A stretch of 64,000 nucleotides of DNA from Dysidea avara (taxonomy: Eukaryota; Porifera; Demospongiae; Dictyoceratida; Dysideidae): contig NC_089284.1 of the NCBI RefSeq assembly GCF_963678975.1, positions 2,756,001-2,820,000 of the forward strand. The letters are read 5' to 3'. The number at the start of each line of letters is the position of its first letter. Position 1 is the first letter of the stretch. Positions 1 to 64,000 of the stretch are shown piece by piece. The notes under the pieces were generated by a model. It did no database searches, was not told the origin of the DNA, and saw only the letters and a program-made list of their open reading frames with translations. Position numbers and translations under genes: made by a program.

Positions 1-350
1 AGGTATCATGGGTATTGGCTGGACTATACAGTGGGTAGAGCACATCACCACTACTCAGCTTGTTGAACGTTTTGGCATGCATGAGTCTATCAGTAATCTA
101 TTAGCTTTAGCTAGACTTAGGTGGTTGGATCATGTGGCACGTATGCCTGATGACCACATGCCAAAAGGGATTCTTTTTGGTTGGCTGCCACAGAAACGAC
201 CTGCTCATGTTGTGAATTGCGTTGGCATGATAAAATCAGACAGAGCTTATCAATTAATGACTAAAAGCTCAGGATAGAAACTTATGGAAACAGGTAGCTA
301 CTGAAAGACTAGGTGACTGGACCACGTTCTCAACCTAACTTGTTTTGTTG
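1..350 (+). mobile_element. LINE fragment, C-terminal end of reverse transcriptase ORF
   Basis: The frame from base 8 reads through motifs such as ARLRWLDHVARMPDD and LFGWLP, the pattern commonly seen just after the reverse transcriptase domain in RTE/CR1-like non-LTR retrotransposons. The fragment enters from outside the window and the coding signal fades after about base 240. No endonuclease or catalytic YADD-type motif is in view, so it is only a 3' scrap. A related scrap lies on the opposite strand near 4.3-4.8 kb. The exact clade cannot be fixed by eye. Confidence 0.6.
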
Positions 351-514
351 TTCAACTTGCCACAGATCATTCAGAAGAAGAAAAGATATAGCTCAAAATA
401 AGTGTATAACTACCTGCCCTCAACATAGCCACCGTTGATTAGATCTAAAGTGGAATCTCCAACCAGAGCATCATTCCCTGAATGGCTCTCTTCCAAGTAT
501 GTGTGTGTTTGTGT

Positions 515-835
515 GTGCGTGTATGAGGCAACACAGCAAAGTGATCAGGGTACCGGCCTGGTAATATAATGGGGACCTGGTTGGTAGCCTGGTGTTACTG
601 GGGAAGCAAACGCTCAGTTGCCCTAGTCTCGATAGTAGTGTTGGGGCTGTTGTGGAACTTTTGAGTTCTGCAGCCTCTCTCCATGAGGCCTGGACAGTCC
701 TCCTGCAGGTTGCTAGTCCGATTTGCCTTCACAGACTCAAGTGCCTGAGTGGTGCACAAGCATCCCAGTGCTGGTTCGCTGGGAAACAATAGCTGTGTTT
801 CGCATGGCTGCTGTAAGCTTTGCTTTTCTTTTTTG
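515..835 (+). mobile_element. tRNA-derived SINE copy
   Basis: The sequence runs from a GT-rich stretch through a tRNA-like head (GAGGCAACACAGCAAAGTG) into a body with CTGGACAGTCCTCCTGCAGG and CAAGTGCCTGAGTGGTGCAC. The same body appears in reverse orientation at 4960-5385, where the tRNA-like head keeps a clear B box. The copy is followed by a GTGTAGT tandem repeat and then by a second, head-less copy of the body. Confidence 0.6.
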
Positions 836-1030
836 TATGTGTCTGTGGTTGTAGTATTTGTCTGTGTAGTGTAGTGTGTGTTTGTGTAGTGTAGTGTGTG
901 TCTGTGTAGTGTAGTGTGTGTCTGTGTAGTGTAGTGTTTGTCTGTGTAGTGTAGTGTGTGTCTGTGTAGTGTAGTGTGTGTCTGTGTAGTGTAGTGTAGT
1001 GTCTGTGTAGTGTAGTGTGTGTCTGTGTAT
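836..1030 (+). repeat. GTGTAGTGTAGTGTGTGTCT tandem repeat
   Basis: About eight to ten copies of a ~20-base unit of the form TGTGTAGTGTAGTGTGTGTC lie between two SINE bodies. A long open frame on the reverse strand here is only a Thr/His/Tyr-repeat artefact of this simple sequence. Confidence 0.9.
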
Positions 1031-1035
1031 GTGAG

Positions 1036-1262
1036 ACAAGGACTGTCCTTGCCTCACTTAGCAGTGTTGTGGCTGTTGTCGAACTTTAGATTCTGCACTT
1101 TCTCTCTGTGAGATCTGGACAGTCCTCCTGTGGGTTACTAGTCCTGATTTTTCTTCACAAACTTGAGTGCTCAAGTGATGCACAGGCATCCCAGCACTAG
1201 TTCACTGGGCAGTAATAGCTGTGCTCCACATAGCTGCTGTAAGTATTGCTTTATGTGTACAA
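1036..1262 (+). mobile_element. 5'-truncated copy of the same SINE
   Basis: The segment repeats the body of the 515-835 copy, including GGACAGTCCTCCTGTGGGTT and CACAGGCATCCCAGCACTAG, but lacks the tRNA-like head. Together with the upstream copy and the tandem repeat it forms a dimer-like arrangement. Confidence 0.55.
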
Positions 1263-1745
1263 TAATGTTTCATAAGATTTTATCAGAGGTATACTGTGTT
1301 TACTTGGTTATAAACGCCGTGGTTACTGTTACCTATGCAGTAAAAATCGATGTGGCGGCTATACGAAATACACAACCACTTGACACTCAAGAAAGATGTT
1401 TAAGCCCTTTCTATTGTGGCATCACTTATGTGTGGCTGCTGTTTAAGTTGTGGTGTCTAACTCCACTCATATATACCCAGAGTAGTCTATTTTAATGGCC
1501 ACCTGACTAACTCAGTATAAGATCATGTTTAAATTTCTTCAGTGAGCATGGCATACATCAGGAGCATTTGTACTTTTGGGGCGCTTATAATATGCTCCTG
1601 CATAAATTAATTCAGCTGTGTAAATCAGCCACCTACCCATTAAAACCCCAAAAAATTATCCTGAAGGTGACTGTTTTAGTCATGTTCCACTGTTCTGTGT
1701 TTTCCACTGTAGCTAAAAATTGTTTCATTGTTTTTTTTTTAATAG
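1263..1745. other. Unassigned 5' flank of the KDZ gene
   Basis: No convincing exon or repeat is seen. The true first exon or exons of the KDZ-like gene probably lie here or upstream. A 110-residue open frame at 1163-1495 shows no recognisable family pattern and is not called as coding. Confidence 0.3.
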
Positions 1746-3906
1746 AAAGAATTATTGCTCCAGGAGGAAACCCCATGTGCTCAAATTGCAAGAGCACATT
1801 GCAGAGTAAGCGCTTTGAAGGCAAGAGAATTGTGATCACTCTGAGAGGTATATGCATGAATGAATGCACGTGTACATAGGATTGACAATAATTTGTGTAA
1901 ATATTAGGGAGATATGACCTAGATGATGTGGTGTTGTATTGTAACGAGTGTAAAATTGAGCAACACTTGGAAGGTTATTGGATAGGCTGTGTGGACAGAC
2001 ATTCACAGTACCTCTTTGATGAAGACTTGTTTTTGTTCTTCGATTATTTGCAGAAGTTTAGTCCAGGATTATCAGTCTTGGGATTTCTGCATACATTGGA
2101 GGAATATTCTGCTGAGAGGAACAGGGTTAGTAATAATGACATTTACGTATGATATTTAGTTATAGGATTTATATGCTTTGTTTACCGTACTGCATACCAA
2201 TTAAATTATGCATAAATTTTATGTGGCTCATGTAACATACACATGAACATGCATGTTTGTAACAGCATAGCACATTTTGTAAAAACTGTAGAGACTACAG
2301 TGTACGTGTACATACTTATTGTTAGATTTCTTGCCTGCTGCTACTGTACATTGGGGCAAATCTATGCCACTTATAGCCTTTCAAGATTAGCAAAGTAGTC
2401 CAGTCATTGCACTTACATATATAATTTAATCATGCATGCACAATGCATCATCATACATTAGTCGGCTTATAATGCACAGCTTAGAAGAATTTGTCAGTGT
2501 TTGTATAAGCATTAGTGCCAAGTTTCTGTATGCCATAGGTAGCCAGAATAAATCCAACAGCCTTTTCGAAATCCTTCCAAGAATGGCGGTATTGCAGATA
2601 CGAGCTCAAGAAGCTGAAGAGGGAGGCAATATTTGAGTGTCCAGCTTGTAGTGACCACCAACATTCCGTCCACATAGATGGTAATAAAAAGCTGTACCGC
2701 TTTTCCAAAGTCAAGAGGTATAGTACGTATGTACGTATGCATGCAATTTTAAGCTTGGATGAAATGTATACAGTGGATATAAATAGGCTGTCCTTTGACT
2801 TAGTATTGTAGGTCATGTGCTGCAAAACTTTAGAATGTATCTTTTATTTTACATTTGAAGGATCACCACACATGTACCACAGCAAGACAAAAGGTTGTAT
2901 AAGTATTGAGATACAGTGTACCCTTTTTAATTTATATCTACATACAGTAAGTCCTGTTTAATCAACTACATGTAACATCTATTCACGCACATGAAAATCA
3001 ACTTTCTTTTTTTATATAGTGTTTGTATATTCTACAGTTTGAATATCCATGTAATGCAATGAAGATACATCAGTAATTTACTTTATGCCCTATAGTTATG
3101 TCCCATAGAGTAGCAGAAAAGTGCAAGATTTGACATTTTAAATACTGTATGGCAAATTAATTTCTAGAACACAGCAAGAGTCATACTATGCTGGTGATTT
3201 TATTGTAAAGGACACTGGTGTGGATCAACATTTGGAGACACTCGGCTATGGATCAGGAACTGTAAGTGACAGCTGTATGATTTCAGTAATGTGTAGTGTT
3301 ACCTATGTGTGTGTAGGAAGGTGATGATGGTACATGTGGCACAACTAGATGGAAGGCAGCTAAAGCAGTTTCCAGAACTATGCCTACTTTAGATGAAACA
3401 GGCATAGTTACAGGTGGTTGCAGGCATGTCATTGCGCAGAAGGCAGTGAACATGTTCCGGGGTGAAATGTAAGTATATCATTCACACCTATTTTTGTAGG
3501 AAAAAGCTTTGGCAATTTATCTCTGAAAGAATTTGATGGATAATGTTTTAGCAAATGCTCCACATTTTCCTGGTTAAGAATTGCCTGAAAAGTTTGTTTG
3601 TAATACTGCAGTCTATTAACCAATTTCCCCCCAAATTTTTTCACTGTATCTTGTTATAATTTATGTATGGTTTGTATACTTTAAACACAGATATGGCTAC
3701 TCTCATTATTTACATGAGAAAGTATTTGCCCCACGTGGTGTCAGATGGCTATGGCAAGATGTTATATGTCAGTATTGGAACTGGGCACGGAGTAAGACTG
3801 CACTTTTTCCAGGATCCAGAGCGATGGATATGAAACCAGCACTATCTGTGATGCATGCCAAAGCACATTCTTGGCACTGTCAGGTGAGACAATATGCACA
3901 AACAAC

Positions 3907-3994
<88 letters not shown>

Positions 3995-6900
3995 TGCGTA
4001 CACTTGCTTACTTTCCCTTTTGTTGCCGTTGAACGGTTAGGCAAGCCAAAATGGCAACCAGAATAGCTTTATATTCCACATGTGTGTACTGCTAGGCCTC
4101 CTTTACTTCTGAACCACTTGTTACAGGTCACACATTGCACAGCTCCCTTCTGTAATTGGACAGGTTTACTTCGTTCATCAATACATTTGTGTCTATTCTT
4201 ATGAGATTCTCTTCTGAAATATCTCAAACAAGTTGGACACCAGATCTTAGGTTGCTGTGGTTCAACAGATCCATTACTACTGTAGATGCTTCATCCACTA
4301 ATCTCCTACTACAACGCTCTCCAGCCTCCTCTAGATGTCACAGCTTCTTCATACCACGTACCTTCGTCAACACCAATGTCCTTTAAGTCTTGTCTGATCA
4401 CATCTCTCCACTGTTTCTTTGCACCTCCCTGTTGATTAGGTTGTTGCAACCAACCAAACAAAGCATTTTTGGGAATTCTCTGATCAGGCATACGTGCTAC
4501 ACTGTACATGCCCTAGCCATTACAGTCTTCTCTTCATGATCTTAACATCTATACATTCTTCATCTCCCCACAATTCTTACTAATTGTAGTTGGTCTCATT
4601 CCATTGCTGACTGTTTTTATCCCCAAAATTGCTCTTAAGCACCTGTTGTGGAAAGCATTCAGTTTCCTAACGCACCTCTTCAATGGTATCCAGCACTCAG
4701 CACCATACAACAAAACAGACAGTACACAAACTTGGTATACTCTTCTCTTAGTGCTCAAAGTCAAGTTTTTTATCTCTAAAATCTGTCTACCTTAATGCCC
4801 CAAAGACTTGAGAAGCCTCTGTTATGCATACACACACGTACACATATGTACGCACACACACACACACACACGCACACACACATACATACACACACACTAC
4901 ACACACTACACACACACACTACACACACACACGCACACACATAAAGCAAAGCTTACAGCAATAGCTGTGTGGAACAGAGCTATTGCTGTCCAGTGAACCA
5001 GTGCTGGGATGCCAGTGCACCACTCAGGCACTTGAGTCTGTGCCGGCAAATCCTCCTGGGGCAAGACTAGTAACCGCAGGAGGACTGTTCAAGCCTTACA
5101 GAGAGATGCTGTGGAACCCGAAGTTTTATGACAGCCTCAACATCACTTAGTGAGACAAGGATAGTTGAGCATTTGCTTCCCTGTTAATACCAGGTACCCA
5201 TTGATGTTACAGTTGGGTTGGCTGTTTCCACAGTTGACATCAGGTCCCCTTTATACAGTTAGGTAGAGTTAAATTTCTTGCTCAAGGAAACAACGACAAC
5301 AGCTAGGCTAACCAGGTATCGAACCTGCAACTTTACGACTACCAAGCCAATGCTCTGACTGTTTGGCTGTGCTGCCTCACATGCACACACACTATACTAC
5401 ACACACACGCGCATGCACGCACACACACACACCACTAAGAACCAGACAGTGCACATGCTTTGTGTGTTTGTATCTGTGACTAGATCCTTTGGGGAAGTAG
5501 GTGGCAAGATGGTGCTGGAGGGGGTGCTGGGGAAGACATGGAGCAGTTTTTCTCATACATTTCACGCTGGGGCTCAACATCAAAGAATATGCTCCCAAAA
5601 AGTACAGTATTATACTTTTATATTTTAACGTATAGTTAAAGATATATCAGTTTCCTTTTCTTATATCTTAGCACGAGTAGACCATATAACTGAGGCTGCA
5701 GGATTTTGGAACAGTCGCAAAATCAAAGCGCTTCCCTTTTCACTCAATCGTAGACTTCATAAGGTACTTCAAATAATGTAGTCAATATTGTTGAATGCTA
5801 CAGGTTTTGCAGACTCGTGAGTTACTTCTAGAGGCAACACTGGAATTACATCAGTTGCAGCCAAACTTTGATGTCAATTTAGATGATGCAGTGTTAGACA
5901 CATTCAAGAGAAATTTGACAGCAATTGCACAAGGTTTTTCTGTACTAGTGTATGACAGCAATTTAAGTATGTGTATACACTGTAGCTGAATTGTCTTCAT
6001 TTGCACCTAATGCAATTTTGTCAGATGTTGCCAAGTACTTTCAAATGAAAGAGCAAGCAACCCTTGCCAGCAATTTAACTGGTTACTTGTCAGCTGCGTC
6101 AGAACCACTGAGCATTGTGCTATGTACGTAGAGTAGAGTAGATGTATTAAAATATGAAACTCTTTTGTGTGCATGGTAAATATCACTTGGATCACAGTAC
6201 TTTACATGCCAATTGTACAACTTTTTATAGCTTGTGATAGTCTATACACTGAAGCTGTAAACTTCACCAAGAAGTGTGATGGGCAAGTGAGCAGTATGCA
6301 ACATCTCGAGAATAGGCTGGGTCAGCATACATCTGTTGATGGGGAAAAAGACATAGTGCGTTACTCTCTGGTAAAGCTACAGGAGGAAATGGAAGTTATT
6401 AGCCTTTCCATTAAGAGACGCCAGGAAGCTTTGCAGAAAGCAACAAGTTCGTTTTAACTCATCACTAGCACTTAATATGCACAATGTTTGCTCACTTGAC
6501 TAACCAGATCAATTTTGGAAGGTATTGTATCTATATTACTCATTTGCCAATGGTAGTGTGTCAACCACTGATAATAATAGCAAGGACTGTCAAACGGTTG
6601 TGACAGGCTGTGTGTACGGAAAATTTCTCAGTTATTGCCTGCTTGTATTGTGGAACAGTTTATGTAGAACCAAAGTAAATATATTAGGAATAGATAAATA
6701 TTGTTTTAGTGTATTGTTTTAATACCTTTGTGTGTTCAGTACTTTTGCTACACACGTATGATTATTTTGCTGTAGCATCCAGTAAACAGCGTTCTAACTT
6801 AAGAAAAGCTATTACTACTGATAAGTCTAAGTTACGGAGAGCAATTCAGAAGTACGGCAGTGTCCAGGAGTACCTTCAACCCAGCGAACGGATCCAGATA

Positions 6901-8999
6901 TGTGAAGATGATATTGTTACAGGAGAATTTCCTTGGTCCACTTTAACTGGTATGTACAGTACATCTGTCAAACCAGCGTAGTACAAACTGTACAGTATTC
7001 ATTTTTGCAGTGATTCTTTACATACGTATTCACTCATGCCATCCTATAGGTCGCTATAGCATGGCAACCAAGCTTCAACTTGAAGCAACAGAGAAGTACA
7101 ACCTCATACGTCGCCTGAAGGAAGAAGAACTACTTCTAGTAAAAGAAATGTCATCTTACATCTCATTTTATCAGCGGATCATATCAGAATTAAAGGATGC
7201 TGTTAGAGGTATTATATTGAGATTGCACTATTCCAATAACTCATTGTGGTGCTTAATATAGTGGAAGAGGCTACTCTTACGCTAACCAGCATTACATGTA
7301 CGTGAGCATTGATGCATAGAATATGTGATGCTTATATTTGATGGGTTGTTTTTTTAGCCTTGCAACAACATCAAGGGATCAACAATTCAGATACAAGTAA
7401 ACCCAAATACTTATAATAAGTGAGCGTGTACATGTTAATGTTTACAGATGCAACTAACATGCCAACATCACCTGTTTCAAGTGGTAAGGACTAAGGTTAC
7501 TTGATGATGTTAAATTATTAGTGTTTCCATAGCAGCCACTTTGACTTCGGACAATTCAAGTGGTAAGGAATAACTGTGGTTACTTGATGGTGCTAAATTA
7601 TCAGTGTTTCCATAGTATCCACTTTGACTTCGGCCAATTCAAGTGGTAAGGAATAACTGTGGTTACTTGATGGTGTTAAATTATCAGTGTTTCCATAGCA
7701 GCTACTTTGACGTCGACTAATTCAAGTGGTAAGGAATAACTGTGGTTACTTGATGGTGTTAAACTATCAGTGTTTCCATAGCAGCCACTTTAACGTCGGC
7801 CACTTTGACGTCGGCCAATTCAAGTGGTAAGGAATAACTGTGGTTACTTGATGGTGTTAAATTATCAGTGTTTCCATAGCAGCCACTGACTTCGGACAAT
7901 TCAAGTGGTAAGGAATAACTGTGGTTACTTGATGGTGTTAAACTATCAGTGTTTCCATAGCAGCCACTTTAACGTCGGCCACTTTGACGTCGGCCAATTC
8001 AAGTGGTAAGGAATAACTGTGGTTACTAGATGGTGTTAAATTATCAGTGTTTCCATAGCAGCCACTGACTTCGGACAATTCAAGTGGTAAGGAATAACTG
8101 TGGTTACTTGATGGTGTTAAATTGTCAGTGTTTCCATAGCAGCCACTTTGACGTCGACCAATTCAAGTGGTAAGGAATAACTGTGGTTACTTGATGGTAT
8201 TAAATTATCAGTGTTTCCATAGCAGCCACTTTGACTTCGGACAATTCAAGTGGTAAGGAATAATTGTGGTTACTTGATGGTGTTAAACTATCAGTGTTTC
8301 CATAGCAGCCACTTTGACGTCGACCAATTCAAGTGGTAAGGAATAACTGTGGTTACTTGATGGTATTAAATTATCAGTGTTTCCATAGCAGCCACTTTGA
8401 CTTCGGACAATTCAAGTGGTAAGGAATAACTGTGGTTACTTGATGGTGTTAAATTATCAGTGTTTCCATAGCAGCCACTTTGACGTCGACCAATTCAAGT
8501 GGTAAGGAATAACTGTGGTTACTTGATGGTGTTAAATTATCAGTGTTTCCATAGCAGCCACTTTGACGTCGGCCAATTCAAGTGGTAAGGAATAACTGTG
8601 GTTACTTGATGTTGTTAAATTATTAGTGTTTCCATAGCTTCCATGCAAGCATCAACTGCTTCCAATGGTAAGGAATTAATGTGCTTTGAGAATATCATCT
8701 GTTCAATGTATTTATTCCAGATGTTTCATCGGTTCAGAGTGTGAGTATATGCAATAATTTTTGTAACTACTATTATTATATATATATATTTTTTTAAATA
8801 GGGAAGATACACTTCAAATAGAAATTGTCCAAGGTTTATAAGGGGTAAAATTGCACTTCTGAAGATGCAGCATGATTCTACTAAGGTGTTTTTATCATTT
8901 GTTAAGAATCTACTAGAAGCCTCTGAATCCGATGAAGTGGATATTTCTAGCATAGATCAGGTGTCTGAATCAGGCAGTGATGAAAATGATGACATTTAA
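1746..8999 (+). CDS. KDZ-family transposase-like gene, about 20 core exons plus a mini-exon array; 5' end unresolved
   Basis: Core exons, all phase-compatible: 1746-1847, 1908-2125, 2539-2717, 3168-3261, 3317-3468, 3691-3883, 5484-5601, 5672-5763, 5804-5933, 6025-6123, 6231-6450, 6508-6521 (14 nt), 6776-6949, 7050-7208, 7262-7297, 7358-7396, 7448-7483, then the array, and a last exon ending with TAA at 8999. Two Cys pairs come first (MCSNCK, LYCNECK), then FECPAC and HIDGN, as in KDZ (Kyakuja-Dileera-Zisupton) transposases. Next come TLDETGIVTGGCRH, WLWQDVICQYW and MHAKAHSWHC, then GAGEDMEQFF, which supply candidate catalytic D, D and E. The C-terminal half is helical, with coiled-coil-like stretches, and ends in an acidic tail (ESGSDENDDI). 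No stop codon interrupts the core, which suits either a domesticated gene or a recently active, intron-bearing element. Family assignment is by motif reading only. The start codon is not located, although ATG at 1783 is possible. Confidence 0.75.
3910..3995. repeat. (CA)n microsatellite
   Basis: A run of about 40 CA dinucleotides with a few interruptions lies inside intron 6 of the KDZ gene. Open frames here on either strand are artefacts of the repeat. Confidence 0.97.
4150..4800 (-). mobile_element. LINE fragment, reverse transcriptase C-terminal region, decayed
   Basis: On the reverse strand one frame reads RRVYQVCVLSVLLYGAECW and a second reads SVARMPDQRIPKNALFGWLQ, followed by KKQWRDVIRQDL and GTWYEEAVTSRGGWR. 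These are typical of the stretch after the reverse transcriptase core in RTE-like LINEs. The two parts are in different frames, so the copy is dead. It is probably the same family as the scrap at 1-350 and sits in an intron of the KDZ gene in antisense orientation. Confidence 0.75.
4832..4945. repeat. (CA)n and CACTA-rich microsatellite
   Basis: A CA-rich simple repeat with interspersed ACACTACACAC units lies between the LINE scrap and the SINE. Confidence 0.95.
4955..5385 (-). mobile_element. tRNA-derived SINE, near full length
   Basis: Read on the reverse strand, the head is GAGGCAGCACAGCCAAACAG, then GTCAGAGCATTGGC (A-box-like) and GGTTCGATACC (matches the B-box consensus GGTTCRANNCC). 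After this comes TTGAGCAAGAAATTTAACT, a segment also met in other tRNA-SINE bodies. The rest matches the two copies at 515-1262. It lies in a KDZ gene intron in antisense orientation and ends in CA-rich DNA. Confidence 0.8.
7484..8640 (+). repeat. Mini-exon array A: 13 tandem exon-intron units in the KDZ gene
   Basis: The unit is about 83 bp. It has a 30-nt block such as CAGCCACTTTGACTTCGGAC plus AATTCAAGTG, and then a 53-nt block that begins GTAAGGAATAACTG and ends GTGTTTCCATAG. The 53-nt block has canonical GT-AG ends and the 30-nt block is bounded by them, so each unit is a potential phase-1/phase-1 exon adding ten residues (AATLTSDNSS or AATLTSANSS). Units 4 and 6 have 45-nt exons with an internal 15-nt duplication, and units 5 and 7 have 28-nt exons. 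The exon before the array (7448-7483, ending SPVSS) and the divergent unit after it (about 8640-8669, ASMQASTASN) have the same phase. Confidence 0.93.
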
Positions 9000-10212
9000 C
9001 CCTTAATGCACACATAACCTCACTTTAATACCAGTATATTTGTACCAATGTATATATTCATTGACCACATGGTATCATGGAATAGCACCAGGAAACCTAC
9101 TCGTGATTAGTGCTACGGTGCACACATATATGCCTAGCCTGAAGTTTTATGCTACATGATTGACATCTGCAACATACAGGCTGTATCAGGCCCATAGTCC
9201 CATACCCAGGGGGTGCATAAGAACCCCTAGCTATTTTACAGCAGTACTTTTATTTTACTAAATTTTTCATCTTTCTAGTGCTCATTATGTTAAGTACTAT
9301 ATAGCTGATGGAAAATTATTTAAAGATCCATATGCATCATTTTGGAAATTGCTATAAATTGTGGCTATTAATTTTTTTCTTGAATATTCAGCATCTCATC
9401 CAAATTACCTGCTCAAATGCAACTTCGTTCTCAATGCCCTTTTGAAAATCCTGCATACGGCCCTGTGTATATACCACACGTAGCATATAATATAATATTA
9501 CTCTTCTCAAGTGTAACTACTCTGAGTATGCATAGTCATTATCACTACACTAGTTGACATGATTGTTATTTCAAGGCATTAATATTATAATTGTACATGT
9601 GCACATTCATAATTATGAGATTTCAGCTTTGCATTGATATCCACTTGAACTTTTGTAACGATGTCTGTAGGTTAGGGCTCAAACGAATAGCTGACATTAT
9701 AATATTATACCATTTTAAAATAGCTATTATGCATCATAAAGTGCTGATCACTGTAAAGCTTGAACAAAACAAATGATCAGTGCATAAACATTTACTTCTT
9801 TTTTGTGTCCAAAAAGCATGTTGGCATAACCAGCTGCGTCTGTTATCACATCTCATATAAAATATTCGGTAGTTGTGTGACTAGAGAATATGATAATTAA
9901 ATCACTATTTGTTTGAGCTCTACTGTGTTTGCTAGTAGAGAATGGATTAAAAAGGGACTGTGATCATGATTATATTATTTACCCATGAAATGCACAGTGG
10001 ATGATGTGCACATGTCAAAAACATTCATCATTACTATATTATATGGACGTAGAGAGGTTTCAGACACCCCTAGGCCCAATATTTAATCTGACGCTTTCCG
10101 GGCTGTTTACACTAGTCAAGACAGCAATTATTATTATGTACAGTATTAATTTATTTTGAAACCCTAAATATTATAATGAAATGAAATATTACAAAAAAGT
10201 CACTAGCTATAG
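9000..10212. other. Intergenic region between two convergent genes
   Basis: AT-rich DNA separates the stop codon of the KDZ gene from the stop codon of the CXXC gene. No exon, tRNA-like box or clear inverted repeat was recognised. It holds the 3' ends of both transcripts, although no polyadenylation signal was singled out. Confidence 0.5.
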
Positions 10213-10352
10213 CTACGCTAATTTTTTACATTTTTTGTTAATACATGGTCTCTTTAAACTGGGTTTTGTACAAAATTTACAGGTTCCACACTTTATGGCT
10301 TTACAGCCATCGCAGTGACCACATCTTCTTCTCCTCTTCTTGGGAAGTAGCT
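10213..10352 (-). CDS. Terminal exon encoding a CXXC-type zinc finger
   Basis: The acceptor TTTGTTCAG on the reverse strand is followed by a 46-codon exon that opens ELLPKKRRRRCGHC and closes CINKKCKKLA-stop. All eight zinc-ligand cysteines of a CXXC finger are present with normal spacing. The entry phase (1) matches the exit phase of the mini-exons upstream. The exon is too short to stand out as an open frame. The basic run before the first Cys is also usual for this finger. Confidence 0.82.
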
Positions 10353-13300
10353 CTGAACAAATTAAGAATTGATATAATAGCCAGTAATCAAAACTTCTAC
10401 TATAAAAACATTGACACTACTTCCTTACCACTTGAATTGGCCAAAGTCAAAGTGGCTGCTATGGAAACACTGATAATTTAACATCATCAAATATCGACTG
10501 TTATTCCTTACCACTTGAATTGGCCGACGTCAAAGTGGCTACTATAGAAACACTGATAATTTAATATTATCAAATGTCGACTGTTATTCCTTACCACTTG
10601 AATTGGCCGAAGTCAAAGTGGCTGCTATGGAAACACTGATAATTTAACACCATCAAGTAACCACAGTTATTCCTTACCACTTGAATTGGCCGACATCTAA
10701 GTGGCTGCTATGGAAACACTGATAATTTAACATCATCAAATATCGACAGTTATTCCTTACCACTTGAATTGTCCGAAGTCAAAGTGGCTGCTACGGAAAC
10801 ACTGATAATTTAACACCATCAAGCAACCACAGTTATTCCTTACCACTTGAATTGGCCGACGTCAAAGTGGCTGCTATGGAAACACTGATAATTTAACATC
10901 ATCAAATATCGACTGTTATTCCTTACCACTTGAATTGGCCGACGTCAAAGTGGCTACTATAGAAACACTGATAATTTAATATCATCAAATATGGACTGTT
11001 ATTCCTTATCACTTGAATTGGCCGACGTCAAAGTGGCTACTATAGAAACACTGATAATTTAATATCATCAAATGTCGACTGTTATTCCTTACCACTTGAA
11101 TTGGCCGAAGTCAAAGTGGCCGCTATGGAAACACTGATAATTTAAGACCATCAAGTAACCACAGTTATTCCTTACCACTTGAATTGGCCGACATCAAAGT
11201 GGCTGCTATGGAAACACTGATAATTTAACATCATCAAATATCGACAGTTATTCCTTACCACTTGAATTGTCCGAAGTCAAAGTGGCTGCTACGGAAACAC
11301 TGATAATTTAACACCATCAAGCAACCACAGTTATTCCTTACCACTTGAATTGGCCGACGTCAAAGTGGCTGCTATGGAAACACTGATAATTTAACATCAT
11401 CAAATATCGACTGTTATTCCTTACCACTTGAATTGGCCGACGTCAAAGTGGCTACTATAGAAACACTGATAATTTAATATCATCAAATGTCGACTGTTAT
11501 TCCTTACCACTTGAATTGGCCGAAGTCAAAGTGGCTGCTATGGAAACACTGATAATTTATCACAATCAAATAACCACAGTTATTCCTTACCACTTGAATT
11601 GGCCGACGTCAAAGTGGCTACTATGGAAACACTAATAATTTATCACAATCAAATAACCACAGTTATTCCTTACCACTTGAATTGGCCGACGTCAAAGTGG
11701 CTGCTATGGAAACACTGATAATTTAACATCATCAAATATCGACTGTTATTCCTTACCACTTGAATTGTCCGAAGTCAAAGTGGCTGCTATGGAAACACTG
11801 ATAATTTAACACCATCAAGTAACCACAGCTATTCCTTACCACTTGAATTGGCCGACGTCAAAGTAGCTGCTATGGAAACACTGATAATTTAACATCATCA
11901 AATATCGACAGTTATTCCTTACCACTTGAATTGGCCAATGTCAAAGTGGCTGCTATGGAAACACTGATAATTTAACATCATCAAATATCGACTGTTATTC
12001 CTTACCACTTGAATTGGCCGACGTCAAAGTGGCTACTATAGAAACACTGATAATTTAATATCATCAAATGTCGACTGTTATTCCTTACCACTTGAATTGG
12101 CCGACGTCAAAGTGGCTGCTATGGAAACACTGATAATTTATCACAATCAAATAACCACAGTTATTCCTTACCACTTGAATTGGCCGATGTCAAAGTGGCT
12201 GCTATGGAAACACTGATAATTTATCACCATAAAATAACCACAGTTATTCCTTACCACTTGAATTGGCCAACGTCAAAGTGGCTACTATGGAAACACTGAT
12301 AATTTATCACAATCAAATAACCACAGTTATTCCTTACCACTTGAATTGGCCGACGTCAAAGTGGCTGCTATGGAAACACTAATAATTTAACACCATCAAG
12401 TATCGACAGTTATTCCTTACCACTTGAATTGGCCGACGTCAAAGTGGCTGCTATGGAAACACTAATAATTCAACATCATCAAGCAACAACAGTTATTCCT
12501 TACCACTAGAGACTGGTGACTTTGATTGTCCTGCAGTATACGTAATGTAGAAGTGCAATAAGGAACATCAAATATATAGACACTTGCATATGCACTGATT
12601 AAAGTTTGCAATATATCAGATGTGTCAATTAAGTGCCTCATGCAATAGTGCACTCTTAGAGTTTGCTACAATTAACCCCCAGTCAATGAACTCAGGCATA
12701 CGTATAATACATTGTATATACGTAATTCTAGTCCAACGGCAAGCATTGAACTTAGGCCACTTCAACTTAATCTTCTAATCTTCGGGCTAAAACCAGCTGA
12801 GTAGAGGGTCGGTAGGTCGGCATAATATTTAAAATCAATGTATGTGCCAAACGGTAGCTAAGCTACACTGTGATAGTTGCATTGGCTAATAGAAGAGCAT
12901 GAACATCTTTCCCTCCTCCAACTACATGTAATACTGTAGTTGGTTGGCCAAATGTAAGTCTAGGGATATACATAGTGGAGAAGAAATTTTGGACAAATCA
13001 TGGAATAAAATCGACACCCTATTCACAAATGATGAGCTATGATATGCACAAGATAATTGCGTATAACATTAAAATGGGACTCATCAGGTGACAGCATCAC
13101 AGGCAATCCTCATTACAGGTACAACTTGTGCTAGTTAGGGATTAAAGTTGGACCTGATTTCAGGCTGAGTTCAAAAAGTGAACCTTCATATACTTCTCCA
13201 ATCATCATGGGCTTAGGGTAATTAATATATGCCAAAAAAAACTTATAGTACCTTGCCATTGGGGATTTAAAGTGAGCACATCACAAAATTTATTGCTTCA

Positions 13301-16300
13301 AGTGGCAACTATACAGTAGCAATGAAAGTAAAGCCAAGCTGGCTGTGTACTGCCATTAATTTGTAACATTTATCATGTTTTAGTGAAAAAACTTGTCAAG
13401 ACCACTCCAACAGAGCGCCACTCAAATTCTGTATCTGTACTAACAATTGCTCATAATATACATAGAACTATTTGTCCCTATAGAAGTGATGTTACCAAAT
13501 ACGTATATTGAAAATCCTGATTATTACTATACAATTTATCCCAGTTACCACCCGTATGCTACACTTGTGTATGTAGCTATAACATAATACGTACATAATG
13601 CATATGCGACTGTTTTATACTCTCAGAAAAAATCACTAACTATACTTAAAATGGTAGTTTAAGATAGTATTACAGTATAAGCACAGTAATGGCAAATGCA
13701 CAAGTAAAGAACCTCGAATTCAGCAATTTAGATAAGTGTGGCTTAGTAGTAGTTAAACATTCATACTAAGCGTCTTGCAAGAATTTAAAAACTAGAGGTG
13801 ACGTCAATAAATAGCGAGGCTTAATTTAAGTGTTTTAGACAACGGTGTATAGTACATATAATGAGGTAGTAACTTGTGTTACAGGTTTTAGTGTTTTGAA
13901 TTTGCCAGAATGGTAGCAAATATGAATAGCAGACAAGATGCCTAGGTATACCAATCAATGAATGGGTAGTACAGCTGTGGAGGCTACAAACTGAATATGG
14001 CTTACACTGCTATTAGCCAACTACCACCACGATCGGTTCAGCCAAAGCGTAATTTCTTCCTTACAATTACGCTCACATGTTTGTAAATAGGCCACACATT
14101 AATCATCTACAAGAACTAGTAGACAATATCTATAGTGAAATTCAAAGGAAGTGGCCATGTTAGTATGGGGATACAGTACATTGTGCTTTGCTGTGATAGC
14201 GTTTATACTGTAAATTTAAAAAAATGGTGAAGGTGAGTAAATATTATAATACACAGTAGTATAATCAGATGAAAATGAGTATCCAAGGGCCGATTCATGA
14301 AATCAAGAATCTTGGTCTGATTTTTATGCAGAAGCCAGTTTTTTTTACCACTACAACATGCTTTCTACTGATACAGTTTTCATATTGGGTAAAAGGATTG
14401 CTAAGCCTGCCACTCATATCTGTTATGTCAGCAATTTTGTGGTTCCCTAATTGCACACTATATATGACTTCACGCACATTATTAAATGACAATGGGAGTC
14501 AGGTGATTCCAACTAATTGGTAGACAAGGAGACACTATGAAACTGTGCAACAAGTATCAATGGATAGCATAATGTATGATAACTTATCAGCATTTGCACA
14601 AACCTGCATAATAGTTGAGAATGTGCTGCTTCCATAAGTTTCCCACCAAATCAGTATAATTGAGCATAAAGTTACTTGCAGCCCCTGGTGTGCAGTACTC
14701 GGGCACAAACCCTCTTTGAGGATTGGGCTTGTGTGCTAAAATCAGCACATCATATCCTCCTGAGTGATGTAACTGCTGAGCCTATATTAATGTACAGACA
14801 CTAGTTGTATTTACCCATTCATATTTGGAGAACTATTATGACAAATCAAATCATTTGCAGTGACAATTTACGTCTCTATACTGCTGCCCATAACCAACTA
14901 GAAGCCCCAAAATAAAAACCCAGCTGTAGTAAATAACATTGTTAATTCCAACAACAGAAATCGCCTTAGTTTGTGCATTGTACATGGTACTGGCCAATTG
15001 GAAATTCGAATCAGGCGGGTGTAAGTTTTTTAGACAAATAGAAGCTTATTAATTTAGCAACAGCACATGCGTCATATTATAATAATACATATTGCACCTT
15101 CTTCAAGATTTGACTCCAAATATTTGAAGGATATTTCCGCTCCAATTCTGATGGTGTTTTAGGCATATCTCTCTTCTTTGTAAAGGGAGCATGACATGTT
15201 GGACAATCAGAATGTCTAATATGGCACTTGCAGTTGCAAGACTGACACATTTTCAGCATTGGAGCTAATCCACAAGTGGAAAACATACAGATAATATATA
15301 TATACATTATGTATGGTACTGGTGGATATAACCAACTATTATCATAAAATATATCTTGAGATGCTTATACAGTATGATACTCATTGTGACCACACCAAAA
15401 TTGATATTAAAATGGAACAGGAAATGTGTTTCTTTTGAGACAGTAATTATTTTTAAATATGTGACTGGATTTGCGAAAAGGGGTCTAGCTTCCACACTCA
15501 TCCAATTCTATGAGCTTAGAATAGCACATCTTGGTACGTACTCACAAAAGACATAACTCTGAAATTTTCTCCATTTACTCAGCTATGTTGGTATTCATTA
15601 CAATTATAAAAAGTTGATAGCAAATTCAGATGTTATAACTCAAAGCTGGCAATTTGGATGTGTGTTATTTTTGCAAATCTGATCATATATAATGCAAGCA
15701 AACTAAATGCCTACCAATTTGAAAACAATATTGCTGATATACGTACCAAAAAAACACAGAATTAAAAGCTCTGTTTCACACACTGGCTCTCTTTATCGTG
15801 CTAAAAATATTTAATTTGACTGAGAATCAAGTCCATTTGCTACCTCCATATAGTTGTTCTATTACCACAAGAAGACATTTAGTATATAGTGTAACAGCTT
15901 AAATTCTGTCATTAAGCTTACAGTCATAAGGAGGATACTAAGAAAAGGTACATAAGCTACAGTGTTTGTACTTAGCATTATGATCATGCCAGGTTATCCT
16001 TAGAAGGGAGTTATATTGGACCAACTCAAGACATAAACCATTTAAATTTGTTTCCTTCCATTTGATTTTATTGTCTTCACAGACATGGCAAAAGTGCACA
16101 AAATAGATTTTTGGTGTATTGTCCAATGTAACACTGCATTATTACAAGGCAAATATAGACAGCATTGAGCCAGATGCTTTCATATTTTTATCCAATAGAG
16201 ACTCACCTAGTTCTTCATAACTTTTAAGCCGCAAAACTTTTAAAAAACCATGCAGGCCGTGAAGCTTTTCTAGCCTGGCTTTCAACAAATGAAAGGAAAA

Positions 16301-16318
16301 CCCGGTGAGTGCCAAACC
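10213..16318 (-). CDS. CXXC zinc-finger gene with Cys-rich segment and mini-exon linker; 5' end unresolved
   Basis: Phase-consistent candidate exons, in reading order: 16207-16318, 15098-15264, 14604-14781, 12504-12530, about 25 mini-exons between 12450 and 10429, and 10213-10352. The first reads GFSFHLLKARLEKLHGLHGF. The second is Cys-rich (CQSCNCKCHIRHSDCPTCH) and ends in ILKK. The third (AQQLHHSGGYDVLILAHKPN, then EYCTPGAASNF) loosely recalls the second half of a MADS/SRF domain. The last exon carries RRRRCGHCDGCK, KCGTCKFC, RPC and KKC, which gives the Cys spacing of a CXXC zinc finger (CxxCxxC, x4, CxxCxxC, x8, C, x4, C), then KKLA and a stop. CXXC fingers of known families bind unmethylated CpG DNA. 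No whole-protein match is recognised. The finger is solid, the assembly of the upstream exons moderate. Confidence 0.6.
10425..12480 (-). repeat. Mini-exon array B: about 25 tandem exon-intron units, inverted relative to array A
   Basis: On the reverse strand the same ~83-bp unit as in array A recurs about 25 times. Each has TTTCCATAG or TTTCTATAG, a 30-nt block (CAGCCACTTTGACGTCGGCC plus AATTCAAGTG) and GTAAGGAATAAC. The encoded ten-residue repeat is AATLTSANSS or VATLTSANSS. The exon feeding the array (12504-12530, QSKSPVSS) shares SPVSS with the exon feeding array A. If every unit were spliced in, the protein would gain about 250 Ser/Thr/Ala-rich residues before the CXXC finger. Units here are more uniform in exon length than in array A. 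Confidence 0.93.
12531..14603. other. Long intron or unassigned DNA of the CXXC gene
   Basis: AT-rich DNA with no confident exon on either strand. A frame on the reverse strand at 14295-14492 is open but has no recognised motif or clear splice borders. Confidence 0.4.
15937..16136 (-). other. Possible Cys-containing exon, unplaced
   Basis: The reverse strand after an AATAATGCAG acceptor is open and reads VTLDNTPKIYFVHFCHVCED and then KWKETNLNG. The Cys pair FCHVC fits a zinc-binding protein, but its phase does not join the flanking exons of the CXXC gene. It may be an alternative exon, a remnant or chance. Confidence 0.25.
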
Positions 16319-17157
16319 CTGTTGCACACGTTAAAGTTACTGGGTCTGCAAACTGAGCTTCCAATCCAGTATAGTATATAATGATAACAGTAACAGTGAA
16401 AACTGTGTATTGAGACAACTTGAAAACAATGCCGAGTGTCCACATTATCAAGGTATTCCATTGAAAAAAGGTTTTATTTTGTGGGGGAGGGGTAAGACAT
16501 GACCAGATGAACTATAAAGTAAAAACAAAAGTATTTTTATTAATTAAACTGATACTACCTATACCTATGGAAAGTGGTAGATAATTGTGTAATGATTGAT
16601 TGATAATCAGAGTTACTGTTGACGTAAAGTCATGCATGATCATCATGAACCATCATCACTCTAAGGCCAATTACTCCTCAACCAGTGTTACAGTCACGAA
16701 TTACACCAATGCAAACAATACTAAAGTAGTCACTGATCCACGTTGACAAAAGCAAATTAGCAAGGCAATGCATCTACCTCCCTATAGTACCCCACAGTAC
16801 TTATTGCTCTATAGGGATAAATTATTCAGCTTATGTGAATACTATGAACGATGAAATGCCTTAAGTTTGGTGAATCAAAGTAATTCACTAAACCTTATTA
16901 CCAAATATCAGTAGCTATAGTTTGTATCGTGTGATATTGTGCAGGATTAATTAGTCAAGCTTTCATCTGCCTACCTGCTTTACATGCTTATTCACCAAAC
17001 TTACTAAATTTTTGTCATTTATAGTACTTGCATAACATTGTTATGAAATACTTAACACAATTGACCTTGTAAATATATCTGAAAAATGTTGCAAAAACAA
17101 GTAAATGTTATAAATACACTTTAAGTAAATTCAGTAAAATATCTTACGTTTTGTTTT

Positions 17158-18040
17158 GACTTCAGCTTCCTGTAATTGTATGTCCTCAACTTGTTCCTCC
17201 TAAGATAATAGTGTGACAAAAGGATGCATTGTGTGCGTAATAATTCTACTTAAGCATGTCCAACAACATTTAATGTAATACTGTGCAGTTGAGTACTGTC
17301 ATAAGAGGATAGAGCTAAGCTATACTACAACACTGTAATTGTACTTGACCACTAACTTTCAGTACTGTCCTATTGTCAAAATTGAGTCATATATGAACTC
17401 CAATTGCATTTTCACATTATGTAAGCAGTGCATTATAGCAATTGTAGTACTAGTGTTTAATGCACAACATTGTGCTTTCAAAGCAAAAACTCTACGACAC
17501 TGTAAATAGATTAATAAGGTGAGGTAGTGTGCAGTTGATCATGACTTTACAACATAAAAGTTTTGTTTACAAAATTTATGCTTGATGTCTTATTATATAA
17601 ATCCAACAGACACCTCGGGTGGGTTACTATGTAGAATAGAAACCTGTGGTCAGCCCATTGATCGAACAAAAGCCAGCAAAAAAAACGAATTATCCCTATT
17701 GCAAGTCAGCTAAAGATTATGCACCTGTCAATGTCATGCCCCACCTATCTAAGGTTAGGCAGTGGGTGATTTGTCACCTAAACTTGTCTACAGGGTCGGA
17801 GCATTTGAAACACAACTAGCCATACTTTTGCTATATTGCTAGTGATTCCCAGGATTTTAGCAAGTAAACGATTTGTAACTCAATGTCCCTGGGCCGTGGG
17901 AGTTGGGAATTTGTTGAATAGCATTTACAAACCCCCACCTCTGTCCAACCTGGGGCATGACATTGACAGGTGTATTACTTTCTGGATATTTGAGCACTTT
18001 CAGCACTGATACTGGCAATTGTGGAAGCTGAAGCTTCTAT
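17158..18040 (-). other. Possible upstream exons of the CXXC gene
   Basis: Two reverse-strand blocks have acceptor- and donor-like borders: about 17159-17211 (EEQVEDIQLQEAEVKTK) and about 17980-18037 (KLQLPQLPVSVLKVLKYPE). Both are short and their phases cannot be tied to the exon at 16207-16318. They are listed only as candidates for the missing 5' end, and an unrelated MITE lies between them. Confidence 0.2.
17722..17972. mobile_element. MITE with ~21-bp terminal inverted repeats
   Basis: The ends CACCTGTCAATGTCATGCCC and GGGCATGACATTGACAGGTG are exact reverse complements about 250 bp apart. No coding content. Superfamily not determined. Confidence 0.85.
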
Positions 18041-18916
18041 TAAAATAAAAGGTTGAGTAAACTCAATACTTTGGCACTATCCTTTACACTTTGATTTGCT
18101 TAATTACTACTAGCTCATTGGATACCTAAGCAACATTGTGACATGCCAAAGCCGGCGGATAAGCAAAAAAAAAACAAATCACCATCATCCGCAATGGTCT
18201 CAGGAATGGTCTACTCAGCTATTACACAAATCATGATAATAAAGCTAAGATATACTGATTTTATTTAGCTGTTTCTTTACTCCCTTTGCTCAAGCTAAAC
18301 TACACCTTGGTAATTAATTTGTGGGTATCCTTCACTCACACTGTTTTTGTACTGTAGAAGCCTTTTTGGCTCATTCTAACTAAGGCTTACAGATGCTGTG
18401 AATGAAGACTCAGCGATAGCTCTCAATATAAAAACAAGTTAAACATATTATGGTCAGCACATAGAATTGTTGCTAATTTTATTCAATATTGTAATCATAG
18501 CTAATGCAATACCCTCGTACAGAACCATAATAGTCTTTTAAATTTTAATACTGCACAGCTCTATAATAGATCTGACTAAAACATACAGTTGACTCCTAAC
18601 AGTACAGTGGTCAAATCCCGAGTTCTGAGCAATAATCATTATGCAGTCAATAGAAAGAAAAATTGTCACAAAATGATTCACATATCACAGTACTTTGCAT
18701 ATAACTACATTGTAGTAAGACTACACAGTTCTGTAAGTTTGTTTTGTTATGCTTTATCAAGCAGGCTTGCCTTGTGGTCATAATTAACTATATAACCTGC
18801 TCTATTCTGAAACAAAATAAATCTGAATTACGAACTATAGCTGTTACACAGTATTTTACGGCCACTAAATAAATTTGGATATATAGCAAACTGCCAAATT
18901 AATGATATGAAGTAAC
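18041..18916. other. Unassigned AT-rich DNA
   Basis: No gene is supported. A short plus-strand frame from 18153 (MPKPADKQKK) is open for about 39 codons but has no family pattern. Confidence 0.35.
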
Positions 18917-19095
18917 TACAGTGGAACCTGTCCAAGATGGTCACCCATGGGTTCAAAATTTCATGGCCTTAATAGGGAGGTGGCTGCTTTATACCTGGGA
19001 TTATTGTATAACAGTTCATTTGGAAAATTTAAAGATGGTCTTTATAGATAGGTGGTCTTGTTATACAGGTGGCCATTAACACAGGTTCCACAGTA
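18917..19095. mobile_element. MITE of the TACAGTGGAACCTGT family
   Basis: The left end TACAGTGGAACCTGT and right end ACAGGTTCCACAGTA form near-perfect terminal inverted repeats flanked by TA, as in Tc1/mariner-type MITEs. Inside are the phrases GGTGGTCTTG and GGTGGCCATTAA, which recur in other copies near 23.27, 23.96, 56.4-56.8, 63.1 and 63.87 kb. Confidence 0.8.
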
Positions 19096-19398
19096 TCACA
19101 GTAGTACTCCCACTTCCCCTCCCCAGTGGATGAAACAATTCAGGGATAGTGCTATTTCATGCTTACAGTAAAGTACTTCTAAATGATCAAAGTCAGCAAG
19201 TATATCAGTCCAAGACGTGTGTGAGGAAACTAGTTATACGCATGTACAGGGGAGTTTGACTGTACTGTATTAGCAATGGACTGCTGATTTTTTCTCTCAT
19301 AAGTAAAGGCACATTGTTGCAGTTATGTTCTATGAAATATTAAAAATAAATGCTGGTATAATATGTAATAGTATTTCCAGCACAATAATTATCACTTA

Positions 19399-19776
19399 AT
19401 GTTAAACAACCACAAAACACACGAGGCAACACTTACAACAGCACGTGATCTCTTGCAATACAATAATTATTTGTGCAAGCAATACTGTTATATACAGACA
19501 CAGAATCATCAAGGGAAGGAACCTGTGAAGTTACAAGTTGGGCAAGAAGTACTACTGGACAACCCAACTAAGAGAAAGTTAGATCCATGTTGGACTGGAC
19601 CACAGAAAGTTAGAGAGTTGACAGGACCACTAAATGTAAAAATAGTGATGAATGACAAGCAGCGGGTAGTTCATGTGAATAGAGTGAGACCATTTCTGAG
19701 ACCAGACTCAAGTACTGTAGACTGTGAATCTGCATGCTGGACAATGGAGTCCTCCATTATTTCAGTGTTATTGTGA
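19399..19776 (+). mobile_element. Fossil LTR-retrotransposon fragment, integrase C-terminal region
   Basis: A stretch of about 125 residues reads LQVGQEVLLDNPTKRKLDP, then WTGPQKVREL and VVHVNRVRPFLRP, the small beta-barrel end of integrase typical of Ty3/gypsy-like retrotransposons. The catalytic part of integrase, the other pol domains and paired LTRs are not seen nearby, so this is a broken, isolated remnant. Age cannot be judged without LTRs. Confidence 0.75.
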
Positions 19777-20097
19777 TGATCATCAAGCCTCTGCCTCTCA
19801 TGATGAGCCGCCAGCAGCTCCTCAGCACGGATAGCCTGTTACAACCAGAAGTGGACGAATTGCGAGACAAGTTGACTACTATGGATACTAACACTACACA
19901 CATGCGCTTGCTTAATTGATCATATGTCATGAAGGGAACAAGCTTTGAAGCTGGAATTTGTCTCATAATGCTCACCATGAACTGAGGAATTGTAGGGTAT
20001 AGTGTTTGGTCTATACCTTTCCATGCTTTTGAAGAAGAAAGGCTGTATAAACTTGGAAACTACTATTTGTATTTCCATTTTTACACTAAAGTAAACA

Positions 20098-20126
20098 CGC
20101 AAGTCCATTGTTGACCAGGTTTTCTA
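20098..20126. repeat. Short dispersed repeat, copy 1
   Basis: The segment CAAGTCCATTGTTGACCAGG and the following TTTTCTACT recur at about 21565-21594. In this copy the MITE at 20127-20532 begins directly after it. Confidence 0.7.
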
Positions 20127-20532
20127 CTGTAGAGTCGGGTTGTTAAGCGCATATTACTTGTTAAGCGCATACACGATTCTTGCAACTGACCGGCTGATAA
20201 GCGCATGTTGCCCAACACAATGAGGCAAAGCTACACAAGTGAATAGAATCTGAGTGGAACTGGAAAGCAAAGCCAGAAGGGACGAAAGAGGGCATGGACA
20301 ACAATGATGCTTTCTTCCCCAATGCTTAAAGCACAGGAGTCTTCCGTATTGTGAAGAATTTCATCCAGAAATAGAGTTCAAATATCCTTATATATATCTA
20401 AACCTCTGTCTCAAAGGTGCAGTTCCAGCGCCATTAATAATTAAATTAGGTGTATGCGCCAGATAGCACTATTTTTATAAAACTTTTCTTCGAAAATTAT
20501 AAGCACATGCGCTTAACAACCCGACTCTACAG
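20127..20532. mobile_element. MITE with perfect 26-bp terminal inverted repeats and TA target duplication
   Basis: The left end starts CTGTAGAGTCGGGTTG and the right end finishes CAACCCGACTCTACAG. All 26 terminal bases match, and TA flanks both ends. The interior has no coding potential. The perfect ends suggest a fairly young copy. TA target and end sequence fit a Tc1/mariner-like or PIF-like family, not determined further. Confidence 0.92.
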
Positions 20533-20534
20533 TA

Positions 20535-21929
20535 CCTTGCATCTCACTTAGGCTACTGAAATGAAACAAAGATATTCTTACGCACCATGAAGAGGTGAAT
20601 CCAGTGGTATATTAGTTATATATATTTCATTATTGCTTTGCTGTTTATTGAAGCGATTAAAATGAGCATAATTTTTTTTACCCAGTACACTTCAATGGCA
20701 AATATCTCAATACCAAAATTATGCAAACAAGTCGAGTTTTTGTTCCGGGGGTCGCATTTAGAGGCCATAGTATCATGACATGAACTAGGATATAATGAAC
20801 TTATTTACGAGATTGACGTAAAAGGTATTTGATGAGTGCCAAAAAAATTTAAACTATAGCTACCTTGTGTTGCTACTGTATTGGTATTGGCATTGATATC
20901 ACGAGCATCAGTATCAGATCAACGTGCTGATACTTAATTGTAGCAGCAAAAGTAATATTAAAAAAAATTGTGCAAAAGGTGTCAAGCAGCTTTGCAATTG
21001 GCTGACCCGCATGACCCACTGACCTGGATGGTAATCAGGATGGTTAACTAAGAAAGAGCAGTAGAGCCTGAGAGAAACTTTGAAGTTAAAAGGTCCACAA
21101 CGTCCCATGTGCATTTATTGCACAGATTATTCAGGTTATAACCCGCAAGAAATGAATAGTTAACAACACAAAAATGATAGGTTAGTGCTTGAATAAGGTG
21201 TGGCTCTACAAAAGCTTACACACAGATACAATAATCTACGCTAGGCTTGCTTGATGCCAGACTAGTTTCCTAAAAGCAGCAACATGACAAGTGGGTGTGG
21301 CTCCATGCAAATATTTGCAGAAGAGCACATTTATTGATAAAAGTGTATGGTTCCATGGATATCATGCATTCTTGAATGGCAAGGTTGGCTCCATGGAAGA
21401 TTCTTGAATGTTTCAACTTCATTGTTTAAGCTTAATTAATTTTGTCATCTCCTGTGAACTCACCTGGGTATATTTAATAAAGCAGGTGATACTCACTTGA
21501 CCCAGACACAATGCAACCCAAGTGACCTAGATAAAAATTGATGACGTGGCCTACTTACAACACTACAAGTCCATTGTTGACCAGGTTTTCTACTGGACAA
21601 TTTAGTTCAACACTCCTTATCTGTAGATTGGGTTCAACTTCCAACAAAACTTTTGTTTTGTACTTTTTGTTCTTTGAGCTTGCACCAATACAAAAGGAAT
21701 AAAAATCACCCAGGAAAATTAATTTCGCCTAATTCATTTAATATCAGTTCATTAGTATTGGAAGTGATAGAAACATATCGTATAAGTTGCCAAATGTGGT
21801 ACGGGAGTATAGGTCTACTTTGGTAGATCTGTCCCCCAACAGGACATTTGACATTCAGTAGGGCTACATATTCCCACTGCCTTGGCATGACTGAGAGCTA
21901 AAGGATATTTAAGGAGCAATAATGCACCT
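20535..21929. other. Repeat-derived intergenic DNA
   Basis: The part at about 20560-20770 resembles the right interior of the element at 24563-25170 (spaced phrases such as ACCCAGTACACTTCAATGG against ACCCAGTGTATTTCAATAG). Otherwise no gene or clear element is seen. A short repeat of 20098-20126 recurs at 21565-21594. Confidence 0.4.
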
Positions 21930-22175
21930 ATCATGCCCGACTGCCACAGATACAGGGTCGAGGATGGTAGGGGAATTGACTACATTTTGTCCCCAAGGTA
22001 GTGACATTCACCTGAAGGTAGTAAAATACCCACCTACCCAGGAGTTTGTTACTCGGAGAATGGTCAGGCCAGTGGGTGTGGATATTAATTTTGTAATTTC
22101 TAGAAGTGCAAATCTTGACCTTCCCCTACCTCAGCCCGTATCTGTGGTAGTCGGGAACTACTACACTGTATATTG
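21930..22175. mobile_element. Small palindromic element
   Basis: The phrases CCCGACTGCCACAGATAC (left) and GTATCTGTGGTAGTCGGG (right) are near-perfect reverse complements about 200 bp apart. The outer bases CACCTATCA and TGATAGGTA also pair. No coding content. Confidence 0.65.
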
Positions 22176-22724
22176 ATAGGTACAGGCTTAATAGGTTAAG
22201 CAGTTCAAACAGCTACAGTGGAAACACAAGTGAAGTCACTACTCAGAACAAGAATTCAAGCTCTCAACTACAAAGGAAGGTGCTATAATTGCTAGGTGGG
22301 ATCACGAGGCAGATTATATAAATAATATACCTCGTAATAAACCGCCAAAATTTAAGCCAGCAGTTATTTCTTCTCAAATCATACCTGACACTCATCGTCA
22401 AATCCATTCTCCATTTCCATATCAATCTGCAAGACGTTATAATCACGGTTAAACCGAAGGGGTTAAAAAGGAACCGATGTAATTTACTCGCCAGGCAACA
22501 TGTGCACGTGGCCACGTGTCTACAGCCACCGTATATCTAAATTACTATCGGCGCAATAGCTCCGTACACTACTGTAGCGCCCATATGGATGTATAGTCCT
22601 TACTAAGGTACCATGTACGTTTGGACTATTTGTCCATATACTTAAGATAATAGGTTGCAACGGTTTATGACGTCACTACGTAAACAGGCGTTTTCCATTC
22701 CATTGTTCGCGATCGTCTGACAAG
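22176..22724 (+). promoter_or_regulatory. Upstream region of COQ5 copy 1 with a CRE-like site
   Basis: A perfect palindrome TGACGTCA lies at 22668-22675, about 50 bases before the COQ5 start codon. It matches the CREB/ATF consensus. The surrounding TGACGTCACTACGTAAACAG resembles part of a hairpin element at 46.86 kb. Function is inferred only from position and motif. Confidence 0.45.
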
Positions 22725-29376
<6,652 letters not shown>

Positions 29377-29836
29377 TGTTGTTTTGATGTAAAACATTTT
29401 TGGTTTTAGCTGAGGAGTTTTCTCTAATATTCCTTTTTAATTTTTTTTGATAGTTGTGTATATAGAATTTGCATTTTGTACACATAAATGTCAGTAAACT
29501 GGCCAGAAGCATGGTTGAAGTGGGTTGCCCACCAACCATGCTTTAGTGAGGTAGCTTACTAACTTTATTGTTACGGGGTGGATAAAAGTACCATTTTTTT
29601 TTTGGTTAATATTAGAAGGGGTGCCCACCAAGCCTAATTATGTGTGAGCTGTAAGCAAAATGGCCACCGTACACAGTATAGTTACATTTATGGTATATCA
29701 TACACTTGGATATGCACTTAATTTTCCTTTTTTATAAAATTATGGGTATATTCATTCAATTGTACAGACTTGTCAAATGAAGGGGTAGATTAGTAAATGG
29801 TATTGTAAGTTGATCTTTGCATGTGTACAATTTGAG

Positions 29837-30055
29837 TACAGTGAACTGAACCCCTTGGGATCAGGGGTGGTCCATAAGTCTGAAAAAAGTCCATATCTCT
29901 GAAACTGTATAAATAACCTTAAAATAGCATAAAGACCATTTTAAAAAAAAATCTGTATTATCAACTACCCTAATAAAACAGTCACTACTCTAATAGAGCA
30001 GTCATTTCCGTAGTTCGGTTAATCGATAATCCGGAAAACTAAGGTTTCACTGTAG
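29837..30055. mobile_element. MITE with TACAGTGAA / TTCACTGTA ends
   Basis: The left end TACAGTGAACTGAACCCC and the right end AAGGTTTCACTGTAG form short inverted repeats about 220 bp apart downstream of COQ5 copy 1. The inner phrase TAATAGAGCAGTCA recurs at 26.30 and 38.30 kb. Confidence 0.5.
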
Positions 30056-30200
30056 TCTAACATCTGAGCTTTTAAAGTCATTACCAAAACTGATGTGCAT
30101 GAGCTAGCTTGATGGCTTGCATTGGGCCAAAAATTTGTGTATTTTCAACTCTCAACTAGTCCAAATGCCAATGTGCAGTTGTGAGCATGTGTATATATCA

Positions 30201-30484
30201 TACCATAGGCGATTCTAAGGGGGGGCCATGGCCCCCCCTGCTGCTGAAAAATAACTTATAAAAATCTTGGGGGAAAGTTGCAGTATAGATTGGCATTGTT
30301 GTTTTTAGCATTTTTCATGTTTTTAGCATAAATTTTAGGCTGTTTTCAAGCCATCGCAAAAATCCTGCAGTTTGCAACCCCCAGACACCCCTGAAATTCT
30401 ACTTTATGCTACAGCCAAACAACAATAGTTATGCTGTTCCCTATACTTCCCCCCCGTAGGTCAGGTCTAGAATCACCACTGGTA
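30201..30484. mobile_element. MITE with GGCGATTCTA / TAGAATCACC ends
   Basis: Left TACCATAGGCGATTCTA and right TAGAATCACCACTGGTA are imperfect inverted repeats, next to G-rich and C-rich runs. A close relative lies at 56957-57245 (shared GTTGCAGTATAGATTGGCAT), and right-hand parts recur near 44.07 and 44.46 kb. Confidence 0.7.
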
Positions 30485-30574
30485 GCTATTAGATACAAGC
30501 CAGTCTTCAGTTAAAAAGTGACACAATACCTCAGAAGCAATGACAATCTGGTCGGTCGGGTCCGAACAATAACT

Positions 30575-30690
30575 TTTCATATTTATTTATTTTATTTTAA
30601 CTGCTTTTTAATGCAGGCAAGGCCTGCATTAAAGGTCTGTGGGCAACTGGTGCCCACAGCCAGAAAAAGTATACGTACAACTTACTAGGT
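30575..30690. repeat. Dispersed double-hairpin repeat
   Basis: AATGCAGGCAAGGCCTGCATT and CTGTGGGCAACTGGTGCCCAC(AG) are two adjacent self-complementary hairpins. The second also appears in varied form at 45.52 kb (CTGTAGGACACCTGGTCCTAC), with compensating changes in the stem. A similar hairpin lies at about 57405. Confidence 0.6.
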
Positions 30691-31044
30691 ATGGCCTTAC
30701 ATAAGATGGTCTGCATCATAGAGTTAGAAATAAAACATCACACCTCTAATTCCAGTAGCTATCTGAGTTTAGTTTTTAAATTAAAATACTGATCTTCAAT
30801 ATCGATAAACTTACTAATTACACAAAGGCGCCGCCCGCCAATTTACAATTTTTTGCGAAGGGCCAGACTACAGATACTCAGAGCCCTACTTTCAACCTCC
30901 CAACACAGTTGCAACCACTTTGTGTGCCTTCCCTAGCTAGAAACAAACGCTACAATATGCATACTTCTCGTGAATATAACAAACGGTTAAGCGCCACGTA
31001 AGGAATTCTAATTAATACGCACCACAACATATGGTCACGTGATA
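30691..31044 (+). promoter_or_regulatory. Upstream region of COQ5 copy 2
   Basis: This flank is not obviously similar to the flank of copy 1. An E-box palindrome CACGTG lies at about 31037-31042, a few bases before the start codon. The CRE-like TGACGTCA of copy 1 is absent. Confidence 0.35.
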
Positions 31045-35557
<4,513 letters not shown>

Positions 35558-35643
35558 TAAAATAAACATATATAATATACACTTTTTACACGGTACACAG
35601 TTCAAAGTGATCGAGCGTGTTCATGTATGCGAGAATAGCTAGT

Positions 35644-35919
35644 TCATCCTGACTTGAATAACAGGATAGCCACTTGTCCCAGGTAGAAATAGATGAAGTG
35701 CTTTGTTTCGTGGGTTACATACGACCCGAAGTTTCTCCCGACGATGCAATGCCACGTTGGGTTGAATTTTTTATCAAACTCCTTTTTTATGTATGACGCG
35801 ATGTCTTTCTCGATGTTGAACTTTTCCATTGCTTGCGTGGCGCAGTCCACCGCTTCTTGCTGCATATCTTCTGTCATATCAGCATTCTTTATCACTGCTT
35901 TGCGCTCAGACATTGTCAA
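35644..35919 (-). CDS. DYNLL: Dynein light chain LC8-type
   Basis: A single exon reads [20 protein letters not shown] and then [39 protein letters not shown] and VAILLFKSG. It is near identical to LC8/DYNLL of other animals (89-91 residues). LC8 is a small homodimeric hub that binds partners through TQT-type motifs and is a light chain of cytoplasmic dynein and myosin V. The second Met (MSERKAV, at 35913) matches the family start best. The gene runs tail-to-tail with COQ5 copy 2 (86 bases between stop codons) and head-to-head with DENR (247 bases between starts). No intron is seen, unlike its neighbours, though a retrocopy origin is not shown. Confidence 0.97.
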
Positions 35920-36166
35920 TCACTCTTCACAGAACAGCGACTCGTGTGAAAAATCCAGCAAAATTGTCGTTGCTAGTATCAAACCCCTATTTACTTGGGT
36001 CTTGGCAACAAATTCTGTATTTTGATTGGTTATATTGCCGTCCTGTGACAAATCCTGTGACAAAATTGTGCGCGTGCGTTTAAAAGCATCCCAGTAACAA
36101 CAACTCGTGATGTCATAATAGTTCTAACTTATTCACACAGGGCAGTCGAGAGGGCTTGTGTACATT
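35920..36166. promoter_or_regulatory. Shared divergent promoter region, DYNLL and DENR
   Basis: Only 247 bases separate the two start codons. A TGATGTCA motif, one base off the CRE consensus, lies near 36109. No TATA box is evident. Confidence 0.4.
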
Positions 36167-39100
36167 ATGGCTACGGCTGATGTGGTCGCTGTCACTGATG
36201 ATAAAGACGCGGTTTCGCCAGTAGAGGAGACGTATCCACTTACTGTCAACTATTGCGGAGGTGAATTTGTATGACACACTTATTTAGCAGGATCCAGTAC
36301 TCCTTCTACCAGTACTAGCACTTTTAATTTTACCTGCAAATGCTATCCCGCTAGGGACCTGTGAGAAGGCTAAAGCCTGTGAATAATTTTTACATACATT
36401 TTTTCCCCGGGCTGGATGGTCTGCCCTTGCCACCACCCCCAGCACCAGTTGGCATGTGCTGGACCTGTTAGAAGATAAAAACAGGTTGGACTCAGTAGTC
36501 CCTGTGCCCATCAAAGCGGCCCATCTCTGGAGAGACATCAGTTGATTGAAATGAGATGGACCTGCTACCACGGATGCACACGGTCGCAGAGCGCAACAGT
36601 GAAAAAGACAGTGTGCACCTCATCCAGGCCAGAGTACGGCTGTACGTATTGAACTTCTGCGGGACAGTAGGTCAGCCAGGCGTCTAGAAAACTACTGCTT
36701 CTTTTCCCATACCCCCCCAGTAGTTGTAAACACAAGGGGAGTAAAAGAAGCCTGCTCTTCCTCCCCAATGCGGTCTCCTTATTCCCGCTTCTTCTGTAGT
36801 TCATAGCGTGGGAAAGAATTATTTAGCATATTAACTTGATGGGGGAAATTGACAAATTGCAAGTTGTGCTCAAACATTAGGCCAACAATTGTAAATTGCT
36901 TGTTCCATCCTAGTCAGGTAAAAAATACCATGTGGGCGGGCGGTTATTATTTATTATATTGTTAAAATCTTATTTAATATCAAGGGAGCCCATTAACTCA
37001 TAATTGCCTTTAGTTCTCTCAAATTTAGCAGAGATGTAAGATTTGTTGTGAAAGATTCGAATAACCCCTCATTTTCTCTGAGCATGCAGCCACCAAATCT
37101 TGAAGAGTTTGCTGGCTGGGTGTATATCATGCTTATGGTCATAACAATCGATTGCAACAGTACGAATTTTCCATATGCTCCACACACACGTTAATAACAG
37201 ATTGTCAGATAAGTGGGACTCCTGTTCAATAACGTATCTCATTCACCAATGGCTACTAAAAGATCCACTGCTTGAAATCCAGCCCGAGGTTGGAATACGT
37301 AGTTATCCATGCTTTTTGGTACTAAACAACATCAGAAACCCACTACCTTTCCAACCATGTGCTCACATTAGTACCTTTTTTTTTAAATTAGATCATGTGA
37401 CTATCAAATGCAATAATAAATTTGCATGCGGCTCTAAAATTACTGTGTGGGCAGGTGACAGGAAACAAGGAATCTACAATTGGTAGCCTTATTTGTAAAC
37501 AGAGGCAGAAATTAGATCATTGGAAACTTTGCAGTATGATCACATAGCCAAACGTGTGGGGGGGTGGAGACTTGACAAAACGTGGCCTGGCTACATGAGA
37601 CTAATACTGTATCGTGTTCTGAAAATGGCACAAAGAGTTGTAGAGTACTGGTTGTATAGTGGATGGGGGGTATCCTAATAGTGTACGCACATGTGTTAGC
37701 ATTATTCCCCAGGTGGGCTCTGCTAATTCATTATGATACTGTATGGGGAATTTGGGCTCAGCACAAATTACACATCTGGCTTAGAAATTATAAGTTCAAT
37801 TATGCATTCCACCTAACATCTTGAAAATACCAATATGAGGTAATTGATATTGTGCTAAATAGGTTAGTAACAAAAATTGACTTATTTTTTACCCTGAGAC
37901 TCAGTGTGGCAGCTGCCAAACATGAAAATTTATGCTGTATAATATTTTCTCTATTTTTAGTGTGTACCATGCCAACAGAGGTGAGGGAAACTGTTAGAAT
38001 ATGGTGTTACTCTGGTCTACATAGTACTGTGAGTATTCTGGAATGTATGAAAAGTGTCAGGAGTGGCTACGAGACAATCTACCTAATGAATTTGACCAGT
38101 GTAAGTATTTGCTGTTCTACTTGAATATTTTCGGAAGGGACATATCTCTTTTTCTTGTGTGTTGTAGTAACCACTAAAACTGATGATTCTGGAAGTGCTT
38201 CCACAAGCAGTAAGAGACAAACAAGAGGTGTGTTCGGTGATCTTGGTTGCCCTTGTCTGAAATAGGGGTAATACAATACTTGTTGGAAGATCAAGATACT
38301 CTAATAGAGCAGTCACAATTTTACATCTTCAAAGCTGTAAAACCTACTTGTAACAATAGTGAAGCTCTAAAATATTAAACTTTTCACATGGGGCATGCCT
38401 TTAACATGACATGGATCCTGTCCTATAAAGAGCTGTTATAGTAAACGATATTTCACAGAAAATGTCATGGTATTTTAGGAGGCAAAGCAATGAAAAAGGC
38501 ACGCAAGAAACAGGTACACAGTACTTATTAATATAGGTGTTGACATTTCACTTTGTGCAGGAGGTTGAGAAATTAATCAAGATCTCAAAGGCACAACGTA
38601 ACAAGAAGAAAATTGTCACAGTCATCGCAGGATTAAGAACATTCGGTACGGCAAGTTTGCTTGTATGCTAGAACAGTATTATACATCTGAGAAATCAAAA
38701 TTTATGCAGTTAATTGAGCATATTGAGGTGACTGATTGACATAGGAAAGCTTTTGTTTAACAGATTTGGTAAATCATATCAAATTTAATTCCCACTTGTA
38801 TTACTTTTTATTCCCTTTCACCGTTCATTTCACAACTTGCCGGTGAGGATATTTTACTGATTCATTTTCTTCACCCTAGAAATTGATCTCAAGAAGGCCA
38901 GCAAATTATTTTCCCAACACTTCTCTTGTGGTTCATCAATTGCTGGTGACGATGAGGTGGTGGTCCAAGGTGATGTCACTGATGACGTTATTGATTTGAT
39001 ACAGAAGAACTGGCCTGAGGTGGGTGTGTGCTTGTAGCTACTATGTGTACAACTAAGTATAGTTGTACAGTGCAAATGAAACCAACTTGCTTAGTATTCA

Positions 39101-42100
39101 CCTTTTTAATGTACAAGACCACGTAATTAAAGTGTGTCCCAATCGTAACTAACATGTACCTTGTCACCACATTAATATATGGCCACCTCATTATTGAGGC
39201 TACACTTTCTGGTTGGTTTACTGTATTAGGAAGAGTGGTCCACTCTTGGTATGTTTGAAACATTAATGGTGTGACATTTTTGATGGACGATGGGTGATGC
39301 TAACTTTCCAGAGAAGATTGCATCATCGTTTCAGTCCTGCATTATACTATAATATATCTGCACACAAAGACAGCCAAGCTGGGAAAATAGTTCAATAGCC
39401 TGGGTGAAATCAAAATAGGTGATGACCAAGAAACGGCTGCAATGATGTTAATGCAATAAATTTATTAATGGCTGTTGTATGCATTGTTAACATCATTGCA
39501 GCCATTTCTTGGCCGCCACCTATTTTGATTTCATAATTTTTTCACCTCTGGGTGTTTTTGTGTTCTTTTTGTACTCTATGTGGCCCCAAAGCCAACTATG
39601 TCTTTATCTTTACCCACGTTTCTTCTTATCTACAGACACAATGATGATTGTATTGTATGACCTTTTGGTAAATATAATAAAACGCACATTCTTTTGGGGG
39701 GGGGGGGGGGGGGGGGGGCGTTCTAATAGAATGCACATTGAGTAGATTTTAACTAGGATTTTCATTAAGTGAGGTGATCAGTGGTGATAGCATTGGCTCA
39801 GTGATTAAACATTTGGGTGTTCAGTATGGAGGTCCCTGGTTCAAACTCTGGTAGTTTTTTAGACTTTTACCCCTGGCTGTTCTATTACAGTATCTTGACT
39901 TCACGATTGGTGTTTGTATTGTAACTCTGTAGCTGTTACTTCTTCATTTTTCTAACCATCAAGTTGTGATTGTTTCCTTATGTGCACACCAAATTTCAAG
40001 TTATTCTCATAAACATTTTACCCTGTAACCTTGATAGAGGTTCAATCTTTTTTATGATAGCACTGTGTGAACCCCAAAGGCTATCCCACTGGTGAGTTTG
40101 CTATTGTGGCGTAAAATGGTGGCCGTGTGCTGCTTCGTTTGGCCTCCAGCCTTGTGACTGTAGTCAGGCAACCAGGCAGGCAGTCAGTCAAAAATTCAAG
40201 TTTCGGTGATTTTTAAAAAAATTTCTATATCTGGTAGCCTGCAAGTGTTTTCTGATAGACTAATATTATTCTACAGTATAAAGGTGATTTTCATCGCATA
40301 AGATGTTTCTAGGATGATTTTTAAAGGTGGCGGCATGCGTCATTTTTGGGAGGATCTCTACTTAAACAGTGCTACCATACTGTTTTATAAGTGCAAATGA
40401 AACCAACTTGCTTAGTAGGTGCCTTTTTAATATAATATATCACTTTAACACCTCAGATAAAAGGAATCCACAGGGTTATATTTCTCATATAACCCTGTGG
40501 TCAGGGAAAAGTGTACTTTAAATTTCATAAAGTACACTTTAGGGCAAAGAGTGCTTTATTGCACCGCAAAGAGTGCTACAAAAAAGCACTCTTTGTGGTG
40601 CAATAAAGCACAGTTGCCCACGTGCTCTAGTACAGGCTAATAGCCCGTGGCGCTCATGCCAGTATGACTAATCACCCAAGCCGGTGCAGGCTGATAGCCC
40701 TCGTCGCACTGAGTGGTCAATCACCCGAGTTCTACCACTGGATTGCTTTTATAGACATATCTAAGTACTTCGATGATGGGTGGGAGAAGATAACATTGCT
40801 ATTATGTTTGTGAATGTAAACGGACAAGTCCTGGAGATATCATGGAAATGCTTCATCATGTTTCACAATAGAATCGATTGTGGGTTGTGACCAAAACCTG
40901 CCAAAATATGCGATGAACGTCTACCATGCCAAACTATGGTGAACTACACGCGAGTTACTTTGTTAAACTAGTTTGTGTGCATTTAGGCTGCTAATAATTC
41001 ATGCAACGCGTGCTAATTATGAGTCCTAGTGTATGGCTGCAAGCTATGATTAGAAAGTTCCATAAATCATTTAAAGCATTTTGCTTCGTGCTTTATTTTT
41101 CATATAGAACTTGCAGATTTTTCATATCGCACTCGTGGCAATTCTTTAACATATACATATCCCTGTGGTCAGGGATATAATCATGATTATAGCCCTGACC
41201 ACAATGCCTTTGATGCTAAGGCAACTACAAAGCATCAGTTCACTTTATTATTTATATTGAGCTGCTTAAAGTTTTACATTGTGGGTTTGAGTTTAGCATA
41301 TAGGCTTAGTTTCTCTTCAAGGAAAAATAATTCAACGAGTCATCATCACATACGGTACTGCCCAAGTGCTATGTCGCACGCACAAGTTTTCTCAAGAGTT
41401 TAAAAATCGCTAATTAAGGAGCATGGCAACTGTTTTGCTCGCGATTCTCGTGAGCGAAACAGCTGCCACACTGTCTCGCAAACAAACAGTTGCCATGCCC
41501 CTTAATTAGTGATTTAAAAAATCTCAAGCAAAGTTGCGAGTGTGATGTTGCGCTTGGGCAGTACCATATAAGGACAATAAATTACAGGTGCTTACTAAAA
41601 TGATTGTAACTTACAAACAGAATGCCATGCAGAGTTCAAATTTATAAGTTACTGGGTAGGTTTTCCTTGTATCACTTAATTTTCTTTACTACATACAAAG
41701 GCAAATCAGTGAAGAAATATCGATGGCATACTGCTGTTTCGACATGACATACCCCATAACTCCCATACCTTTGGGTATACTGCATTGAAAATGAAGATTT
41801 TCAAGCTCCTCTTGAGTAGGCAAATAAGATGATAGCCAGGATTTTATTGTTAGATCTTTTCTTCACTAAGAACAAAGTAGTTTACAGATTTTAAAAAAAG
41901 GTATACAAGTATTTCACCTATTGTCTTTATACTGTAAATTTAGACTTTTTGCCTATATCCATTCACCACTAAACTTTGCTCAAACACTTTGGGTGATTAG
42001 CTATATGACCATCACTTATTTCACCACACGCAAGAGTTCATAATTAATATTTTGAACTTGTAATTGTTGATAGTTGGCCAGAGAAATGCTTCCAATACAC

Positions 42101-42645
42101 ACACCCATTCATTGCAATTTACAAGCATTGTAAAGCTGGCAAACAAATATACAGGATTAAAAAAGCTAGGTGATGCTATATCGTTTCTTTGTAAAGAAAT
42201 GGATTTGCACACTTTGAATTTTAAGCCTATGTCAGGCTACATGTGCTGTTTTACGCAAGAAAACTGGAGAAGATGGAAAGGCACGTTATACAGTTTTAAC
42301 ACAACACAGTGCTTGTGTAAATGCTAACAGTAGACAAATCCTCTTTAATTTTATGTATCATGTGGTGAATTGTGTTGATTTCAAAAAAATGTTTTGTGGC
42401 CATAAAATGCAAAAAACTTTAGTCCAGTGAATGGATACACTACCGTATTTCAAGATTTAAAATGTCTTTGCTCATATTTATACCATTGTTACATGTGAGA
42501 GGTAGTGTATATAAGGCACTTGTATACTTGTAAATGGTACAATTGAGAAAACGTGTCAACTTGTCATTCATTGTGTATCACTTAATCATTATTTCCACAG
42601 GTGGATGATGATGCTATTGAACTAGTCAGCAACTCAAAGAGATGA
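36167..42645 (+). CDS. DENR: Density-regulated protein, translation re-initiation factor
   Basis: Eight exons (36167-36260, 37961-37980, 38034-38100, 38168-38227, 38479-38513, 38561-38645, 38880-39019, 42601-42645) total 546 nt, 181 residues, phases consistent. DENR pairs with MCT-1 to remove tRNA and promote recycling and re-initiation on the 40S ribosome. Motifs: YPLTVNYCG and VCTMPTE, then [20 protein letters not shown] (N-terminal zinc-binding region), a Lys-rich linker ([12 protein letters not shown]), then the SUI1/eIF1-like domain with [40 protein letters not shown] and KNWPEVDDD. The human protein is 198 residues. Exon 2 is only 20 nt. Intron 7 is 3.6 kb and carries several repeats. 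Confidence 0.94.
36285..36815. repeat. GC-richer block of unknown origin in DENR intron 1
   Basis: The base composition differs from its flanks, and frames on the reverse strand are open but match no known family by eye. It may be part of an interspersed repeat. Confidence 0.35.
36816..37960. other. Rest of DENR intron 1
   Basis: AT-rich intron sequence. Near 37560-37610 there is a partial match to the TAGTCTCGTG element ends (CCTGGCTACATGAGACTA). Nothing else is recognised. Confidence 0.4.
39405..39533. mobile_element. Hairpin MITE
   Basis: TGAAATCAAAATAGGTGATG ... CAAGAAACGGCTGCAATGATG pairs with CATCATTGCAGCCATTTCTTG ... CACCTATTTTGATTTCA across about 50 bases. The 129-bp block can fold back on itself. 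Lies in DENR intron 7. Confidence 0.8.
39697..39719. repeat. Poly-G run
   Basis: An almost pure run of about 22 G residues. Its length is likely unreliable in assembly. Confidence 0.95.
39772..40070 (+). mobile_element. tRNA-derived SINE, second family
   Basis: The head has TAGCATTGGCTCAGTGATTA (A-box-like) and CCTGGTTCAAACTCTGGTAG (B box GGTTCAAACTC, close to GGTTCRANNCC), with tRNA-like spacing. The body is T-rich and differs from the 4955-5385 family. No complete tRNA fold is apparent. Confidence 0.7.
40470..41170 (+). repeat. Dispersed repeat element, copy 1
   Basis: The block from GTGCAATAAAGCAC through TACTTCGATG to the CGTGCTTTATTTTTCATATAG end is repeated in inverted orientation at 51405-52085. 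It contains several internal palindromes (AAGTGTACTTTA..., CAAAGAGTGCTTTATTGC). A short CCCTGTGGTCAGGG repeat lies at both its ends here. Superfamily unknown, no coding content. Confidence 0.75.
41351..41568. mobile_element. MITE with about 80-bp inverted arms
   Basis: TACGGTACTGCCCAAGTGC and GCGCTTGGGCAGTACCATA are inverted ends, and inner arms (AAGGAGCATGGCAACTGTT against AACAGTTGCCATGCCCCTT) also pair. Lies in DENR intron 7. Confidence 0.85.
41569..42600. other. Rest of DENR intron 7
   Basis: AT-rich. A frame at 42064-42327 is open but without recognised motifs. No exon is called. Confidence 0.4.
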
Positions 42646-43238
42646 AGACCACTCAATGTGTACATACCTAGTGTAAATTCTGTTTAAAGTTTTCTTTCAT
42701 ACTCCCACCAGTGCGTGCTTCACGCCTTCGTGTGGCTGCTGCTTCTGGGATTTGAAACTAGAATTCTATACTGACTCGCCTTAATAGTAAGACATCAAAA
42801 GCTTTAGCAAACATTAATAATTTAAGAGGAGGTATTAAGAATGATGTAAGGTTGGGGTAATATTCTAATGTTTACCCACTATGATAATGTAAGAAATTCT
42901 TATATGTATAAACCAGCCAAAAGCTATAGCATCTGGTAGGTTTTGCTTGAATAGGTGGCCTGTTATACTTTGTAAAATTGTGGGGGGTGGGGTTAAAAGC
43001 TGCCTTCTGTTAGATACAGTGAATTGGTGATCAGCTCATTTAGTATTAGTTAACTACTGATTGTCTGATTTAACCATTTGATCTTACCCTATATTTGCCA
43101 AATGTTGTATAGTTTAGTGTCACCAATGTGAAACAGACAGATCCTTCTGAAACAGCTTGACATAAGAATATTGCCCTAATTCTTTACATTACCTGCATAC
43201 AGCTTACAATACAATGGTATGCTACAGACAATGCATGA
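42646..43238. other. Intergenic spacer between convergent DENR and C1QBP
   Basis: 593 bases between the two stop codons. No gene or clear repeat was recognised. Confidence 0.5.
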
Positions 43239-45195
43239 CTATGTGAAATTAGCTAGTGGTTTCAGGACCTTTTCAACATAATAGTATCGTTCATATTCTG
43301 GTAAAAAGGTGTTCTGTAGAAAGTGGAGGAAATCTTGTGTGATGCCACGTTCTGTCAAGTAGTCATAGTACAGTGACACCAAACCCTAAATTGTAAAATT
43401 TGTTTCATAAGGAAGGAGCAAACAATAAAAACTCACTTCAGACAAGTCAGTTGTATCCACTGTTAGATCAGAACTGGATATTCCGATGGATGTGATGTCG
43501 TAAATATCCTCCTCAGTCATGTCGTTGAGCACCTCGGCTGTTTCATATGTACAAGAGAAACAGATTTCATCAGATGATTTCTTGATCTTCACGTCAAACT
43601 GTGGCATCTACAACATCAGAAAACAATGACAATGTGCAAGGGGAGACCTGATTATCCATAGGACCAGAAAAATAACCCCATAAATGAGGTGGTAGCCTTA
43701 TCATGAAGTACACATTAAGGGCTGACTCGATCAGCTACAGGTTGGAAACTACTTGGTAAGGAGGTGGACACTACTGTGGCACTGTGCATTAGTTACCATT
43801 TCATCTGAAGTATCATCTTCATAGTAATCATCCTCTTCCTCCGATCCTTCAAATTCATCTTCGCCTGCCTCTTCTGGATAATCTGAGTCGTATTCATCAC
43901 TGTCAGATGAGCTACTACTCAGCTCATCTGATGAGCTGCTACTCAGCTCGTTAGAAGCAAACCCTCTGATGTCTGCTTCTACCTCTACTGTGATGCTGCA
44001 ACAAAACATTCAATTGATAAGACTACATTCCTTGATATACACAGGTAGATTACTTTACTGGTGCCCACTTTAGGCTGTTTTCAAGCCTTCAAATTACAAC
44101 CCCCAGAAACTTTACATTACAGCCATACAACAGAGGTTATCCATTTACGTCATTGTAAGTTAGTAACAGTTACTAGACACCATGTTTTTGAGGCAAAAAT
44201 CCATACAAGAAAATGTAACATTTTTTTTGCGATACTTATATTAATAGCCAATCGAAGAGTGGGAATAAAGGGGACTGGATTAACATAGTGATACCAGCTG
44301 GAGTTTAATGGCCCTGTTTCTTCCAGCTGTGAAGCAATATTACTATAAAACAACAAAAAAACATAACAAATGCACCACAGCTTTCTTATTTTCACTAGCA
44401 TTCTTCAGCCTCACAAATACACAAAGATAACCTGGAAAATATTTACTGTGATGTCAAATGGATGCCCTCTGTGGTCATGCTATGCCCTATGCTGCCCCCT
44501 GTAGGTCAGGCACTGCTGCCCCCTGTAGGTCAGGCACTGCTGCGAGCAAACACATAATTAAATCAGTTTATTCAAATGCATTTGTTTAGAGGAAAATTTT
44601 TGTAAAAGGCAGATTTACAACTTCTCCACTTTTCTGGAAAATGCTACATACATCAAATCAACAGTACAAAATTTCTCTTCAACCTACTTACGTTTCATTC
44701 TTGTGTGTCCGTTCAAAGACAGCTGTACCATCATCATTATTTAAACTCAACTATATAATGACAAGTTTTAAAAAACTACATGGCCTAAAACATCAGAGAC
44801 AGAGATCACCTTGAAACCTTTGTATTTTGGTAGTTCAGCTGCTGAACTGCAATTTAGCTCCTCGGTATGGAATTCCATTTCCCTATTAATATATTCACGT
44901 AGTGGATTCGGTGCTGTAATTACAAAATAATTAAATATAGCTTGAACCTGCACCACTAGCCTTTAGTATCAGATGATGCGGCACGTACATGGTTTAAACC
45001 CACGACACCAGGTCTTGACAAATTCAGATGTCTCTGTGAAGTCGCTGAAACGCATGAGCAAAGTCAGTATACCCTTTTATATCATCCAATTAGAAAATTC
45101 TCACTTCTTAAACAGCAGAAATTTCTTCTTATGCAGAGACCCTGTGCACAGCCTTTAATGTGTGCAAAAATACTGGACGAAACACGAAATGCCAT
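43239..45195 (-). CDS. C1QBP: Mitochondrial p32 / C1QBP (MAM33 family)
   Basis: Exons in reading order: about 45195-45142 (MAFRVSSSIFAHIKGCAQ, presequence-like), about 45044 to an uncertain donor, then 44913-44810, 44750-44692, 43995-43797, 43607-43437 and 43385-43239. Exons 3-7 are phase-consistent. p32 is an acidic trimeric matrix protein that supports mitochondrial translation and binds many partners. Motifs: NPLREYINREMEFHTEEL, LPKYKGFK, FERTHKNETITVEVEADI, then a long acidic Ser/Asp/Glu loop (about 60 residues), PQFDVKIKKSS, EEDIYDITSIGI and a C-terminal helix pair YDYLTERGITQDF / YEREYYVEKVLK-like (YERYYYVEKVLKPLA). The acidic loop seems longer than in human p32. The exon 2 donor is unsettled because an in-frame stop lies shortly after. 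Confidence 0.82.
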
Positions 45196-47675
45196 GATGC
45201 AACACGAGGTTAACCAGTTCTTAAAGGTGCTCACCAATAAGTCCTGCTGATTGATTTACGGACGAAGTCCGGAGCTATGAAACCTGCACTGCGCAAATAG
45301 AGTATCAACACGAGTATCAACACCTCAGTTGAATACTGAACGTTCTAAAGAAACTGCTTTTTATTTTATTTTTTCTAAAGAACTGCTGATAAATGTTGAG
45401 TAGCCTCCATATAAAGACCAGAGTAAGGTGTCAATATAACCACTTTCATACTGCCAGTTAATATACTTGGGACCAGGGTCGAATTTATTAAGGCTTTACA
45501 GCACAAGTGCTGAAGGTCTGTAGGACACCTGGTCCTACAGCCTGTCTAAAGTTGTTACAGAAGTGTGTTTGAAAAGGTGGAGAAAGGAGAAAAAAAAATC
45601 CATGACTGGACCTGGCCATGGGCAACCTCGAACCTGCTTGAATTTTACCTTGATCATTTGATTTTTCATCAAATTCTCACACTAGCCTTCAAAGGTGATG
45701 GATCACTAACACTTCTGCAGAAGTCTTGATTCACTGCAAGCAAATTAAAGCCCCCATGAATCAGTGTCAATCCTATTTTGATCCCGGTCACCAGTGTTTG
45801 ACAGACACTTTAGACTACTAGAATACAGTTTTACATTTTTATGGGCAGGAGTCGCAGGACAAAGCTATTACTCATGCCAAAAACAAACAAAATAGGCTCG
45901 GTTACAAGAAAATGTTCGATAACACTCAGAGGCTGATTACATTTGACTATGTAATGCTATACAAGTGCTTGCAGTTCATTGCACTGAATTTACACACAAG
46001 GGTAACATCACAGCGCGTATTGTAAATGATTTAGCATGAAGATATACTAGTACACTGCACATGAAATGGCTGTTAAGTTTGCTTGGCTATAATAGCAAGA
46101 CACCTTCAACATAATAGCAGAATGGTCTGGCAAGATGATCTGCAAGACAGAGTCTCGTGTAATACTAAGTTTAGTCGCAACAGTAAGTCACCAAATTCTA
46201 TAGTACAAAATTCATCATTCTGTAGCTCATTATAGTTTGTAACTCACATAGGATAGCTCACAGGGTTGAACACATGTCACTCAACTGGTAAAAAAGCTAA
46301 TCCTTACTTGTGGAAGTCCTCATGATTTAGTTTTTTAAGCCTGTTCGCAGTCTTGTGCGCACATTCAAAACAGAATCAATTCACCATATGATTCCTTGAT
46401 GTTGATGGCCACCTCAAAATACGTATATCTACGATCAAGAGTTCATAGGACCTTAGAGTCTATCCATTTAGTGGTAATTTATACCCTATTAAGGGCATTC
46501 TTCTCTACTTGATCATCAGTCATTGGTATCTTCTGTGATCACACTTTTCAGTATCACTACTGTCAGGCATATTGTCATTTAACTTATCAAAGGCAAACCT
46601 TGCAATGTTTGCTCAATAACATTGCAAAAAAAGAGGAACGCTTCTACTTGTCAGGCCGGGGTACACATATACAGGATGGTCCAGTACAAAATGTTGCATA
46701 TTGAATGCAAGCAGAGAGAGAAACCATCACTAATGGAATGATAAAAACACTACAAACATGAAGAGTCCTCAGACACATGTGACCACAACCTAACAGTGTC
46801 TGTGTGGGATTGGCAAGGGTGTGGGAATTTCAGCTCCGTTTTGTGATGATGTAATCACATTTTAAAAACTTGTTGACGTCACCACATAAACAGCTTTATT
46901 TTCAAACGGAACTGAAATTCCCAGTACAAAAAAAGTAGTTACAGATTAATTAGCTGGATCCGGTCACTCTTTAGATGTTTTTGCCAGAAATATCCTCTAG
47001 ATCTCTGAGGCTAGGATACTCGGTAGCATCACCTAAGCACTTTCTCAGAGTACTGGAATACAAAATACCCACAATCATTTTACAGATATCTATTACGATG
47101 CACAAACAAGCAAACAAAACTCTGGGAAAAATCATACTCTGCATGTTTAATTGCCATTCCGTGTAAAGTGCACTCAAATCTACCAGTTCTGAGTATAAAT
47201 GCAAACTCTTTTTTCTAATAGTACACATGTACAGTTTAACTTGAAGCACACTATATATTATAAGTTTCTTTTTGTGAAGGCCTGCATCAAGAGCTTCTTC
47301 CTATGCAGAAATTTCGTCCACGACCTACCATGGTTGCAATTACTGTCAAAAATCTGAACGATCCACCAAACGCCATCGGCTGCTAACTGCCGAGACTGCT
47401 ATACAACCCTCGACCATAGATACTGGGTGTAGTATCTATGCCTCGACACAACCACATAACCACGAAGACACAAGTTCTAAAAAATGCACATCTACACTGA
47501 CCAGTTTACGGACGTAATCCGAGATTTTGAATTCTCAATTTCCTCGGTCGGGGTTGTAGTACTGTCATCTTCTTTGGAAGGTATTTAATGCACTAATGTG
47601 TACCAAGGCATAGGAGCCGGTTAATCGAGCCATTTATTAAACTTTGTGTGATTTATTAGTGTTTTGTTGGGGAAA
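45196..47675. other. Divergent intergenic region between C1QBP and PP1
   Basis: About 2.5 kb. It contains a double-hairpin repeat at 45486-45560, a hairpin element at 46820-46925 and a partial TAGTCTCGTG-type end near 46.13-46.17 kb. Two short similar motifs lie near the two gene starts: TTTACGGACGAAGTCCGGAG (about 45254) and TTTACGGACGTAATCCGAGA (about 47515). No further gene is supported. Confidence 0.5.
46820..46925. mobile_element. Hairpin element containing a TGACGTCA-like core
   Basis: GTGGGAATTTCAGCTCCGTTT and its partner AAACGGAACTGAAATTCCCA are inverted arms. Between them lies TTGACGTCACCACATAAACA, which resembles the CRE-bearing segment just upstream of COQ5 copy 1. Confidence 0.6.
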
Positions 47676-53833
<6,158 letters not shown>

Positions 53834-54029
53834 AACAGCAAGATGATATGAACCATTTTATTTGCAGCACACGTACACACGCAAACACACTACATCTCCA
53901 ATACAGATATAATGAGTTTAACATGTGTATAAGTGTGCACCTCTCGTTATTATATTTGCTGTGTATTGTAAGTAATGTATTATATTATATTATGAATGTG
54001 TATAACTAAAATATATGTATTGTATAAAG

Positions 54030-55694
54030 TTAGTGTCCCCCCATGACAAATGATGGCGGTTCATCTTGGTCATCTTCATCTTTTTGCTGTTGTTCAATGT
54101 CATTTTCATCATTCTCACTGCTGTTGTCTTCATCTGCAGTGGCTGTTTGTGATTTCTGTGGCTCAGCATCTGTGTGGCATTAGCAATGGTAATTATGTGT
54201 GAAAAAGACAAGATTATTAACACACATTCCTAATTTTGCTGTTCATAGAAACTGGCCATGGTGAATTTACCATGTAATTACAAATTGCATGCAAACCTAC
54301 TTCAAAAGCTGAACAAATTTGAGTAATGACAAGTAAAAGAAACATGATTTACTAGCACAAGTTATGGTAAGACCTACATGCAATGTACTGTGACGCAATT
54401 TCTATATGAATAAAAATTTGTTATGGAGTTCTTGGTTCTGTGACCACTTTATTATAAGCTGTTCTATGCATGTGTTTAAAGAAAACGAAAACTATAAAAG
54501 TGCTGTCTTCAATAATTCCGCTATGCATGTAGAAAATGGTGATATGTAATATCTCAAGTTTCCCTAACATCTGTTTACAAAAAAAATGATGCAAACTTAA
54601 GGAGATGAGTAATGAAATTGTCAAGGAGGAAGGAGCATTCAACAACATTTAAGCAAATTACAGCCTGTGCTCAAGGCATCAGCAACCACCCAAATGGCCA
54701 AGCTCACATATAAAGAGACTATTACTATTTGGTCAGTTAACATTGCTAGTACTTGGCCTTTGCAAAGTGCTGTAGTTATGAACGACAGAGCAATGTTATT
54801 ACTTAGAAAGTAGTAACATTTTTAGCTAGGGTCTAGTAGGTTGCAACAATTCTTCATAGCAATGGTCATTATTGTACTAGACAGAAAATCACTCACCACC
54901 ACCATCATTCTTGGCTTTCTTCCTAGCTAATTGTCTCTGTTTTTTCTTTTTTCTATGTACAAAACAACAAGGTATTGGTAAAGTTTCTGAGTTATGCCAT
55001 ACCTCTTCTCCCTTTTCTTCGTTGTCTTCTCTTCACATTTGGCTTTATTTGATTCCATTCTCTCCTGAAACTCCTTATCTTTCTCTTCCTAGAATCTGAT
55101 ACTGAAAAAGACAATGAAAATGTCCACTAGCTAACCTTGACTGTTTGTCTTCTTAACCAATCCTGTCTTGCATTCTCTCTTCTCCTCAAGTGACGGTACA
55201 CATGGAATACTTCACTACCAGCTCCAGCACTAGAACCTAGTATACATGTATCTAAATAATGCCCACCACATTCTGAGGTTGCTTAGCAATATTAATGGTG
55301 TGGACAAACATGTACACAAGTGCACTAGTGGTGTGGACACATGTTATAAGTGTGTATTTGGGTATGTGTAGTCTATGTTATTAACCCACCCATATAAAAG
55401 CGAACAAAATCTGGTGGCTCCTGTGGTTTCCAATCTTCAGTTCGATCAGGAATTGGTACCGGTTTTTCCTAATGAAGGAAAAGCCAATCTTCACACACAA
55501 TTTATGCATTCACAATGTCCCATACAACTACACAGTCATCAGTGTAAATTATATAGTGTGGTGTAAATCTACTGAACTGGATTTTCCATCAACTTGTCCA
55601 AGCGCATTTTCTGTACATCCGTAGCGTTCCTAGCTATAATCAGCTCCTTTTTCGACACAGCATCTTCCACCAAATCTGGTTCTTCATCGCTCAT
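54030..55694 (-). CDS. PRKRIP1: PRKR-interacting protein 1 homologue
   Basis: Six exons in reading order (55694-55578, 55468-55390, 55236-55136, 55088-55003, 54952-54897, 54169-54030) total 579 nt, 192 residues, phases consistent (human 184). PRKRIP1 is a nuclear spliceosome-associated, dsRNA-binding protein with a long helix. Motifs: [56 protein letters not shown], then a Lys/Glu/Arg helix ([15 protein letters not shown]) and the C-terminal [10 protein letters not shown], close to the family end PSFTMG. The first donor, GTTCAG, is weak but gives the best protein. The start codon is 52 bases from that of the divergent mS23-like gene. Confidence 0.93.
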
Positions 55695-55746
55695 CGTGAC
55701 TACAACATGGTAACTTTCGATTGTGGGTTTTGTACTACAGAGCAAC
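55695..55746. promoter_or_regulatory. Very short divergent promoter between PRKRIP1 and mS23
   Basis: The two start codons are separated by 52 bases (ACTACAACATGGTAACTTTC...), so 5' leaders and promoters must overlap. No TATA box is seen. Confidence 0.5.
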
Positions 55747-58700
55747 ATGAGTTCACGTGCGTTGCACCATGGTACGATATTGTACAGGTAAGCGATAGCT
55801 TTTCAGTAACTTTGTAATATTGGCGTATATTATGTAGGATGCAACGTTTGGTGCAGGCGGGAATAGTTCCAAGAACTCCAAAGTGGATGGCTGTCGTGGA
55901 GGCATTTCCGCCATTGCCTACACCTGTAGTAATTGGTACTAAGACAAAGAAAATAATATATGGAAAAGATCAACGAGAAGTATGAGCTCTGTATGTACAT
56001 ACATGTGTATGGTGCAAGTTAATGCACCATTGATTATACATGGAGACCTGTGGAAATTACATGTGCTTTTCAATTAGAAATTAGTAGTGATTTCTGCCTA
56101 GCACAAATGAGACCTAGAATTAATACACTACAGTAATCATTTGACATTGTTAACTTCCTATATATATATATATATATATATATTAGAGGAAAGAATCGCT
56201 ACCAAGGACTGTCAAACCTGAGGTGTTGTCGTTGTTTGAGGCCTACAACATCAACACTACGTCAAAAAGGTACCGCTTTGTTTATGTGTTATATGTTTGT
56301 TAATAAACAGCTTATGTAGCCTATTTACCTAAGCTTAGAGAGCGATCTCAATCTTTCCCCACAAAGTTTGTGTTTGGGTGTAAAATATTGTAGTCCACAA
56401 AATCCACAAATATTAGTACAGTGAAACCTTGTTAATTGATCTAATGTAGAGTCTATCACAGAGAAGGTAGGAACATACAATGTACCAATTATTCCAGCAT
56501 TACTTGAGACATAATGGTTGGAAAAGCATGAAGTATACTGCCAAAATAATGGGTACCACTTTCAGTAATTAAAATATGCACTTAAGAGCAGTAACTTTTG
56601 TGGTGATACCTTGACTGCCTGCTCAGCTAGTCTCTTTACTGAGGGAACATTGTATTAGTTTTAGTAGTTTGGTCCTGTGGTATATGGCCACTGGCCTTAA
56701 TAATGAGGTGGCCCTATTAACGAAAATGTAATAATGGAAAATACATTTGGACTTGCGGGACCTGGCCACTATAGTGAGGTGGCCTCATTACTGAGGTGGC
56801 CACTAAGTGAGGTTTCACTGTATCCCACACCTACGAAAATTTCTTGCATTACAAGGTCCTAATTAATTTGCAGACCATGTAATTCCCACAGCTAGCTGTG
56901 CATATATGCAAATTGTGTCCAAGTTGTTAAAACCCAAGTCTTTGATATGGATACTCATAAATGATTCAGGGGGGGGGGGGGGGGGCATCCCCCTCCTGAA
57001 AATAAGGGGGGGGGGGGGAAGTTGCAGTATAGATTGGCATTGTTATTTTTAGCAGTTTTCATGTTTCTAGTATGAATGTTAGGCTGTTTTTCAAGCCTTC
57101 AAATTGCAAAAATCCTACAGTTTCTGGGGCCCAGACCCCCCCTGAAATAATTATATTGTAGGCATACGACAGTCATTCTGTGCCCTACTTGCCCCCCCCC
57201 CCCCCCCCCCCCCCAACCCCATAGGTCAGTTCTAGAGTCACCACTGTGGATACTACAACACTATATAAGTTCTTAAAATCTCAGTGCGTGGGAGTGTCAA
57301 AGGTAAGGGGCGTGTCTAGTTTATTGCAGTTAGATCATTAAGGGGTATGGTCATGGAGTGCTTGACTGATTGGTTGATTTTTTGATTGATTGATTTAGAC
57401 TCCTGCATTTGGCTCAAAGCCGTTCTTCCATGCAGGAGCATACATAAAAGTACACATTATTACAACATATGTACACAAATACACACAATATATATTACAA
57501 TACAGCGACTAATACAACTAAATAATCAATACATTAGTCATCATTACATAAAATAAAACATTAGAAGCAGTAGCAATACCATTTGGCAGTCATTCCACTA
57601 GTGTGCAGTGATGTGCTGAAAGCTTATAGTCTACAATGTTCTGGTCGTATATGTCTATTTGACAACCGGGTATGATGATGATGATTAGACCAAGCGCTAT
57701 TGGTAGAGGTGTCATGTTCCGATTGATATATCTGCTACATAGCACATAAGGAGCAATATCTGACCAGGGATGGAATTGACAACCAGTGAAACTTGTGACA
57801 CATGGTCAAACTTTTGTAAGGAGGCAGTAATACGCACACCCTAGTTGTACAGACATTGTAAGATGTTATGTAGTTAACATTGTACCCCAAATGGGCAGAG
57901 CATAGATTAAGCGAGACAGAACTAGAGAGTCAATTAACATTTTGATAACTTCAGTTGGAAAGGAAGACCGATTAACTATCATCTAGCTGAATAGCTAATC
58001 TAACAGGGATGTTACTATTCAGTGTACTGGACTGACATATTTTTGGTTTCTGCACATTCTATGGTTGGATTTATGCTAGTAAGCACCCTTAGGGCACCTG
58101 CAGCCCAAATGCTAAAGACGAGCAGTGGGAATATACGAAAACTGTATTCCACTCACTACCTGCAGCATTACTGCACACCAGGGTATATAAGGGCCGTATA
58201 GAGCGATAACTTTACGTCGCAAAATCACGTTAAAATGCATAACCGCAACTTCCGCTGGGCAAGATGTGGGGCAAATTCAATGGCGGGGTTCCTTCAAGAG
58301 GCTACAGCTTGGCTTCTGGTGATTCATTCAGCATGAAACTTACTCAGGACATAATTAGAACAGAAGTTGAGAAAGACGTTGAAAAATTCTAACTTGGAAG
58401 CCAGTAATCACAGCTCAAACTTGAAGTCTATTCAAAATAAACACCTAGTATAAAGGTCCTATTCATTTATAGGCCTGGTCAAAAATTCTGGGAAGGAAAT
58501 AAAAAGCCCATGCTTTTATAAAAAGAATCAAAATACGTAGAATGTATTATAACACATCTGAGAATAGTGAAACAAATTCCATTGTGGGATCATGTGAACA
58601 TAGTTCTAATAATGGGACTTTCATATTTTACCCAGATAAAACGGCTGTTTTGGACTCAGCTTGAGAAAGCAATTGTCACTAAACAACACTTCAGTAATAT

Positions 58701-61700
58701 AGGAATGAACAATAATGAACTATTGTACCATGGTGCATGGGCAGATCAAAGGGTTCTACTATGAAAGATATACCACTGGTTGGTAGTTAGACCATGCATG
58801 GCTGGCAGTTTAGAACATGCAGTCTTTTAACACCTTAACAAACAAGTGGACAGATAAGCAAATGTATTTAGCTTTTATATAGCACACATGCATGGCTGGC
58901 AGTTGAGAACACAGACCAAAGAGGTGTCAATTGTAGTCTATTAACACCTTAAACAAGCAAATTAATGTATTTGGCTTCCCATATTGATATAATAAATCAT
59001 GTGCATACTGTATTTACACTTGCAAGATAAAATTCGTGCATGCTATAATCCCAAACTAGTGTGCCTGCACACGTGCAATTTAACTATGTGTCTTTCACAA
59101 ATTCTTCTATATCTAAGCCTTGTAACAATTCATCACCAGCAGGTAAGCTGACAGATGGCTGCATGCTTTGGATGCTCCTTTCTCCAAAGTTGATAGTGAA
59201 ATTGATTGTTCCACTACCATTACTGTGAATAACCAGGGAGAAGACTAATGGCCTGATGGCACCGGTAGAGCTACCATTACTGTTAACAACTGAAGAGAAG
59301 ATTGGTTCTGTGATAGCACTAGTATTGCTATAGCTGCTAGTAAACAATATTGGAGGTGAAGCACTGCTGACATTAGTGTTCATCACTCTTTCAACTTCTG
59401 CATTAAAATTTTGACTTGAAGTACCAGTAAGTATATTGCTCGCAGCTTGTTTCTAACACTTGATGCCTTTTCATATTGTTGTAGAGCTTTTAGTGATCGG
59501 TGTCCAGTGATTTCCTGGATTACTTTCTCTGGGACTTCCTTTTGAAACTGTTCCTGAAGTCCTTAAACTGTGGTTAGTAAATTTACCCTCAGCATTACCT
59601 TTACTAAACATTGTTTTCACCATTTCATTTAGATAGTTGACACCTCTGGGTTGTTCAGAATACCTTCAGAAAACTTCACTAGGGACCTACAATAAAACAC
59701 ACTCTGTTGATAGCACTTTGTGGTAGTTTGCTTAGATATAAATCTAACAATGTTACCAAGCAACGTTCCCCAACAGAAACATTCTTGTAAATTGACACTG
59801 CTTTATTAGGCATGTCAAGTTGATAAAATCCCCCATTGTGGTTCTTTGATCCATGTTCGGTGTACAAATACATATCAGGATTGGTTTGTCGCTTAAATTG
59901 TGAAGGCTTTAAATTACACTATTCTCCTCCTCGTAAACAGCACACCTTTCCAACATAATAGAACACTGCTCTTTGAAGACCGTCAGGTGTTTTCGTAGTA
60001 AGAACACCACTTTTCCAAAGGTTGTTTTCATCTTCTGTTGTAATAACCTCAGCTGACTTTACCTTTGTACCAACTCCCTGTGTATGGATTGACTGAAATA
60101 TAAAATCACATGTGCTGTGTAGCTCTTTAAATCTAAAGTCCTTTCTGTCCAAAAAAATTGGCGGGTTTGTTTGACTCTGTCGAAGATACCTGAGCAGCCC
60201 ACAGAGAATCTGATAAAGTGTTTTAGGCGGATATGGCTTTCCATCTCCTCTTCTAGCTTCAGACACAAAGTGCTTCAGGCACTTGCACAAAACAACACAT
60301 TCATGCTCTTTCTCTAGAATATCGCTAGGATATTTTACTTCCGTGCGCTTGTTTCTCTGCTGGATCCATTCATTAAATACCCTAACTGCCCACGAAGTAT
60401 TCTTAGCGGTATTCTTGGGGATTACACCCCTTGAAAATTTAGTTACTTCTTCTTCAGTAACAGTATTGTTAAAGCGAGACGAAGGTGAGAGTTTCCCTTT
60501 TGAAAGTGACAGCCTTTTATCTTGGGTTCTGGAGCATTTTCTGAAGTTCCACAACAGTTGTAGTCCCTTTTCTTGGGTTCTGATGAAGAAAGAGAAGTTC
60601 CACAGCAGTTGTAATCAGACATTCCAAGACAAAACGGAGAATTACCAGGACATTGCTTATAGTCTTCAGTCATCTATTCGACCTTACTGGACTTGTTTGA
60701 ACTCGAGTTGAGTAGCTTCAGTAATGATGTGTTAATTTCGATTCCTTTGATGGTACAAGCCAGTTATACCACGTTTACTTGTATGATATCATACTCGTAC
60801 TGTGATATAACTAGAACTTGTACATTGATTTGTCTATATAAACATTGTGGGACTCTTCTATTGTACTTTTAAAAGTGCTTGTGCCCACACAGTTTTTGCC
60901 AATTATCAGCTGTAACTTCCCCAGCACAGATCAAACTAACCTGCACTATTTATACAAGTACACAGAAAAATTTGGAATTTTCAACTAGGAGCATAGTAGG
61001 AATATAACACTTCTTATTGTTTTACTGTGATTTAATATTGTGCACTACTCCAGCTTGTTTCAGTACTTTTTATCGATGTGCTACAGTCCCTACTCTAGAT
61101 GAAAATTCCAAATTTTTCTGTGTACTTGTTTGTTAACTTATTTTGTAAATAATTATTATGACTGGTGAACCCACGCATACCATATCTGAAATTATGCTGC
61201 GCGCCCCAATTATCGTCTGTAAAGTGAAGTATCCATTACGCTTCGTTGTCAGCTATGTTCAACCTGTTACACAGCGTTTCAAATCAAGAACTGTTCGAAA
61301 AGCACCTCTGCAATCCACACATATCGAAAGAAATGGTGCCGCACTCCCCCGGGTTATATCAATAATTATCATCTGAAAAGTGAAGTATTCGTTATGCTTC
61401 GTTGTCGGCTATGTTCAACCCGTTACACAGCAGTGCGAATCAAGAACTGTTTGAAAAGCGCCTCTGCTATAAAAATAGCCACTATGACAATTACGGACAA
61501 TTTCCATTACGAAAGGAAGCCATCACGTGCTATCGCCAAATCGACACTTTTCGCTGTCAGCAAAGATGAATGGGACACAAAGGAGGACACTGGTAAGTCC
61601 ATGAAGAAGGCATTGCATGTACTGCGGTATGCCAAAAGGCACCTGTTGGGCCAAAGCGACGTCGAACAGTGAAAAAATCAAGCCCGTAGCCTTAGCCGTT

Positions 61701-63807
61701 ATCGAGTTACGCTTGTCTGAAGGCATCAGTCAGTCAGTTACTTACTCAGTCAGTAGAAAATTCCGTTAAATAAATAATTTTTAAAATTCCGTAGCAACTT
61801 GTTGAAAGCGTTTCGGGTCGATCTGAAAGCTTGTTTGGGCTTAGTTTCACCTAACCAATACTGCGTGATCGTTGTTAGTAACGTTGTGGGACTCTTCTAT
61901 TGTACTTTTAAAAGTACTTGTGCCCACACAGTTTTTGCCAATTATCAGTTGTAACTTCCCCAGCTCAGATCAAACTAACCTGCACTATTTATATATCTGT
62001 TATACTACTGTCTTCCTTGCTCCTGACAACATGGTTTCATTTAGAAAGACAGTCTCAACAAACCTGAGGTGAAGTAAACTTGTGCTCCATTATCCAATAG
62101 CACGTGTACATTTTCTGCCCCGCAGAAGTGACTACTGTGACATCAGGTGTTACCTCTCTATAGTGGCATAATGAAAAGTAACGAAATTATTAAGAGACAG
62201 TTTTCGCATATTCCACTGTTCATCTTCAGCATTTAGAAGTGGGCTACAGGTGCCCTAACGGTGCTTACTAGCAAGACTCCATAAATCCAACCATAGAATG
62301 TGCAAAAACCAAAAATAAGTCAGTCCAGTAGTCCATTCCAGTGTTCCAGTTCAGTATTCCAGTCCAATGAATAGTAATGCCCAATTTAATAATAGCTAAC
62401 CTAGTCAATCAACTATGTTTCAGCTATCTATTTATCTATATTTTGCAGATAGCTGAAACATGGTCTGACCATTAAAGTATACTGTCAAAGATGACCCCAA
62501 TTATTTCTGACTGTCCACCATATGCGAAGGTGGTGAAGAATACAAATAAACAAACATCTGGTGGTGAAGAAGGAGGCAACTTAGATCTGGACCAAAACTA
62601 CATTTCTAAACATTAATTATAAGCTGCATTTTGCTTTCCTTAATCCAAACTACAAATTGAGACAAATCACTTAACATATTCTACTGGACAACAGCTTGAG
62701 TGATTCCTGAGCAAATAAAAAGCTGTATCATTGGCAAACTGAAGCAAGTAATTTGTGCTGACATCTTATTCACATAGCCTACACCAAGAACAATAAGGGA
62801 CCCAAAGCATAGTCTCGTGTTGCCAAACCAATACGTGCCAGGTGCTTATCGATATCCTGATTATAAGCGCCGGCTGTATTTGGTCTGGTGACATTACGAC
62901 CCATTACCAGTTCAGTAGCGCAGCATATGGTGCACAAGCAATTAGTATAAATGGCATGCGTATTCGTGGGGTTTACCTCTGTTTGGTCTGGCAACGCGAG
63001 ACTACCCAAAAGGACCCAAAGCACTGGTCAGAAAGCAGTTGCTTTGTTACTCGTTAGTATGCCTTTATGCCACAATACAGCACTATTCATGTTGTAAATT
63101 TGTGAGAATATAGTTTTGCTGAAATTTATTGGTACAGTAAAACCAAAATAGCCATCTTTTGGGACCAAAGAATGTGACCTCATATTTAGGTGGTTTTTAA
63201 TAACATATTTGTGTACAAGTAAATCTTATACCTACTTATCATGCTCACTATAAAGAGGTGGTCTTATTTAAGGAGAGTGCATATGCTTTCATTGTGGTGT
63301 TACAATGTAACTGATACACTCCCCAGCATTGTTAGTTAGTTTGACTGCCATTTTATTTTCTGTTGCATAACCACATGCTACTTCAGTGTTTCAATATCTA
63401 TAATTTCCTTTGTTGTCTAGCAACTGTCTTCTGGATGATGTGACCAAAGATGGTCAAACAACTAAAGGTGATGATCGTTTGATAAGCTCTGTTGCAAGGG
63501 AGGCTGTTTCAAAGGAAGAACAATTAGACCATGCTGATATGGTGCAAATGTTGAATGATCTGCAGAGTTTTACTAAGAGGTACAATATATGTATATGGTG
63601 TATTGTGTATGGTGGGTGAGGTGCACACGTTTATTTGTATGGCAAAACGTGTGTAGTATATCTGTTGTGTGTAAGGTGATATGCCTTTTTTTTGTCAGGA
63701 ATGAACAGGAGGAGAAAGACACAAGTGATCCTTTACTTGAAGAGGAAGCGAGTACCATTCAAGATTCCTCCACAGAACAACCTACCAACACACTAATAAT
63801 GACATGA
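55747..63807 (+). CDS. MRPS23: Mitochondrial small ribosomal subunit protein mS23-like
   Basis: Five exons (55747-55787, 55838-55979, 56187-56269, 63421-63579, 63699-63807) total 534 nt, 177 residues (human 190), all phase-consistent. The N-terminus MSSRALHHGTILYRMQRLVQ, AGIVPRTPKWMAVVEAFPPL and PTPV matches the start of mS23 (RxxxLVRAGVL...PLWFDVYDAFPP). The middle and the acidic C-terminus (NEQEEKDTSDPLLEEE) are less conserved. Intron 3 is 7.15 kb and holds a Crypton-like gene and many repeats, so an extra exon inside it cannot be excluded, though the flanking phases fit. An alternative ATG in another frame at 55770 gives no match. Confidence 0.7.
56161..56183. repeat. (TA)n microsatellite next to an acceptor
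   Basis: About eleven TA units end three bases before the AG acceptor of exon 3 of the mS23-like gene, which leaves a poor pyrimidine tract. Confidence 0.9.
56417..56822. mobile_element. MITE with TACAGTGAAACCT ends
   Basis: Left TACAGTGAAACCTTGTTAA and right GAGGTTTCACTGTA are inverted repeats about 400 bp apart. The right interior has repeated GAGGTGGCC phrases, as in the 18917-19095 family. Lies in mS23 intron 3. Confidence 0.7.
56957..57245. mobile_element. Copy of the 30.2-kb MITE with poly-G and poly-C runs
   Basis: It shares GTTGCAGTATAGATTGGCAT and TTAGGCTGTTTTTCAAGCC with 30201-30484 and ends AGTTCTAGAGTCACCACTG. G and C homopolymers of more than 15 bases lie inside and may be assembly-sensitive. 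Confidence 0.65.
57355..57480. repeat. Hairpin-bearing dispersed repeat
   Basis: TTGATTGATTGATTTAGACT is followed by CTCCTGCATTTGGC ... CATGCAGGAG, a stem-loop similar in layout to the repeats at 30.6 and 45.5 kb. Confidence 0.45.
58025..58150. repeat. Left arm of a 4.3-kb-spaced inverted repeat
   Basis: TACTGGACTGACATATTTTTGG, CACATTCTATGGTTGGATTT and CTAGTAAGCACC with GGGCACCTGCAGCCC pair with the right arm at 62198-62330. The Crypton-like gene lies between the arms. Confidence 0.8.
59084..60700 (-). pseudogene. Crypton-type tyrosine recombinase gene, decayed
   Basis: The reverse strand opens with a Cys/Ser-rich leader (MTEDYKQCPGNSPFC), then NTAKNTSWAVRVFNEWIQQ and a core-binding-like region (YPPKTLYQILCGLLRYLRQ). 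The catalytic half follows: VITTEDENNLWKSG, FYYVGKVCCLRGGE (first Arg), HGSKNHNGGFYQLD, and TGHRSLKALQQYEKASS, which holds the late His-x-x-Arg-like box and the Tyr. This is the DUF3504-type tyrosine recombinase of Crypton DNA transposons, from which animal ZMYM, QRICH1 and KCTD1 segments derive. The gene is in at least three to four frame segments, so it is not functional as read. It is antisense inside mS23 intron 3. No terminal repeats are expected for Cryptons. Confidence 0.8.
60956..61132. mobile_element. MITE with ACACAGAAAAATTTGGAATTT ends
   Basis: Left GTACACAGAAAAATTTGGAA and right TTCCAAATTTTTCTGTGTAC are exact inverted repeats. The element lies just inside the left member of the direct repeat pair. 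Confidence 0.88.
61160..61850 (+). repeat. Repeat module with an internal ~90-bp direct duplication
   Basis: AAGTGAAGTAT..CATTACGCTTCGTTG, CTATGTTCAACC and TCAAGAACTGTT occur at about 61220-61300 and again at about 61378-61460. A short frame after it (TLFAVSKDEWDTKEDTG) is open, but no protein family is recognised. The tail has CAGTCAGTCAGT-type simple repeats. Confidence 0.6.
62198..62330. repeat. Right arm of the 4.3-kb-spaced inverted repeat
   Basis: This is the reverse complement, at roughly 85 percent by eye, of 58025-58150. Small insertions in both arms suggest some age. Confidence 0.8.
62811..63004. mobile_element. MITE of the TAGTCTCGTG family
   Basis: Left TAGTCTCGTGTTGCCAAACC and right GGTCTGGCAACGCGAGACTA are inverted. 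The same ends define the nested MULE-type MITE at 32958-33399. GGACCCAAAGCA occurs just before the left end and again about ten bases after the right end. Confidence 0.75.
63130..63310. mobile_element. Decayed MITE, CAGTGGAACCTGT-related
   Basis: TACAGTAAAACCAAAATAGCC and the following GAGGTGGTCTTATTTAAGG resemble the interior and end of the 18917-19095 family. The right end is degraded. Confidence 0.4.
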
Positions 63808-63868
63808 TTACTTAGTACCTCTGAATAGCTGATCACAGTGTTTGTAATTGACAACTCAGTGAGAAAAC

Positions 63869-64000
63869 AGTGGAATCTGGTAAAGGTGGTCACCTTGGAC
63901 CAAAGGTTGCCGGCTGCTTTAGATTTGTGTATAAATTTCTCTTGGCCTTTATAGAGAGGTGGCCTTTCTATACATGTGACTGTTAAGACAGGTTCCCACT
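63869..64000. mobile_element. MITE of the CAGTGGAACCTGT family, right end at the window edge
   Basis: It begins CAGTGGAATCTGGTAAAGG and reaches ACAGGTTCCCACT at the last bases of the window. The interior GTCACCTTGGACCAAAGG and GAGGTGGCC phrases match the family. Confidence 0.65.

Follow-up and report, generated by a model that had tools for sequence, protein, structure and literature searches.

This analysis addressed whether a block of short tandem repeats toward the end of a KDZ-like gene in the sponge Dysidea avara is a series of small coding exons, each with an intron of its own, or a minisatellite that is spliced out as part of one large intron. The window, by which the whole stretch of 64,000 nucleotides that was analysed is meant, lies on contig NC_089284.1 (here C13) of an assembly with 108 contigs and a total of 550.8 Mb, and this assembly was the genome searched for related elements.

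Two convergent genes and their repeat arrays

The gene that carries the block, gene A, had been called KDZ-like from its sequence, and Pfam identifies it as a KDZ transposase gene: the KDZ domain (PF18758) is found with an E-value of 2.9e-29 (102.8 bits, cut-off 26.6) and the CxC3 cysteine cluster (PF18804) with an E-value of 5.4e-14 (52.4 bits, cut-off 26.6), and Pfam associates KDZ with CxC cysteine clusters. The exons from 1746 to 7483 give a single open frame, with two exon ends adjusted by eye, and the N-terminal start was not located in the exon chain from 1746. The repeat block (array A) is downstream of both domains, toward the C-terminus, and around it are non-repeated mini-exons of phase 1-1, three before the array and one after it (Table 1).

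Array A consists of 13 units of about 83 bp, located between 7484 and 8637, and TRF gives a period-83 array at 7476-8638 as several overlapping rows. The acceptor TTTCCATAG is present in 13/13 units, and again ahead of the exon that follows the array, while the donor GTAAGG stands directly 3' of all 13 unit exons. The introns following units 1-13 are without exception 53 nt long (13/13), and the leading intron (7484-7532) measures 49 nt. A preliminary description of this locus had portrayed each unit as a splice cassette with its own acceptor, mini-exon, GTAAGG donor and 53-nt intron, and this is borne out in every unit. The mini-exon length it gave, 30 nt, applies to nine of the 13; exons of 45 nt are found in units 4 and 6, and exons of 28 nt in units 5 and 7, which have an identical 2-nt loss within a duplicated pair of units. 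It had also placed all thirteen units in frame, and this part of the description has to be withdrawn. With all 13 units included, the frame shifts at unit 5 and a TGA is met in unit 7. If units 5 and 7 are left out, or all 13 units, the frame is open through to the TAA at 8998-9000, and leaving out just one of units 5 and 7 does not give a frame that is open to this stop. The exons flanking the array join it at phase 1 and are open at both sides. The frame breaks in units 5 and 7 thus leave full in-frame inclusion unsupported in the window copy.

A second array (array B) lies on the minus strand, in a convergent gene, gene B. It has 25 units, all with exons of 30 nt (25/25) and with internal introns of 53 nt (24/24); the second period-83 array reported by TRF extends over 10421-12507. 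Read in phase 1, a 27-nt exon leads into the array and the array into a CXXC-like finger exon, which is the terminal exon of gene B. Unit 18 has ATAAGG instead of GTAAGG, and so has lost the GT of its donor, and unit 22 has a TAG in phase 1, so that full inclusion of array B is not open.

The finger of the window copy scores 21.7 bits against zf-CXXC (PF02008), below the cut-off of 26.5; the four finger copies scanned range from 15.3 to 26.4 bits, all below 26.5, and PF02008 was the only family given for each. As judged by eye, the cysteine spacing with a basic start (RRCGHCDGCKAIKCGTCKFC followed by two more cysteines in the window) is comparable in other copies. A KFGG motif is typical of zf-CXXC and is, also by eye, absent from the CXXC-like finger of the window. 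Further upstream in gene B, the GGYDVLILAHKPNPQRGFVPEYCTPGAASNFM exon candidate is matched in a copy on C9 (locus L075; 35% over 34 residues, E 8e-7), and a cysteine-rich stretch at 15080-15364 (minus strand) is likely to be a second upstream exon. The upstream part of the gene showed no Pfam domain above cut-off, the weak hit being to FYRC (E 0.17). Elsewhere in the window there is an open frame at 19372-19773 that we take, by eye, to resemble the integrase end of a Gypsy-type retrotransposon, and a 231-codon open frame at 59922-60614 (minus strand) that resembles a QRICH1/ZMYM-like domain, again by eye.

Table 1. Features of genes A and B in the window, in order of position.
Feature	Position	Strand	Basis
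Gene A exons upstream of the linker: CxC3 cluster and KDZ domain	1746..6949	+	exon chain, Pfam
Exon before the linker, coiled-coil-like by eye	7050..7208	+	exon chain
Non-repeated 1-1 mini-exon, 36 nt	7262..7297	+	exon chain
Non-repeated 1-1 mini-exon, 39 nt	7358..7396	+	exon chain
Non-repeated 1-1 mini-exon, 36 nt, with TTTCAAGTG end as in the repeat units	7448..7483	+	exon chain, dissection
Array A, 13 cassette units	7533..8584	+	TRF, dissection
Array A unit 5 exon, 28 nt, frame-breaking	7880..7907	+	dissection, frame reading
Array A unit 7 exon, 28 nt, TGA here upon inclusion of all units	8059..8086	+	dissection, frame reading
Non-repeated 1-1 mini-exon after array A, 30 nt	8638..8667	+	dissection
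Gene A last two exons (8721-8740, 8802-9000), stop TAA	8721..9000	+	frame reading
Gene B last exon, CXXC-like finger, phase 1 after the array	10213..10352	-	Pfam, frame reading
Array B, 25 cassette units	10429..12450	-	TRF, dissection
Gene B 27-nt 1-1 exon before array B	12504..12530	-	frame reading
Open stretch with likely upstream gene B exon (GGYDVLILAHKPNPQRGFVPEYCTPGAASNFM)	14590..14781	-	C9 element match

Relatives of the element and recurrence of the cassettes

One relative was found for the cassette group of the window, named alpha. This copy, on C14, aligns with C13 from 2753497 to 2771166, with an identity of 94-98% in array-free segments and 91-94% in matches that run through the arrays, and it is without window positions 2084-3230 and 3748-7080, where much of the KDZ gene lies. 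In C13 there are 13 units in array A and 25 in array B, compared with nine and about eight in C14, and the array of a different group, zeta, has 15 units in C10 and seven in C9, so that the variation in copy number foreseen in the preliminary description is found among relatives. A stretch with TGTGTAGTG repeats, at 410-1451 of the window, is also missing from the C14 copy and for this reason is probably a later insertion in C13, or else a loss in C14.

A further relative, on C6, shows 74-81% identity in the KDZ exons and carries, at the corresponding position of gene A, an array of its own, of which 10 units were dissected. In a tree of units, which has few columns for its rows, the units of both arrays from C13 and C14 cluster together and are separated from the A units of C6 and the B units of C2, with a support of 100/100. 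Mean unit identity is 0.91 between arrays A and B of C13, and 0.64 between array A of C13 and that of C6. Because the latter two are homologous in position, it seems that, after the split, units were shared between arrays A and B of the window element, presumably by gene conversion.

The CXXC exon has 41 matches in the genome. A convergent KDZ match lies no more than 10 kb away for 17 of them and no more than 25 kb away for 19; this count used 33 of 48 KDZ rows, the other 15 being further exons of the same copies. A KDZ transposase with a convergent CXXC-like gene thus looks like a family of two-gene transposons in this genome. The unpaired CXXC matches are mostly clusters on C4 and C12.

Sequence was read at 24 of the 41 CXXC loci, in most cases over some 1.5 kb ahead of the CXXC exon and with tandem repeats listed from a period of at least 15 and a length of more than 60. 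Cassette arrays lie just upstream at 19 of these loci, one has an intronless 27-bp repeat, and four have neither in the stretch read; the four belong to one cluster on C12, with no KDZ match nearby. All 17 loci in this set with a KDZ match within 25 kb have an array (16 of cassettes and one without introns). Many arrays are cut at about 1.5 kb upstream, and their unit counts are therefore lower bounds. Among the five KDZ copies read, gene A has a cassette array in three, on C13, C14 and C6, and none in the copies at C9:36.2 Mb and on C10. The intronless repeat occupies 2881-3171 of the C9:36.2 Mb copy (L075), where others have cassette arrays. About six of its some ten units are adjacent to the finger, in the finger frame and Ser/Thr-rich, and the earlier units are in another frame. 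The peptide SATTTVTPS, derived from the consensus, was accordingly rejected as the product of the whole repeat, as only the six or so finger-adjacent units read so.

The cassettes fall into nine groups, with an exon consensus of 30 nt in alpha, eta, iota and kappa, 33 nt in beta and gamma, 27 nt in delta, 42 nt in epsilon and 60 nt in zeta; the smallest groups, iota and kappa, hold 8 and 7 units. Relatedness between groups was judged from whole-unit alignments anchored at the splice sites, in place of a local-alignment test that found no related pair and was too weak even for alpha and eta (8/200 shuffles as good, exons). Among the 36 pairs aligned in this way, alpha and eta are related (0/1000 shuffles as good, z 6.8) and none of the other 35 clearly so, the best being alpha-gamma (6/1000) and epsilon-iota (17/1000), which is about chance for 35 trials. 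What the groups have in common is phase 1-1, exons that are multiples of three, conserved GT/AG and a peptide of linker type. The same cassette anatomy in other elements, in different sequences and with splice sites and frame kept, points to a recurrence that is beyond chance.

The elements occur as dispersed, near-identical copies, as is expected of a KDZ transposon. A 1500-bp piece of the delta group has 8 matches at 98% or above, spread over 7 contigs; the query itself is among them, and another is limited to 374-1500. An end pair for the KDZ element was not found by inspection of boundaries, by searches for inverted repeats and target duplications (C13/C14) or by alignment of two delta copies: the left limit of the C13/C14 similarity is seen, a right end and a target site duplication of 7-8 bp were not found, and the alignment of the two delta copies extends to the edge of the compared sequence. 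An estimate of the delta array length from the C4 flank was discarded, the flank being another dispersed repeat.

The arrangement had been described as rare. This needs qualifying, since tandem exon-intron repeats are known elsewhere and the pattern is frequent for the element family in this genome. The preliminary description had recognised a real and unusual feature but understated its extent, as the pattern recurs within an element family.

Constraint on the cassettes and the competing readings

In the 22 arrays dissected, 284 of 287 exons are multiples of three; the exceptions are both 28-nt exons of the window and a single exon of 32 nt at locus L058. The 287 include the non-repeated exons that follow array A in C13 and C14, and the dissection misses units with splice flanks more than 1-4 letters (by group) off the group pattern. 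Intron lengths are variable in seven of the nine groups, the counts being limited to introns below 100 nt, which leaves aside a few of the delta group. Among non-modal lengths, multiples of three make up 21/24 in exons versus 5/67 in introns (Fisher p 5e-13), and by distinct length class 6/8 versus 5/28 (p 0.005), where the p-values are inflated because units within an array are not independent. A profile search with a model starting mid-intron (293 units) gave deviations in 11/1172 GT/AG letters versus 715/9593 letters of intron cores; without C14 the splice-letter deviations were 9/1104, and an unrotated version of the test went in the same direction. Exon letters deviated in 580/9520, only a little below the intron cores.

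Stop codons are present in phase 1 in 3 of the 287 exons, compared with 239 in phase 0 and 57 in phase 2, and the residues S, T, G, A, N, Q, P and V account for 2726/3139 (87%) in phase 1 versus 46% in the other two phases. With an acceptor picked by eye, the CXXC exon reads in phase 1 in the window and in 8/8 other loci, one per other group, with possible intervening exons unmapped. Amino-acid constraint inside the units is weak, with 47 synonymous and 80 nonsynonymous distinct unit variants out of a possible 250 and 695, respectively (odds ratio 1.63, p 0.015, not corrected for transitions). By this comparison, the 22 dissected arrays favour spliced coding exons, in agreement with the earlier proposal that expansion of the repeat multiplies exons.

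The reading we prefer, at a probability of roughly 0.78, is that the arrays are coding minisatellites made of splice cassettes, carried by a family of two-gene KDZ transposons. It starts from what was observed directly, namely the anatomy of the units, its recurrence in different sequences, the constraint on frame and splice sites and the copy-number differences among relatives, and it would add that the array exons are spliced, that their product is a flexible spacer and that the length of this spacer is important. The unit would be a symmetric 1-1 mini-exon with an intron of about 50 nt, such that a tandem duplication changes the linker by about 10 residues with the frame untouched; as the intron absorbs indels, duplication would be frame-neutral at any unit length. 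Symmetric exons with short introns would explain why cassette arrays arise, and not only coding repeats. The period of 83 and the change in copy number among relatives identify the arrays as minisatellites, and the homogenised exon-intron pairs place them with the tandem exon-intron repeat genes; they would grow, shrink and homogenise in the minisatellite manner. Splicing of the mini-exons would produce a long, mostly uncharged linker rich in Ser, Thr, Ala, Gly, Asn, Gln, Pro and Val. In gene B this linker would precede the CXXC-like finger, and in gene A it would lie close to the C-terminus. Since related elements have similar arrays of different sequence, gain and loss of repeats appears to change the length of a flexible linker.

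Several observations count against the coding-cassette reading: the weak amino-acid constraint, an exon divergence close to that of intron cores, the lesions of the window copy (units 5 and 7 in A, 18 and 22 in B), and the C12 loci and gene A copies that have no array. Neither window array can be fully included in one open frame, which suggests that units are skipped or that decay is beginning, and either exon skipping or early decay could account for the lesions. That lesions are tolerated in both arrays, and that the window frame is open with all 13 units skipped, would also be expected if the array were a non-coding minisatellite in one large intron, removed as a whole, with splice-like motifs as passengers from one ancestral exon. 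We consider this unlikely, as it leaves unexplained the constraint on GT/AG, the multiple-of-three indels of exons beside the free indels of introns, the open phase 1 in 284/287 exons with their linker composition, and the anatomy common to different sequences. Less likely again, and in our judgement very improbable, is a role of the arrays mainly as DNA elements, such as recombination sites or repeated sites bound by the transposase or the CXXC protein, with coding as a by-product. The arrays do lie within a transposon, mutually inverted in the window, and the A units of the window element resemble its B units, but arrays are placed inside genes, and from one element group to another their sequences differ with frame and splice sites preserved.

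A different kind of alternative overlaps with the coding-cassette reading in anatomy and differs from it on function: the exons are spliced and coding and bring no linker benefit, symmetric mini-exons with short introns being harmless to duplicate, so that arrays drift. It is consistent with the weak amino-acid constraint, with the differences in copy number between close relatives, and with the several non-repeated 1-1 mini-exons that adjoin the array in gene A. Similar peptide compositions arrived at from different sequences, and the frequency of arrays at one site, just before the CXXC exon, speak against it, and drift of this kind seems possible without being probable.

Within the coding-cassette reading, we lean slightly toward a history in which the KDZ-CXXC family has repeatedly and independently made a symmetric mini-exon into a minisatellite (in eight sequence groups, with alpha and eta taken as one, plus one intronless case), in which repeat instability gives in-frame, splice-encoded variation of a linker, and in which the two genes of the window lineage exchange their array. 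By such a mutational route exons would increase in number as easily as minisatellites do, in frame, and many times in one genome. It raises testable questions on tandem exon duplication, including symmetric phase, limits on intron length and homogenisation of arrays across genes, and it would link the evolution of transposons to linker-length variation beside a putative DNA-binding finger.

Comparison with known systems

Splice-cassette minisatellites in a transposon, or a pairing of KDZ with CXXC, were not reported in the open-licence literature that was searched, as represented by titles and abstract openings and with most subscription journals outside it. Tandemly repeated exons in schistosomes were reportedly described by Davis in 1988. 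Schistosome micro-exon genes have, according to the sections of the source that were available, introns of 100 to almost 5000 bp and secreted products (PMC10526429). Such genes and repeated exons resemble the sponge arrays in having short exons, mostly multiples of three, with room for splicing variation, whereas the sponge introns are about 50 nt and the units are near-copies of each other. The exons and introns of human duplicated genes can be modified by internal tandem repeats (PMC2812944, in part). The likeness is that units of minisatellite scale alter exon/intron structure and that copy number varies among paralogs; the human repeats, as far as that partial source describes them, lengthen exons or introns, whereas each sponge unit carries an exon, an acceptor, a donor and an intron. 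Fungal KDZ DNA transposons carry a TET/JBP dioxygenase gene (PMC12730594, in part) and so, like the sponge elements, have a second gene alongside a KDZ-type transposase. The partner in the accessible part of that account is TET/JBP; the sponge elements, for which no ends were found, have a convergent CXXC-like gene in its place.

Spider silk genes provide a further comparison. The genes for flagelliform spidroin and Argiope MaSp2 contain repeated pairs of exon and intron in which the introns are homogenised, and in MaSp2 such pairs arose twice independently (PMC9779670, in the portion available). Tandem exon-intron pairs, introns homogenised per gene, independent origins inside a single gene group and fast turnover of intron sequence are features they share with the sponge arrays. 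The silk genes of that portion encode structural proteins of the host, with exons that are the repeat units of silk, whereas the sponge arrays have exons of 21-63 nt, in units of about 78-107 bp, and are found in two genes of a DNA transposon.
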